Source: Acidimicrobiaceae bacterium | Lineage (GTDB): Bacteria > Actinomycetota > Acidimicrobiia > Acidimicrobiales > Ilumatobacteraceae | Reading direction: 5' to 3' | DNA: 64,000 bases | NCBI GenBank assembly: GCA_024641005.1 | Contig: JAHEDX010000011.1 | Coordinates: 1 to 64,000 of the forward strand | In this document: positions 1 through 64,000 of the stretch, piece by piece | How the letters are laid out: the number at the start of each line of letters is the position of its first letter | Numbering within the stretch: position 1 is the first letter of the stretch | Translations under genes and position numbers: made by a program | Notes under the pieces: model-generated | Told to the model about the DNA's origin: nothing | What the model saw: the letters and a program-made list of their open reading frames with translations, nothing else | Databases searched by the model: none

Positions 1-1402
1 CCGACCAGGTCGGAGTCAGCGCCACGTGACACTCGACCTTCTGCTCGTCGAGCAAGGCCTCCATCCACGAAAAGCCGTCAGGATTGGTCCAGATCGGGTT
101 GTAGACACGGCTGAAGTAGGTGTCGAGCTTGCCACGGCCCTCGTTGAGGAAGTGCGGCAGCAGGATCGACATCTCGTGGTAGGCGAGCGGGTATTCCTTG
201 GGCCAGCTCATCTCGTTCCAGGTGGTGATCGGCTGACCACCCTTGGGTGGGTGCGGCACGAACTTGTTCCAGCCGTTGCCGGCCGTGCCGCCCTTGGTGG
301 CGACCGAGCCAGTGAGCACGTTGAGGAAGAACAAGCAGCGTGCCACCTGCCACCCGCCCAGGTTGCCGGCGCCGGCCGCTCTCCAGTTGTGGGATGCGAA
401 CTTGGTCGGGTGCTCACCGATGATCTCGGCGATCTCACGGATCGTGTCGGCCTTGACGCCACTCACGTGCTCGGCCCGCTCGGGTGTGTAGTCGGCGTAC
501 TCGTCGAGCAGTGCTTGCTCGAGTGACTCGAACTCGCACGGGAGGTCGGGTCGCGTCTCGCGCAGGTACGTTTCCCAGTTCACCCATCGGCGCACGAAGT
601 CGCGCTGCCAGGTGCCGTTCTCGATCAGCAGGCGAGCGATCGCCAGCAGCATGAACGGTTCGGTGCCCGGCCAGGTGGCCAGCCAGTAGTCGGCCTTGGC
701 GCCCGTGTTGGACAACCGCGGGTCGACACAGATCACGGTCGCTCCCTTGTCTTTCGCCTCCATGATCCGCTGGGCGTGCGGATTGAAGTAGTGGCCCGCC
801 TCGAGATGTGCGGAGATGAGGAAGATCACTTCGGCGTTGGCGAAGTCGCTCGAGGGACGGTCGTGACCCATCCACGACTGGTAGCCGATGCGTGCGTTCG
901 ACGAACAGATGTTGGTGTGGCTGTTGTGACCGTCGACGCCCCAGGCCTTGAGGACCCGCTCGGTGTAGCCGTCCTCGCCGGGCCGGCCGACGTGGTACAT
1001 CACCTCGTTGGTGCGGTTCTCTTGGAGGGCGGTGCGGATCCTCGCTCCGATCTCGTCGAGTGCCTGGTCCCAAGTGATCCGTTCCCAACCGCCGGCGCCT
1101 CTCGCCCCGGTTCGCTTCATCGGGTACAGAATCCGCTCGGGGTCATCGACCTGGTTGAGGGTCGCCGGGCCTTTTGCACAGTTGCGGCCCCGACTGGCCG
1201 GATGCTCGGGGTTGCCCTCGAACTTGCTGATCTCGCCGGTCTCGTTGTCGATGAAGGCGGTCAGGCCACACGCCGCCTCGCAGTTGAAGCAGGTGGTCGG
1301 AACGATGGTGTAGTTGCGTTCTTTGCGTCGTGGCCAGGCCTGGGCGTCGAGCTCGGTCCAGTTGTGCCAACGATCGTGCGGGGGATGGTTCGCAAGTGTC
1401 AT
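1..1402 (-). CDS. Molybdopterin oxidoreductase, large (A) subunit with N-terminal 4Fe-4S motif; C-terminus runs off the window
   Basis: Minus-strand frame open from ATG at 1402 to the window edge (absent from the ORF track because no stop is inside the window). Reads MTLANHPPHDRWHNWTELDAQAWPRRKERNYTIVPTTCFNCEAACGLTAFIDNE..NCAKGPATLNQVDDPERILYPMKR. No twin-arginine signal peptide seen. Confidence 0.88.
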   Translation of the reverse strand, partial: MTLANHPPHDRWHNWTELDAQAWPRRKERNYTIVPTTCFNCEAACGLTAFIDNETGEISKFEGNPEHPASRGRNCAKGPATLNQVDDPERILYPMKRTGARGAGGWERITWDQALDEIGARIRTALQENRTNEVMYHVGRPGEDGYTERVLKAWGVDGHNSHTNICSSNARIGYQSWMGHDRPSSDFANAEVIFLISAHLEAGHYFNPHAQRIMEAKDKGATVICVDPRLSNTGAKADYWLATWPGTEPFMLLAIARLLIENGTWQRDFVRRWVNWETYLRETRPDLPCEFESLEQALLDEYADYTPERAEHVSGVKADTIREIAEIIGEHPTKFASHNWRAAGAGNLGGWQVARCLFFLNVLTGSVATKGGTAGNGWNKFVPHPPKGGQPITTWNEMSWPKEYPLAYHEMSILLPHFLNEGRGKLDTYFSRVYNPIWTNPDGFSWMEALLDEQKVECHVALTPTWS

Positions 1403-1431
1403 TTCGGTTCAACCGTTTCCGTTGCAGGGGA

Positions 1432-2964
1432 TCAGGACAAGGGCACGGACTGCCCGGCGCGTACGTAGGCGTCCTCGTAGGAGAACATGCCGAACAGTGC
1501 TGCGACGCCGGCACACGCGGCCGGCCAAGGGCTGCTCGTGTCGGTCGCGAGGGCGAACACGAGCAGTGCTGCGGGCACCACGATGCCGTTGAGGATGCCA
1601 CCGAACCAGAACTGTGATCCGTACTGACCACGTGTCATTTCGAGGGTGGCGAGTTCGACGTGGCGCGAGCCCTTCGACCACAGTTCGGTCGCGATCAGCA
1701 GTGCCAGCGCACCGAGAGCGGCCAGGAACGCGATCTGGATCGTTCGCGCCTCGGGGATGTCCATGAACAAGTCGAGGATCGAGAACGCGGCGCCACCTGC
1801 GACGACCGCTTGGGCCAAGAGGATCGGCAGCAGCAGCGGCGTCTGCCACAAGTCGCGGCCTTCGCACTGGCCGAACAGGAACGCCGTGTACCCGGCGACC
1901 CCAGCGGCGAGCAGGGCCGTGGGGAGTGCGAGCACCTGGAAGGCGTCGCCGGCGTCGAGGATGCCGAGCAGACCCCAGAGCCCGACCAGCGCGGCGAACG
2001 CTCCCAGGATCCATGCGCCGCGGACCAGCCACGATGTGGTGTTCGACTTGGTGAGGATGTACATGAAGCGGGTCGGCTGTTTGAGGTCGCCGACCAGCAG
2101 CGCCCCGGTGACCGCCACGAACACACCGGCCAGCACCGGTGGCACGATCCCGACCGCTGCCTGGTCGCTACCGTGTCCGAGCACGACGAGCAGGGCTGCC
2201 ATCAGCATCAGACCTGCGGCGATCGCCTTGGTGACCAGGTACCCGGACACCATCGACTTCCATGTCATGTGGTGGGCCGTGGTGTATGCGGTGCGAGCGA
2301 CGACACCCGAACCTGAGTGTTCGGCCATGGTGGCGGTGATGGTCGGGTGGCTCGGCGTGGTGTCCGCCCAGATCAATCCGTCGTTCTTGATGATCGTTCG
2401 GGTCGGGTCGAGCGACGCCTGATCGACGCCGCGATAGAAGACCTTGGGATTGGTGCCCTGCTCTGGGGCCCGAACGGCGGTCTTGTCACGGGCGATGATC
2501 TTCGACACAGCCGAGTCGGGATCATCGAGGTCACCGGTCACGATCGCGTGGGTGGGGCAGACGACGACGCAGGCCGGCTCGAGACCGACTTCGACCCGGT
2601 GGTTGCAGAAGTTGCACTTCTGTGCGGTGTGGGTCTCGGGATTGATGAAGATCGCATCGTATGGGCAGGCGTTCATGCACGCCTTGCAGCCGATGCAGCG
2701 CGAATCATCGAAGTCGACGACACCGTTGGGGGCCCGATGGAGCGCACTGGTCGGACAGATCTTCATGCAGGGGGCGTCGTCGCAGTGGTTGCAGCGCATG
2801 ACCGAGAACGAGCGCCCGGTGTTCGGGAACTCGCCGGTCTCGATGTACTTCAGCCAGGTGCGGTTGACGCCGAGCGGCACGTCATGCTCGCTCTTGCATG
2901 CCACGGTGCAGGCGTGGCACCCGATGCAACTGTCGCTCAGGAGAGCGAAGCCGAGACGTGTCAT
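1432..2964 (-). CDS. Fused 4Fe-4S ferredoxin (B) and NrfD/DmsC-like membrane anchor (C) subunit
   Basis: 510 aa. Four Cys clusters (CIGCHACTVAC, CNHCDDAPCMKIC, CIGCKACMNAC, CNFCNHRVEVGLEPACVVVC) followed by about 8 hydrophobic helices with NrfD-like KQPTRFMYILTKSNTTSWLVRGAW. Confidence 0.88.
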   Translation of the reverse strand: MTRLGFALLSDSCIGCHACTVACKSEHDVPLGVNRTWLKYIETGEFPNTGRSFSVMRCNHCDDAPCMKICPTSALHRAPNGVVDFDDSRCIGCKACMNACPYDAIFINPETHTAQKCNFCNHRVEVGLEPACVVVCPTHAIVTGDLDDPDSAVSKIIARDKTAVRAPEQGTNPKVFYRGVDQASLDPTRTIIKNDGLIWADTTPSHPTITATMAEHSGSGVVARTAYTTAHHMTWKSMVSGYLVTKAIAAGLMLMAALLVVLGHGSDQAAVGIVPPVLAGVFVAVTGALLVGDLKQPTRFMYILTKSNTTSWLVRGAWILGAFAALVGLWGLLGILDAGDAFQVLALPTALLAAGVAGYTAFLFGQCEGRDLWQTPLLLPILLAQAVVAGGAAFSILDLFMDIPEARTIQIAFLAALGALALLIATELWSKGSRHVELATLEMTRGQYGSQFWFGGILNGIVVPAALLVFALATDTSSPWPAACAGVAALFGMFSYEDAYVRAGQSVPLS

Positions 2965-3003
2965 GGTGCCTCCATCATTCGTTGTCGCTCGGCGAACGTC
3001 GCG

Positions 3004-4383
3004 TCAGGCACTCTGAACCGTGACGATCCAGGCGCCGTAGCCGCCCAGGATGTCGCTGACGTCGGCGAACCCGCGCTGTCGCAACAAGCTCGCGGCGACC
3101 GACGATCGATAGCCACCGGCGCAATAGACGACCGTGGGTCGCGTGACGTCGAGTTCGTCGATTCGAGCGGGGAGCTGTCCGACGGGAATCGCGATCGCGC
3201 CCTCGATGATGCCTTCGGCGAGTTCGCCCGGGTTGCGCACGTCGACGATCTGGATGTCATGCATCTCGGCGACCCGTTCGTTGAACCCCTGGGCGGTGAG
3301 GCGTGATCCGATCTGCACATCGTCGCGATGCTGGAACATCACCTTGTACGGGTCGTCGAGGTAACCGATCACTCTGTCGAAGCCGATCCGCGCCAGCCGA
3401 TTCTTGCCTTCGATCTCTTGGCCCGGGTCGACGACGAGCACGATGTCGACGTCGTGGGGGAGGATCGACCCGGCGAACTCCGCGTAGCGACCGGTCAGCC
3501 CGACGTTGATCGCGGCCCTGAGATGTCCGTGGCCGAACTCGTCGGGATCCCGGCCGTCGATGAGCATCGCGCCGCCGGCGACCGCCTCGACCATCTCGAC
3601 ATACGTCATGGCCGTCGGCGCGGCGGTCTCGTCGAGCAATTCGCGGTCCTTGCGATTGAGGATCGCGTCGTACACGAAGTAGCCAGGCGCCGGCGGTTGC
3701 CCTTCGGTGACCAGGCTCATGAACGTCGGCTTGTCGGGTGCCCTGAGCGCGTAGTTGGTCGACTTCTGGTCGCCGATCGTCGACCAGAGTTCGGTCGACA
3801 GGTTCTTGCCGCATGCAGATCCGGCACCGTGGGCGGGGTAGACCTTGGTGGCGTCGGGCAGCGTCATCAACTTGTCGTGCAACGAGTCGTACAGCTGGTC
3901 GGCGAGTTCCTCGCGGGTGAAACCGATCGACGCGAGCAGGTCGGGGCGCCCGACGTCGCCGATGAACAGGGTGTCGCCGGTGAGTACCCCGAACGGCACT
4001 TCGTCGCCGTCGTGTTCGAAGATGACGATGCTCAACGACTCGGGGGTATGGCCGGGGGTCTGACGGAACTCGAGGGTGACCTCGCCCAACGAGTACCGCT
4101 CGCCGTCGTCGACGCCGACCGAATCGAACTCGGTCTCGGCAACGGACGAGTAGACGATCTTCGCTCCGGTGGCCTTGGCGAGTTCGAGATGCCCCGACAG
4201 GAAGTCGGCGTGAAAATGGGTCTCGATGACGAGCTCGATGGTGAGACCCGACTCTGCCGCATCGGAGACGTACTCGGCGACATCGCGCTGTGGGTCGATC
4301 ACGACGGCACGGCCGGTCGTTTCGTCCCCGATCAGGTACGAGGCGTGCGACAGGCACTCCAGGTAATACTGGTTGAACTTCAT
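3004..4383 (-). CDS. MBL-fold hydrolase with two rhodanese domains (CstB-like persulfide dioxygenase/sulfurtransferase)
   Basis: MKFNQYYLECLSHASYLIGDETTGRAVVIDPQRDV; ETHFHADFLSGH metal motif. First rhodanese domain lacks the active-site Cys (VLVVDPGQE); second has CAGGYRS. SD-like AGGGG before ATG 4383. Confidence 0.88.
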   Translation of the reverse strand: MKFNQYYLECLSHASYLIGDETTGRAVVIDPQRDVAEYVSDAAESGLTIELVIETHFHADFLSGHLELAKATGAKIVYSSVAETEFDSVGVDDGERYSLGEVTLEFRQTPGHTPESLSIVIFEHDGDEVPFGVLTGDTLFIGDVGRPDLLASIGFTREELADQLYDSLHDKLMTLPDATKVYPAHGAGSACGKNLSTELWSTIGDQKSTNYALRAPDKPTFMSLVTEGQPPAPGYFVYDAILNRKDRELLDETAAPTAMTYVEMVEAVAGGAMLIDGRDPDEFGHGHLRAAINVGLTGRYAEFAGSILPHDVDIVLVVDPGQEIEGKNRLARIGFDRVIGYLDDPYKVMFQHRDDVQIGSRLTAQGFNERVAEMHDIQIVDVRNPGELAEGIIEGAIAIPVGQLPARIDELDVTRPTVVYCAGGYRSSVAASLLRQRGFADVSDILGGYGAWIVTVQSA

Positions 4384-4407
4384 GTTCCCCTGCTCCATTC
4401 GTTCGAC

Positions 4408-4440
4408 CCGAACTCTATAAGTACGGACAAAGCAGGTCAA
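4408..4440 (-). promoter_or_regulatory. Candidate sigma70-type promoter TTGACC-N17-TAGAGT overlapping an interrupted palindrome CCGTACT-N5-AGTTCGG
   Basis: Minus strand: -35 TTGACC (4435-4440), 17-nt spacer, -10 TAGAGT (4412-4417). Palindrome at 4408-4426 with 6/7 matched arm positions. Confidence 0.5.
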
Positions 4441-4549
4441 GCTGCCGTCGTGGGAATCGAGTGATCACACCGGCGCCGTCGGCGGGCGCGATCTGCGCAT
4501 GCCGGATCGGAGCGGGGTCGGCAGAGCGCCGGCACTAACCTTGACGGAT

Positions 4550-5839
4550 GTGACCTCCAGCGCTGACCTCGTCGCCCGGTATCGCCGGGTGTTGCCTTCC
4601 TTTCTTGCTCCGTACTACGCCGAGCCGATCTCGATCGATCGAGGGTCGGGTGGTTGGGTCTGGGATCTCGAGGGCAATCGCTATCTCGACTTCTTCGGTG
4701 GTGTGCTCACCACGATGATCGGCCACGATCATCCAGCGGTCACCGCTGCGGTTCAGCAGCAGGCGGCCAAGGTGATGCACACGTCGACGCTGTACCTGTC
4801 CGAGCCGATGATCGAGTTCGCCGAGATGGTCGCCGAGGCGTCCGGCATTCCAGACGCCCGGGTCTACTTCACTCCCTCGGGCAGCGAGGCCAACGATGCG
4901 GCGATCCTGTTCGCCACCTCGTACCGCAAGTCGAGCCAGATCCTCGCGATCCGCAACAGCTACCACGGTCGGGTATTCAGCACGCAGGCCGTCACGTCGC
5001 ACTCCTCGTGGCGTTCCACCGCGCTGTCGGGTCTGCAGGTGCAGTTCGTGCAAGGTGGGTATCGCCTGCGCTCGCCCTTCCGTGACCTCGACGACGACGC
5101 GTTCAGCGACGCGTGTGTCGACGACCTCGTGCAGTTGCTCGACATGACGTCCGCCGGCGACGTCGCAGCGATGATCGCCGAGCCGATCCAGGGCGTCGGC
5201 GGCTTCGCGACACCTCCCGACGGCATGTTCGGGCGCTTCGGCAAAGAGCTGTCCAATCGCGGCATCCTGTTCATCTCCGACGAGGTCCAGACCGGCTGGG
5301 GGCGCACGGGGGAGCACTTCTGGGGCTATCAAGCTCACGGCATCGTGCCCGACATGCTGACGTTCGCCAAGGGGGTCGGCAACGGCGTCAGCCTCGCAGG
5401 CGTGGTCGCGCGGGCAGAGATCATGGACACCATCAAGGTGCTCAACTTCTCGACATTCGGTGGCAATCCGCTCTCCGCTGCTGCCGGTATCGCGACGTTG
5501 CGCACCGTCCAGCAAGAGCAGCTGCAGGCCAACGCCAAGGCGATGGGGCAGCGGTTTGCTGCTGCCATGCAGCCGGTGGCCGACGCGACCCCATGGATCG
5601 CCGAGATGCGCGGGCGCGGGCTGATGTGGGCGTTCGAGATCTGTGAACCGGGTGGCATCGAGCCCGACAAGGCCCGTACCGCCGAGTTCCACGAAGCGTG
5701 TAAGCGCCACGGACTGCTCGTCGGCAAGGGCGGGTTGTACGGCAACGTGATCCGTCTGGCTCCGATGCTGAACGTGACCGCCGACGAACTCGACGAGGGC
5801 ATCTCGGCACTTCGGTCGGCGATCTCGGACATCGACTGA
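4550..5839 (+). CDS. Class III PLP-dependent aminotransferase (AGXT2/GabT-like)
   Basis: 446-aa ORF; FTPSGSEANDAAI, FISDEVQTGWGRTGEHFW, DMLTFAKGVGNG. GTG 4550 preferred over 4499 because TAACCT lies 8 nt upstream. Confidence 0.85.
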   Translation: MTSSADLVARYRRVLPSFLAPYYAEPISIDRGSGGWVWDLEGNRYLDFFGGVLTTMIGHDHPAVTAAVQQQAAKVMHTSTLYLSEPMIEFAEMVAEASGIPDARVYFTPSGSEANDAAILFATSYRKSSQILAIRNSYHGRVFSTQAVTSHSSWRSTALSGLQVQFVQGGYRLRSPFRDLDDDAFSDACVDDLVQLLDMTSAGDVAAMIAEPIQGVGGFATPPDGMFGRFGKELSNRGILFISDEVQTGWGRTGEHFWGYQAHGIVPDMLTFAKGVGNGVSLAGVVARAEIMDTIKVLNFSTFGGNPLSAAAGIATLRTVQQEQLQANAKAMGQRFAAAMQPVADATPWIAEMRGRGLMWAFEICEPGGIEPDKARTAEFHEACKRHGLLVGKGGLYGNVIRLAPMLNVTADELDEGISALRSAISDID

Positions 5840-5846
5840 AGTCAAC

Positions 5847-5864
5847 GCGCGCAGGTGTGCGCGC
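5847..5864 (+). terminator. GC-rich hairpin 8 nt after the aminotransferase stop
   Basis: GCGCGCA-GGTG-TGCGCGC, perfect 7-bp stem with 4-nt loop; no U-tract. Confidence 0.45.
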
Positions 5865-5897
5865 TGGCGAGAACGAGTTCGGGTGGGAGTTCTCCGA

Positions 5898-5911
5898 ATT
5901 GTACGTACAAT
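5898..5911. promoter_or_regulatory. Perfect 14-bp palindrome ATTGTACGTACAAT, candidate operator of the rhodanese lipoprotein gene
   Basis: Exact self-complementary sequence 45 bp upstream of ATG 5956; contains TTGTACGTAC, one mismatch from the motif at 4421-4430. Confidence 0.55.
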
Positions 5912-5955
5912 CTGTCTTCAACGGCCACTTCGACGTGACGCACAGGGAGCAGCGC

Positions 5956-6417
5956 ATGAGTATTCAGCATCGAGCACACCGGATCGCCGCCCTCGCTGCG
6001 GTGGGCGCCATCGGTCTGTCGGCCTGCGGGGGAGGTTCTGACGCTGGTCCCGTCCCCGATGACGGTGCGGCGACTACAGATTCGACGGTGGCCTCGCCGG
6101 CCTTCGGTCTGGTCACGCCCCGACAAGCTGCGGAACTGGCCACCGGTGGAACCGTCACGGTGATCGACGTTCGGACACCGGAGGAATACGCCGAGGGGCA
6201 CATCGAAGGCGCCACGATGATCGATTTCTACGCCGACACGTTCGCGTCCGACATCGCCGCTCTCGACCCCGAGGGGACCTATCTCTTGTACTGCCGGTCC
6301 GGCAACCGTTCAGGGCAGACAGCATCGATGATGGAGCAACTCGGATTCCGGCAGGTCTATGACCTCGAGGGCGGCGTGGTCGCCTACGGCGGGCAAGGTC
6401 TGCCCCTCGTTCCCTGA
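5956..6417 (+). CDS. Rhodanese-domain lipoprotein
   Basis: MSIQHRAHRIAALAAVGAIGLSACGGGSDAG lipobox, then rhodanese domain with CRSGNRSG active-site loop; GGGAG SD. Confidence 0.85.
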   Translation: MSIQHRAHRIAALAAVGAIGLSACGGGSDAGPVPDDGAATTDSTVASPAFGLVTPRQAAELATGGTVTVIDVRTPEEYAEGHIEGATMIDFYADTFASDIAALDPEGTYLLYCRSGNRSGQTASMMEQLGFRQVYDLEGGVVAYGGQGLPLVP

Positions 6418-6560
6418 GCCGGCCCGTACCGGCTCGGCCGACGATCTGCACGAGTCGGCAACCTGGATCGCTGGACGTCACGAGTGCGGTCCAACATGGC
6501 GCAGGCTGTGGTGCCCCGGCTGACTGGCCGCCCGGCGCGTCGGGCTGCTACGCAACAGCT

Positions 6561-7340
6561 ATGAGTTTTCGACCGCTGAACGTGCCGCCGGTGGACCATC
6601 ACGGTGAGTGCCGTTACGTCCACGTGATCGGGGCTGCGGTGTTCATCGACGACCGTCCGGCAGAGGACGACTGGTCGACCCACTTCATCGGCATCGTCGA
6701 CGAGCACGCATGGTGGGCGGTCGACGTGCCCCGTGACATCGACCCGAGCTACGGAGCGGCGCTCGATCTACGGGCGTTCCACGCACGGGCGCCCGAGCAT
6801 CAGTGGTTGGCTGCAGGACGTGCCGTGCAGATCGTCGAGTGGGCCCGCACACACCGGTTCTGTGGCCGATGCGGCGAGCCGACCGAGTTGGCCCCCGGAG
6901 AGCGGGCCATGAAGTGCCCGAGATGTGGGTTGCTCTCGTTTCCGCGGATCTCCCCGGCGATGATCACCCTGGTCACGAGGGGAGAACCGGGGCCGGACCA
7001 GGAGGCCCTCTTGGCGCGGGGAGTGCAATGGCAGGTGCCGATGTACTCGTGTCTCGCGGGGTTCGTCGAGCCTGGCGAGTCGTTGGAGGACGCCGTGATC
7101 CGAGAGGTCCGCGAGGAGGTGGCGATCACGGTCCGGCATCCGAAGTATTTCGGGAGCCAGCCCTGGCCGTTCCCCAACAGCCTGATGCTCGGATTCCAGG
7201 CCGAGTACGAGTCGGGCGAGATCGCCTGTGACCCGACAGAGATCATGGATGCCGGCTGGTATCGCCGCGATGATCTTCCGATGATCCCGCCAGGGATCTC
7301 GATCGCTCGCAAGCTGATCGACGCATGGGTCGTCGGATGA
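6561..7340 (+). CDS. nudC: NAD(+) diphosphatase, Nudix family
   Basis: Zinc ribbon FCGRCGEPT..MKCPRCGLLSFPRISPAMI; Nudix box GFVEPGESLEDAVIREVREEV. Confidence 0.9.
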   Translation: MSFRPLNVPPVDHHGECRYVHVIGAAVFIDDRPAEDDWSTHFIGIVDEHAWWAVDVPRDIDPSYGAALDLRAFHARAPEHQWLAAGRAVQIVEWARTHRFCGRCGEPTELAPGERAMKCPRCGLLSFPRISPAMITLVTRGEPGPDQEALLARGVQWQVPMYSCLAGFVEPGESLEDAVIREVREEVAITVRHPKYFGSQPWPFPNSLMLGFQAEYESGEIACDPTEIMDAGWYRRDDLPMIPPGISIARKLIDAWVVG

Positions 7341-7364
7341 GGCCGAACGCCCCGAACGTCCTGC

Positions 7365-10181
7365 TCAGGTGAAGTAGCCGAATACGTCGACGATCAGGTG
7401 ACCGACCGGGGTCGGCAGGTTCGCGGAGCCGTCCTCCATGCGGAATCGAGCCGACCCGGCATCGACCGCGGTGACGGCGGCACTGGCGCGGATCTCGCCG
7501 GCAAGCGTCCAGTTCAGCGATGAGGTCGATGGCTCGGGCTGGTCCGCGGCCCAGCCACGTAGGTACCCCGGCCGTGCTGCGTCGACAACCGTAACGTTCC
7601 AGACGACGCCGCCGGCGCTGTCGGGAACGGCGACGTGCGGTGCGGATGAGGCGTCGACCACGACGACCTGACGGTCGAGTAACGCTCCGCCGTTGACGCG
7701 CGAGTCGAAAGCGCGGTCTGGCCGGACCGGAACGTATCGACCGGCGGGGCTCAGGGGCGCCGAGGACGAGGTGATATAGCCGATCGCGTCGACGATCACG
7801 TGCGCGCTGCCCGATGCAACGAAGTACCCGGTGACGGCGATCCCACCGGTCCCTACCGGAACGATCGCGGTGTTCGCCACGGAGGCCTGGGCCGTCGTGT
7901 TGACGGTCGACGTCTTGCCGATGACGTCGGTTCGGTCGGCCGGGTAGGCCTGGACCCAGCCAGGGCCGGTTGCGGCGGTGGCGGTGACCGTGACGACGAC
8001 GGCATCGACGAGCCGGGGGTCGACACCCACTGGCATCGGAACCCGACGGATCTCGTTTGCTCTGAGTGGTCCGGCCACAGGGTTCAGCCTGGTGTCGAGC
8101 AGCCGCTGGGATGTCGTCAGTTCGACGAATCTGCCGGCGTCCACGGGGCCGGTCGTCCGCTGAAACCAGCCCAGCACGTCGACGACGACGTGCCCCTCGG
8201 CGATCGAATAGATCGAGATCGTTCCGTCCGAGCCGACCGGGATGATCGCGAAGTTGGCCCGCGTCTGCCCGGCGGTGTCGACGTTGAGATTCGAGTAACC
8301 GCCCAGGGTCGCCCGCAGCGTCGGTAACGCCTGGATGTAGCTGGGACGGTCGGGTTCGACGGTGACGATGTTGACGGCGACGGCGGTGACCCCGGTCGCC
8401 GGCACGCCGGCGACACCGGTTGCGGGCAGATCGAGGATCTCTCCTCGGTACAGCTCGCCGAGCAGCGCAGGTGGGCCGATGGGGCTGGTCGGGCGGGTGT
8501 CGAGCAGGCGCGCCGGCGCGTCCAGGGCCACGAAGCGGGACGGGGTGTCGTCGATGCCTGCCGCAGGTGGTGGCTCCGGCAGGCGGAACTCGCCGAACCC
8601 GTAGACGCTGTCTGGTCCTGCGGAACCCCGGTCGATCGTGAGATGTCGCAGGAGGTCGCCGAGCGCGGCGGGCCTGGCTGCGAGGGACGCATCCGTGAGC
8701 AGCGCTGCGCCACCGGTCACCACTGCTGCGGACGCGCTGGTGCCGGCGAACCTGCCCAGCACCGAGTTGGCGAAGTTCGAGGGCGCTGCGACCCCGGGGG
8801 CGACGCGCCCGTCATTGGTCGGCCCGCGCGAGCTGTAGCCGGCGATCGTGCCCGATGCGGCCGGATCGATCGCACCGACCGACACCACGCCCGGCGACCT
8901 CGCGTCGACCACCGATACCGCTGCCGAGTACTTGGCCTGCGTGAACGACGTCATGCCGGACCCGTAGTCGAGGACCTCGATGATGTCGCCGCTGGTGTCG
9001 CCGCCGCGCCAACGAAGCTCCAGATACAGCGACATGCCGGCGGGAGGACAGCGATCGCCGGTGATGAGCTCGAGCGGTGCAGCACCGGACCGCTGGGGAT
9101 AGGTCGAGCTGTCGACGATCGAACCTGCTGCGGGATTACCCGTCGGGGACTCCCACAGATAGGCGTCGTAATCGGTGCGCTCGATCGCAGGTGTGTCCCA
9201 GTCGTTTGCCCAACGGATACCCCCGAGGGCCACGCAGCCCTTGAATGCGAGATAGGTGTCAGTGCCCGACGGCCCGAAGGCGACCCGGTTGTTCACGATG
9301 CGCACGGGCTGTCGGTAGTACTTGTCGAGGCCGTTGTTCCCGCCCGAGTTGACCCAGAGAATGCCTTTGGAGACTGCATCCGCGACCACGTCGTCGAGCG
9401 GCCCGCGGCCGTCACCGGGGCCGTCGTAACGACTCCCGAGCGATCGGTTGACCACGGTGACACCCTTGCTGACGAACCAGTCGACCAGTGCTCGGTAGTC
9501 GGTGATGGTGGTGGCCTGGCCGAGATATACCTCGACGCCCGGCGCCATGTCGCGAATGGTCTCGACTACGGCGACGCCGTGTTCGTCGCCGCTCTCGACC
9601 ACGCCGTCGAACATCTCGTCGGTGCAGTCCGCGCCACTGTCGAAGCATCGTGCGTTGACTCCGGCGACCGGGGTCGGGCCGTGTTCTGCCGGATTCCAGT
9701 ACCGCGTGACGTCGAAGAAGTCGATGATGCCGACCTTGACGCCGCTGCCGTCGATACCCGCGTCATGCCAGGCGTCTGCATTGGTGACCGTGACCTGTTC
9801 ACCGGTGATCGGCCCGAATCGCGGGTGGTCGTTCGCCGCAGGGTACGACTCGGGCCGCACATCGACGGGCACGGGCTCTCGAACGGCGCCGCCGACGACT
9901 GCGGTGAGAAGGTCCCTGGCATCGACGGGCAGGCTCACGAGGAGCACGTCGGGTGCCTCGCCGAGGATCGTTCCGTCGTGCGCCGACACGACAGCGGAAG
10001 CAGCCGCCAGATCACCTGGGCGATCTCCGACGACCTCGAGCGTCACCATCTCGACCGGCGCTGTGGTCGGCTCGGCGAATGTCGCCGTGCCACCGGAGGC
10101 GAGCACTCCGCAGAGTCCCAAGACGGTAGCGAGGGCGAATTTCGAACGCCGTGCGATGTTCTGGTGGTCGGACGGGCGCAT
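7365..10181 (-). CDS. Secreted S8 subtilisin-like serine peptidase with three C-terminal LLDTR/VVDVxGYF repeat domains
   Basis: 938 aa; signal peptide; GIIDFFD (Asp), DEHGVAVVE (His), SGGNN, GTSASAAVV (Ser); then three beta-rich repeats starting RLLDTR, RLLDTR and RAFDSR and ending VVVDVLGWF, VIVDAIGYI and LIVDVFGYF. Confidence 0.85.
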   Translation of the reverse strand: MRPSDHQNIARRSKFALATVLGLCGVLASGGTATFAEPTTAPVEMVTLEVVGDRPGDLAAASAVVSAHDGTILGEAPDVLLVSLPVDARDLLTAVVGGAVREPVPVDVRPESYPAANDHPRFGPITGEQVTVTNADAWHDAGIDGSGVKVGIIDFFDVTRYWNPAEHGPTPVAGVNARCFDSGADCTDEMFDGVVESGDEHGVAVVETIRDMAPGVEVYLGQATTITDYRALVDWFVSKGVTVVNRSLGSRYDGPGDGRGPLDDVVADAVSKGILWVNSGGNNGLDKYYRQPVRIVNNRVAFGPSGTDTYLAFKGCVALGGIRWANDWDTPAIERTDYDAYLWESPTGNPAAGSIVDSSTYPQRSGAAPLELITGDRCPPAGMSLYLELRWRGGDTSGDIIEVLDYGSGMTSFTQAKYSAAVSVVDARSPGVVSVGAIDPAASGTIAGYSSRGPTNDGRVAPGVAAPSNFANSVLGRFAGTSASAAVVTGGAALLTDASLAARPAALGDLLRHLTIDRGSAGPDSVYGFGEFRLPEPPPAAGIDDTPSRFVALDAPARLLDTRPTSPIGPPALLGELYRGEILDLPATGVAGVPATGVTAVAVNIVTVEPDRPSYIQALPTLRATLGGYSNLNVDTAGQTRANFAIIPVGSDGTISIYSIAEGHVVVDVLGWFQRTTGPVDAGRFVELTTSQRLLDTRLNPVAGPLRANEIRRVPMPVGVDPRLVDAVVVTVTATAATGPGWVQAYPADRTDVIGKTSTVNTTAQASVANTAIVPVGTGGIAVTGYFVASGSAHVIVDAIGYITSSSAPLSPAGRYVPVRPDRAFDSRVNGGALLDRQVVVVDASSAPHVAVPDSAGGVVWNVTVVDAARPGYLRGWAADQPEPSTSSLNWTLAGEIRASAAVTAVDAGSARFRMEDGSANLPTPVGHLIVDVFGYFT

Positions 10182-10295
10182 GAACGTTCCAGTGTGTCAC
10201 CGATCGAGCGTCGACGCGGTGGCGCGATCTCGATCCATTGCCGGCACTGGCCACTCGTCAGGATCGTTGGTGCGCGCCCACCCGCGTGGTGCTGG

Positions 10296-12278
10296 TCACA
10301 GGCGGTCGGTGAACCAGTCGAGGATGATCTCGGCTCGCATGCGGCGGTGCACCGGTGAGCCCGAACGCGACAGTTCGTGATTCTCTCCCGGGAACCGGTA
10401 AAAGGTGACGTCCCGCTCGAGCAGACGCAGTGTCATCCAGAGTTCTTCGGCTTGGCTGATCGGGCAACGCCAGTCGTCCTCGGAGTGGACGATCAGCATC
10501 GGCACGTCGATGTCGCGGGCGAAGACGACCGGTGACATGCGCATGTACTCGGCTGGGTCCTCCACCGGATCGGGACCGTGCTCGATCCTGAACGCGGTGC
10601 CGATGTCACTCGACCATTCTTCGGTCAACAGGTTGTTCACCGCTCGTTCCGAACAGATCGCCTTGAGCCGGCCACCGTGACGGGCGGCGAGCAGCGTGGC
10701 CATGTAGCCGCCGTAGCTGCCACCCAGCATCCCGACCCGGTCTCGATCGCAGAACTCGTAACGGTCGAGTGCGACGTCGAGCACCGCCAAGACGTCGTCG
10801 AGGTCGACGCTGCCCCAACCCGATCCCGACACCACGGGGTGCTTCGGCCCGAGGATCGAATGTGCCCACGCCGAATGCCTCCCGCTGCCCCCGCGAGGAT
10901 TCGACATCAGCACCACGAACCCGGCGGCCGCCTGCATCTGGGCCTCGTCGAAGAACGTCTCGCCGTACTGGGTGAACGGGCCGCCGTGCACGTTGAGCAG
11001 CACCGGATACCGCTTGGCGGGGTCGAAGCCCGTGGGACGCATGATCCACGCATCGATCTCGTCGGAACCGTCGGTGCACGGCACGGCAAACCGTTCCCAA
11101 CCCAGGAACCCCTTCGACACGTGGGTCAACTGTTCGTCGGTCCCGTCGCGTGTGATCCACAGCTCCGCGGGCCGTACGACCGATGCGCGGGTGGTGGCGA
11201 TGACTGTGGCCGTCGCGTCGAAACCGCTCACGGTGATCGGCCCGTCGGTGAGGCGTTCCGGGTCACGACCGTCGGTGTGCAGCCGGTAGAGATGGGTCTC
11301 GCCGCGGTCCTCGGCGGTTGCGACCAGTGTGCTGTCATCCAGCCACACAGGGGCACGGGGGGTCTCGAACGTTCGGTCGAGACCCTCGCTGATCCAACGT
11401 CGACCGCTGCCGTCGGGGTTCATCACCCCGATCCGGATGTTCTGGGGGTACAGCAGCGCGTCGTCCATACCGCAGAAGGCGATCTGGGTGCCGTCCGGCG
11501 AGACACTGGGCTGGTGGTACAGGCCGGTGTGCTGGGTGAGGGCGCTGATCTCGCCGTCGAGCGACACGAGGTAGAGATCGGTCGCCAGATCACGGTCCCA
11601 GTCGTCATGACGCTGCGCGCTCGTGACGACCCCCGCCGAATCATGCAGCCAGGCGATGCCATGGTGCTGGTGGTCGCCAGGGGTGAGGTTGCGCGGCACA
11701 TCGGTACCGTCGGCGGCAACCACATAGACGTGTTGTGGTCGGTCGAAGATCCAATCCTCACCGTTGAGGCGCGAGAAGAAGCGTTCGACCTTGCGCGGGG
11801 ACTGCCAGCTCACGTCTTTGGCCTGGTATCGCTCGTCCCGAGTCCGGCTGGTGAACGCCAGCCAGCGGCCGTCGGGCGACCAGGCGAGGTCGCCCAGTCC
11901 GTCGGGCATGCTGCACACGGCTCGAATCTGGCCGGGTCCGTCGACCGGCAGGATCCACAAGGTGGAATCCCCCTTCTTCTCGCCGGTCCGGTTGACGTAC
12001 GCGAGCCAGCGGCCGTCGGGCGACCAGACGGGCTGGGCGTCATGTGGGCCGGCTGTGACGGGGACGCCGTCGATCCAGACCCTCGATCTGGTGTCGTTGG
12101 CGTCGAGATCGATCGTCGCCACGACGCATGCGACCTTTTCGCCGTTCGGTGAGAGTTGTGGTGTGCTCGCCGCAGAGCGCAGGTGAAGGAGGTCGCGGGC
12201 GATGTCGCCGTGGACCGACGACCGACCGGGCGTCTCGTTCTGGGGTCCGGTGTCGTGGGGGAAGGCGTTGTCTGGCAC
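10296..12278 (-). CDS. S9 family prolyl oligopeptidase/acylaminoacyl-peptidase-like
   Basis: N-terminal WD40-like propeller (SPDGRWLAY/F repeats); C-terminal GGSYGGYMAT serine motif and HSEDDWRCP, GENHE. Confidence 0.88.
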   Translation of the reverse strand: MPDNAFPHDTGPQNETPGRSSVHGDIARDLLHLRSAASTPQLSPNGEKVACVVATIDLDANDTRSRVWIDGVPVTAGPHDAQPVWSPDGRWLAYVNRTGEKKGDSTLWILPVDGPGQIRAVCSMPDGLGDLAWSPDGRWLAFTSRTRDERYQAKDVSWQSPRKVERFFSRLNGEDWIFDRPQHVYVVAADGTDVPRNLTPGDHQHHGIAWLHDSAGVVTSAQRHDDWDRDLATDLYLVSLDGEISALTQHTGLYHQPSVSPDGTQIAFCGMDDALLYPQNIRIGVMNPDGSGRRWISEGLDRTFETPRAPVWLDDSTLVATAEDRGETHLYRLHTDGRDPERLTDGPITVSGFDATATVIATTRASVVRPAELWITRDGTDEQLTHVSKGFLGWERFAVPCTDGSDEIDAWIMRPTGFDPAKRYPVLLNVHGGPFTQYGETFFDEAQMQAAAGFVVLMSNPRGGSGRHSAWAHSILGPKHPVVSGSGWGSVDLDDVLAVLDVALDRYEFCDRDRVGMLGGSYGGYMATLLAARHGGRLKAICSERAVNNLLTEEWSSDIGTAFRIEHGPDPVEDPAEYMRMSPVVFARDIDVPMLIVHSEDDWRCPISQAEELWMTLRLLERDVTFYRFPGENHELSRSGSPVHRRMRAEIILDWFTDRL

Positions 12279-12340
12279 CGGGCGACGATACCCCAGCCCG
12301 TTCGGCCGTCGTCGGTCGATCGAGCTGCAACACTGCGATC

Positions 12341-13096
12341 ATGTCGCACAACAGGCCTGTCATGTTGATCACCGGTGGAAGCCGAGGGATCGGCGCCGCG
12401 ACCGCGGTGCTGGCTGCACGGCGCGGGTACGACGTGGCGATCACGTATCTGAGCAACGAAGACGGCGCGTCGGACGTGGTGGCGGCATGCGAAGCGAACG
12501 GCGCCGGCGCCGTAGCGATTCGAGCTGACGTGGCGATCGAGTCCGATGTTGTCGAGATGTTCGACCGGACGGCCCGGGAACTCGGTCCGATTCGTGCGTT
12601 CGTCAACAACGCCGGGACCCTGCACCGAGCCGCACGGCTCGATCAATTCGAACTCGAGCGGCTGCAAGAGGTCGTTTCCGTCAACGTCATCGGTGCGTTC
12701 CTGGCGGCCCGTGAGGCGGTGCGCCACATGTCGACGATCCACGGTGGCGTCGGGGGAGCGATCGTCAACGTGTCGTCGGCAGCCTCTTACCTGGGAAGTC
12801 CGAACGAGTTCATCGACTATGCAGCGACAAAGGGTGCGCTCGACACGATGACGATCGGCCTCGCGAAAGAGGTGGCCACAGAGGGCATCCGCGTCAATGC
12901 TGTCCGCCCGGGCCTGATCTACACCGACATCCACGCGTTGTCGGGTATCGAGGGCCGTGTCGACAAGCTCGCACCCAACGTGCCGATGCAGCGGGGTGGC
13001 AGCGCTTCCGAGGTGGCGGAGGTGATCTTGTGGCTCGCCTCGACCGAGGCGAGCTATGTGACCGGCACGCTCGTCAATTGCACCGGTGGCCGCTGA
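12341..13096 (+). CDS. SDR family oxidoreductase
   Basis: MLITGGSRGIGAATAV, VNNAG, YAATKGALDTM. Confidence 0.87.
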   Translation: MSHNRPVMLITGGSRGIGAATAVLAARRGYDVAITYLSNEDGASDVVAACEANGAGAVAIRADVAIESDVVEMFDRTARELGPIRAFVNNAGTLHRAARLDQFELERLQEVVSVNVIGAFLAAREAVRHMSTIHGGVGGAIVNVSSAASYLGSPNEFIDYAATKGALDTMTIGLAKEVATEGIRVNAVRPGLIYTDIHALSGIEGRVDKLAPNVPMQRGGSASEVAEVILWLASTEASYVTGTLVNCTGGR

Positions 13097-13118
13097 TCGA
13101 ACCCGTGCGACCCGCTCG

Positions 13119-13397
13119 TCAGTCCGACAGGTCGTCGAACAGCTCGAGCTGCTCCCAGGTGACGGCGACATCGCTGACGGTCTTCCATGCGAGGCGGCCT
13201 CGGCTCGCCGGTCGGCGAACCTGCACCCGTTCGGGACGCAACGATCGTGCGGCACCGTCCGGATCGTGGAACGTGATGCTGCCGTCGGCCTCGACACGGG
13301 CCACCTTGCCGACCAGCCAGCGGCCACCCTCGTTGCGCCGAAAGCGGATCGGTTCGCCGAGGTGCAGGCCCACCGCCTTGAGGGTGCGTTCAGGCAT
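13119..13397 (-). CDS. Small hypothetical protein (92 aa)
   Basis: ATG start, compact ORF convergent with the SDR; no family recognised. Confidence 0.55.
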   Translation of the reverse strand: MPERTLKAVGLHLGEPIRFRRNEGGRWLVGKVARVEADGSITFHDPDGAARSLRPERVQVRRPASRGRLAWKTVSDVAVTWEQLELFDDLSD

Positions 13398-13435
13398 CGC
13401 TGCCCCTGGTGACGTCTCCCGATTCGAGCACTCGT

Positions 13436-14215
13436 TCAGACACCCAGCACGCGGCGTTGGAGCTTGCGCATGCCGGCCAGCCAGCGTGGCAGGTCGGTTG
13501 CCTTGAGCTGCATGTAGCCGGCGACCTCTGGGTGCGGCAGGATCAGGAAGCGTTCATCCACGATCGCGTCGTGGACGATGTCGGCGACCGTCTCGGGCTC
13601 GAGCACCACTCCGACCGATTTCACGACATCGCCGCCGTCGCCCAGATCGTCGCCGCTGTTGAGCATGTTGGTGTTGACGCCCTGCGGGCACAGGCAACTG
13701 ACCCTCAGCCCTCGCTCCCCGTAGGTGATGCTGAGCCACTCGGCGAAGGCGACCGCTGCATGCTTGGTGACGCTGTAGGGGGCCGAGCCGATCTGTGCCA
13801 ACACCCCTGCGGCCGAGGCCGTCGAGCAGAAGTAGCCCTCGCCGCGCGCGAGCCATTCCGGCAGCAACCGTCGCGCTGCCCAGCGATGAGCGTGGATGTT
13901 GACGTCGAAGGAGACCTCCCACAACCCCTCCTCGTCCATCGGGTCGCTGCCCAAGGCGACGCCGGCATTGGCGAAATAGAGGTCGACTGGTCCGAACTCG
14001 GCCTCCGCTGCATCGATCAAAGCAATGATGCTCCGCTCACTGCGCATGTCGGCGTCGATCGCGATCGAGCCCGGAAGTTCAGCAGCGATCGTCTCTGCGC
14101 CGGCAAGGTCGCTCAACACGACTCGTGCGCCGGCGGCATGGAAGCGGCGGGCGAGGGCCGACCCGATGCCTCCGGCCGCGCCGGTCACCACGATGTGTCG
14201 TCCTGAGAGGTCCAT
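13436..14215 (-). CDS. SDR family oxidoreductase
   Basis: HIVVTGAAGGIGSALARRF, YFANAGVALG, YSVTKHAAVAFAEW. Confidence 0.87.
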   Translation of the reverse strand: MDLSGRHIVVTGAAGGIGSALARRFHAAGARVVLSDLAGAETIAAELPGSIAIDADMRSERSIIALIDAAEAEFGPVDLYFANAGVALGSDPMDEEGLWEVSFDVNIHAHRWAARRLLPEWLARGEGYFCSTASAAGVLAQIGSAPYSVTKHAAVAFAEWLSITYGERGLRVSCLCPQGVNTNMLNSGDDLGDGGDVVKSVGVVLEPETVADIVHDAIVDERFLILPHPEVAGYMQLKATDLPRWLAGMRKLQRRVLGV

Positions 14216-14269
14216 GTTTCACATCGTAGGTGCGCGCGCGATCACCAAAAGAGAGATACCGTGGTTGAC

Positions 14270-14470
14270 GTGACTGATCAGCAGATCGCCGACACCCAGA
14301 TCCTCGAGCCCGAGCTGGTGCTCCGGGCCGATCGCGAGGCCGTCGTGTCCGAAGCTGTGTCGATCATCGACGGCGCGCTCGCGAAGATGATGCAGCGCGA
14401 GTTGGTTTCGTCGGGCGAGGTCGCTGACCTGCTGCTCGATGTGCGAACCCTGCTCACGGCCAAGCACTGA
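14270..14470 (+). CDS. Small hypothetical protein (about 66 aa)
   Basis: VTDQQIADTQILEPELVLRADREAVVSEAVSIIDGALAKMMQRELVSSGEVADLLLDVRTLLTAKH; TACCGT 7 nt upstream of GTG 14270. Confidence 0.6.
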   Translation: MTDQQIADTQILEPELVLRADREAVVSEAVSIIDGALAKMMQRELVSSGEVADLLLDVRTLLTAKH

Positions 14471-14492
14471 GCCCGTCGGCGTCGCCACGACG

Positions 14493-15875
14493 TCACGATC
14501 TGGCCAACTCGACGAAGGCCCGATGTAGGCACGCCGTCAATCGATCGGGCTCGGTGACCGCCGCCGTGTCGATGTTGATGCCCATGTCGAGCCGACCGCG
14601 ATACGACAACAGCGTCAGGTTGAACGCGGTTCCGATCACAGGTCCGATCGGGTAGATCTGGATCACCTCGGCACCTGCGGTGAACAGCGGAAACGGTGCC
14701 CCCTTGACGTTGGACGTTGCGAAGTCGATGGTGCGTGCCTGTTGCTGGGCCAGCCGTGTGATCACCGAACCCGGCAGCACGGAGGTCACCGTCGCGAGTG
14801 TCTCGAGCGCAGCCGACTTGTTGGCCTCACGTGCCATGAGCGCTGCCTCGCGGATGGCCTCGAAGCGTTCGGAGATGGGCATCGTGCGAGTGGGCACCAG
14901 GATTCGGGCCATCGAGAACGCGTTGCTGCCCGAGTCGTCGCTGCGGGTCGATATCGCCATCGTGGCGCGCAGTGACTCGACAGGTGCACCCATCTCGCTG
15001 TGGTACTCGGCCGCTGCGTGCGCTGCGGCTGTCACGAAGGCCGTGTTGAGGGTGCCGCCGAGTCGCTCGGCGGCACGTTTGGTCTCGTCGAGTGGTGCGC
15101 TCGCGACCTCGAGGTGGCGATGCAACGAACGCTGGGTCCACAGCGGTGACCGCGCCGGCAAGGTGTCGGAGAGTTCGGCCACGACACCTCGCAGCGTCCT
15201 GGTGGCACTGCTGGTCGCGTCGGGGATGCCCGTCGGGTCGGCGAGGAGGCCTCGTACCTGCTTGGCGATCCCGATCGGGAGACGCATCGATCCGGCGATG
15301 ACCTCGGCGATGGTGTCGGCCGTGGTGAGCGGGCGAGCTTGTTGCCGATCGGTCGGCACCGCCGGCTCGGCGGGCACGGGCTCGGGAGCGTCGCGCTCGA
15401 GATCATAGAACTGCATCGAGAGCTCGACCCCGCGCTCGCCATCGGTGATGGTGTGGTGCATCTTCTGAAGGATTGCGGCCTTGCCGCCGCGCATCCCCTC
15501 GACCACGACGAACTGCCACAACGGACGTGCCCGATCGAGCGGGTCGGCGACGAACTGTGCCGCCAGGTCGAGCACCTGGCGCAGCGTGCCGGGTCGTGGA
15601 CAGGCGATACGTCGCACGTGCCGATCGATGTCGAAATCTGGATCGTCGTCCCACACCGGTGGCGCCAACCCTCCCGGGCTGGTCACGACGCGTTGACGCA
15701 ATCGGGGCACCGCCGTCACGACGTAGTCCATGCGGCGTCGGAAGCTCTCGAAGTCCGGTGCCCGGTCGAGCAGTGTGACCGTCCCGAACGTGGACGACAG
15801 GTGTGGGTCTTGCTCGAGCCTCCACATCAAGCCCTCGGCGTCACTCATCGCGCGATCGAACCGGAACTCGCTCAT
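14493..15875 (-). CDS. Wax ester synthase/diacylglycerol acyltransferase (WS/DGAT)
   Basis: MHHTITDGERGVEL (HHxxxDG) and NVKGAPFPLFTAGAEV; start MSEFRFDRAMSDAEGLMWRLE. Confidence 0.88.
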   Translation of the reverse strand: MSEFRFDRAMSDAEGLMWRLEQDPHLSSTFGTVTLLDRAPDFESFRRRMDYVVTAVPRLRQRVVTSPGGLAPPVWDDDPDFDIDRHVRRIACPRPGTLRQVLDLAAQFVADPLDRARPLWQFVVVEGMRGGKAAILQKMHHTITDGERGVELSMQFYDLERDAPEPVPAEPAVPTDRQQARPLTTADTIAEVIAGSMRLPIGIAKQVRGLLADPTGIPDATSSATRTLRGVVAELSDTLPARSPLWTQRSLHRHLEVASAPLDETKRAAERLGGTLNTAFVTAAAHAAAEYHSEMGAPVESLRATMAISTRSDDSGSNAFSMARILVPTRTMPISERFEAIREAALMAREANKSAALETLATVTSVLPGSVITRLAQQQARTIDFATSNVKGAPFPLFTAGAEVIQIYPIGPVIGTAFNLTLLSYRGRLDMGINIDTAAVTEPDRLTACLHRAFVELARS

Positions 15876-15905
15876 GGCCTCCACACTACGGCTGGATCAG
15901 CGGTG

Positions 15906-16463
15906 TCATCCCAGGCCGAGTCGACGGAAGATGCGCCGAGCCAGCAGGCCCATCGCTGCGCCGACCATCACTCCACCGACGACATCGGAGGCGTGGTGAA
16001 TCCGTACATACGGTCTGCTGGTGGCAATCGTGGCCGCCAACGTGCCCCACACCGGCAACGATCGCTTGCCGTCCCAGCCAACGAGGGTCACAGCAGCAAA
16101 TGCGGCAGCCGAGGCGTGGCCGCTCGGGAACGACGACGTCTGGGGGGTGCGGATGTCGAAGCGGTCGTCGCCGGTGGCGGTGGGTCGGGCACGCCGGAAC
16201 AGACGTTTGAGCCCCTGGTTCACGATCAGACTCTCGAGCCCGATGCCGATCGCCAGGGCAAGCACCTGGTCGGGACGCCGCTTCACCGACCCACGAATCA
16301 GGCTGCACAGATGCCAGATCACGCTGAACTCTCCGGCATGGGTTGCGGCTGTCATGACGCGGTCGATACGCGGATCACCTCGGACCTGCTCGAGCATCGC
16401 GTCGACCGCGTCGTCGAACGCGACGATCCGGGCGCCGAACCGACCGCTGCCGGTACCACTCAC
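15906..16463 (-). CDS. PAP2-family phosphatase
   Basis: KRLFRRARP, FPSGHASAAAFA, RIHHASDVVGG motifs; GTG 16463 overlaps the RecB-like stop as GTGA. Confidence 0.82.
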   Translation of the reverse strand: MSGTGSGRFGARIVAFDDAVDAMLEQVRGDPRIDRVMTAATHAGEFSVIWHLCSLIRGSVKRRPDQVLALAIGIGLESLIVNQGLKRLFRRARPTATGDDRFDIRTPQTSSFPSGHASAAAFAAVTLVGWDGKRSLPVWGTLAATIATSRPYVRIHHASDVVGGVMVGAAMGLLARRIFRRLGLG

Positions 16464-17317
16464 GCCGGCACCGATCTGGTGAACGCGACCGGTGCCTCGG
16501 TTGCTGCGAGCGCCGGGTCGCCTCCGAACTCGGGACACCACTGCTGGAACGAGCAGTAGTTGCAGAGGGCGCTCTGGCGGGGCCGGAAGTCGTCACGCTC
16601 GCAGGCGGTGGCGACGGCCTTGAACACCGCCGTGGTGCGTGTCGTCATGAATTTCGTCGATTGGGCGGAGGGTGTAGCCGTGATGGTTTCGCCGGACTTG
16701 AGGTACATCAGCCGTATCGCCGCCGGTCGCTTGCCGAAGATGGACTCACACAAGAATGAGTAGAAGTTGAGCCCGGACAAGCTCTTGCGCTCCCAGTTGG
16801 GGCTGGGAGCACGGCCGGTCTTGTAGTCGGTGACGACGAGCTCACCGTCGGCGTCGAGCTCGAGGCGGTCGATGATGCCCCGCAGGGTGAGATCGCCGAT
16901 GGGTGCCTCGAGCCGAAGTTCGAGCCCGATGTCGCGGACGGTCGTGGGATCCTCCATCGTGAGATAGTTCGCTGCCAGAACCCGGCATTCGTCCTCGAAG
17001 ACGGAGATCTCGGCCTGGTTGAGACCGAGCAGCGTGAAGTCGGGATGGTCGCGGTACTCGACGATCGCCGCCTCGACGGACGTGTCGAGCGCGGTGCGGG
17101 TGCGGTCAGGTGCCGGTTCGAGAAACAGCAACTCGAGCGCTCGATGGACGAGCGACCCGCGTGTGGTGGCCACGGTCGGCAGGTCGGGCAGCTTCTCGAT
17201 GCTCGAGAAGCGGAACGCGAGTGGGCAGGACAGGAATGATTCGACCCGCGACGGCGACAGGCTCGTCGGGACGGCCCAAGACGACTCGCTCGTTCGCGCT
17301 GACGTGGTGTCACTCAT
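16460..17317 (-). CDS. Standalone RecB/Cas4-type PD-(D/E)XK nuclease with four-Cys iron-sulfur motif
   Basis: SFLSCPLAFRF, GSLVHRALELLF, GELVVTDYKTGR, CNYCSFQQWC. Confidence 0.82.
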   Translation of the reverse strand: MSDTTSARTSESSWAVPTSLSPSRVESFLSCPLAFRFSSIEKLPDLPTVATTRGSLVHRALELLFLEPAPDRTRTALDTSVEAAIVEYRDHPDFTLLGLNQAEISVFEDECRVLAANYLTMEDPTTVRDIGLELRLEAPIGDLTLRGIIDRLELDADGELVVTDYKTGRAPSPNWERKSLSGLNFYSFLCESIFGKRPAAIRLMYLKSGETITATPSAQSTKFMTTRTTAVFKAVATACERDDFRPRQSALCNYCSFQQWCPEFGGDPALAATEAPVAFTRSVPA

Positions 17318-17374
17318 GATGCGGTCAATCGTACGCGCAGGGTGTGGCGGAGTTGCCTGACCGAGGACCAGCGG

Positions 17375-18232
17375 TCAGGCCGGTCGAGCGATGAAATCGG
17401 CGATCTCTTCCGGATGGCTGAACGGTCCGAAGTGGGTCTGGTGGGAGAGCAACACGTACTCGCCGTTGGGCACCTGTGCCGCGAACGCTTCCGTCCCCGA
17501 CGACGGCTGCATCTCTTCGACCCGGCCACCGATCACGACCGCTGGTGTGAGCAACCCCGCGAGCAACGGCCAGACGCCGTTGTCGCGGCCGGTCATGAAG
17601 ATGCCGGCCTCGAGCTGTGGCGAACAGCGCAGTTCGACCGCCGGCCCCCCGAACTCGTCGACCACGTCGCGAAAGCCGAAGTCGACGTAATTTCGCAGCG
17701 CGTCGTCGGTCATCAACGACATCGGCGGTTTCGAGCGGAAGTTCCCGTATGCGTCGTCGTGGGAGGCAAAGCGGGTGCGTCGACGGAGGGCGCCGGAGAC
17801 GATCGGAATGGTTCGCATGTCGGCCTCTGACAGATCCGAGCGCCCGGGCTGATGCGCGATGGGTTCGAACAGCACGAGGCGGCTGAACAGCGATGGCTCG
17901 CGACACGCGGCCATGACGAGCGCTGAGCCGCCCATCGAGTGACCGAAACCGACGAGGCCGCCCTCTGGCGCCACAGCGTGCGCCACGGCCAGGGCGTCGT
18001 CACCGAAGCGTGCCCAGTCGACCTTCCAACCGGGCACCTGGGTCGATTCACCGTGCCCGCGATAGTCGAGTGCCAGGCAGTGGAACCGGTCGCCGAGCGC
18101 ACGCGCGATCGGGACATAGCAATGGGCATGGAAGCCGGTCGCGTGGGACAGCAGCAACGGCGGCAGCTCGGAGCTGCCCGCCAACTCGTGTACGGCGAGC
18201 GTGACGCCATCGCTCGATGGGACGTGGAACAT
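17375..18232 (-). CDS. Alpha/beta hydrolase
   Basis: LLLSHATGFHAH, DYRGHGES, GFGHSMGGSA. Confidence 0.87.
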   Translation of the reverse strand: MFHVPSSDGVTLAVHELAGSSELPPLLLSHATGFHAHCYVPIARALGDRFHCLALDYRGHGESTQVPGWKVDWARFGDDALAVAHAVAPEGGLVGFGHSMGGSALVMAACREPSLFSRLVLFEPIAHQPGRSDLSEADMRTIPIVSGALRRRTRFASHDDAYGNFRSKPPMSLMTDDALRNYVDFGFRDVVDEFGGPAVELRCSPQLEAGIFMTGRDNGVWPLLAGLLTPAVVIGGRVEEMQPSSGTEAFAAQVPNGEYVLLSHQTHFGPFSHPEEIADFIARPA

Positions 18233-18246
18233 CGGTGTCGTCGCGC

Positions 18247-18522
18247 TCAGTCGCCTGCGGCCTGCTTGCGCCGACGAGCTCGACGCCACTGCCACGTGAA
18301 CAGCCGGTCCAGCACGACGCCGGCGGCCACCGAGATGCCGATCACGGTCCACACGGGCCAGGTGCCGTCGAGCCAGAGGAAGTCGATGCTGGCGTCCTGG
18401 CCGTTCTGGAAGAAGAAGATCGCGAGCGCGATCACGACGACGAGCAATGCGACCAGCTTGAGGGACGGGCCGCTGGGTCCTTGCGGGGCCGGATGGTCGA
18501 GATCGGTGGCTTCGTGCTTCAT
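18247..18522 (-). CDS. LapA-like (DUF1049) small membrane protein
   Basis: MKHEATDLDH..LKLVALLVVVIALAIFFFQNGQDASIDFLWLDGTWPVWTVIGISVAAGVVLDRLF. Confidence 0.7.
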   Translation of the reverse strand: MKHEATDLDHPAPQGPSGPSLKLVALLVVVIALAIFFFQNGQDASIDFLWLDGTWPVWTVIGISVAAGVVLDRLFTWQWRRARRRKQAAGD

Positions 18523-18544
18523 GAAAGGACACTCCGTCGTGGTG

Positions 18545-19654
18545 TCAGGCTCGCGGTTCCCTGGGGAGGCCGAGCAGTCGTTCGCCGATGAGGTTTCGTT
18601 GCACTTGGCTGGTGCCCCCGGCGATGCGACCGCCGGGTGCGGCCAGCATGCCAGACGCGTCGGGACCGTCCAGAACCGCAGCAGGTCCGGCCAGAGCTCC
18701 TCGCAGTATCGCGGTGTCGAAGCTCATCTCGCTGATGCCGAGCTTCATCAACGAGCCGGCCGTGGTCGCCCCCGAGCCCTGTCGTCGGGCGAGTGCCCGG
18801 TACGCCTGACCGCGTGAGATCAGTTCAGCGAGCCGTTGCCGCTCGATCGGGTCGAGCTCGCGGCCATCGGCGATCGCGGCCATGCGCTCGAGCCGTCGTT
18901 CGAGGCCCACGACCGCAGTGCCGATGTGCCCCCGCTCGCTGGTCAGGACCGACATGGCGACGCCCCAACCGGCGTGCAGCGGTCCCAACAGGTTGGTCGC
19001 GGGAACCTCGACGTCGGTGAAGAAGACCTCGTCGAACTCGGCTTCGCCGGTCATCTGGCGCAGCGGCCGGACATCGATACCGGGCGATCCCATGTCGATC
19101 ACGAGGAACGAGATGCCATCGTGCGTGCGAGCCTCGTGGTCGGTGCGCGCCAACAGGATGCCCCACTGGCTGTAGCGGCCGCCGGAGCACCAGACCTTCT
19201 GTCCGTTGACGACGAACCGGTCGCCATCGAGATCGGCACGCGTCGCGAGCGAGGCGAGATCGCTGCCGGCCCCCGGTTCGGAGAAGAGTTGGCACCACAG
19301 TCGGTCGGCCGACACCGTGGAGGGAAGGTGGGCGTGTTGCTGTTCTTCGGTGCCGTAGCTCAGCAGGGCACCGGCGGTGAGCACCAGCCCGACCATGTTG
19401 AACGCGGCGGGCACACCGGCTCGCGCTGCCTCGAGCTGCCAGGCGGCATTGTGATCGATCGTCAGCCCCCGACCGCCGTGTCGGCTCGGCCAGTGGATAC
19501 CCGCGTAGCCGGCAGCGTGGATGCGGCGGTGCCACTCGACGCCGCGGTCGACGAGGTCGGGTGGACAGATGGCGCCATAGTCGGGCGGACCGTGGCGGCC
19601 GTGCTCGGCCAACCAGGCGGCCGCGCCCAGCTGGAAGTCGTCGACGGAGATCAT
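18545..19654 (-). CDS. Acyl-CoA dehydrogenase
   Basis: QLFSEPGAGSDLASLATRADLDGDRFVVNGQKVWCSG; IAGGTSQVQRNLIGERLLGLPRE. Confidence 0.9.
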   Translation of the reverse strand: MISVDDFQLGAAAWLAEHGRHGPPDYGAICPPDLVDRGVEWHRRIHAAGYAGIHWPSRHGGRGLTIDHNAAWQLEAARAGVPAAFNMVGLVLTAGALLSYGTEEQQHAHLPSTVSADRLWCQLFSEPGAGSDLASLATRADLDGDRFVVNGQKVWCSGGRYSQWGILLARTDHEARTHDGISFLVIDMGSPGIDVRPLRQMTGEAEFDEVFFTDVEVPATNLLGPLHAGWGVAMSVLTSERGHIGTAVVGLERRLERMAAIADGRELDPIERQRLAELISRGQAYRALARRQGSGATTAGSLMKLGISEMSFDTAILRGALAGPAAVLDGPDASGMLAAPGGRIAGGTSQVQRNLIGERLLGLPREPRA

Positions 19655-19727
19655 CCCGTCATGGTCGCACACCGCTCCGAACGTCCGACAAGCGAAACGG
19701 ATTGGTTCCAGACACCCACCCGTTACG

Positions 19728-20624
19728 TCAGGCGAGGTACTTGAGGTACATCCCGATCTCGTCGGCCATCTGGGTCGGCACTTCGTAACCGTCCTGGTTG
19801 GTGACCGCGTCCCAGTTGGCGGCGATCGACTCGGGGGAGAGATCGCCGTCGGTGTACCCGGGGCCTTCTGCGATGAAGATTTCGGCCACCCGGCCGCCGG
19901 CCACCGAGAAAACGCGGCCTGTCGGCTCACAACTCTCGTGTGCGAGGTAGGTCACGATCGGGGCGACGAACCGCGGTTCGACCTTGTCGCCGATCGGGCC
20001 CAGCAGGTCCTCGGTCATACGAGTCTTGGCGACGGGGGCGATCACGTTGGCCTTGATGTTGTATTTCGCCCCCTCGACCGCCAGCACTCGGCTGAAGCCG
20101 ACCAGCGCCATCTTCGCCGCGCCGTAGTTGGCCTGGCCGAAGTTGCCGAAGATGCCGGCACCCGACGCCGTCGACACGACGCGGCCGTAGCTCTGCTCGC
20201 GCATGTGCGGCCAGGCTGCGGAGGTGACGTGATATGCCCCGTTGAGGTGCACGTCGAGCACAGGGCCCCACAGATCGGGAGTCATGTTGTGGAACGACTT
20301 GTCGCGCAGGATCCCGGCGTTGTTGACCACGATGTCGATGCGCCCGAACGAGTCGAGCGCGGTTTGCACGATCGCCGCGCCCCCCTCGACGGTGGCCACC
20401 GAATTCGTGTCAGCGACCGCCTCGCCGCCGGCGGCCTTGATCTCGTCGACGACACGCTCGGCGGCGCCCTTGTCGCTGCCGGTACCGTCGATCGCCCCAC
20501 CGAGATCATTGACCACGACGAGGGCACCTCTCGACGCCATCATCAACGCGTGCTCACGGCCCAGGCCTCCGCCCGAACCCGTGATGATCGCCACCTTGCC
20601 ATCGAATCCAAGCGCATCAGTCAT
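19728..20624 (-). CDS. SDR family oxidoreductase, 17beta-HSD4/(3R)-hydroxyacyl-CoA dehydrogenase-like
   Basis: VAIITGSGGGLGREHALMMASRGALVVVNDLGGAIDGTG; VVNNAGILRDKSF; NYGAAKMALVG. Confidence 0.88.
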   Translation of the reverse strand: MTDALGFDGKVAIITGSGGGLGREHALMMASRGALVVVNDLGGAIDGTGSDKGAAERVVDEIKAAGGEAVADTNSVATVEGGAAIVQTALDSFGRIDIVVNNAGILRDKSFHNMTPDLWGPVLDVHLNGAYHVTSAAWPHMREQSYGRVVSTASGAGIFGNFGQANYGAAKMALVGFSRVLAVEGAKYNIKANVIAPVAKTRMTEDLLGPIGDKVEPRFVAPIVTYLAHESCEPTGRVFSVAGGRVAEIFIAEGPGYTDGDLSPESIAANWDAVTNQDGYEVPTQMADEIGMYLKYLA

Positions 20625-20679
20625 GTCGCCAACGGTATCCGTCCGTCAGTGGAGGGTCCCAACCGATCCGTCCGCAGAC

Positions 20680-23076
20680 TCAGCCGACGGCGCGGTCGAT
20701 CCGCACGGAGTCGCCGACGTCGACCAGGGTCAAGGTGCCAGCGATCTCGACGGGCACAGGAGTGCCCGACGTCACCGTCACCGTCGCTCCGTCGGCGTCG
20801 ACCGACACGACGATGTCGCTGCCGTGCCGTTGGAGCGAGATGGTCATCGAACTCCATGCATTCGGCAGGCGTGGGGTGAACCTCAGATGATCACCGGTGT
20901 CGGAGAGTCCCGCGAACCCTCTCACCAGCGCCGCCCAGACCCCACCTGCATTCGCGATGTGCACGCCGTCTGCGGTGTTGCCGTGGGTGTCGGCGAGGTC
21001 GAGGTAGAGCGACTGTTCGAAGTAGTCGAACGCCAGATCGTGGTGCCCGACCTCGCTGGCGACGATCGACTGCACACACGCGGACAACGACGAGTCGCCG
21101 GTCGTCATCGGGTCGTAGTAGTCGAAGTTGCGGCGCTTCTGATCGGTCGGGAAGTGTTCGCCACGAAGAAACATCGCGAGGACGACATCAGCTTGCTTGA
21201 GGACCTGATGGCGATAGATGACCAGCGGATGGAAGTGCAGGAGAAGGGGGTACTTGTCGGCTGGCGTGCCGTCGAAATCCCATCGTTCCCGCTCGAGAAA
21301 ACATGCGTCCTGGGGGTGAATGCCCAAGTCGTCGTCGTAGGGCAGATACATCGCGTCGCAGGCGCGATGCCACGCACCGAGCTCGTCGTCGGTCACCCCT
21401 GTGCGACGCACCAGGTTGGCAAAGGCGTGGGGGTCGCGGTCCCTGAGCGATGCGACACAACTGGCCGCGTACCGCATGGTGAACCGGGCCATGACGTTGG
21501 TGTAGAGATTGTCGTTGACGACCGTGGTGTACTCGTCGGGCCCGGTCACGCCGTGGATGTGGAAGTGCTCGGCCCCGTTGATGTCGTAGAAGCCCAGGTC
21601 TTCGTACAGGCGTGCCGTCTCGACGAGCATCTCGGCACCCTCGTTGGCGAAGAAGTCGGTGTCGGCGGTGGCATTCGTATATGTCTCGAGGGCGTACATG
21701 ACGGCCGCGTTGATGTGGTACTGCGCCGTGCCTGCCGCGTAGTAGGCAGATGCCTCCTCGCCATTGATCGTGCGCCACGGGTAGAGCGCCCCGCGCTGAC
21801 TCAGCTGGATGGCGCGCTCCCTCGCGGCGCCGAGCATGCGGTGGCGGAATCTCAGCAACTTCCGGGCCGCGTCGGGGTTGGTGTAGGCGAGGAAGGGCAG
21901 CACGTAGACCTCGGTGTCCCAGAAGTAATGGCCGTCGTAGCCGCCTCCCGTGACGGCCTTGGCTGCAATGCCCTGTTCGTGGGTGCGCGCCGATGCTTGG
22001 GCCAACTGGAACAGGTTCCACCGGATGGCCTGTTGGGCTGCAGGGTCCCCGACGACCTCGATGTCGCTGTGCGCCCAGAACCCATCGAGCCATCCCTGCT
22101 GCTCGGCGTACAACTGGGCGACGCCCACCGATCGCGCACGCGTGAGCGTTCGGTGGCACCGATCGGCAAGTTCTTGGGCGGGGATCCCGCGCGACGAGTG
22201 ATACGCCACGTATTTCGTCAGGCGGACCGTCTCGCCGGCGCGTGCCTCGATCGCGAAGACCGACTTTCCGAGATCGTGGTCGACCGATGTCTCGACCGCG
22301 TAGGTGCAAGGCGTGTCGATCTCGTGGCGGTACGCACACGCCATCGTCATCCCGCTGTGCGTGCAGCGGTAGCCGAGCGTGACCTCGCCGCCGGCCAGGT
22401 CATCGGCGTCCTCGTGGCGCTGCAGACGAGGTTCGAGCACCCGGTGGTCGAACTTGCGGGCGCTGCGAGGATCGAGGCCTTCTCCGAGTGCGGCATCGGT
22501 GACGTGGTACTCGTCCTCGCCGTCTTGCCGGTTGAGCAGTTGCGAGGAGATGACGATCGGCGCACTGCCGTCGAGCAAGGTCACGTCCAGCCGCATCACC
22601 GCCAGATGGCGGTGTTCGAGGCTCACCATCCGCTCTGACCGCACCCGGACGCGCTTGCCGCCAGGCGTGCGCCACACGAGCTCGCGATACGAGATGCCCG
22701 TTCGGAAGTCGATCGCACGCTCGTAGTGATCGAGGTCGGCGTCGTCGAGCAGGAACGGTTCGTCGTCGACGTAGAGCTTGAGCAGCTTGGCATCGGGCAC
22801 GTTGACGATGGTCTGGCCGGTCTTCGCGAATGCGAATGCGTCCTCGGCGTGCTTGATCGGCCAGGTCTCGTGGAAGCCGTTGAGGTAGGTGCCGTGCGCA
22901 TACGCATTGCGGCCCTCGCTGGGGTTGGCGCGCATGCCGATGTACCCGTTGGCGTTCGCGAACAAGCTCTCACCGAGACCGATCTTCTCGGCGCTGGGTT
23001 CGGTCTCGACGAGCCGCCAAGGCTCGATCGGAAACCTGTGTCGGGGGATCGCTGTGGCAGTGTCCCGAATCTTCAT
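20680..23076 (-). CDS. Glycoside hydrolase family 65 (disaccharide phosphorylase/hydrolase)
   Basis: 798 aa; GGGYDGHYFWDTEVYVLPFL, HIHGVTGPDEYTTVVNDNLYTN. Confidence 0.9.
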   Translation of the reverse strand: MKIRDTATAIPRHRFPIEPWRLVETEPSAEKIGLGESLFANANGYIGMRANPSEGRNAYAHGTYLNGFHETWPIKHAEDAFAFAKTGQTIVNVPDAKLLKLYVDDEPFLLDDADLDHYERAIDFRTGISYRELVWRTPGGKRVRVRSERMVSLEHRHLAVMRLDVTLLDGSAPIVISSQLLNRQDGEDEYHVTDAALGEGLDPRSARKFDHRVLEPRLQRHEDADDLAGGEVTLGYRCTHSGMTMACAYRHEIDTPCTYAVETSVDHDLGKSVFAIEARAGETVRLTKYVAYHSSRGIPAQELADRCHRTLTRARSVGVAQLYAEQQGWLDGFWAHSDIEVVGDPAAQQAIRWNLFQLAQASARTHEQGIAAKAVTGGGYDGHYFWDTEVYVLPFLAYTNPDAARKLLRFRHRMLGAARERAIQLSQRGALYPWRTINGEEASAYYAAGTAQYHINAAVMYALETYTNATADTDFFANEGAEMLVETARLYEDLGFYDINGAEHFHIHGVTGPDEYTTVVNDNLYTNVMARFTMRYAASCVASLRDRDPHAFANLVRRTGVTDDELGAWHRACDAMYLPYDDDLGIHPQDACFLERERWDFDGTPADKYPLLLHFHPLVIYRHQVLKQADVVLAMFLRGEHFPTDQKRRNFDYYDPMTTGDSSLSACVQSIVASEVGHHDLAFDYFEQSLYLDLADTHGNTADGVHIANAGGVWAALVRGFAGLSDTGDHLRFTPRLPNAWSSMTISLQRHGSDIVVSVDADGATVTVTSGTPVPVEIAGTLTLVDVGDSVRIDRAVG

Positions 23077-23831
23077 GGCTGTTCGCTTTCCACTGTGTCT
23101 CTGGAAACTTCCTCCGGCACGCCGCGGAGCGTGTCGCCCAGGTCACTCACGACGAGATGAGCCCCAGCCCTCACGAGTGCCTCCCGATTACCACCACGAT
23201 CGACACCGATGACGAGGGCGAATTGGCCGGCGACACCGGCCGCAACGCCCGAAGAGGCATCCTCGACCACGACCGTTCTCGCCGGGTCGACACCGAGCAT
23301 CCGAGCCGCATGCTCGAACATCGCGGGGTCCGGCTTGCCGGCGAGGCCCTGCTCGGTCGCCGTGATCCCGTCGACGACCACGGCGAAACGATCGGCCATT
23401 CCGGCCGCGGCGAGCACCGTGCGAGCGTTCTTCGACGACGACACGATCGCTTGAGCGGTGCCATGCGCATCGAGGAGATCGAGTACGGCCAGCGTCCCGG
23501 GGTAGGGCTCGATGCCGTCCCGTCCGAGCACGTCGTTGAACATGCTGTTCTTTCGGTTCCCCATGGCGCACACGGTGTCGTCACCGGGCAGGTCGGCCGG
23601 GTCACCCCACGGCAGGTCGGCGTCGCGAGATCGCAGGAACGATCGCACTCCGTCGTATCGCGGCTTGCCATCGACGTAGGTCAGATAGTCGGATGCCGTG
23701 AAGTTCCATCGCGCGAACAGGGCAGCCCACGCGCGTTCGTGGATCTCGGCGGTCGGGGTGATCACCCCGTCGAGATCGAAGAGCACCGCATCGAAGGCGA
23801 ACCAATCGACGAGTGACGGTCTGGTGGGCAT
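23073..23831 (-). CDS. Beta-phosphoglucomutase family HAD hydrolase
   Basis: FDAVLFDLDGVITPTAEIHERAW, VVEDASSGVAAGVAG; 4-bp ATGA overlap with the GH65 gene. Confidence 0.88.
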   Translation of the reverse strand: MPTRPSLVDWFAFDAVLFDLDGVITPTAEIHERAWAALFARWNFTASDYLTYVDGKPRYDGVRSFLRSRDADLPWGDPADLPGDDTVCAMGNRKNSMFNDVLGRDGIEPYPGTLAVLDLLDAHGTAQAIVSSSKNARTVLAAAGMADRFAVVVDGITATEQGLAGKPDPAMFEHAARMLGVDPARTVVVEDASSGVAAGVAGQFALVIGVDRGGNREALVRAGAHLVVSDLGDTLRGVPEEVSRDTVESEQP

Positions 23832-23923
23832 CGAGGCGAGTGTAGGTCGCGGGCCTCGGTCGGAGAGGAGGACCCGGCGTGGCACGTCCAGCGCCGCGGC
23901 AACACACGTGGTGCGGTCGGTCT

Positions 23924-25528
23924 TCAGTCGCGGCCGGCGATGGCCTTGAGCGCCTTGTAGTCGAGCTTGCCGTTCACTGCCCGACCCACCGACGAGACCT
24001 CGATCACGGACTTGGGGGCCTTGTAACGGGCCAGCCGGGACTTGACGTGCTCGATCAGTTCGTCGGCATCGATCTCGGCGCCGGGCTCCGGTTCGACCAG
24101 CGCCGTGACCGCTTCGCCGAAGCGTTCGTCGGGAAGTCCCAGGACCGCAGCGTCGTGGACCGAGGGGTGCAGCTTGAGGCACTCCTCGACCTCCTCGGGA
24201 TAGACCTTCTCGCCCCCGGTGTTGATGCATTGGCTGCCGCGACCGAACAACTTGACGGTGCCGTCCCCGAGCACTTCGGCCCAGTCACCGGGAATCGAGT
24301 AGCGCTTGCCGTCGATGACCTTGAACGTCGCCGCCGACTTTGCGGGGTCCTTGTAATAGCCGATGGGGGTGTGGCCCTGCAGGGCGACCAGGCCGAGTTC
24401 GCCCGACCCGGGTGTCACGTCGCGTCCATCCTCGGTGACCACCCTGGTGTTCGGACCGAGATCGAACTTCGCCGTCCCGTCGCCGGACTCGGCCGTCGTC
24501 GTGTTGGTCGCCATCCCGATCGCCTCACTGGAACCCAGCGCGTCGACCATGATCAGGCGGGAGTTGTGCCGCAGCAACCCCTCCTTGCTCTCCTTCGACC
24601 ACATCACGCCGGACGACACGATGACCCGCAGCGATGAGATGTCCCAACGGTGCGGCTCGGCGTCGAGCGCTCGCAGGATCGGCTTGGCGAACGCATCGCC
24701 GACGATCGACATCGAGTTGATGCCGTGTTGCTCGATCGTGTCGAGCAACTCCGCCGGGTCGAAGTGCCAGTTCACCATCGTCGTGACGGACCCGCCGACC
24801 ATCAACGTGCTGATCGCGTTGAACAAGCCGGTGCCGTGCATGAGTGGAGCGCCGGGCAACCCGCGCGGGCCGGCGGCGACCACACGTTCGCCGACGGCCT
24901 CGAGGTTCTGTTCCGGCGGCATTCGGCGCTTGTTGTTCGAGTCGAGCGCGCCGAACATGTCGTCCTGTCGCCACATGACGCCCTTTGGCATGCCGGTCGT
25001 GCCGCCCGTGTAGAGCAGGAACAGATGATCGCCGCTGCGTCCCCACGGCCCCTCGGTTCGACCCGGGTTCGAGGCGGCGGCGAGCTCGTACGGCTGGGCC
25101 CAGTCCGGGCAGGGGCCGTCGCCGTGATCGACCCACAGCCACAGCCGCACTCGGGGCACACGGTCACGGATCTCTTCGATGTGTTCGGTGAAGGATCCAT
25201 GGAACACGACGGCGATGACGTCGGCATTGTCCCAGAGGTAGACGAGTTCATCGGCGGCGTAGCGGTAGTTCGTGTTGACCGTGGCCATCCCGGCCTTGAA
25301 ACACCCGTAGACACTCTCGAGGTACTCAGGAGCGTTGTACAGATACTGAGCGACCTTGTCCTGTTCGACGAGACCGGCGTCGAGCAGTGCACGAGCGACT
25401 CCGTCGGCGCGCCGGTCGAACTCGGCCCAGGTCGTGGTGCGCTCGCCCTGCTGTTGAGCGAGAGCATCGGGAATCCGGTCAGCGATCCGCTCGAAGACGT
25501 CGGCGAGGTTCCAGCCTGAAGTTGTCAC
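23924..25528 (-). CDS. Acyl-CoA synthetase (AMP-binding, FadD-like)
   Basis: LYTGGTTGMPKGVMW, RGSQCINTGGEKVYPEEVEECL; GTG 25528 with TACCGT 7 nt upstream. Confidence 0.9.
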   Translation of the reverse strand: MTTSGWNLADVFERIADRIPDALAQQQGERTTTWAEFDRRADGVARALLDAGLVEQDKVAQYLYNAPEYLESVYGCFKAGMATVNTNYRYAADELVYLWDNADVIAVVFHGSFTEHIEEIRDRVPRVRLWLWVDHGDGPCPDWAQPYELAAASNPGRTEGPWGRSGDHLFLLYTGGTTGMPKGVMWRQDDMFGALDSNNKRRMPPEQNLEAVGERVVAAGPRGLPGAPLMHGTGLFNAISTLMVGGSVTTMVNWHFDPAELLDTIEQHGINSMSIVGDAFAKPILRALDAEPHRWDISSLRVIVSSGVMWSKESKEGLLRHNSRLIMVDALGSSEAIGMATNTTTAESGDGTAKFDLGPNTRVVTEDGRDVTPGSGELGLVALQGHTPIGYYKDPAKSAATFKVIDGKRYSIPGDWAEVLGDGTVKLFGRGSQCINTGGEKVYPEEVEECLKLHPSVHDAAVLGLPDERFGEAVTALVEPEPGAEIDADELIEHVKSRLARYKAPKSVIEVSSVGRAVNGKLDYKALKAIAGRD

Positions 25529-25559
25529 GGGCGTGACGGTACCGGGCGAGACCCGGCCA

Positions 25560-26351
25560 TCAGAGACTCGGGGGCCCCTCTCGCAGGCGATCCGCGATTG
25601 CCAGACTCGGCCTGGCCTGACCCACCGCGTTCCATTGCGTCTCCAACCACCAGGTAGCGCCGACGGCCGCCCATGCCGCCGGGGAGTGTTCGGATCCAAC
25701 GCCTTCGATGATCACGTCGTAGTCGCCGCCGGGCAACTGGTCGGTGACCGCTGCCAGCTCGTCGAGCGTCGCCTGGCGTGCGGTGCCGTTGTCGATCACC
25801 TGCGGGATGAGCCCGTCCCAACCGAGCGCCCGCTGCATCGAGCGTTGACGACCGAGCACGCCGACGCACCAGATCGGCACGCGGGGCGATTGGACGGTGT
25901 TGCCGATGGTGGGGAACTCGGTCGGTCGGATCTGATAATGCCGGCCCGAGTACTCGAAGGGCTGTCCTTGCCAGAGTCCACACACGACGTCGAGACATTC
26001 GTCCATCAGTTCAGCGCGCTCACGCTTGCCGCACTCTTCGCCGAACGCATCCATACCGGAGTCGACCGCTCCGAGGCCGACCGACAGCGTGACCCTGCCC
26101 TGGCTGAGTCGATCGACCGTTGCGACCTGGCCGGCGAGCTCGGCGGGCCGGCGCCGCGAGGGCGGTGTGAGCATCGTGCCGAGCCGAATCCGGGACGTGC
26201 GGACCGCAGCCAGCGCCAAGCTGATCCAGGCATCGACCCCCCAGACCGGCTCCCAGACGTACACGCCGTCCCAGCCACATTCTTCAGCGACGGCGGCGAG
26301 TTCCCCGACCTCGTCGGCGTCGGCCCATGGAATCACGAAGCCGAACCTCAT
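25560..26351 (-). CDS. LLM-class F420-dependent oxidoreductase
   Basis: MRFGFVIPWADADEVGELAAVAEECGWDGVYVWEP..RIRLGTMLTPPSRRRPAELAGQVATVDRLSQGR. Confidence 0.85.
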   Translation of the reverse strand: MRFGFVIPWADADEVGELAAVAEECGWDGVYVWEPVWGVDAWISLALAAVRTSRIRLGTMLTPPSRRRPAELAGQVATVDRLSQGRVTLSVGLGAVDSGMDAFGEECGKRERAELMDECLDVVCGLWQGQPFEYSGRHYQIRPTEFPTIGNTVQSPRVPIWCVGVLGRQRSMQRALGWDGLIPQVIDNGTARQATLDELAAVTDQLPGGDYDVIIEGVGSEHSPAAWAAVGATWWLETQWNAVGQARPSLAIADRLREGPPSL

Positions 26352-26409
26352 GGCATCGACGATAGACCAGATCGCTCGCCGCCGACCCTCCCCGAATACG
26401 ATCTGCGAC

Positions 26410-27531
26410 ATGGGACACGCCGACACCCCGCTCCTGATACACGCCGCACAGGTGGCGAGAGAGCACGCTGAGGAGGCCGACCGACTCCGGCGTCTCCCCG
26501 ACGTCACCGTGCACGCCCTGGCGGATGCCGGGCTGTTCACGCTGTGCCTGCCCGTCGCATACGGCGGACCGGGCGCCGGGCCCGTGAATCTGATCGACAG
26601 TGTGATGGCCGTGGCCGCGGGGGATGGTGCCGCCGGTTGGTGTTCGGGCATTGCCTCGACCACGTCGTCGATGGCCGCGTTCCTGCAGCCGGAAGTGGCG
26701 GCGACGGTGTTCAGCACCCCCAACACCGCGACCGGTGGGGTGTTCGCGCCGAACGGGCGTGGAGTACGCGAGGGCGACGGATACCGGGTCACCGGACGCT
26801 GGCAGTGGGGCAGCGGAACCCAGCACTGTGAATGGATCGTCGGTGGTGCGATGTGTGACGACGGGACCCAACGCGTGTGTTTCTTCCCTGCATCGGACGT
26901 GGAATTCCTCGATACCTGGCACAGCGTCGGGATGCGTGGCACCGGTTCGCTCGACATCGCCGTCGACGGCGTGTTCGTTCCGGAGGTGTTCACGGTGCAG
27001 CCTGGGATCTCGAGGGTCTTCGTCGACGAACCGCTGGCGCATTTCCCCAATTTCACGCTGCTCGCGTTGGGTATTGCAGCGACGGGGCTCGGTGTAGCTC
27101 GACGCGCCCTCGACGAGCTGATCGACCTCGCCGTTGCCAAGAAGCCGCAGTTCTCGTCGCGGACCCTCTCGCAGAGTGGCTTCGCCCAGGCCGAGCTCGC
27201 TCGTGCCGAGGCGCGATGGCGAGCGGCACGCTCGTTGCTGCGCGACGAGGTCGGTGCAGCGTGGCAGTCTGCTGTCGAGGGTGGGAAGGTGGGCGTCGAG
27301 CAACGTGTTGCGATGCGTCTTGCTGCCGCCCACGCTGCGGTGGAGAGCATCGCTGCGGTCGACGCGGCGTGGACGCTTGCCGGCGGGACCGCCGTCTACG
27401 AGACCAGTGTGCTGGGTCGATGTCTCCGCGACGCCCACGTGGTGACGCAGCACATCATGGTGGCCCCGAAACTCAACGAGACGTTGGGAAAGTTCCTCCT
27501 GGGCGCCGACTTCGACGCCGCCATGATCTGA
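26410..27531 (+). CDS. Acyl-CoA dehydrogenase-like flavin monooxygenase (HsaA/HpaB-like)
   Basis: HALADAGLFTLCLPVAYGGPGAGP, YRVTGRWQWGSGTQHCEWIVGGA, SVGMRGTGSLDIAVDGVFVP. Confidence 0.82.
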   Translation: MGHADTPLLIHAAQVAREHAEEADRLRRLPDVTVHALADAGLFTLCLPVAYGGPGAGPVNLIDSVMAVAAGDGAAGWCSGIASTTSSMAAFLQPEVAATVFSTPNTATGGVFAPNGRGVREGDGYRVTGRWQWGSGTQHCEWIVGGAMCDDGTQRVCFFPASDVEFLDTWHSVGMRGTGSLDIAVDGVFVPEVFTVQPGISRVFVDEPLAHFPNFTLLALGIAATGLGVARRALDELIDLAVAKKPQFSSRTLSQSGFAQAELARAEARWRAARSLLRDEVGAAWQSAVEGGKVGVEQRVAMRLAAAHAAVESIAAVDAAWTLAGGTAVYETSVLGRCLRDAHVVTQHIMVAPKLNETLGKFLLGADFDAAMI

Positions 27532-29409
27532 CTAGCCGATCACGACGACCCGGTCCGACGGGTCGAGGCGGATGGGGTCGGACAATGACGGACTCAGGTG
27601 TGTCCGTCCGCCGCGCTCGGGGCCTCCGACCCATCCGATCGCTATGACGCCCGCGGCATGCGCCGCGCGCACGACATCACGAAACGTGGACGCATCTTCG
27701 GCATGCAGGCGCGAGGCTGCAACGAGATGCAGCGACGGTCCCTCGCTCATGTAGAGCTGATGGAAGACCTTGCGCCGTTCTGGTGACCGCATGAGTTGGG
27801 CGATCAACTGGCTGCCCGTCACGTCGCTCACGATGTAGTCGTTGAAACCGACCATGTCGGCAAGCTCGGCGCGCTCAGAGTTCAGTAGCTGCACGAGCAG
27901 TTGTGGCGCGGCGAGGGGCCTGCTCACGATCTCGTTCTTCAACAGTCTCAGATCGAGCAACGTACGACTGTCGGCGTCGGCTCTGTTCTCGTAGGAGAGC
28001 AGGATGACCGAGGTGCAGGCCATCGATTCGAGGGCGGTGACCGGGTCGCTTCCGGCCATGGTCGAGAACTGGATATTGCGCAGCGCCGGAGGTCGGATAT
28101 CTGATGCAGTGAGCACGTCATCGTCGTACATGACGAGCGCCGTCGACCCAGGCACAGCTGATTGGTCGAACTGGCCGAGGAACGACGTCGCGAGTCGGTT
28201 CCAACCGATGAACAGGAGTTGCATCTCGGTTCGCTCGGCCGTGAGGACGAGACGTTCGCCGGTGGACGGAGCCGCCTCGCTCGGCATGGGTACGAGCTTG
28301 TCCACGCTCGATCCGATGGCAACGAGCCGATCTCCCGGTTCTATGAGAGCGCTGCCGGGTGGATTGATCTCGACCATGCCACCACGTCGGATCAAGCCGA
28401 TCGGTCGGGCCTCGTCGAAGCGAAAGGTCGCGTCGGCGAAGGTGACGCCCACGAGGTCCGGTAACGCGTCGACGAGAATGTCCGCGCCGTTCGCGTCCAG
28501 TAGCTCCTCGATCACTTCGCTCAATCCCCGCTGTCGCAGCACGAGGGTTGCGATCCGCGCCGCAGACATGGTGGGAATCACCGGATGGACTGCCGGACCG
28601 GTGGCGCGGATCAGCTTCTCGCTCACCAGCTCGCCCGCGAGCTCGGCAACGATCGGCACGCGATCGAACCCGATCAGCTTGCCGACGGCGAGCACCGTGG
28701 TCACGACGTCAGCGCCGTCCGGGTCGTTCTCGTCGGCGAGTACCACGACCGCTCTCGCCTGGTACAGATTGGCGAGGCCGAGCGTCGAACTTCGACGTGG
28801 GTCGCCCGATCGGCAGATCACCCTGCGGCCTCGCGAGCCCACTACGGCCGATCGGAGTTCGTCTTCCATATCGGGAGCGTCCCTGTCAGCCACGATCACG
28901 ACCACAGCGTCGGCGCCGTCGGCGCCTGCCGTGAGCTGCTCGACGATCACGCGCATCCGTTCCGACCATCCGAGCACCACGAAATGGCCGGATTCGACGA
29001 CGATGCTCCGCCCGCGACGCATCTCGTCGATCCGTCGTTCGAATCCAGCTGCGATGAGCCCGATCAAGGTGCCGGCGACCAAGATTCCGGAGAGCGTCAC
29101 CACGAGCGCGAGGACACGTCGTCCCCAGCCGACATCTCCCGCCATCGTGCCCGGATCGAGGATGCGGAGGAGTGTTTGCCAGAAATCCTCGAAGACGGAT
29201 GAGTCGCCGCTCCCCGAGAACGTCACGCGGAACAGCGTCAAGATCACCGTGCTGGCGACGATCACCGTCAGCGTCATCGCACCGAGCCACAACAGAACGG
29301 CCCAGGTTCCTCGTGACAGCAAATCGTCGAACCGATAGCGCGCCCGGTTCCGCACCGACCGTGCGGCATCTCGGGCGGACGGTCCCGCCGGTCCGACGGG
29401 AACCGTCAT
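27532..29409 (-). CDS. CASTOR/POLLUX-type ion channel with RCK/TrkA-like domains
   Basis: N-terminal TM segments, FEDFWQTLLRILDPGT, FERRIDEMRRGRSIVVESGHFVVLGWSERM; tandem nucleotide-binding regions. Confidence 0.8.
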   Translation of the reverse strand: MTVPVGPAGPSARDAARSVRNRARYRFDDLLSRGTWAVLLWLGAMTLTVIVASTVILTLFRVTFSGSGDSSVFEDFWQTLLRILDPGTMAGDVGWGRRVLALVVTLSGILVAGTLIGLIAAGFERRIDEMRRGRSIVVESGHFVVLGWSERMRVIVEQLTAGADGADAVVVIVADRDAPDMEDELRSAVVGSRGRRVICRSGDPRRSSTLGLANLYQARAVVVLADENDPDGADVVTTVLAVGKLIGFDRVPIVAELAGELVSEKLIRATGPAVHPVIPTMSAARIATLVLRQRGLSEVIEELLDANGADILVDALPDLVGVTFADATFRFDEARPIGLIRRGGMVEINPPGSALIEPGDRLVAIGSSVDKLVPMPSEAAPSTGERLVLTAERTEMQLLFIGWNRLATSFLGQFDQSAVPGSTALVMYDDDVLTASDIRPPALRNIQFSTMAGSDPVTALESMACTSVILLSYENRADADSRTLLDLRLLKNEIVSRPLAAPQLLVQLLNSERAELADMVGFNDYIVSDVTGSQLIAQLMRSPERRKVFHQLYMSEGPSLHLVAASRLHAEDASTFRDVVRAAHAAGVIAIGWVGGPERGGRTHLSPSLSDPIRLDPSDRVVVIG

Positions 29410-29613
29410 GTGGTTGCCCTGCTTTCGTGCTCGGAGGGTCGCACAATAGCGCCGGCCTCAGGCCGAGTCACAGACGATCCCACTGCGCGTGAACTGTTGG
29501 GCGGTGGGTGTCGTCACACCGGTGGATCTCGACGTGCGGGAGCACCCGCAGGTTTGCCGTGACCCGTTCACCGTCTTGCCTCGGGTCCTCGGCGCACTGG
29601 TCGATCCGACTGG

Positions 29614-30516
29614 TCAGGCGACCGCCGGGGCCAGCACTTCGAGTGTGCGGTGGCTGCTCGGCAGGTCGGGCGCCGCGGGAACCAGGCAGATCTCCGTGAT
29701 GCCGACTGCCGCATACTCCTCCATGCGCGCCCGCACCGTCGCCTCGCTCCCGACGAGCGCCACCCTGTCGATCAGGTCGTCGGGAACTCGTGCGAAGATC
29801 TCCTTCGGGCCCGGCTTCGACCTGGCGAAGTCGACCAGTTCGCCGTACCCGGCCTCGGTGAACATCTCGCCGTACCCGGGTGCTGCGAGGTATCCGACGA
29901 ACCCCCGGCTGAGCCAGGCACGTTCCTCGTCCGACGGGTCGACCGCAGCGCACAACCAGACCGCCGTGTTGGGATGCTGCGAGGCGAGCCTCCCAGCGGT
30001 CGCGACCGTCACCATGTTCAACACCATCCGGTCCGCTGCGGCCGCTGCGTGCACCGCGCGAGGGCCGAACGCTGCCACCGTGATCGACGGACGAGACGCG
30101 GGCGGTCGAGCGAGGCGAAAACCGTTCACCCGTTCGCCGGCCAGCAAGGCAGCGACGTCCCGACGCGTCACGTCGAGCCGGTGGGCGGCGCCACGTCGCG
30201 ACCGGCCGTGCCAGCGCGCCACGAGGGAGCTCGACGTACCCAGTGCAACGTGGATGGGTCGGCCCGTCAGGGCAAGAGTCTGCAGGGCGATCGCGATCTG
30301 GACGGGCGTGCGGACGGTGACCGGTAACGGTCCGAGGGTGATTTCGATCTGCGACGTCCGCTCGGCGATCAAGGTAGCGAGGGCCGGTGAGTCGGCCTTT
30401 GCCATTTCTGGCACCCAGAGCTCGGGGTACCCCAACCGGTCCGCCAAGCGGGCGATCTCGAGGTCGGCTTCCAGTGGACGATCGAGCCACTGGCCGAGGA
30501 CTACCGAGACGCGCAT
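29614..30516 (-). CDS. LLM-class F420-dependent oxidoreductase
   Basis: MRVSVVLGQWLDRPLEADLEIARLADRLGYPELWVPEM..ITLGPLPVTVRTPVQIAIALQTLALTGRP; TACATT 6 nt upstream of ATG. Confidence 0.82.
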   Translation of the reverse strand: MRVSVVLGQWLDRPLEADLEIARLADRLGYPELWVPEMAKADSPALATLIAERTSQIEITLGPLPVTVRTPVQIAIALQTLALTGRPIHVALGTSSSLVARWHGRSRRGAAHRLDVTRRDVAALLAGERVNGFRLARPPASRPSITVAAFGPRAVHAAAAADRMVLNMVTVATAGRLASQHPNTAVWLCAAVDPSDEERAWLSRGFVGYLAAPGYGEMFTEAGYGELVDFARSKPGPKEIFARVPDDLIDRVALVGSEATVRARMEEYAAVGITEICLVPAAPDLPSSHRTLEVLAPAVA

Positions 30517-30602
30517 GCCGCGAATGTAGGGCCCGGAGGCCATGTGCACCGAAGCGCCCCTCCGCACCGAAGCGCTCGCCCCCGACTCGATACGGTGCTG
30601 AC

Positions 30603-31253
30603 ATGGACACGATCGAGACGATCATGACGACACGGGCGATTCGTCGCTTCACCGACCAGCCAGTCACCGACGCGGATATCGCCACGTGCCTGCAGGCTGC
30701 GCAGCAGGCGCCTTCGGGTGGCAACGTGCAACCCCAGCAGTACTACGTGTTCACCGAGTCGGACCGCAAGGCAGAGGTTGCCCGGTGGTATCTGGCCGCG
30801 TTCGACCGCTACGAAGCAACCCTCGATGTACCGCGCGAGTTCCGCGACGAACGGGCTCGTCGGTCGTGGGAGCGCACTCGCGATGCCAGCCGGCATCTCG
30901 CCGACACCTTGCAGGATGTACCGGTGATCGTGATGGTCCTGCAAGCCAAGATCCCCTGGCAACCGCGCGACGAACAGGGCCCGATGGATATCGGCCGACT
31001 CGATGCCTCCGTGTACCCCGCGGTCCAGAACTTCTGTGTGGCGGCGCGCTCGCTCGGGTTGGGCACCGCGCTGACGACGGTGATCCGCGTGTACGGAGAC
31101 GAGGCGCTGGCCGCCCTCGACGTCCCGGCCGACAAGTTCGAGATCGCAGCCTTGATCCCGGTCGGCTATCCCGCCGGAAACTTCGGTGTCGCCCCCCGCA
31201 AACCCGCCAGTGCGGTGACCCACTGGAATCGTTGGGGCGACAAGCGCCGCTGA
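30603..31253 (+). CDS. Nitroreductase family protein
   Basis: MDTIETIMTTRAIRRFTDQPVTDADIATCLQAAQQAPSGGNVQPQQYYVF. Confidence 0.88.
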   Translation: MDTIETIMTTRAIRRFTDQPVTDADIATCLQAAQQAPSGGNVQPQQYYVFTESDRKAEVARWYLAAFDRYEATLDVPREFRDERARRSWERTRDASRHLADTLQDVPVIVMVLQAKIPWQPRDEQGPMDIGRLDASVYPAVQNFCVAARSLGLGTALTTVIRVYGDEALAALDVPADKFEIAALIPVGYPAGNFGVAPRKPASAVTHWNRWGDKRR

Positions 31254-31324
31254 CCGATCGATCGACGCGCTGCACGGCCCTGGCGCCCCACCACCTGTGT
31301 GGCCGGCAGCCATGATGGGCGCCT

Positions 31325-31349
31325 CTCGGGTGATCACTACGCTCCCGAG
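31325..31349. promoter_or_regulatory. Inverted repeat CTCGGG-N13-CCCGAG abutting the metal-ABC ATPase start
   Basis: Perfect 6-bp arms (31325-31330 and 31344-31349) enclosing a -10-like TACGCT (31338-31343) and GTGATCAC. Confidence 0.35.
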
Positions 31350-31351
31350 TG

Positions 31352-32128
31352 ATGGACCAGACCCTGATCCGGTTCGAGCACGTCGGCTGCTCGTACGACG
31401 GCGTATCAGCGGTCGAGGCCGTCGACCTGACGGTGGTCGACGGAGAGTTCGTCGGCATCGTCGGCCCATCAGGGAGCGGCAAGACGACGGTGTTGAAGGC
31501 GTTGTTGGGCACGCTCGACGTCTCGTATGGACATGTGTTTCGCCGTCCGGATCTGCGTCTGGCCTACGTGCCGCAGGTCGAGGCGGTGGATTGGAGCTTT
31601 CCCGTCACCGTTCGCGAAGTGGTCGCCATGAGTGTCGATCGTCGTCGGTTTACACGTCTCGACCACGGCACCGAATCCAGAATCGACGAACTACTCGAAC
31701 GGCTCGGACTGAAGGCGCTCGCCGATCGTCACATCAGGGATCTGTCCGGAGGGCAACAACAGCGCGTGTTCCTCGCCAGGGCACTCGCGAGGCAACCCGA
31801 ACTGCTGGTCCTCGACGAACCTGCGGGCAGCGTAGATGTCGCGACGCGGCACGAGATCCTCCACCTGCTTGCAGATCTACACCACGAGGGCATGACGATT
31901 CTGCTCACGACACACGACATCAACGGGCTCGCTGCCCACCTCCCGCGTCTGGTCTGCTTCAACCGCACCGTCGTCGCCGACGGCCCTCCCGAACAGGTGC
32001 TCCACCCCTACGTACTCGAGCGGACATACGGCGCTCCGATGGACGTGCTGCAGCACGGCGGAATGCCGGTGGTCCTCGAATCCCGCGGGCATGGTCCACA
32101 CCGCCGCCTCGGTGAGCGAGCGTCATGA
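31352..32128 (+). CDS. Metal (Zn/Mn) ABC transporter ATP-binding protein
   Basis: GPSGSGKTTVLKALLG, LSGGQQQRVFLARALARQPELLVLDEPAGSVD; ZnuC/MntA-like YVPQVEAVDWSFPVTVREVVAM. Confidence 0.88.
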   Translation: MDQTLIRFEHVGCSYDGVSAVEAVDLTVVDGEFVGIVGPSGSGKTTVLKALLGTLDVSYGHVFRRPDLRLAYVPQVEAVDWSFPVTVREVVAMSVDRRRFTRLDHGTESRIDELLERLGLKALADRHIRDLSGGQQQRVFLARALARQPELLVLDEPAGSVDVATRHEILHLLADLHHEGMTILLTTHDINGLAAHLPRLVCFNRTVVADGPPEQVLHPYVLERTYGAPMDVLQHGGMPVVLESRGHGPHRRLGERAS

Positions 32129-33015
32129 GCGTGTTCGCCGCGCCGTCGGTCGTCATCATCGGTGTCGACCTGTTCGAACCGCTCCAGTTCGGCTTCTTCC
32201 AGCGGGGCCTGACCGTCGCCAGCCTCGCCGGCGGTCTCTGTGGGCTCGTCGGTGTCTACGTCGTGCTGCGGTCGATGAGCTATATCGGACATGGTCTGTC
32301 TCATGCCGTGTTCGGTGGCGCCGCGATCTCGGCAGTGCTGGGAGTCTCGTATTTTCTCGGCGCCGGACTGTGGGGGGTGTTGGCGGCACTGATGATCGGG
32401 CGCGTCTCCAGCCGGAGGGTGATCGGCGCCGACGCGGCGATCGGCGTCGTGACCACCGCGTCCTTCGCGATCGGCCTGGCGATCCAGTCACGGAGCGGGT
32501 CGGTGTCGCGAACGCTCGACACCGTGTTGTTCGGCAATGTGCTCGGAGTCTTCCCGCGAGATGTCGTCGCGGTGATCGTCGTCGGCACCGTCGTGGTGGT
32601 GGCGATGATCGCCTTTCGACGCGAGCTCACGTTTGCGACGTTCGACCCGGAGGTGGCAGCGGTGTCGGGTGTGCCGGTTCGCCTCATCGATGCAATGCTG
32701 ATGGTCATGCTGTCCGCCACGGTCTTGGTGTCCGTGCGGGTGATCGGTGCTCTGCTGATCTCGGCCATGCTCGTGCTGCCTGCGGCAACCGCCCGCTTGA
32801 CCACGAACTCGATAGGCAGGATGCTCTGGTTGTCGCCGCTGCTCGGTGCCGCGTTCGGATTCGTCGGGATGTACGTCAGCTGGTACGCAGACGTGCCGTC
32901 CGGTGCGGTGATCACGATCGTCGGCACCTTGGCATTCGCCGTCGTGTATCTGTCCGCCGACGTGTCCAAGCGCCGGGCGATCACCAAACTCGACGATCAC
33001 GCGGCGCTCGCCTGA
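32125..33015 (+). CDS. Metal ABC transporter permease (ZnuB/MntB family)
   Basis: Multiple TM helices; [49 protein letters not shown]; 4-bp overlap with the ATPase gene. Confidence 0.88.
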
Positions 33016-33075
33016 GCGGCCGGCGGCGGGCGCTCGGGCAGATCGGAGTGCGAATGCCGATAGCGTGGTTTGGCC

Positions 33076-34950
<1,875 letters not shown>

Positions 34951-34968
34951 TCGCCCAGGCGTCAGCGT

Positions 34969-35670
34969 TCAGGCGAACGCATCGTCGCCGGCTGCCTCTG
35001 CGCTGCCGACCGAACCGGCCTGCCCGAACTCGCGTCCATAGATCGTCGCGAAGTCTCCGAGGATCTCGTCGAACGGCAGGTCGTCGAAACTTCCTCGCTG
35101 GTTCACATATTCCATGTGGCGGTTGCCGGCCTGGTCGTACGCGTGCATCAGGGCGTCGTCGGTGCCATCGAACTCGAGTGGTTGGACGCCGAACCGATCA
35201 CACAACTCGATGTTGAACGCCGTACTCAGTTTGAACCAGCGCAACGTGTCGGGCGGTCCTGCAGGATCGCGTAGCAGCAGTTCGGCATATCCATGCCAGG
35301 CGAACAGATCGGTTCCCATCGTCGCCAACAGCTTCTCGCTGGTGAGATGATTGCGGACGTCGGCGAAACCCAGCCGAGCGGGGATACCGATCGACCTCGC
35401 CGCGGCGGCGAGCAGCACCGACTTGGGCACGCACCAGTTCGAGTCCGAGGTGGCCACTGTGCTGGCGCGGAAGGCCTCGGGAGCGTACGAGATGCCGTAC
35501 GGGTCGTACCGGATCTGATCGCGGACGGCATAGAACAAGGCGATCGCCTGGACGAGGGGCGAATCCGATGGTGACGTGTGCAGACGGGCGAATCGGACGA
35601 CCTCAGGGGCGTCTTTGTCGATGTACCAGGTGGGTCCCAGCCAGACCTCGTCGATATCGCTCGTTCGCAT
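34969..35670 (-). CDS. Transglutaminase-like cysteine peptidase family protein
   Basis: NWCVPKSVLLAAAARSIGIPARLGFADVRNH, WHGYAELLL; ATG 35670 has TATGGT 7 nt upstream. Confidence 0.78.
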   Translation of the reverse strand: MRTSDIDEVWLGPTWYIDKDAPEVVRFARLHTSPSDSPLVQAIALFYAVRDQIRYDPYGISYAPEAFRASTVATSDSNWCVPKSVLLAAAARSIGIPARLGFADVRNHLTSEKLLATMGTDLFAWHGYAELLLRDPAGPPDTLRWFKLSTAFNIELCDRFGVQPLEFDGTDDALMHAYDQAGNRHMEYVNQRGSFDDLPFDEILGDFATIYGREFGQAGSVGSAEAAGDDAFA

Positions 35671-35697
35671 CGTGCCGACCATACGAAACCGGGACGC

Positions 35698-37815
35698 TCA
35701 CGGCCCGATCGTCAGGGCATTGTCGGGATCACCGGGGTCGATGCAGGCGTTGTCGTGATGCCGGAATGCCCCCGCGTCCCAGGCGAGCAGGCCGATGCGG
35801 CACCGCTCCCAATGATTGCCCGCTATCTCGCAGTCCGATGCTCCGTGCTGTACGACGCACCCGCTGTCGCCGGCGATCGCTGCGTTGCCGGTGACCTCGG
35901 CCAGGGTTCCGCCGTCGATGTCGACTGCTCGCATCGTGTGCTCGAACGAGTTGCCGATGACGTGCGCTCCCTCGGTGTCGATCAGCTGAACGCCCCACCA
36001 ACGGGCAACGACGCGATTGCCGCGCACGGTCGCTCCGATCGTCCGGCTCAGGCGAACCGCGGCGAGCACGTCTGCGAACTCGCAGCTCTCGACGACGTGG
36101 CCCGAGCCGCCCGCGATGTCGACGGCACAGTCCCACTGCATTCCCCGGAGTGCCGAACGTACGAGCTGGAGTCGGTTCGCCCCGTCGGCCACGATCCCGA
36201 TGGCGCTGCACGAGGTCACCCTCGCATCGTCGGCGTCGACGTGCACATGTCCGTCGACGTGGCATCCGAGCATCGTGGCGCCCACGCCAGCGATTCGCAC
36301 GACGATCTTGGGTAGCCAGGCAATGCGCTTGCCCCCGCCGTGAAGCGAGCAGTGTTCGAGTCGTGAGCCGACGCCGAGCGCGACCGCTTCGCTCTCGAGT
36401 CCGTCGATCTTGGTGCGGTGAGCGCCGAGGCCGCGCAGGGTCACCCCATCTGGGACTCGGGCCGGCCCGACATACGTGCCGTCACCGAGTTGTACGATCG
36501 CGCCGGCATTCGCACCAGCCAGGACATCTGCGAGCACCAGGCGCGGAGGCGGCGCATCCGGAAACAACTCGATCGGCGCCGGGGGAGGTTGATCGATGGT
36601 GACGCGATATGCGACCGGGAGGCGCTGAGGCTTGCGGGGCGGGCGCACGAGACGCAGATCCTTGTCGTGCTGCTCGAACGCGACGGGAGCACCGTCGATC
36701 GAGTCCACCGCGATGACGTTGCCGACCGATCGGGACAGGGCGGCGAACCGACCACGGCCACTCACGTCGATGACGTGCAACACGCCGTCGAGCACGAGGT
36801 ATCGGCACTCGGCATCACCCCATGTCGTCCACGGAACGCTGCGGTCGACAAGGTCCCGGTGGCGGCGTATCCAACCGCCGGCAGCGCGCAACCGCTCGCC
36901 GTGCGGTTCCGGGATCCTCCCGGCGGCATCGGGCCCCAGACTCAGCAGCAGGTGACCACCCTTCGCGACGACCTCGGTGAGCAACGAGACGATCTGTGGC
37001 GCAGTCAGCAGGTGCTCGGATGTCTCGGCCCGGTTGTGGCCCATACTCGGCCCGAGCGCCCGGCGGAGTTCCCAGGGCTCGTCGAGAATCTCGTCGGGAA
37101 GCTGATATTCGAAGGACCTCACATCGGGCCGGTCCGACCACCATCGATCGTTCACGATCACCTCGGGGTCGATTCGCCGTACTGCCGCGATCAGCTCGTC
37201 ACTGCGCCAATGGCTGCCACCGGCGCCCCAGTGACCGTCACCCCACAGCATCCGCGATCCGTATCGCTGCACGAGGTCGAGTACTTGTGGATGGACGACC
37301 TCGTCGACGTATGCGCTGGACGGGTAACGGGCATCGGCCCAATCGAGCAGTGAATAATGGGTGCCGAACACGAGATCGGCTCGCTCGCAAGCGGCGGCGA
37401 ACTCTCCGAGCACGTTGCGCGCCGGGCCATCGTGCAGCACCGTGCGGTCGGTGTTGGGTGCGTCCCACCAGCACAGGCCGTCGTGATGTTTGGCTGTCAT
37501 CACTGCATAGCCCATGCCGGTGTCACGGGCGAGGCCGGTCCAGGCGTCAGCGTCGAACTCGTCGAAGGTCAGAAACGGGAAGAAATCGTCGTATCGATCG
37601 ATGTGACCCCACCGGTCGCGATGGTGGGCGAGCGTCTCGGCGAGCGGTGACGGCTGCAACAGGACGTCAGGAACATGCTCGTCCACGTGGGCTCGGTACC
37701 AGCCCGCGTACTGGCCGATCGGCGCCCATGCGGGAACGGTCGCCAGGTTGGCATGCACGAGCATCCCGAATCGTCGTTGCGTCCACCAGCTCGGCGCCAC
37801 CATCTCGTCACCCAT
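35698..37815 (-). CDS. GH29 alpha-L-fucosidase-like catalytic domain fused to C-terminal right-handed beta-helix
   Basis: WWTQRRFGMLVHANLATVPAWAPIGQYAGWY, AVMTAKHHDGLCWWDA, RMLWGDGHW; C-terminus with repeated VxGNxxxx beta-helix rungs. No signal peptide at the plausible starts. Confidence 0.8.
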   Translation of the reverse strand: MGDEMVAPSWWTQRRFGMLVHANLATVPAWAPIGQYAGWYRAHVDEHVPDVLLQPSPLAETLAHHRDRWGHIDRYDDFFPFLTFDEFDADAWTGLARDTGMGYAVMTAKHHDGLCWWDAPNTDRTVLHDGPARNVLGEFAAACERADLVFGTHYSLLDWADARYPSSAYVDEVVHPQVLDLVQRYGSRMLWGDGHWGAGGSHWRSDELIAAVRRIDPEVIVNDRWWSDRPDVRSFEYQLPDEILDEPWELRRALGPSMGHNRAETSEHLLTAPQIVSLLTEVVAKGGHLLLSLGPDAAGRIPEPHGERLRAAGGWIRRHRDLVDRSVPWTTWGDAECRYLVLDGVLHVIDVSGRGRFAALSRSVGNVIAVDSIDGAPVAFEQHDKDLRLVRPPRKPQRLPVAYRVTIDQPPPAPIELFPDAPPPRLVLADVLAGANAGAIVQLGDGTYVGPARVPDGVTLRGLGAHRTKIDGLESEAVALGVGSRLEHCSLHGGGKRIAWLPKIVVRIAGVGATMLGCHVDGHVHVDADDARVTSCSAIGIVADGANRLQLVRSALRGMQWDCAVDIAGGSGHVVESCEFADVLAAVRLSRTIGATVRGNRVVARWWGVQLIDTEGAHVIGNSFEHTMRAVDIDGGTLAEVTGNAAIAGDSGCVVQHGASDCEIAGNHWERCRIGLLAWDAGAFRHHDNACIDPGDPDNALTIGP

Positions 37816-37863
37816 CCTGTCATGCGGTGGGGGACCGGGGCCGAGTCGTGGCACACTCGGTCG

Positions 37864-38682
37864 GTGATCTCCGCCCCCGAGAGCGAACTCGACTACAAGC
37901 TGGCCGCGCTGGCGCGTCGGCTCCACGAGTTGGAGTCGGTGGTCGTCGCCTTCTCCGGCGGGGCGGATTCGGCGTTCCTGGCCGCGATCGCACATCGTGA
38001 GTTGGGCGCCGAACGAGCCCATGCGGTCACCGCCGTCTCGCCATCGCTGGCGGGTTCGGAAGAGGCTGATTGTCGTTCGCTCGCGGCCGAGTGGGGATTG
38101 CGATGGACCCCCGTCGAGACCTACGAGATGGAACAGGCCGCGTATCGGTCGAACGACGCAGACCGCTGCTATCACTGCAAGGCCGAGCTGATGGACGTCG
38201 TGACACCGATCGCCGTCGCCGACGGCGCCACCGTCGTACTCGGTGTGAATCTCGACGACCTCGGCGACCATCGTCCCGGCCAACGCGCCGCAGCCGAGGC
38301 CGGAGCATGTTTTCCGCTGGTCGACGCCGGGTTCACGAAGGACGATGTGCGGGCCGCCTCGCGGCGGCTCGGCCTGCGCACCTGGGACAAACCGGCGGCC
38401 GCTTGCCTCGCCAGCCGGGTCCCGTATGGCACCGAAGTCACCGTGGGCATTCTGAGTCGGGTCGAGCGAGCCGAGTCGGTGCTGCACACGCTGGGCTTTC
38501 GGCAATGCAGAGTGCGCCACTACGACAAGACGGCCCGAATCGAGGTCGACTCGGCTGATCTGGCAGCAGTCGTCGAACGCCGCGCCGACATCGTCGCGGC
38601 GTTGCGTGCCGCCGGCTACGACTACGTGACCCTCGACCTCGAGGGCTTCCGCTCCGGCAATCTGAACGCGGGCCTTTCCTGA
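37864..38682 (+). CDS. larE: LarE-like ATP-dependent sacrificial sulfur transferase
   Basis: VVAFSGGADSAFLA PP-loop, DADRCYHCKAELM, PAAACLASRVPYG. Confidence 0.88.
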   Translation: MISAPESELDYKLAALARRLHELESVVVAFSGGADSAFLAAIAHRELGAERAHAVTAVSPSLAGSEEADCRSLAAEWGLRWTPVETYEMEQAAYRSNDADRCYHCKAELMDVVTPIAVADGATVVLGVNLDDLGDHRPGQRAAAEAGACFPLVDAGFTKDDVRAASRRLGLRTWDKPAAACLASRVPYGTEVTVGILSRVERAESVLHTLGFRQCRVRHYDKTARIEVDSADLAAVVERRADIVAALRAAGYDYVTLDLEGFRSGNLNAGLS

Positions 38683-38699
38683 ACAAGTAGTTTGGCGGC

Positions 38700-39056
38700 G
38701 TGCTCGTCGCAGACATTCACCATGTGTCGCTCAACGTGACCGACACCGGACGATCCCTGACGCTGTACCGCGATCTGCTCGGCATGTCGGTGCTACCCCG
38801 ACCGAACTTTCCCTTCGGCGGGGCGTGGCTCGACGCCGGTGGAGGTCGTCAGGTTCACCTGATCGAGGCCGCTGTCCCCGCGGATCTGGGCCAGCACATG
38901 GCGTTCCGTGTCGTCGACATCGACGTGGTGATCGAACGGTTGAGGTCTGCCGGCGTGGAGGTACCGGACGCGACGCCGGTCGGGGCGACCGGGATACGGC
39001 AGACATTCGTACTCGATCCTGACGGCAACCGCCTCGAGTTCACACAACCTGCGTGA
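38700..39056 (+). CDS. VOC/glyoxalase family protein
   Basis: IHHVSLNVTDTGRSLTLYRDLLGMSVL, VLDPDGNRLEFTQPA. Confidence 0.87.
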   Translation: MLVADIHHVSLNVTDTGRSLTLYRDLLGMSVLPRPNFPFGGAWLDAGGGRQVHLIEAAVPADLGQHMAFRVVDIDVVIERLRSAGVEVPDATPVGATGIRQTFVLDPDGNRLEFTQPA

Positions 39057-40054
39057 TGGCGCGACACCGGTCTCGCTACGAGAGGCTCCGCCGACGCCTC
39101 GTGAGCATCCCCGCTCTGGGAGTTGCCGCGTTCGCCGTGACCGTCTCGATACCGCTGTGGCTGCCCGTGGTGGTTCTGGTCGACCTCGCCCGGCTCAGGC
39201 TCCGCCTCCCGCTGGCTCGGTTGATGTGCTTCGGTGTGTGCTGGTGTTGGATCGAGGTCGCCGGGGTGGTGCGCAGTTGCCAACTGTGGGCGGTGGGCCG
39301 ATCGCTCGATGAGCGCGCCAACTACTCGCTGATGGGCTGGTGGTCGGGTGCGCTGATGCGGGCCTTGGCGATCACGGTCGGCGTCAAGCCGCAGATCGAC
39401 GGGCTCGAGGCGTTGGGCGACGGCAACGCGATCGTTCTGTCGAGACACGTCAGCCTTGCCGACTCGCTACTGTCCGGTTGGGTGTTCGCGACGGTCGCCG
39501 GCGTCAGTCCGCGCTATGTGCTCAAGCGTGAACTGCTGTTCGATCCGTGTCTCGACATCGTGGGGCTCAGGGTTCCCAATCACTTTCTCGACCGCGAAGC
39601 GACCGACGGCAGCGCCGAACTCGAGGCGCTGCGCCAACTGGGTTCGTCCGTCGGGCACGGATCGGTCGGGGTGATCTTCGCCGAGGGCACCCGAGCGAAC
39701 GACCGTAAGCGGGCGCGTGCGCTCGAGAAGATCGCCGACAGCGATCCCGCTCGGGCGGCGCGGCTCTCAGGTCTGCGTCGTCTGCTCCCTCCGCGATCAG
39801 CCGGCTCGGCGGCGCTGTTGCGAGGAGCGCCGGGCGCGGACGTGATTCTGGCGTGGCACATCGGCTTCGACGGGCTCGACACCTTCAGTGGGATGGTCGA
39901 CAAGCTCTCGAAACCGTTACCGCCGGTTCGATTCGTCATGCGCCGAGTCCCCCGGTCGGAGGTGCCCGACGGCGAACTGTTCGTCGAATGGCTCGACGAA
40001 CAATGGGTTCAGATGGACGCTGCTGTGGATCGGTCGCTCTCGAACCCCGGTTAG
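39053..40054 (+). CDS. PlsC-type 1-acylglycerol-3-phosphate acyltransferase-like protein
   Basis: SRHVSLADS (HX4D), GVIFAEGTRANDRKR. Confidence 0.82.
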   Translation: MMARHRSRYERLRRRLVSIPALGVAAFAVTVSIPLWLPVVVLVDLARLRLRLPLARLMCFGVCWCWIEVAGVVRSCQLWAVGRSLDERANYSLMGWWSGALMRALAITVGVKPQIDGLEALGDGNAIVLSRHVSLADSLLSGWVFATVAGVSPRYVLKRELLFDPCLDIVGLRVPNHFLDREATDGSAELEALRQLGSSVGHGSVGVIFAEGTRANDRKRARALEKIADSDPARAARLSGLRRLLPPRSAGSAALLRGAPGADVILAWHIGFDGLDTFSGMVDKLSKPLPPVRFVMRRVPRSEVPDGELFVEWLDEQWVQMDAAVDRSLSNPG

Positions 40055-40206
40055 CCGCCGGTCGCCATCGACGTCGTGATGCGAGTCGTAGGGCCATGGC
40101 CAGGAGCCTGCCGTCGCCCGGTGTCGGCGCAGTGGCTCCAACGGCGTCCCGGTGAGGCCGCCCCCGGATGCGACGGCCTGCGCGCTGTCTGCCTATCGTC
40201 GACGTC

Positions 40207-41253
40207 GTGAAGCTTTCCATGATGATCAACTATTCGGGCGATTTCCACTCTGACGTCGCTCGGGTTCAGGAACTCGAAGCTGCCGGACTGGACCTGGTCT
40301 GGGTTCCCGAGGCGTACAGCTTCGACTCGGTCAGCCTGATGGGCTATCTGGCAGCCAAGACGAGCACGATCCAGATCGGCTCGGGAATCCTCAACACGTA
40401 CTCGCGCACGGCATCGTGCATTGCCCAGACAGCGGCCGGACTCGACTATGTGAGCAATGGCCGGTTCGTGCTCGGGCTGGGGGCGTCGGGACCGCAGGTG
40501 ATCGAGGGCTTTCACGGCGTCCCGTACGACAAGCCGATGGCACGAATCCGGGACTACATCAACATCTGCCGCATGGTGTGGCGCCGCGACCGCGTCGTCT
40601 ATGACGGCGACGCCGTGCAGGTGCCGCTGCCCGAGGGCCAGGGAACAGGGCTCGGCAAGCCGCTCAAGCTGATCAACCACCCGGTCCGCGAGGACATCCC
40701 GATCTTCTGGGCGTCGTTGATGGGCCTGTCGGTCACTGCCACGGCCCAGTACGCAGATGGATGGTTGCCGATCTTCTTCGATCCCGAGAAGTTCCACACC
40801 GTATGGGGCGACGAGCTCAAGAAGGGCACAGCGAAGCGAGATCCGTCACTGGGACAACTGCAGATCTCCGCAGGTGGCATGGTTGCGATCGGTGACGAGT
40901 TCGCGGGCGACGCTGCAACACGGGTGCTCGACATGGCCCGTCCGAACGTCGCTCTCTATGTCGGCGGGATGGGCGCCCGCGACAAGAACTTCTACAACAC
41001 GATCTGCCAGAAATACGGATACGTCGACGAGGCGATCGAGATCCAAGACCTGTACCTGGGCGGCAAGAAGGACGAGGCTGCAGCGAAGGTTCCGGCCGAG
41101 ATGCTCGCGAACACCAATCTGGTCGGCTCGGTCGGGCATGTGAAAGAGCGGCTCGCCGCATACCGAGAGGCGGGGGTCACACACCTGTCGGTGACCCCCG
41201 TGGGCAACGATCCCGTGAAGACCGTCGAGCAGTTGCGCCAGCTGCTCGACTGA
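40207..41253 (+). CDS. LLM-class F420-dependent oxidoreductase
   Basis: VKLSMMINYSGDFHSDVARVQELEAAGLDLVWVPEAYSFDSVSLMGYLAAKTSTIQIGSGILNTYSRT; TATCGT 7 nt upstream of GTG. Confidence 0.88.
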   Translation: MKLSMMINYSGDFHSDVARVQELEAAGLDLVWVPEAYSFDSVSLMGYLAAKTSTIQIGSGILNTYSRTASCIAQTAAGLDYVSNGRFVLGLGASGPQVIEGFHGVPYDKPMARIRDYINICRMVWRRDRVVYDGDAVQVPLPEGQGTGLGKPLKLINHPVREDIPIFWASLMGLSVTATAQYADGWLPIFFDPEKFHTVWGDELKKGTAKRDPSLGQLQISAGGMVAIGDEFAGDAATRVLDMARPNVALYVGGMGARDKNFYNTICQKYGYVDEAIEIQDLYLGGKKDEAAAKVPAEMLANTNLVGSVGHVKERLAAYREAGVTHLSVTPVGNDPVKTVEQLRQLLD

Positions 41254-41272
41254 TTGCCCCTACGCTGGCGTC

Positions 41273-41632
41273 GTGCACGAGTCCGACGCCGATCAGCCGA
41301 CCGATGTCGAGCGGTCTGCTGCGGCCCATGCCGAGATGATCGAAGCCCACAACGAACGTCTGGCCGCAGCGAGGGCGTCCGCAATCGCTGCCGGCCGCCG
41401 TAAGGGCGGTCTGGTAGGCGCGGGAATGGCCGGCGCGATGCTCGCAGTCGCCGAGATCTACGAGGGCCCTCCGAAGGATGATGCTCCGGTCACGGTCGAA
41501 GCGTCGAGCGATCCGAACGACATCGACACCGACGGGATGGAGGTGACGGTCGGCGACGTCGACGTCGCCGCTCCGGCGCTGCAACGGCTCGACCCAGTCG
41601 TCACGAAAGGCCGCAAGCGACCCCAGCTCTGA
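41273..41632 (+). CDS. Hypothetical protein (119 aa)
   Basis: GTG start with TACGCT 6 nt upstream; Ala-rich helical segment with GRRKGGLVGAGMAGAMLAVAEIYEG. Confidence 0.6.
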   Translation: MHESDADQPTDVERSAAAHAEMIEAHNERLAAARASAIAAGRRKGGLVGAGMAGAMLAVAEIYEGPPKDDAPVTVEASSDPNDIDTDGMEVTVGDVDVAAPALQRLDPVVTKGRKRPQL

Positions 41633-41672
41633 GTCGGAACGGGGCGCCGGGTGAGCACCGTAGAGAGGCGAC

Positions 41673-42896
41673 TCAGCGGTCGATGTAGGCGCCCGGCCGG
41701 GCGAGGAACCGGCGATGCCACCGACGCGGGGAGGTAACGATCGCTCTCGGCTCGTCCTCGAACATCCAACGCGCGAAGTTCCTGCGACCCCACTCGCCAC
41801 TGCCGGCCACGATGCGGATCGCTCCGCGTGCGCCCGCCGGGTGCTTGAGCACCGCGCCCAGCCGCTTCGACATGCGGTGGTCGGCGAAGAGATGGCGCTC
41901 GACCTCTCGTTCGTACCGGCTGCGCACAGCGTCTGGTTGCATCGCTCCGCCGTGCACGATCGCTTCTGCGGCCAGGCGGCCGGTCAGCAGTGCCTGTCCG
42001 ATGCCCTCGCCGGTCATGACGTCGGTGGCGGCCGCGGCGTCCCCCACAAAGAGGACGCGACCGGATGTCAGCGACAGCTCGTCGATGCGTGCCGGAATCG
42101 GCCAGGCGGTATGTCGACCCTCGAGTTCGGCGTCGGGGCCGAGTGCCTCGACCACGTGCGGGCGGGCGAGTAGATCGCGCCACAGCTCGGCCATGTCGCG
42201 CACGCGCCGGTCACCGTCGCGAAGCACACCGAATCCGATATTGGCGCGGTTGCCTGGCAGCGGGAAGGACCAGGCATAACCAGGGAGGAGGTCCTCCTCG
42301 AACCAGACGATCAAGCGATGCGCAGCGGGTCCGGTCACATTGCCGACGTACTGTCGGAAGGCATGCCATTCGCCGCGGTATCCGTCGATGTTGGCACCGA
42401 TCGCTTTACGCACGGGGCTCCACATGCCATCGGCAGCGATCACATATCTCGCCCGAATCGTCGCAAGGTCTTCGACTTCCACGGTCACATGATCATTGGC
42501 GGAGATGTCGAGCCTCGAGAATGCGTGGCCGTCGTGGATGACCGCACCCCGGCGGCGGGCGAGTTGCACGAGTTCGTCGTCGAGCGAACGACGGGGAGCG
42601 ACGGCCGCATAGAGCCCGGTGTCGGGTAGTGGCACCTCGACCTCGCGGCCCGACGGTGACCGCAACAACGCGGCGTCGACATCGAACCATCCGGCGACCC
42701 GCTCTGGCTCGAGCCCGAGCGTCTCGAGCTCTCGTAAGGCGAGTGTGGTCAGCCCGTCCCCGCAACACTTGTCACGCGGAAACGCAGCTTTGTCGATGAC
42801 CGTCACACTTCGGCCGGAATTCTGCAGTGCGATGGCCGCGGCCGTTCCCGCCGGCCCGGCACCGACGATCAGGACGTCACTGACGATCTCGTTCAC
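41673..42896 (-). CDS. Geranylgeranyl reductase family FAD-dependent oxidoreductase
   Basis: DVLIVGAGPAGTAAAIALQNSGRSVTVIDKAAFPRDKCCGDGL; LFVGDAAAATDVMTGEGIGQAL. Confidence 0.87.
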   Translation of the reverse strand: MNEIVSDVLIVGAGPAGTAAAIALQNSGRSVTVIDKAAFPRDKCCGDGLTTLALRELETLGLEPERVAGWFDVDAALLRSPSGREVEVPLPDTGLYAAVAPRRSLDDELVQLARRRGAVIHDGHAFSRLDISANDHVTVEVEDLATIRARYVIAADGMWSPVRKAIGANIDGYRGEWHAFRQYVGNVTGPAAHRLIVWFEEDLLPGYAWSFPLPGNRANIGFGVLRDGDRRVRDMAELWRDLLARPHVVEALGPDAELEGRHTAWPIPARIDELSLTSGRVLFVGDAAAATDVMTGEGIGQALLTGRLAAEAIVHGGAMQPDAVRSRYEREVERHLFADHRMSKRLGAVLKHPAGARGAIRIVAGSGEWGRRNFARWMFEDEPRAIVTSPRRWHRRFLARPGAYIDR

Positions 42897-43120
42897 ACGG
42901 AACGAGGCTACGGCTCGATCACGTCGAGTCGTTCTGCCGGTGCATGCCGACCGGAGTGGGGTGTTGCGCTCAACCGCCGAGCGTCAGCACTCCGATAGCT
43001 CCGAGCGCCCCTCAGCGGACGATGTCGGGGCGGGTCGGCTCGGTGCTGCACATGTCGGTGAATCTACGATGCAGGTGCAGCGGCCGGCGTGGTGTCGGCC
43101 TCGACCGAGAAGGAGTCGAG

Positions 43121-44071
43121 ATGGCCCGGTTATGCGAGGGGCGAGTCGCGATCGTCACGGGTGCCGGCCGCGGAATCGGGCGCGAGCACGCCCTCAGCCT
43201 TGCCCGTCACGGAGCCAGGGTCGTGGTCAACGATCTCGGTGCCGCCGTCGATGGATCGGGGGGCGACCTCAGCCAGGCGCAACAGGTGGTCGACGAGATC
43301 AGGGCGATGGGTGGCGAGGCGATCGCCAATGGCGACAACGTCGCCGATTTCGAAGGTGCAGAGCGGCTGGTACGAGCTGCGGTCGAGACGTTCGGCGATC
43401 TGCATGTCGTGATCAACAACGCCGGCATCCTGAGAGACCGGATGCTGTCCAACATGACCGAGGCCGAATGGGATGCTGTCGTCAATGTGCATCTCAAGGG
43501 CACGTTTGCACCGAGTCGACATGCGATCAGCTATTGGCGTGACCGGGCAAAGATGGGCAAGCCCGTGAGCGGCAGGATCATCAACACCACCTCCGTGTCT
43601 GGCATCTACGGAAACCCAGGCCAGACGAACTACGGAGCGGCGAAGGCGGGGATCGCGGCGTTCACGGTGATCGCGGCGATGGAGGTGGCGCGCTACGGGG
43701 TCACGGTCAACGCCGTCGCCCCGGTGGCGCTGACGCGGATGACCGAGAATCTCGGTCCGGCCCCCGAGTCCGACGAGGAGCGCGAGTCTCGCTCGCCGAT
43801 GTGGATCGCCCCGATCGCGACCTGGTTGGCTTCGGACGAGGCGGCGGGTGTCACGGGTCGGGTGTTCGAGGCGTCCGGCCAGTTCCTCGCCGTCGCCGAA
43901 GGCTGGACGCGGGGGCCCACGTCGAAACCCGTCGAGGATCCGACGCTCTTGGGTCCGGTCGTGGCACGAATGCTGGCGGATGCCCGGCCCAATTCAGGCA
44001 TGAACGGCGTGCCCGGTGGGCCGCCGCAGCCGCAGCCGAAATCATCTACGCAAACAACTGGAGGAAACTGA
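43121..44071 (+). CDS. SDR family oxidoreductase (hydroxyacyl-CoA dehydrogenase-like)
   Basis: VAIVTGAGRGIGREHALSLARHGARVVVNDLGAAVDGSG; AGGAG SD before ATG 43121. Confidence 0.87.
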   Translation: MARLCEGRVAIVTGAGRGIGREHALSLARHGARVVVNDLGAAVDGSGGDLSQAQQVVDEIRAMGGEAIANGDNVADFEGAERLVRAAVETFGDLHVVINNAGILRDRMLSNMTEAEWDAVVNVHLKGTFAPSRHAISYWRDRAKMGKPVSGRIINTTSVSGIYGNPGQTNYGAAKAGIAAFTVIAAMEVARYGVTVNAVAPVALTRMTENLGPAPESDEERESRSPMWIAPIATWLASDEAAGVTGRVFEASGQFLAVAEGWTRGPTSKPVEDPTLLGPVVARMLADARPNSGMNGVPGGPPQPQPKSSTQTTGGN

Positions 44072-44072
44072 C

Positions 44073-44909
44073 ATGCCACTCAATCCCGACGCCGTCGGCA
44101 GCAAGAGTGAGCCCATCGAGGTCGGGTGGAACAGCAAGGACTGCCTGCTCTATGCCGTGGGCATCGGAGCCGGCACCGACGAACTCGCGTTCACAACCGA
44201 GAACACCAACTCGGTGGCGCAGCTCGTGTTTCCGACATTTCCGGTGGTGGTCGGTTGGGGCCGTGGTTCAGCGATGGGCTCGATCGGGACCTTCAATCCG
44301 GCATTGCTGGTCCACGGCCAGCAGTCGGTGACGCTCCACCGACCGATACCTGTCGAAGGCACAGCGACGTTGCAGAGCGAAGTGACGGCGATGTACGACA
44401 AGGGCAAGGCGGCGGTCGTCGTCACGTCCACCTCTGCGGTGATGGAGGGCGAGCCGTTGTACACCAACACTGCGTCGGTGTTCATCCGTGGGGAAGGCGG
44501 GTGGGGCGGCGATCGCGGCCCGTCCGGCCCGCAGAACGTTCCACCGGATCGCTCGCCGGATCATCAGGTGACCTATCACACCACCCCTGATCAAGCGCTC
44601 GTGTACCGCCTCTCCGGCGACCGCAACCCGTTGCACAGCGATCCGTCGTTCGCGGCGATGGGCGGCTTCGATCGGCCGATCCTGCACGGATTGTGCACCT
44701 ACGGGTTCACCGGCCGTGGGTTGCTGCACAGCCTGTGCGGTGGTGACCCGGCCCGGTTTCATCACGTCGAAGGCCGGTTCACCTCCCCGGTCTATCCCGG
44801 CGAGCCGTTGACGATCAGCATGTGGGAGATCGGTGCCGGCGAAGCGGTGTTCACGACGTCGGTCGGGGAGCGCGCCGTGATCGATCAGGGCCTGGTGCGG
44901 TACACCTGA
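44073..44909 (+). CDS. MaoC-like (R)-specific enoyl-CoA hydratase
   Basis: YRLSGDRNPLHSDPSFAAMGGFDRPILHGLCTYG hydratase-2 motif; SD GGAGGA. Confidence 0.88.
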   Translation: MPLNPDAVGSKSEPIEVGWNSKDCLLYAVGIGAGTDELAFTTENTNSVAQLVFPTFPVVVGWGRGSAMGSIGTFNPALLVHGQQSVTLHRPIPVEGTATLQSEVTAMYDKGKAAVVVTSTSAVMEGEPLYTNTASVFIRGEGGWGGDRGPSGPQNVPPDRSPDHQVTYHTTPDQALVYRLSGDRNPLHSDPSFAAMGGFDRPILHGLCTYGFTGRGLLHSLCGGDPARFHHVEGRFTSPVYPGEPLTISMWEIGAGEAVFTTSVGERAVIDQGLVRYT

Positions 44910-44940
44910 CCCTGGTCGACCACATGCTCTGTTCGGTGGA

Positions 44941-45240
44941 TTACTGGCTGCCGCCGGCGACCTCGCCGATCAACAGCTCGGGTGCCTGGTTGGTGTAGTT
45001 CGGCACGTCTCCCATGATCTTGGCGCCGTGGGCGCCCATGGCAGCATTGAAGGCATCCTGGTCGGTCACCATCGCCCAGCCGATCGCGGCGTATTTGCCG
45101 TCCGCGACGGTGACGGCCCCCCAGCCCTGGCATGCATCTCCGAGCGCATCGGCAAACATCGGCATGTGTTTGTTGGTGTAGTAGTCCATGTCGAAGGTCG
45201 AGCCTTCGGCGCGTGGGTACAGGATCGTGACTGCAATCAT
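44941..45240 (-). CDS. EthD family protein
   Basis: MIAVTILYPRAEGSTFDMDYYTNKHMPMFADALG. Confidence 0.85.
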   Translation of the reverse strand: MIAVTILYPRAEGSTFDMDYYTNKHMPMFADALGDACQGWGAVTVADGKYAAIGWAMVTDQDAFNAAMGAHGAKIMGDVPNYTNQAPELLIGEVAGGSQ

Positions 45241-45246
45241 TCCAGC

Positions 45247-45283
45247 AGTGTGGCACACTCCGGGCGCACCCTCGCCCCCGGAG
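45247..45283. promoter_or_regulatory. Two inverted repeats in the divergent EthD/regulator promoter
   Basis: AGTGTG-G-CACACT (45247-45259, perfect) and CTCCGGG-N12-CCCGGAG (45258-45283, perfect 7-bp arms) within a 59-bp intergenic region. Confidence 0.5.
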
Positions 45284-45299
45284 CCGCTTGACTGGTCGC

Positions 45300-45869
45300 A
45301 TGGAGCCGAACGGCCTGCTCAGAATCCTGCTCGACGTCGACCGGTTGGCGGTTGCCGGCGCATTGGCCGCGCGGTCGATGACCACCGATCAGCTCGTGGA
45401 GGCGACGGGCCGGGATCGGCGCACGGTGCTCACGGTGCTCGGGGACCTTCGTGCGGCCGCACTCGTGTCGTCGGAGGATGCGGTCTACGAACTCGACGTG
45501 CACGCTCTGCGCTCGGCAGCGGCCGCTGCGGCCGAGATCGAGATTCCGATGGATCCCGCCATCGGGTTCGGAATGAGTCCCGACGAGCGAGTCGTTCTCG
45601 GCCGGTACTTCTCCGGCCGGATCCTCGTCGAGATCCCGTCTCATCGAGCCAAGCGTCGGGTCGTGCTGCAGCGGCTTGCCCTCGAGTTCGACATCGGGCG
45701 GCGCTACAGCGAGCGCGAGGTGAACGAGGTGCTGGGGGCGTTCAACCCCGATTGGTCGACACTTCGGCGTGGCCTGATCGACGAGCATCTCCTCGATCGC
45801 GAAGCGGCAGGCGGCGGCAACCTCTACTGGCGCAGTGGAGGCCGGGTCACCGATCTGCCGCCGGGCTGA
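45300..45869 (+). CDS. HTH regulator with C-terminal DUF2087 domain
   Basis: MTTDQLVEATGRDRRTVLTVLGDLRAAALV (HTH); KRRVVLQRLALEFDIGRRYSEREVNEVLGAFNPDWSTLRRGLIDEHLLDRE. Confidence 0.78.
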   Translation: MEPNGLLRILLDVDRLAVAGALAARSMTTDQLVEATGRDRRTVLTVLGDLRAAALVSSEDAVYELDVHALRSAAAAAAEIEIPMDPAIGFGMSPDERVVLGRYFSGRILVEIPSHRAKRRVVLQRLALEFDIGRRYSEREVNEVLGAFNPDWSTLRRGLIDEHLLDREAAGGGNLYWRSGGRVTDLPPG

Positions 45870-45890
45870 CCGACGACCTACGCTCGCCCC

Positions 45891-47105
45891 ATGGGCGTGT
45901 ACGAGACGTTTCGGTCGGTGGTGCGGTTCAGGGAGTTCGAGACCGACCTCGTTGCGAGGCGCCTGCGATCCGCTGTGACGATCGAGGACCTCAGATCGAT
46001 CGCCAAGCGGCGTCTGCCGCGCGGGGTGTTCGACTACATCGACGGAGGAGCCGAGGACGAGCGGAGTCTCGCCAACAATGCTGCCTCGTTCGGGCAACTC
46101 GAGTTCCGACCGAACGTGTTGCGTGACGTCAGCGATATCGACACCCGCACGACCCTGCTCGGTAAGCAGATCGCCATGCCGCTGGTTCTGGCCCCGACCG
46201 GCTACACCCGGCTCACGCATTCGCAGGGAGAGCTCTCGGTCGCCCGTTCGGCACAGCGCGCCGGCATTCCGTACTCGCTGTCGACGATGAGCACTCGATC
46301 GATCGAAGAGGTCGCTGCGGTGTCGACCGCCAGCAAGTGGTTCCAGGTGTACACGTGGAAGGACCGTGGACTCGTGCAAGAGCTCGTCGAGCGGGCTGCG
46401 GCGTCGGGGTACGAGGCGCTCTGGCTCACGGTCGACACCGCAGTGCTCGGCAGCCGCGAACGAGATCTCCGCAGGGGGTTCACGATCCCGCCACAGATCG
46501 GACCCGGAACGATCATCGACGGCATCATCCATCCGGCGTGGACACTCGACTTCATCACCAGCGAGCCGCTGACGTTCGCCAATGTCGTCGATCACGCCGA
46601 CGAGGGGGTGACCGATGTGATGCCGATGGCCCAGCATGTCATGCAGAACTTCGATCAACGCCTGTCCTGGGGAGATGTCGAATGGCTGCAATCGATCTGG
46701 GACGGGCCGTTGGTGCTCAAGGGCATCCAGACCGTCGATGACGCGCTGCGCGCCGTCGACCTCGGAGTGCAAGGCATCGGTCTGTCGAACCACGGCGGTC
46801 GTCAGCTCGATGGCGCGCCGTCGCCGATCGACCTGGTCGAGCCGGTGGCGCAGGCGGTGCAGGGTCGCGCTGCGATCATCTGCGACGGCGGTGTACGGCG
46901 GGGGAGCGACATCGTCAAAGCGATCGCTCTCGGCGCCGACGCCTGCTCGATCGGGCGGCCCTACCTCTATGGTGCCGCAGCAGCTGGCGAACGCGGCGTC
47001 GATCACGTGCTGCGGTTCTTCCGCGAGGGACTCGAACGCACGATGGCGTTGACCGGTCGACGGTCGATCGCCGAGATCGACCGCGATCTGGTACGCAGGC
47101 GCTGA
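45891..47105 (+). CDS. FMN-dependent alpha-hydroxy-acid oxidizing protein
   Basis: FDYIDGGAEDE, LAPTGYTRLTHSQGE, GIGLSNHGGRQLDGAPSPIDLV, ICDGGVRRGSDIVKAIALGADA. Confidence 0.9.
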   Translation: MGVYETFRSVVRFREFETDLVARRLRSAVTIEDLRSIAKRRLPRGVFDYIDGGAEDERSLANNAASFGQLEFRPNVLRDVSDIDTRTTLLGKQIAMPLVLAPTGYTRLTHSQGELSVARSAQRAGIPYSLSTMSTRSIEEVAAVSTASKWFQVYTWKDRGLVQELVERAAASGYEALWLTVDTAVLGSRERDLRRGFTIPPQIGPGTIIDGIIHPAWTLDFITSEPLTFANVVDHADEGVTDVMPMAQHVMQNFDQRLSWGDVEWLQSIWDGPLVLKGIQTVDDALRAVDLGVQGIGLSNHGGRQLDGAPSPIDLVEPVAQAVQGRAAIICDGGVRRGSDIVKAIALGADACSIGRPYLYGAAAAGERGVDHVLRFFREGLERTMALTGRRSIAEIDRDLVRRR

Positions 47106-47148
47106 GGATTCCCCACCCCGAGCCGCTGGTGCCGCTAGAGTCGAACCT

Positions 47149-47703
47149 GTGTTCGCTGTCACTCGAGCCGACCGGCCCCTCGGCACCCTGCGGGTGCTCG
47201 GCATCGACCCCGGCCTCACACGATGCGGATTCGCCGTCGTCGACGGTCGAGGCCCGAGTGCCGCGGTGGCGGTCACGATGGGCGTGATCCGAACGCCCGC
47301 CGCCGACGAGTTGCCCCAGCGTCTGGCCACGCTGCGCGACGAACTGGTCTCGCTGATCCGCGAGTTCGAACCCGATGTCGTCTCCGTCGAGCGGGTGTTC
47401 TTCCAGACCAATGTGCGCACCGCGATGAGTGTCGGCCAGGCGAGCGGCCTGGCGTTGTGCGAGGCGGCGGCGGCCGGATGCGAGGTCGTGCAGTACACGC
47501 CCAACGAGGTGAAGAACTCGGTCGCCGGATACGGCGCCGCCACCAAAGAACAGGTACAGAAGATGGTGCAGACCCGCCTGAGGCTCTCGAGACCGCCGAC
47601 GCCGGCTGATGCTGCCGATGCGGCAGCGCTGGCGCTGTGTCATCTGGCGGTCGCTCCGATGAGCCGGCGAATCGCGGCGGCGGGGCGCGGTGATCGGTCG
47701 TGA
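47149..47703 (+). CDS. ruvC: Holliday junction endodeoxyribonuclease RuvC
   Basis: LRVLGIDPGLTRCGFAVVDG; SVERVFFQTNVRTAMSVGQASG; adjacent to ruvAB. Confidence 0.95.
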   Translation: MFAVTRADRPLGTLRVLGIDPGLTRCGFAVVDGRGPSAAVAVTMGVIRTPAADELPQRLATLRDELVSLIREFEPDVVSVERVFFQTNVRTAMSVGQASGLALCEAAAAGCEVVQYTPNEVKNSVAGYGAATKEQVQKMVQTRLRLSRPPTPADAADAAALALCHLAVAPMSRRIAAAGRGDRS

Positions 47704-48290
47704 TCGGGTCCCTGCGTGGCGAAATTCTCGAGCGAGACCTCGGTGGTTCGGTGTTGATCGAGGTGGCAGGTGTCGGTTACGTCGTCCACGTCTCACAAAG
47801 GGCGCTCGCCGAACTCGAGCCCTCGACGACCGCGTTCCTCTATGTCCACCATCACATCCGCGAGGCCGACCAGCAGCTCTTCGGGTTCCTCACACGCGAC
47901 GAGCGGGTCACCTTTCAGACCCTGATCGGTACCCACGGCGTCGGTCCGGCCCTCGCGATGGCGATCATCGCCACCCATCCGCCGGCGGCTCTCGTCGACA
48001 TCGTGGCCAGCCAGGACGTCGCGTCGCTCACGCTCGTTCCCGGCGTGGGCAAGAAGACGGCCGAACGCCTGCTCGTCGAACTGAAGTCGCGCCTCAGCGT
48101 GCCGATCCTCGAGGGGGCCGGCGGTGCCCATGCCGGTGGATCGGCGATGGCCGACGTTCGCGAGGCACTCGCGGGTCTCGGCTACGGCGACGCCGAGATC
48201 CGGGATACCTTGCGCGAAGTCGAGCCCAATGCCGATGCCGCCACGCTGCTGCGCGATGCGCTGAAGTCGTTGGGAGCCCGGCGTGCGTGA
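47700..48290 (+). CDS. ruvA: Holliday junction DNA helicase RuvA
   Basis: [50 protein letters not shown]. Confidence 0.95.
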
Positions 48291-49317
48291 CGAGTTCCTC
48301 GATCCCGGGGTCGCATCCGACAACGAAGAGGTGGTCGAGGCCGGTCTACGACCACGGGCTCTCGACGAGTTCGTCGGCCAACGCGAGCTGAAAGAGCATC
48401 TGTCGATCGTGCTCGAGGCGGCCCGCAACCGCGGTCAGGCCGTCGACCACCTCCTGTTCGCCGGGCCGCCCGGGCTCGGCAAGACGACGTTGGCGGGCAT
48501 CGTCGCTACCGAGATGGGCTCGCACATGCACGTCACGTCAGGGCCTGCGCTCGAACGCGCCGGCGATCTCGCGGCGATCCTGACCAAGCTCGAGGAGGGT
48601 GACGTGCTCTTCGTCGACGAGATCCACCGGCTGTCACGTGCCGTCGAGGAGATCTTGTACCCGGCGATGGAGGACTTCCAGCTCGACATCATCGTCGGCA
48701 AGGGGCCGGCCGCGTCCAGCATCAGGCTCACGATGCCGCCGTTCACTCTCGTGGGCGCAACGACGCGTACCGGCATGATCACCGGCCCGCTTCGCGATCG
48801 ATTCGGCCTGGTTGCCCGGCTCGACTACTACGAGCCCGACGAGTTGCAGGCGATCATCACCCGTGCATCAGGCATTCTGGGTGTGTCGATCGACGACGAG
48901 GGGGCCTGGGAGATAGCTCGCCGGGCACGAGGCACACCGCGTATTGCGAACCGGCTGCTGCGTCGCGTGCGCGACTTCGCAGAGGTACGCCACGACGGCT
49001 CGATCACCGACTCGATCGCGCGTGAGGGTCTGGCATTGTTCGGGGTCGACGATCTGGGGCTCGACAAGGTCGATAGGGCGATCCTGTCGGCGATGTGTAA
49101 CCAGTTCAACGGGGGCCCGGTGGGTCTGTCGACCGTGGCGATCAGCGTCGGCGAGCAGCCCGACACCGTCGAGGACGTCTACGAGCCGTTCCTGATCCAG
49201 CAGGGCATGATCGCCAGGACACCCAGGGGTCGGGTCGCGATGCCTGCCGCGTACCAGCATCTCGGCCTGTCGCAGCCCGCCGTGCGGCCCGGGCAACCGG
49301 GCCTGTTCGACGGCTGA
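48283..49317 (+). CDS. ruvB: Holliday junction DNA helicase RuvB
   Basis: [64 protein letters not shown]. Confidence 0.97.
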
Positions 49318-49326
49318 CGACGGTCA

Positions 49327-50040
49327 TCACCCGACCGGCAGATGCTCGCCGAGGAAGGCCATGGTCTTGGCCCAAGCCGCCTGAGCAGCAGACTCGTTCC
49401 AGAACATTTCGCTCTCGTGGTTGTCGAAGGCGTGGCCCGCGTTCTCGACGTTGAGAACGAACCCGGACCGGCCGCTGATCGCGTCATTGATCGCCTCGAC
49501 ACCCTCGTTCGGGATGTACGGGTCGTCGTTGCCGAAGTGGAACAGCGTCGGACAAGTGGTGCTCTCGATGCCATCGAGCATCGACGGTACGCCTGACCCG
49601 TAGTAGCTCACGCAGGCCGATGGTGCACCCATCATGGCGACGCCCCACGCCAGGGTGCCGCCCAGGCAGAAGCCCATCACCGCAGGGGTTCCGGCGGCGC
49701 CTTCGACAGCGTGCAACGTGTGCAGCGCCGCGACGCAGTCGGCGATCGCCTGTGGGGGGTCGAGTTTGCCGACCTGCTCGAGCGAGGCGGTGAGGCCTGC
49801 CTGATCGTGTGTCGATTCCCAGCCGGGAGCGAAGCGCCAGAACAGATCGGGCGCTCCGACGACATATCCGGCCTCGGCCAGCCGGGCGGCGACGGCGCGG
49901 ATGTACGGTCCGACGCCGAAGATCTCCTGCAGCACCAGGATCGCAGGGCCATGGCCCGATTCGGGCATCCAGACGGGCATCGCCATCTCGCCGCCGTCAC
50001 ACGGAACCGGAACTGTCGTGGGCTCGCTCATGTGGGGCAT
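49327..50040 (-). CDS. Dienelactone hydrolase family protein
   Basis: ILVLQEIFGVGPYIRAVAARLAEAGYVV, GFCLGGTLAW, ENAGHAF. Confidence 0.88.
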   Translation of the reverse strand: MPHMSEPTTVPVPCDGGEMAMPVWMPESGHGPAILVLQEIFGVGPYIRAVAARLAEAGYVVGAPDLFWRFAPGWESTHDQAGLTASLEQVGKLDPPQAIADCVAALHTLHAVEGAAGTPAVMGFCLGGTLAWGVAMMGAPSACVSYYGSGVPSMLDGIESTTCPTLFHFGNDDPYIPNEGVEAINDAISGRSGFVLNVENAGHAFDNHESEMFWNESAAQAAWAKTMAFLGEHLPVG

Positions 50041-50084
50041 GATCGCACACTCGCCGTGCTCGCCTCGCCCCTAGCCTTGGTCGA

Positions 50085-51098
50085 ATGCGGCTCGCCGATT
50101 TCGACTACGAGCTTCCCGCGGAACGCATCGCACAGACTCCGATCGCTCCACGCGATGCAGCACGGTTACTGATCGACCGGGGGAGCGCGCCGCCATCACA
50201 TCGGCATGTCAGCGATCTCGTGGAGATCCTGAGGCCCGGAGATCTGCTGGTGATGAACGAGACGAGGGTGATTCCCGCCCGGCTCGCGCTGGTGCGTTCG
50301 ACGGGTGGACGGGCGGAGGTGCTGATGCTCGAACCCGTCGACGGTGAGCGCAAGGTGTGGGAGGCACTGGTTCGGCCGGCCCGCAAGCTCAGGGAAGGCG
50401 AGTTGTTGTTCGCCCCGAACGGAACCGCTGTCGTGGAGGTCGGCTCGCGGACCGAGGCGGGCGACACGTTCACGGTCACCCTGCTCGGCCCGGTCGACTC
50501 GCTCGAGGTGTTGGCCGAGCACGGCGAGATGCCGTTGCCGCCGTACATCACCGAACGGTTGGAAGACCCCGATCGGTACCAGACGGTCTATGCCAGGGAG
50601 CCCGGCAGCGCTGCGGCGCCGACGGCCGGGCTGCATTTCACCGCCGAGCTGCTCGACGCTCTGTCCGAGCGTGGTGTCGAGCAGGCGAAGGTCGAACTCG
50701 TCGTCGGCCTCGACACGTTTCGGCCGATCAGCGTGGACGACCCGCTCCGGCATCGGATGCACACCGAGCGCTACCGGGTTCCCGAAGACACGATGCGTCG
50801 ATGTCGTGAGGCAGATCGAGTCGTCGCGGTGGGTACGACGTCCGTGCGGGCTCTCGAGTCAGCGGCGGCCCGGCGAGAACTGACCGGTCGCACCGACATC
50901 TTCATCCACCGAGGGTTCGACTGGCAGGTGGTCGACGTGCTGATGACGAACTTCCATCTGCCGCGTACGACGCTGCTGATGATGATCGATGCTTTCGTCG
51001 GTGACCGGTGGCGTGCCCTCTACGACGACGCCCTGCGATCGGACTACCGCTTCTTGAGTTTCGGCGACGCGATGCTGCTCGACCGCCACGCTGCCTGA
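50085..51098 (+). CDS. queA: S-adenosylmethionine:tRNA ribosyltransferase-isomerase
   Basis: LADFDYELPAERIAQTPIAPRDAARLL; TAGLHFTAELLDAL. Confidence 0.95.
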   Translation: MRLADFDYELPAERIAQTPIAPRDAARLLIDRGSAPPSHRHVSDLVEILRPGDLLVMNETRVIPARLALVRSTGGRAEVLMLEPVDGERKVWEALVRPARKLREGELLFAPNGTAVVEVGSRTEAGDTFTVTLLGPVDSLEVLAEHGEMPLPPYITERLEDPDRYQTVYAREPGSAAAPTAGLHFTAELLDALSERGVEQAKVELVVGLDTFRPISVDDPLRHRMHTERYRVPEDTMRRCREADRVVAVGTTSVRALESAAARRELTGRTDIFIHRGFDWQVVDVLMTNFHLPRTTLLMMIDAFVGDRWRALYDDALRSDYRFLSFGDAMLLDRHAA

Positions 51099-51166
51099 GA
51101 GCGGGTGCTGCTCGACCGACCGGCTCGAACAGAGCGGCGCCGTCAGGCTCGATAGCCTCGCTCGTC

Positions 51167-52264
51167 GTGCATCCCGTGGCATTCCAAACCGTGGCGACCG
51201 ATGGATCGGCGCGTGCGGGCATCGCCACGACCGCGAACGGCTCGTACACGACGCCGTTGTTCATGCCGGTCGGCACACGCGGAGCGATCAAGTACCTGAG
51301 CGCCGACGACTACGACGCGCTCGGTGCGCAGATCGTGCTCGGCAACACGTATCACCTGATGCTCCGGCCGGGTGCCGAAACGATCGCGCATCTGGGGGGC
51401 CTCGCCAAGTTCGCCGGTTGGGACGGGCTGACGCTTACCGACTCGGGCGGCTTTCAGGTGTTCTCGCTGGATCCCCGGGTCGACGACGACGGTGTCACGT
51501 TCGCGAGTACCTACGACGGCAGCAAGCACCGGTTCACACCGGAGACAGCCGTCGCGACGCAGCAGTTACTCGGAGCCGACATCCAAATGGTGCTCGATGT
51601 GTGCCCGCCGCTGCCCAGCCCGCCCGACGTCGTCCGGCTGGCAGTCGAGCGCACCTCGGCCTGGGCAGCCCGCGCTCGCGCCACTCACATGCGGACGGAT
51701 CAGGCGCTGTTCGGCATCGTGCAGGGCGGCATCAGCGAGACGATGCGCTCGGAGAGTGCGCGCCGCACGGTCGACCTCGAGTTCGACGGATACGGCATCG
51801 GCGGGCTCTCGGTGGGTGAGACCCGATCCGAGATGGTGCCTGCCCTGGCGGCCGCGATCGAGCACCTCCCCGCAGACCGGCCGCGTTACCTGATGGGCGT
51901 CGGGGACCCGGCGTCGCTGGTCGATGCCGTCGATCTCGGTGTCGACCAGTTCGATTGCGTCATGCAGACCCGGTTGGGTCGCCATGGCACCGCCCTCACC
52001 AGCCAAGGTCGGCTCAATCTCAAACGCATCGAGTTCGCTCTGAGCGACGATCCCATCGACGACACGTGTGCCTGCACGGTGTGTGCTCGACACAGCCGGG
52101 GCTACCTCCGCCACCTGTTCAAGACCGGTGAGCCGACGGCCTCGCGGCTGGCCAGTATCCACAACGTGGCATGGACGATCGCACTGATGGACCGAATGCG
52201 GTCGGCGATCGTCGCGGGCACGTTTACATCACTCCGTGACGACATCCTGTCGGTATGGGGTTGA
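51167..52264 (+). CDS. tgt: tRNA-guanine transglycosylase
   Basis: PVGTRGAIKYLS, LGNTYHLMLRPG, LTDSGGFQVFSL; C-terminal zinc ligands CACTVCARHSRGYLRHLF. GTG 51167. Confidence 0.95.
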   Translation: MHPVAFQTVATDGSARAGIATTANGSYTTPLFMPVGTRGAIKYLSADDYDALGAQIVLGNTYHLMLRPGAETIAHLGGLAKFAGWDGLTLTDSGGFQVFSLDPRVDDDGVTFASTYDGSKHRFTPETAVATQQLLGADIQMVLDVCPPLPSPPDVVRLAVERTSAWAARARATHMRTDQALFGIVQGGISETMRSESARRTVDLEFDGYGIGGLSVGETRSEMVPALAAAIEHLPADRPRYLMGVGDPASLVDAVDLGVDQFDCVMQTRLGRHGTALTSQGRLNLKRIEFALSDDPIDDTCACTVCARHSRGYLRHLFKTGEPTASRLASIHNVAWTIALMDRMRSAIVAGTFTSLRDDILSVWG

Positions 52265-52287
52265 GCTCGGTAGGATTGCCCGCCGCT

Positions 52288-52659
52288 ATGCATGCTTTCT
52301 CATTTCTCGCAGCAGCCGACTCGAGCAGCGGCGGTGGCATCGGCCAGCTGTTGATCCTCCTGCTGATCCCGTTCGCGATGTACTTCCTGCTCATTCGCCC
52401 TCAGCGCAAGCGGATGAAGCAGCAGACGACCATGCAGTCGTCGCTCGGTGTCGGTGACGAGGTGATCCTTAACTCGGGCATCTACGGCTTCATCACGGGC
52501 GAAGAGACCGACCGCTTCTGGGTCGAGATCGATGACGACGTGCAGATCCGCGTCGCCAAGGCCGCGATCCAGGGCAAGGTGAACACTTCAGACGAGACGA
52601 AGGACGATTCCGCAGATTCGTCGCCCGAGCTGTCCGACGACGCCTCGGACAACTCGTGA
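52288..52659 (+). CDS. yajC: Preprotein translocase subunit YajC
   Basis: LLILLLIPFAMYFLLIRPQRKRMKQQ; located directly upstream of secDF. Confidence 0.92.
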   Translation: MHAFSFLAAADSSSGGGIGQLLILLLIPFAMYFLLIRPQRKRMKQQTTMQSSLGVGDEVILNSGIYGFITGEETDRFWVEIDDDVQIRVAKAAIQGKVNTSDETKDDSADSSPELSDDASDNS

Positions 52660-54278
52660 AGAAGTCGGCCCTCTGGGTAACCCTGATCGGGTTCGTCGGT
52701 CTCATCACCGGACTGGTCGGTCTGAATATCGGGTTGGGCAACACCCCGGTGCTCGGCCTCGACCTCAAGGGTGGTCTATCGGTGATCTACGCGACCACCG
52801 AACCGGCGGACGCAGAGCAGCTGATCATCGTCCGCGACTTGATGCGCGGTCAGCTCGAGAGCTTCGGCATCGCCGAGCCGGATGTGCGCGTCGAGGGTGA
52901 GAACATCATCGTCGACCTTCCCGGTGTCAGCGATCAGGAAGCGGCGTTCGAAGCGTTGCAGGTGTCGGGAATCGTGACTCTGCGCCCCGTCATCCAATGT
53001 CAGGCCGGCGTGGTGACGCCGGTCGATTCCGTTCCGACGGTCAGCGACGGCTCCGATCCGTCGTCGCAGAGCGATCCGACCGCGACGACACCCTCGGTGA
53101 CGACGCCCTCGGCAACGACACCGGGGACCACCGAGGAGGGTGCTCTCGGAGCTCCCGCCAAGTCGGTTCGCCCGCTCGGGTTCGCCAACCCGGCCCGGGT
53201 CACCCCGAGCACGAGTGTCCCATCCGACACATCGCCGGACACCAGTGTTGCCGGGCCCCCGGCCCCCGACACCACGGTCCCGGTCGCGACGCCGGCCGCG
53301 CCGGCGAGTGATCAAACGATCCTTCCGTACCCGGGCGCCGGTCAGTCCTGCCTGGTGGGTGTCTCGGGCGGTACCGGTGAGGTGTTCGTCCAGGGCAGTG
53401 CGTCGGCCGCGATCGATCAACGCACCGGGCAGTGGGTCGTCAACGTCGACCTTCGCTCCGACGGCCAGGCGGTCTGGAACTCGCTCGCTCAGATCTGTTA
53501 CAGCGGTACGCCCGAGTGCCCCTCGCGCCAGCTCGCGATCGTGCTCGACGACGTGATCCAGTCGGCACCGGTCGTGCAGACCCCTGATTTCCCTGGTTCG
53601 GTCCAGATCTCCGGCTCGTTCGACGAGACCGAGGTCCGCAGTCTCGCCCGAGTGCTGAACCGCGGTGCGTTCCCGGTCCCCGTCGAACAACAACGGGTCG
53701 AGACCGTGTCGGCGACGGCAGGCAAGGACTCGCTCAACGCCGCCATCATCTCCGGGTTGATCGGCGTCGCAGTCATGCTGGCCTTCATGATCGCCTATTA
53801 CCGCCGGCTGTCGGTCGTCATCCTGGCCGGTTTGGTCGTGTGGGGCATGACCGTGTTCTCGTTGGCGGTGTTCGTCTCCCGCGCGACCAACTACGCGCTC
53901 ACGCTCGCCGGTGTCACCGGCATCATCGTCGCAGTAGGTGTCACCGTCGATACCTACGTGGTGTTTTTCGAACGACTCAAAGACGAGGTCCGCCACGGGC
54001 GTTCGATGCGAAACGCAGCCCCGCGGAGCTTCAAGGCGACTTGGCGCACGATCCTGTCGGCCGACCTGATCTCGTTGATGGCCTCGATGATCTTGTTCGC
54101 CCTGAGTGTCGGGTCGGTGAAGGGTTTCGCCCTGTACCTGGGCCTCACCACCATCTGCGATCTCCTCGTGTTCTACTTCTTCACGCGTCCGGCCGTGTAC
54201 CTGCTGGCCGACACGAAGTGGTTCGACGACGACAAGCGACCTTCCACCGTCCGCACGCCTGCCGGAGTATCGTCATGA
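52656..54278 (+). CDS. secD: Protein translocase subunit SecD with a long Pro/Ser/Thr-rich insert
   Basis: GLDLKGGLSVIYAT, GKDSLNAAIISGLIGVAVMLAFMI; low-complexity insert SDGSDPSSQSDPTATTPSVTTPSATTPGTTEEG... Confidence 0.93.
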   Translation: MKKSALWVTLIGFVGLITGLVGLNIGLGNTPVLGLDLKGGLSVIYATTEPADAEQLIIVRDLMRGQLESFGIAEPDVRVEGENIIVDLPGVSDQEAAFEALQVSGIVTLRPVIQCQAGVVTPVDSVPTVSDGSDPSSQSDPTATTPSVTTPSATTPGTTEEGALGAPAKSVRPLGFANPARVTPSTSVPSDTSPDTSVAGPPAPDTTVPVATPAAPASDQTILPYPGAGQSCLVGVSGGTGEVFVQGSASAAIDQRTGQWVVNVDLRSDGQAVWNSLAQICYSGTPECPSRQLAIVLDDVIQSAPVVQTPDFPGSVQISGSFDETEVRSLARVLNRGAFPVPVEQQRVETVSATAGKDSLNAAIISGLIGVAVMLAFMIAYYRRLSVVILAGLVVWGMTVFSLAVFVSRATNYALTLAGVTGIIVAVGVTVDTYVVFFERLKDEVRHGRSMRNAAPRSFKATWRTILSADLISLMASMILFALSVGSVKGFALYLGLTTICDLLVFYFFTRPAVYLLADTKWFDDDKRPSTVRTPAGVSS

Positions 54279-55453
54279 GCGACATCGCATCGATCGAACG
54301 CCCCGAGATCGCGAAGTCCGGTATGGGTCGCCTGTTCGAGGGGCAGACTGCTATCGACTTCGTCGGACGCCGCAAGATCGGCGCAGCCATCTCGGCCGTG
54401 CTCATCGTCGCCACGGTGATCTCGTTGTTCGCTCAAGGCTTGAACCTCGGTATCGACTTCGAAGGTGGCGTGTCGTGGGATGTACCGGCCACGAACGGCT
54501 TCACGGTCGACGACGCCAGCGCGATACTCATCGAGAACGGATTGTCGACCGAGGGCGCCCGGTTGCAGAAGCGTTCATCTGACTCGGGCGATTTCATCAA
54601 GGTCCAGGTCGGGAATCAAACGGAACGGGTCGGTGCCGAGCTGCGTCAAGAGTTCGCCGCCGCAGCAGGTGTCCCGGTCGACGAAGTCAATGTCAACCTC
54701 GTGAGTTCGTCGTGGGGGAGCGAGATCACCAGCAAGGCGCTTCGCGCGTTGCTGGTCTTCCTCGCCGTGGTCGCGATCTTCATCTCGCTGCGGTTCGAAT
54801 GGCGTATGGCGCTCGCGGCGATCATCGCCATGGTGCACGACGTGCTGATCAGCGTCGGTATCTACTCGATCTTCCAGTTCATCGTGACGCCCCCGACGGT
54901 GATCGCCTTCCTGACGATCCTGGGATACTCGTTGTACGACACGATCGTCGTGTTCGACCGGGTGAAAGAGAACGAGGCCCGCTTCGCAACTCAGAAGCCG
55001 CCCTACGACGACATCCTCAACGTGTCGATGAACCAGGTGTTGATGCGCTCGATCAACACCAGCTTCTCATCGGTCGTCCCGGTCATCTCGCTGTTGCTCA
55101 TCGGTGCCGGCGTCATGGGACAGTCGACCCTCGCCGAGTTCGCGATGGCGTTGCTGATCGGCATGCTGACCGGTGCGTACTCGTCGATCTTCGTGGCGGC
55201 GCCGTTGCTGGGCATCCTGAAGAAGCGCGACAAGAACTGGTCCAGCCGCAAGATCGATCGTGCCGTCGGCGAAGTGCTACGCGACATGGTGATCGGAGGG
55301 GTGATCGGCAGCCGCCGCACACGGGCAGCGGCCGCCGGATTGGCCGACAGCACGGTTGCGCACGGGGTCGCTCCGTCGCGGCTCGACGAAGTCGGCCAGG
55401 CCAAGGTGGCGCTCTCGCACCCGCCGCGGCCGCGCAAGAAGAAGCGCCGCTGA
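54275..55453 (+). CDS. secF: Protein translocase subunit SecF
   Basis: GLNLGIDFEGGVSW; YSLYDTIVVFDRVKEN; MNQVLMRSINTSFSSVVPV. Confidence 0.95.
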   Translation: MSDIASIERPEIAKSGMGRLFEGQTAIDFVGRRKIGAAISAVLIVATVISLFAQGLNLGIDFEGGVSWDVPATNGFTVDDASAILIENGLSTEGARLQKRSSDSGDFIKVQVGNQTERVGAELRQEFAAAAGVPVDEVNVNLVSSSWGSEITSKALRALLVFLAVVAIFISLRFEWRMALAAIIAMVHDVLISVGIYSIFQFIVTPPTVIAFLTILGYSLYDTIVVFDRVKENEARFATQKPPYDDILNVSMNQVLMRSINTSFSSVVPVISLLLIGAGVMGQSTLAEFAMALLIGMLTGAYSSIFVAAPLLGILKKRDKNWSSRKIDRAVGEVLRDMVIGGVIGSRRTRAAAAGLADSTVAHGVAPSRLDEVGQAKVALSHPPRPRKKKRR

Positions 55454-55544
55454 TCACGCCACGCATCGGTCATCCGGTGTCGCGCGACGGTCACGGGTTC
55501 GCCGGACATCGCGGAGTGCTCTTCGACGTCGGTAGTCTCGGCTC

Positions 55545-56072
55545 ATGACAGGTGACGCGTCCTGGGTCCGGGACCACATCAGGGCGATCGTCGATTATCC
55601 GACACCTGGCGTCACCTTTCGCGACATCACTCCGCTGCTCGGTAACGAGGCGGCGTTCGGACGCGCCGTCGACGATCTGGTGACGCGGTTCCACGATGTT
55701 TCCGTCGACCGGGTCGTGGGTGTCGAATCGCGTGGCTTCATATTGGCGGCACCCGTCGCGTATCGGCTGCGGGCGGGTTTCGTACCTGTCCGCAAGCCCG
55801 GCAAGCTTCCCTGGGCCGTGGCGCGCGAAGAGTACGAACTCGAGTACGGGCGAGACAAGCTCGAGATCCATCGTGATGCCATTCACCCTGGCGAGAAGAT
55901 CCTGATCGTCGACGACGTGCTTGCGACGGGCGGAACAGCGGCTGCGACCGGGCGTCTCGTCGAGACCCTGGGTGGCGTGATCGTCGGATTCGGATTCTTG
56001 CTCGAGCTCGGCAGCCTGCGAGGTCGCAGGGCGCTCGGTGAACACCGCGTCGAGAGTCTCACGACCTACTGA
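55545..56072 (+). CDS. apt: Adenine phosphoribosyltransferase
   Basis: DYPTPGVTFRDITPLL, GVESRGFILAAPVA, ILIVDDVLATGGTAAAT. Confidence 0.95.
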   Translation: MTGDASWVRDHIRAIVDYPTPGVTFRDITPLLGNEAAFGRAVDDLVTRFHDVSVDRVVGVESRGFILAAPVAYRLRAGFVPVRKPGKLPWAVAREEYELEYGRDKLEIHRDAIHPGEKILIVDDVLATGGTAAATGRLVETLGGVIVGFGFLLELGSLRGRRALGEHRVESLTTY

Positions 56073-56081
56073 GGTCGCGCC

Positions 56082-58310
56082 ATGGCCACCGTCGATCGAG
56101 TCCTGCCGTGGCGCCGCAACCACGAAACGCCTGCCGCTGACGAGCTCGCGCCGCTGCTTGCCAGCTATCGATCGCATCATCCGAAGTCGCGTGTCGACAC
56201 CATCAACCGGGCCTACCACACGGCTGCAGAGGCGCACCGCTCGCAAACCCGCTCGAGCGGCGAGAGCTACATCAATCACCCGCTGGCGGTCGCCAAGATC
56301 GTCGCCGACATCGGGCTCGACGAGATCTCGGTGGCAGCCGCGCTGTTGCACGACGCGGTCGAGGACACCGAGATCAAGCTCGCCGATGTCGAGGAGCACT
56401 TCGGCAAAGAGGTCGCGTGGATCGTCGACGGTGTCACCAAGCTCGAACGGATCCGATTCGACTCGCGTGAGGCGCAGCAGGCGGCGACGATGCGCAAGAT
56501 GCTCGTCGCGATGGCGAAAGACCTGCGCGTACTGCTGATCAAGCTCGCGGATCGTCTGCACAACATGCGCACCCTCGGGGGCATGGCGCCCGAAAAGCAG
56601 CGCCGTATCGCTCAGGAGACGCTCGACATCTACGCCCCGCTGGCGCACCGCCTCGGGATCCAGGAGATCAAGCAGCAGCTCGAGGATCTCTCGTTCGCAG
56701 CCCTGCACCCGAAGCGCTACGCCGAGCTCGACCATCTGGTGGCGACTCGCTCACCCGAACGGGAGATCTTCCTCGCGCAAGCCGTCAGCGACATCCGTGC
56801 CCGGCTGAAGGAACTCGGCGTCGAGGCCGAGGTGACAGGACGCGGGAAACACCTGTGGAGCATCTACGAGAAGATGGTCGTCAAGGACCGCGAGTTCGAC
56901 GAGATCTTCGACATCGTCGCCGTACGGGTCATCGTCGACTCCATCAAGGACTGCTACGCCGCACTGGGCAGCATCCACGGGCGCTGGCGGCCCGTTGTGG
57001 GCAGGTTCAAGGACTACATCGCCGTCCCCAAATTCAACCTCTACCAGAGCTTGCACACCACCGTGATCGGCCCGTCCGGGCGCGCGATCGAGGTGCAGAT
57101 CAGAACCCGCGAGATGCACCAGCGGGCCGAATGGGGTGTCGCGGCGCACTGGGCGTACAAGGGCGATGGCAACGCCACCGACATCGACTGGCTCAATCGC
57201 ATCATCGACTGGCAAGAGGAAGTCAATGATCCCGCCCAGTTCATGCAGAACCTCAAGACCGACCTCGAACAGGACGAGGTCTTCGTCTTCACCCCGAAGG
57301 GCAAGATCGTGACCCTGCCGGTCGGCTCGACGCCGGTCGATTTCGCCTACAGCGTGCACACCGAGGTCGGTCACGCCTGTATCGGCAGCAAGGTCAACGG
57401 TCGACTCGTATCGCTCGATCATCGCCTGGCGAGCGGCGACACGTGCGAGATCTTCACGTCCAAGGTCGAAACCGCCGGGCCGTCACAGGACTGGCTCGGC
57501 TTCGTGGCGTCGCACCGGGCTCAGAACAAGATCCGACAGTGGTTCAGCCGCGAGCGGCGGGTCGACATGATCGAGTCCGGCCGCGACGACCTCGCGAACG
57601 AGTTCCGTCGCGAGGGTCTGCCGATGCAGAAGATCTGGCACTCCGAGCAGTTGTCGGAGGTGATCGCCGAACTCAGCTACTCCGACGTCGACACATTCCT
57701 CGCCGCGGTCGGCGAGCACCATGTGTCCGCTCGCAGCGTCGCCCAGAGGATCGCCCGGGCGTTTCGGGACGGCGGTGATCGCGATCAGTTGCCATCGACC
57801 ATGTTCTCGCCGCGTGGACGCCAGAAGTCTGGTGACGACACGATCGGGGTGCACGTCGAAGGCCTCGATGATCTCATGGTGCGGCTGGCCAACTGCTGCA
57901 CACCTCTGCCCGGCGACGAGATCATCGGATTCGTCACGCGAGGACGCGGCGTCAGCGTTCATCGAAACGACTGTGCAAACGCCGCTTCCCTCGCCCACGA
58001 GCAGGCCATGCGCCTGATCGAGGTCGAATGGGACGGCGGCCGGCGCGATGCCCTGTTCAAGGCCGGTATCGAGGTCGTCGCACTGGATCGCTCGCGATTG
58101 CTGCTCGACATCGCGAACGCCCTCGGCGACCAGGGGGTCAACATCATGTCGTGCGACACGGTCACCGGCGATGACCGCGTCGCGAAGTTGCGATTCCAGA
58201 TCGAGATGTCGAACCCGGCCCAACTCGTGTCGGTACTCAACAATGTCAAGCGAGTCGAATCGGTGTTCGACGTGCACCGCATCGTTCCTGGCGGCCACGC
58301 CGACGACTGA
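56082..58310 (+). CDS. RelA/SpoT family (p)ppGpp synthetase/hydrolase
   Basis: HD motif LLHDAVEDTEI, synthetase region FDIVAVRVIVDSIKDCYAALG, TGS domain, ACT domain. Confidence 0.95.
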   Translation: MATVDRVLPWRRNHETPAADELAPLLASYRSHHPKSRVDTINRAYHTAAEAHRSQTRSSGESYINHPLAVAKIVADIGLDEISVAAALLHDAVEDTEIKLADVEEHFGKEVAWIVDGVTKLERIRFDSREAQQAATMRKMLVAMAKDLRVLLIKLADRLHNMRTLGGMAPEKQRRIAQETLDIYAPLAHRLGIQEIKQQLEDLSFAALHPKRYAELDHLVATRSPEREIFLAQAVSDIRARLKELGVEAEVTGRGKHLWSIYEKMVVKDREFDEIFDIVAVRVIVDSIKDCYAALGSIHGRWRPVVGRFKDYIAVPKFNLYQSLHTTVIGPSGRAIEVQIRTREMHQRAEWGVAAHWAYKGDGNATDIDWLNRIIDWQEEVNDPAQFMQNLKTDLEQDEVFVFTPKGKIVTLPVGSTPVDFAYSVHTEVGHACIGSKVNGRLVSLDHRLASGDTCEIFTSKVETAGPSQDWLGFVASHRAQNKIRQWFSRERRVDMIESGRDDLANEFRREGLPMQKIWHSEQLSEVIAELSYSDVDTFLAAVGEHHVSARSVAQRIARAFRDGGDRDQLPSTMFSPRGRQKSGDDTIGVHVEGLDDLMVRLANCCTPLPGDEIIGFVTRGRGVSVHRNDCANAASLAHEQAMRLIEVEWDGGRRDALFKAGIEVVALDRSRLLLDIANALGDQGVNIMSCDTVTGDDRVAKLRFQIEMSNPAQLVSVLNNVKRVESVFDVHRIVPGGHADD

Positions 58311-58373
58311 ACCGGTCAGGTTGATGCGGATCCACCGCTGTGACCCGAGCGCCCGCCGCTAGCCTGGCTGGCC

Positions 58374-59639
58374 GTGCCAGCGTTCCAGACCAGCCCAGGG
58401 ATGCGTGACATCCTCGCGCCCGAGTCGTCTCGCTGGCGGGCGTTCACCTCGGTGTTCGCAGACGTCGTCGAATCCGCCGGGTACGAGTTGATCGTTCCGC
58501 CCCTGATGGAGGACCTCGGCGTCTTCAGCCGCATCGGCGAGGCCACCGATGTGGTCACCAAGGAGATGTACGACTTCATCGACAAGGGTGATCGGCACGT
58601 GGCACTGCGGCCCGAGCAGACGGCCAGTGTCTGCCGCGCGTTCGTGCAACACCGGCCGGTGACTCCTTGGAAGGCCTGGTATTCCGGGCCCAACTTCCGC
58701 TACGAGAAGCCTCAACGTGGGCGCTACCGACAGTTCGACCAGGTCGGTATCGAGGTGCTCGGCGTCGACGATCCCTATCTCGATGTCGAGGTCATCGCGC
58801 TGGGCTGGGAGTTCTATCGTCGGCTCGGGCTGCGCCAGGTCGAACTACGGCTCAACTCCTTGGGCGAGCCTGCTGACCGCGCTCGGTACGTGGACGCGCT
58901 GCGTGCCCACTTCGAGGCGGCCGGCGACGACCTGACACCGCAGAGTCGCGACACACTCGCGAAGAACCCGTTGAGAGTGCTCGACTCGAAACGTGAGTCG
59001 GATGCCCGTTTCATCGAGTCGGCCCCCACGATCGACCAGTTCTGGAGCCCCGAGGCAGCGGCCCACTTCGCCACCGTGCGTGCCGGCCTCACCGAGCTCG
59101 GGGTCCCCTTCACGATCGACATGAAGCTGGTGCGCGGGCTCGACTACTACCGCCACACGACGTTCGAGTTCGCGGGCGGCACCCTCGACTCGGCCCAGAA
59201 CGCTCTCGGCGGAGGTGGTCGCTACGACGGCCTCGTCGAGGACCTGGGAGGCCCGGCGACGCCGGGCATCGGCTTTGCTCTCGGCGTCGACCGTACCCTG
59301 CTGGCCTGTGACGACGAGGGCGTCTTCGGCGCACCCGACAGTGCTGTCGCTGTATTCGTCGTCGACACGGCCGGGGGTGCTGCGGCGATGTCGATCACCG
59401 CCGAGTTGCGCTCTCAAGGGGTCAGCGCCGACCGCTCGTACGAGAACAGAAGCATGAAGGCCCAGATGAAGGCCGCCAATCGCAGCGGCGCCGAGTTCGC
59501 CGTGATCATCGGCACCGACGAACTCGACGCCGGCACCGCGATCGTCAAGCCGCTGCGTACGACGGGCGACCAGTCGACGGTCAATCGCTCCGACCTCCTC
59601 ACCGATCTCCGATCCCGACTCCAGGAAGCAACCTCATGA
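58374..59639 (+). CDS. hisS: Histidyl-tRNA synthetase
   Basis: GMRDILAPES, LRPEQTASVCRAFVQH, LVRGLDYYRHTTFEF, GGGGRYDGLVEDLGG. Confidence 0.95.
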   Translation: MPAFQTSPGMRDILAPESSRWRAFTSVFADVVESAGYELIVPPLMEDLGVFSRIGEATDVVTKEMYDFIDKGDRHVALRPEQTASVCRAFVQHRPVTPWKAWYSGPNFRYEKPQRGRYRQFDQVGIEVLGVDDPYLDVEVIALGWEFYRRLGLRQVELRLNSLGEPADRARYVDALRAHFEAAGDDLTPQSRDTLAKNPLRVLDSKRESDARFIESAPTIDQFWSPEAAAHFATVRAGLTELGVPFTIDMKLVRGLDYYRHTTFEFAGGTLDSAQNALGGGGRYDGLVEDLGGPATPGIGFALGVDRTLLACDDEGVFGAPDSAVAVFVVDTAGGAAAMSITAELRSQGVSADRSYENRSMKAQMKAANRSGAEFAVIIGTDELDAGTAIVKPLRTTGDQSTVNRSDLLTDLRSRLQEATS

Positions 59640-61378
59640 GCAGTACCTCAATGCGCACCCATCAGTGCGGCGAACTCCGTGCCGAGCACATCGGCCAGAC
59701 GGTCGCACTCACCGGTTGGGTAGGTCGGCGGCGGGAACACGGCGAGAAGCTCGCCTTCGTCGACGTTCGTGACCACACCGGAATCACTCAGTGCGTGGTG
59801 GACAACGACGTCGACGTGCGCTCCGAATACGTCGTACGGATCACCGGCGTCGTTCGCGCTCGCCCCGAGGGAACGGTCAACTCGACGCTGCCCACCGGTG
59901 AGGTCGAGGTCGGCGAGTGCCACGTCGAGGTGCTGCGAAGTGCGGTGGCGCCGCCGTTCCCGATCGATGCCCGCACCGATGACGTCGACGAGAACCTTCG
60001 TCTCAAGCATCGCTATCTCGATTTGCGTCGGGAGCGGATGCAGAAGAATCTCCGTGTGCGCGCGGCTGTCAACGGTGCGATCCGCGCCGCCATGGAACGC
60101 CAGGACTTCGTCGAGGTCGAGACGCCGATGTTGGTGCCGTCGACGCCCGAAGGCGCCCGCGAGTTCCTGGTCCCGTCGCGCAAGGAACCAGGATCGTTCT
60201 ATGCCCTGCCGCAGTCTCCACAGTTGTTCAAGCAGCTGTTGATGGTGGGTGGTGTCGATCGCTACTACCAGATCGCTCGCTGCTTGCGCGACGAAGATCT
60301 GCGTGCCGACCGCCAGTACGAGTTCATGCAGCTCGACATGGAGATGAGCTTCGTCACTCAAGACGATGTGCTCGACGCAGTCAGCGAAGCCGTGCTCGAC
60401 GCCGCCGAGGCGATCGCCGGCGACCGGCCGCCGGCGATCGAACACATCACCTGGCACGATGCCATGAACCGCTTCGGTATCGACAAGCCCGACCTCCGGT
60501 TCGGGATGGAACTGGTCGAGTTGACCGACGCCTTCGTTGCGACCGAGTTCAAGGCGTTCGCCGGTGCCGAGTCGATCAAGGGCATCCGAGTCCCGGCACG
60601 GGCGGACGAATTCGGTCGTAACCAACTCGACAAGCTGACCGACAAGGCGAAGTCGATCGGAGCGAAGGGTCTCGTCTGGATGAAGGTCAGCGCCGACGGC
60701 ATCGACAGCCCCGTCGCCAAATTCCTGTCCGAGGACGAGCTGGCGGAGGTCGGCTCGCGTCTCGAGGCCGAGCCGGGCGACCTGCTGTTGATCGTCGCCG
60801 ACGAATGGATGACCACGTGCGAGGTGCTCGGCACCCTGCGCAACGACCTCGGTCGACCGCCGGTGCACGAAGGCCCGCTCAAGTTCGTCTGGGTCGTCGA
60901 GTTCCCGCTGTTCGTCGGTGTCGACAAGGAGACGGGTCACCCCAAGCCAGGTCACCACCCGTTCACCACACCGCATCCCGACGACGTCGACAAGATGATC
61001 AGCGATCCGATGTCGGTCCGTTCGATTGCCTACGACCTCGTGCTCAACGGATGGGAGCTGGGGTCGGGCTCGATCCGTATCCACGAGCCCGAACTGCAAC
61101 GGCGTGTGTTCAAGGTTCTCGGCATCAGCGATGAGGAGGCCGCCCGCAAGTTCGGCTTCTTCCTCAATCCGTTCGACTACGGGGCACCGCCGCACGGCGG
61201 TTTCGGACTGGGCCTCGACCGGCTGGTCGCGATTCTGGCCGGCGAAGAGAACATCCGCGAGGTGATCGCTTTCCCGAAGACCCAGTCGGGCGCCGATCCG
61301 ATGACCAACTCGCCGATCGAAGGCGACCCCAAGCAGCTCCTCGAGCTCGGCCTGCGTGTGCTGCCGCGCGTCGACTGA
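59636..61378 (+). CDS. aspS: Aspartyl-tRNA synthetase
   Basis: HQCGELRAEHIGQTVALTGWVGRRREHGEKLAFVDVRD; RCLRDEDLRADRQYEFMQLDMEMSF; GLGLDRLVAILAGEENIREVIAFPK. Confidence 0.96.
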   Translation: MSSTSMRTHQCGELRAEHIGQTVALTGWVGRRREHGEKLAFVDVRDHTGITQCVVDNDVDVRSEYVVRITGVVRARPEGTVNSTLPTGEVEVGECHVEVLRSAVAPPFPIDARTDDVDENLRLKHRYLDLRRERMQKNLRVRAAVNGAIRAAMERQDFVEVETPMLVPSTPEGAREFLVPSRKEPGSFYALPQSPQLFKQLLMVGGVDRYYQIARCLRDEDLRADRQYEFMQLDMEMSFVTQDDVLDAVSEAVLDAAEAIAGDRPPAIEHITWHDAMNRFGIDKPDLRFGMELVELTDAFVATEFKAFAGAESIKGIRVPARADEFGRNQLDKLTDKAKSIGAKGLVWMKVSADGIDSPVAKFLSEDELAEVGSRLEAEPGDLLLIVADEWMTTCEVLGTLRNDLGRPPVHEGPLKFVWVVEFPLFVGVDKETGHPKPGHHPFTTPHPDDVDKMISDPMSVRSIAYDLVLNGWELGSGSIRIHEPELQRRVFKVLGISDEEAARKFGFFLNPFDYGAPPHGGFGLGLDRLVAILAGEENIREVIAFPKTQSGADPMTNSPIEGDPKQLLELGLRVLPRVD

Positions 61379-61387
61379 TCCCGCCGA

Positions 61388-61525
61388 GTAGCCAGGTCGG
61401 CGCTGCCGTGCGCGGCGTTGGCGGAGTCGTCGAGTAGCCAGGTCGGCGCTGCCGTGCGCGGCGTTGGCGGAGTCGTCGAGTAGCCAGGTCGGCGCTGCCG
61501 TGCGCGGCGTTGGCGGAGTCGTCGA
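61388..61525 (+). repeat. Three perfect tandem copies of a 46-bp unit, each with an 11-bp hairpin on the + strand RNA
   Basis: GTAGCCAGGTCGGCGCTGCCGTGCGCGGCGTTGGCGGAGTCGTCGA at 61388-61433, 61434-61479 and 61480-61525, identical in all three copies. Confidence 0.95.
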
Positions 61526-61606
61526 GGGCTACCGGCGCGATCGCATGCGTTGGTGCGCGGCGGCCGATGTCACTGGTTCGTCACAGACTGGCCGTAAGGT
61601 GACGTC

Positions 61607-62116
61607 ATGTTGGCTGCGCCGCTCGATCTCGGGATCGACCTCAATATGTGGCCGTGGATCTGGCTGGGCACGGCGGTGGTGTTCGCCCTCGTCGAGCTGA
61701 TCCTGGTCGGGGGGTCGTTCATCATCCTCCCCTTCGCCGTCTCCGCGTTCATCGCCGCGATCCTGGCGTTCTACGACGTCGCGATCGAGGTCCAGTGGGC
61801 GGTGTTCGTGTTCGGCGGCGCGCTCCTGTTCGTGGTGATGTATCGGTGGGCGCAGCGGTTCATGAAGCAGAACACGATGGCGCCGGGAGTCGGTGCCGAC
61901 CGCTTGGTCGGCCTCATCGCGATCGTCACCCGCGAGATCGTTCCCCACGACACCGAGCGAGCTGGCCGAGTCAACATCGATGGTGAGGTCTGGGGGGTGA
62001 CCGACAGCGATCTGCGCCTGGCGGTCGGCAGCAAGGTTCGCGTGATCGCGATGAAGGGCACTCGTGTCGTGGTCGTCCCGCTCGATGAAGATTCCGCCGT
62101 GGGCGGAGAGGAGTAG
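61607..62116 (+). CDS. Short NfeD-like protein (no ClpP-like domain)
   Basis: LGTAVVFALVELILVGGSFIILPFAVSAFIAAILAFYDVAIEVQWAVFVFGGALLFVVMYR + C-terminal OB-fold-like region; next to SPFH gene. Confidence 0.82.
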   Translation: MLAAPLDLGIDLNMWPWIWLGTAVVFALVELILVGGSFIILPFAVSAFIAAILAFYDVAIEVQWAVFVFGGALLFVVMYRWAQRFMKQNTMAPGVGADRLVGLIAIVTREIVPHDTERAGRVNIDGEVWGVTDSDLRLAVGSKVRVIAMKGTRVVVVPLDEDSAVGGEE

Positions 62117-62118
62117 TC

Positions 62119-63144
62119 ATGCCAGTGATCGTCATCTTGATCATCGCGATCGCGATCGTCGGGCTCGCCGTGCTCGCCGGCGCCGTCAAGATCGTGCGGC
62201 CATATCAACGTGGTCTCGTCGAACGCCTCGGCAAGTACAAGACCACCAAAGAGCCCGGTCTGCAGTTGATCGTTCCGTTCATCGAGACGATGCAGCTGGT
62301 CGACATGCGCGAGCAGGTCGTCGATGTGCCTCCGCAGGAGGTCATCACCGCTGACAACGTCGTCGTGTCGGTCGACGCCGTCGTCTACTACGAGGCGACC
62401 GATCCGCAGCGGCTCGTGTACAACGTGGCCGACTTCTTCACCGCCATCACCAAGCTGGCTCAGACCAACTTGCGCAACCTGATCGGCGACCTCGAACTCG
62501 ATAGGGCGCTCACGTCACGCGACACGATCAACACCCAGCTGCGCGAGGTGCTCGACGACGCGACCGACAAATGGGGCGTCAGAGTCGTGCGTGTCGAGAT
62601 CCAGCGCATCGATCCACCGCCCGAAGTCGTGTCCGCGATGCATGCCCAGATGCGCGCCGAACGCGACCGGCGTGCCACGGTCACCGAGGCGCAGGGCTAC
62701 CGGGAGGCGGCGATCGCTCGGGCAGACGGCGAGAAGCAATCTGCCGTTCTCGCTGCCGAGGGTCGGAAACAGTCGGCGATCCTCGACGCCGAGGGCGACG
62801 CACAGGCAATCGAGCTGCGGGCACAGGCGGACAAGCTTCGCCTCGCGATGCTCGGCGAGGGCGAGGGTCAGGCCGCCAAAGCGCGTCTGACGGGCATCAA
62901 AGACGCCGGTGCCGACCAGAACGTCTTGACCGTCGAGTACCTGCAGGCGTTGGCCAAGATCGGCGACGGCCGAGCCACCAAGCTCGTCATCCCGGCAGAG
63001 TTCTCGGGCCTGTTGGGTACTGTCGCCGCGCTCGGCGAAGCGCTGCGACCCGACGACTCCGGCGACGAGATCCGACCCAAGGACGGCCTGGCGATTCCCG
63101 ATCGTGAGGAGCGGGTCGACCTGCCGCCGGCCCGCGGCGGCTGA
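62119..63144 (+). CDS. SPFH/Band 7 (stomatin/paraslipin-like) protein
   Basis: VRPYQRGLVERLGKYKTTKEPGLQLIVPFIETMQLVDMREQVVDVPPQEVITADNVVVSVDAVVYY; EAQGYREAAIARADGEKQSAVLAAEG. Confidence 0.92.
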   Translation: MPVIVILIIAIAIVGLAVLAGAVKIVRPYQRGLVERLGKYKTTKEPGLQLIVPFIETMQLVDMREQVVDVPPQEVITADNVVVSVDAVVYYEATDPQRLVYNVADFFTAITKLAQTNLRNLIGDLELDRALTSRDTINTQLREVLDDATDKWGVRVVRVEIQRIDPPPEVVSAMHAQMRAERDRRATVTEAQGYREAAIARADGEKQSAVLAAEGRKQSAILDAEGDAQAIELRAQADKLRLAMLGEGEGQAAKARLTGIKDAGADQNVLTVEYLQALAKIGDGRATKLVIPAEFSGLLGTVAALGEALRPDDSGDEIRPKDGLAIPDREERVDLPPARGG

Positions 63145-63656
63145 TGAAGGTCGAGGACGCACCGCCCCCGGGCTGGTACCCCGATCCCGAGGGATATTCG
63201 AGGCTGCGTTGGTGGGAGGGCACCGATTGGTCCGACCGGTTCCGGGCGCCCCCGACGCCCAGCGAGTTCGACCTCAAAGACCAGACGTATGGATACGCCG
63301 ACGAGCAGCCGACCGGCCGCTCGTTCTACGATCAGCGAGCATCGAGCTTGTCGACACGCAGCGACTCGGACGCCCTCGTCAATCAGGTCCGAATGGCGGC
63401 GAGGGAAGAAGCCGAACGGGCCGCAACCCTGTTTGGACAGCAGGCCCGTGCGGCAGCCCGCAACGTCGGCCCGCTCATCAGCGAGTACACGAACAAGGTG
63501 ATCAAGTGGGTTCGTATTCTGTCGGTCATCGCGATCCTGCTGTTGATCGGATGGTTGGCATTTCAGCTCTTCGCTCAAGTCAGCCTGTTCGAGTGGATCG
63601 GCGACCGTATCGACAACGTGACCGACCAGAGCGGCATGCTGCTGCGCGTTCGGTGA
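63144..63656 (+). CDS. DUF2510-domain protein with one C-terminal TM segment
   Basis: PPPGWYPDPEGYSRLRWWEGTDWSDRFRAP; TM WVRILSVIAILLLIGWLAFQLFA; start overlaps SPFH stop (TGATGA). Confidence 0.8.
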   Translation: MKVEDAPPPGWYPDPEGYSRLRWWEGTDWSDRFRAPPTPSEFDLKDQTYGYADEQPTGRSFYDQRASSLSTRSDSDALVNQVRMAAREEAERAATLFGQQARAAARNVGPLISEYTNKVIKWVRILSVIAILLLIGWLAFQLFAQVSLFEWIGDRIDNVTDQSGMLLRVR

Positions 63657-63719
63657 CAGCGGGCACTGGGGCGCGTACCGGCTCCGGCGCAGGCGGCGCA
63701 GCGCGCTAGAACGTTCGAC

Positions 63720-64000
63720 ATGACGTTCACCCATCCCGAGTACCTGGTGTCGACGGATTGGCTCGCCGAGCATCTCGACGATCCAGCGGTGCGCGTTCTC
63801 GATGTGACCGCGAGGCTCACTGCGACGCTCGAGAACCGGGCGAGGGAGGTGTGGTTCGACGCAGGCCACATCGCCGGCTCCGTGCCATTCGACGTGGCGA
63901 GCGCCTACGGGGTGTTGTCGGATCCGTGTGAGGACCTGCCGTGGATGTGGCCGAAGCCCGATCAATTCATCGCCGCGATGGCGGCGGTCGGCGTCGGGCC
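63720..64000 (+). CDS. Rhodanese-family sulfurtransferase (SseA-like), C-terminus outside window
   Basis: MTFTHPEYLVSTDWLAEHLDDPAVRVLDVTARLTATLENRAREVWFDAGHIAGSVPFDV; frame open to window end. Confidence 0.82.
   Translation, partial: MTFTHPEYLVSTDWLAEHLDDPAVRVLDVTARLTATLENRAREVWFDAGHIAGSVPFDVASAYGVLSDPCEDLPWMWPKPDQFIAAMAAVGVG

Follow-up and report, generated by a model that had tools for sequence, protein, structure and literature searches.

In the spacer between aspS and nfeD a 46-bp unit stands three times in a row without a single difference, and these copies are most probably (a probability of about 0.86) a young, locus-specific and otherwise ordinary intergenic minisatellite that was made by slippage and is tolerated between two transcription units. 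The basis for this reading is the perfect repetition, the uniqueness of the unit, its lack of conservation and of excess folding, its non-coding position and the presence of other arrays in the genus. The observation made in an earlier note on this DNA is confirmed, and its interpretation is partly supported.

The tandem array and its flanking genes

Positions 61388-61525 read as exactly 3 x 46 bp with zero mismatches, as the earlier note had stated, and TRF agreed with this (period 46, 3.1 copies, 100% matches, score 284). The true extent of the repeat is slightly greater, 61385-61526, comprising 3 x 46 bp plus 4 bp (CGAG), and the CGAG sequences at 61385-61388 and 61523-61526 form a microhomology that bounds the duplicated segment. 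Since three perfect copies are impossible by chance, the array must be the product of duplication. TRF found no other long perfect array within the window, by which we mean the whole 64-kb stretch of DNA analysed. The copy number is that of a draft assembly of 175 contigs, from a species represented by one genome.

The array adjoins aspS, beginning 6 nt past its TGA stop codon (61376-61378), and the C-terminus of AspS aligns to its end with relatives. A coding repeat was rejected because the period of 46 is no multiple of three, and the earlier view of the repeats as non-coding also agrees with their intergenic position and with the lack of any called gene over them. Downstream, TAAGGT-N6-ATG was confirmed ahead of nfeD, where it had been read as a promoter belonging to that gene: in an alignment, six members of the genus share a TGTC-N..-CGT-N..-TANNGTG block with the nfeD ATG closely after, the TANNGT just before the ATG being conserved in all six. 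As this block starts some 35-40 bp downstream of the array end, the array leaves the nfeD promoter uninterrupted and, as had been proposed, lies between two transcription units, with aspS ending at 61378 and the conserved promoter further on. We also noted that 61562-61609 has the outline, common to the six genus members, of a conserved leaderless-type promoter with a repeated GTCAC motif (TGTCAC...TTCGTCAC...TAAGGT-N6-ATG), in which the repeated motif could serve as an operator or as a -35 region. The features of the region are listed in Table 1.

Table 1. Features of the aspS-nfeD region, with positions in the window.
Feature	Position	Strand	Basis
aspS (aspartyl-tRNA synthetase), upstream of the array	59636..61378	+	Pfam tRNA-synt_2, GAD, OB
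Tandem array, three identical 46-bp units plus 4-bp partial unit CGAG	61385..61526	.	TRF and sequence
CGAG, left edge of the array	61385..61388	+	Read from sequence
Unit 1, predicted 11-bp stem at 61396-61422	61388..61433	+	Sequence; fold not above shuffles
Unit 2, identical	61434..61479	+	Sequence
Unit 3, identical	61480..61525	+	Sequence
Conserved nfeD promoter block ending TAAGGT, outside the array	61562..61600	+	Alignment, six genus members
nfeD (NfeD-like membrane protein), downstream of the array	61607..62116	+	Pfam NfeD C-terminal domain; orthologues in genus

Folding of the unit and the array against chance

The stem described in the earlier note is present in each unit: GUCGGCGCUGC can pair with GCGGCGUUGGC around a CGUGC loop over 11 bp, comprising seven Watson-Crick and four G-U pairs. 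A single unit has a minimum free energy of -18.3 kcal/mol on the + strand and -13.1 kcal/mol on the - strand, so the asymmetry in favour of the + strand that had been claimed is real. However, it can be seen from dinucleotide shuffles, which average -19.5 on the + strand (z for the unit +0.46) and -12.5 on the - strand (z -0.27), that the shuffled strands differ about equally, and the asymmetry is therefore an effect of base composition. When the whole array was compared with its shuffles, z was -0.65 and +0.31 for the two strands. Its minimum-energy structure is formed by long-range pairing between copies (-73.3 kcal/mol), and three local hairpins, at -18.1 each, would total about -54 kcal/mol and be weaker.

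Background rates taken from sampled stretches of the organism's own genome led to the same view. Among 4000 random genomic 46-mers, 13% fold as well on the given strand, 21% do so on either strand and 20% show an equal strand asymmetry, and the + strand of the window alone has 18 sites that could form 11-bp stems if G-U pairs are counted. We conclude that the hairpin is within chance for its composition, so that the statement that each unit encodes one is true but unremarkable. The 80 nt after aspS ranked 168th for folding (z +0.62) among 206 sampled gene 3' ends, all of them followed by 100 nt or more of non-coding sequence, the genes having been called crudely from open frame and GC3; true 3' hairpins at other ends in this genome have z values from -4 to -9. 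An outer pairing around the last copy, of GTAGCC with GGCTAC (61527-61532), was also considered and was not above shuffles (z -0.51). Rfam gave no family, the only match being to an animal microRNA, which scored 16.4 bits where the cut-off is 61, and a promoter and terminator pattern scan came up empty, with no terminator-like site.

Distribution of the unit and of other repeats in the genus

A search for the 46-mer across the genome and its relatives, suggested as a check in the earlier note, returned no other full copy anywhere. In the 4.1-Mb source genome the next matches were pieces of about 14-33 bp (E at least 0.02), and in 60 relatives there were short partial matches only, which fell in different genomes with no tandem copies listed (the best match covered 36 bases at E 2.7e-5). 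The exact 27-bp hairpin core was absent from viral contigs and from a genome collection of 84,980 species, in which records of the source genome were possibly left out, and plasmid and phage searches gave no match to the unit. Neither the 60 relatives nor the genome collection contained a second strain of the species.

Among the genomes compared, the nearest relatives of the source genome are Ilumatobacter, and AspS is 90% identical in an uncultured Ilumatobacter MAG (CALFRK010000114.1). Among the loci read, aspS and nfeD are adjacent only in the source genome and in relative G003, whose spacer is unrelated in sequence, contains no single-copy ancestor of the unit and instead carries a long inverted repeat, GTTGGGAGTTGTGCC...GGCACAACTCCCAAC. 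The other relatives read have varied genes and sequences after aspS, with differing 3' flanks, and none of the nfeD orthologues read has the unit upstream. As a separate observation, the G003 spacer is flanked by a split version of a palindrome, GTTGTGCCAGGCACAAC, that has some 17-18 exact occurrences in each of the genus relatives G003 and G009, and more with one mismatch; it is absent from the source genome.

Other arrays were surveyed as perfect repeats whose period was at least 20 and no multiple of three and which did not evidently fall inside a gene, the gene calls for these counts being made from open frame and GC3 only. Two arrays in 857 kb sampled from the source genome fit this description, namely the 46-bp array and a perfect 65 bp x 2.2 array (L219:7668-7807; C95:27668-27807) that is flanked by an MFS transporter gene and by the Aldolase_II domain encoded in the next gene, which is class II aldolase-like. 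Five perfect or near-perfect arrays with units of 26, 38, 40, 71 and 101 bp, among which the 38-bp array is perfect over 2.9 copies, occupy gaps between called genes in 400 kb of G001, a single-contig complete genome of the same genus; 400 kb sampled from G009 gave none. The units of the other arrays in the source genome and in G001 are unrelated to the 46-mer, as is typical of minisatellites that are each private to their locus.

Three of the non-coding arrays in G001 (L227:2294-2404, L221:12868-12967 and L221:5635-5707) share CGGGTC(A/G)GGTGTC, in some cases with an inverse copy nearby, which suggests that tandem duplications in that genome are seeded by a dispersed palindrome. Inverted repeats of the form CGTTCTGTTCAGC-N26-GCTGAACAGAACG, whose arms are always offset by 39 bp, make up a family dispersed in the source genome (for example at C5:1468-1519, C7:15771-15822, C11:7122-7173, C85:52573-52624 and C174:20362-20413). 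A search for the arms gave 37 matches there and a reversed control gave none. Some copies lie directly past stop codons and are among the strongest 3' hairpins of the genome, and the family looks like a REP/MITE-type element. The many dispersed strong palindromes that define REP/BIME elements fit this family better than they fit the 46-bp array, which is at a single locus and has an imperfect stem.

Origin of the array and competing explanations

The properties of the array are those of a minisatellite, in that near-identical units within the range of about 10-100 bp stand head to tail (3.1 copies, period 46, 100%) outside coding sequence and without keeping frame. We envisage that a 46-bp piece of the unconstrained aspS-nfeD spacer was duplicated twice. 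In a first step, slippage between CGAG sites 46 bp apart, most likely during replication, would have duplicated the spacer segment, and a third copy could then have been added by further slippage or by unequal exchange; the G+C-rich self-pairing of the unit perhaps aided slippage. The identity of the copies suggests a recent origin. The array would be tolerated because of its position, past the aspS stop codon and ahead of the nfeD promoter, and its effect on either gene is probably slight, if there is one at all. Counted against this reading is that such arrays are uncommon in the source genome (two per 857 kb).

Bacterial intergenic minisatellites of the VNTR type, as used for MLVA loci, are likewise perfect head-to-tail repeats of tens of bp in gene gaps, with units private to a locus and probably made by slippage. 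The best-known actinobacterial case is the mycobacterial interspersed repetitive units (MIRUs), whose unit length of 46-101 bp is similar to the 46 bp found here. The MIRU-VNTR loci of Mycobacterium tuberculosis are also mostly intergenic (PMC3635867). MIRUs are, however, an interspersed family present at many loci, and the 46-bp unit occurs at one locus only in 4.1 Mb; as it is not dispersed, it cannot be counted among them. In the literature searched there was no report on tandem repeats in Ilumatobacter.

A different explanation is that the units form a hairpin cluster that acts as an intrinsic terminator lacking a U-tract, or as a 3'-end stabiliser of aspS mRNA, multiplied for dosage. The array begins 6 nt past the stop codon, inside the 80-nt zone in which hairpin-cluster terminators have been reported (PMC8355165), stem-loop 3' ends without a U-tract have been reported in Streptomyces (PMC8269248), and the stem of a single unit is worth -18 kcal/mol; like the hairpin-cluster or I-shaped terminators of G+C-rich bacteria, the array offers several predicted post-stop stems and no U-tract. 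However, the hairpin of an intrinsic terminator should be more stable than composition predicts, and neither the unit (z +0.46) nor the array (z -0.65) is. Local hairpins would also lose to the pairing between copies, the aspS 3' end folds far less well than genuine 3' hairpins elsewhere in this genome, the pattern scan gave no terminator-like site and the array sequence is not conserved, making this explanation very unlikely. The same results (folding not above shuffles, the rank of 168 in 206, no relative that keeps the sequence) speak against the roles put forward in the earlier note, those of stabiliser, attenuator or protein-binding RNA array, although a sequence-specific protein-binding site may be compatible with the lack of excess folding. 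We regard a lineage-specific RNA array of variable copy number in the aspS 3' UTR, in which the number of hairpins would tune aspS mRNA stability or readthrough into nfeD, as more improbable still. A Rho-utilisation site was also considered and rejected, the + strand unit being G-rich (21 G, 13 C, 8 T and 4 A) and not C-rich and G-poor.

The repeat might also be an artefact, with the real genome carrying one unit or some other number, since the assembly is a draft and resolving two perfect 46-bp shifts would take k-mers or reads of more than about 96 bp. Assemblers, however, usually collapse such repeats rather than expand them, and the comparable 38-bp array in G001 stands in a single contig; we place the likelihood of an artefact between those of the terminator and the variable RNA array. 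Least probable of all is that the DNA binds a regulator of the nfeD promoter as an operator tuned by copy number. The position upstream of the conserved promoter block would suit such a function, but a spacing of 46 bp does not correspond to an integral number of helical turns, and the unit is missing ahead of all nfeD orthologues read and has no further genomic copies.

For work on G+C-rich genomes, the case of the 46-bp array illustrates that G-U-rich stems favouring one strand arise from composition alone, and shuffle tests are advisable. The array itself is of little importance beyond showing a young minisatellite in clean form, in an actinobacterial genus that has been little studied; if its copy number varies, it could be used as a VNTR typing marker.
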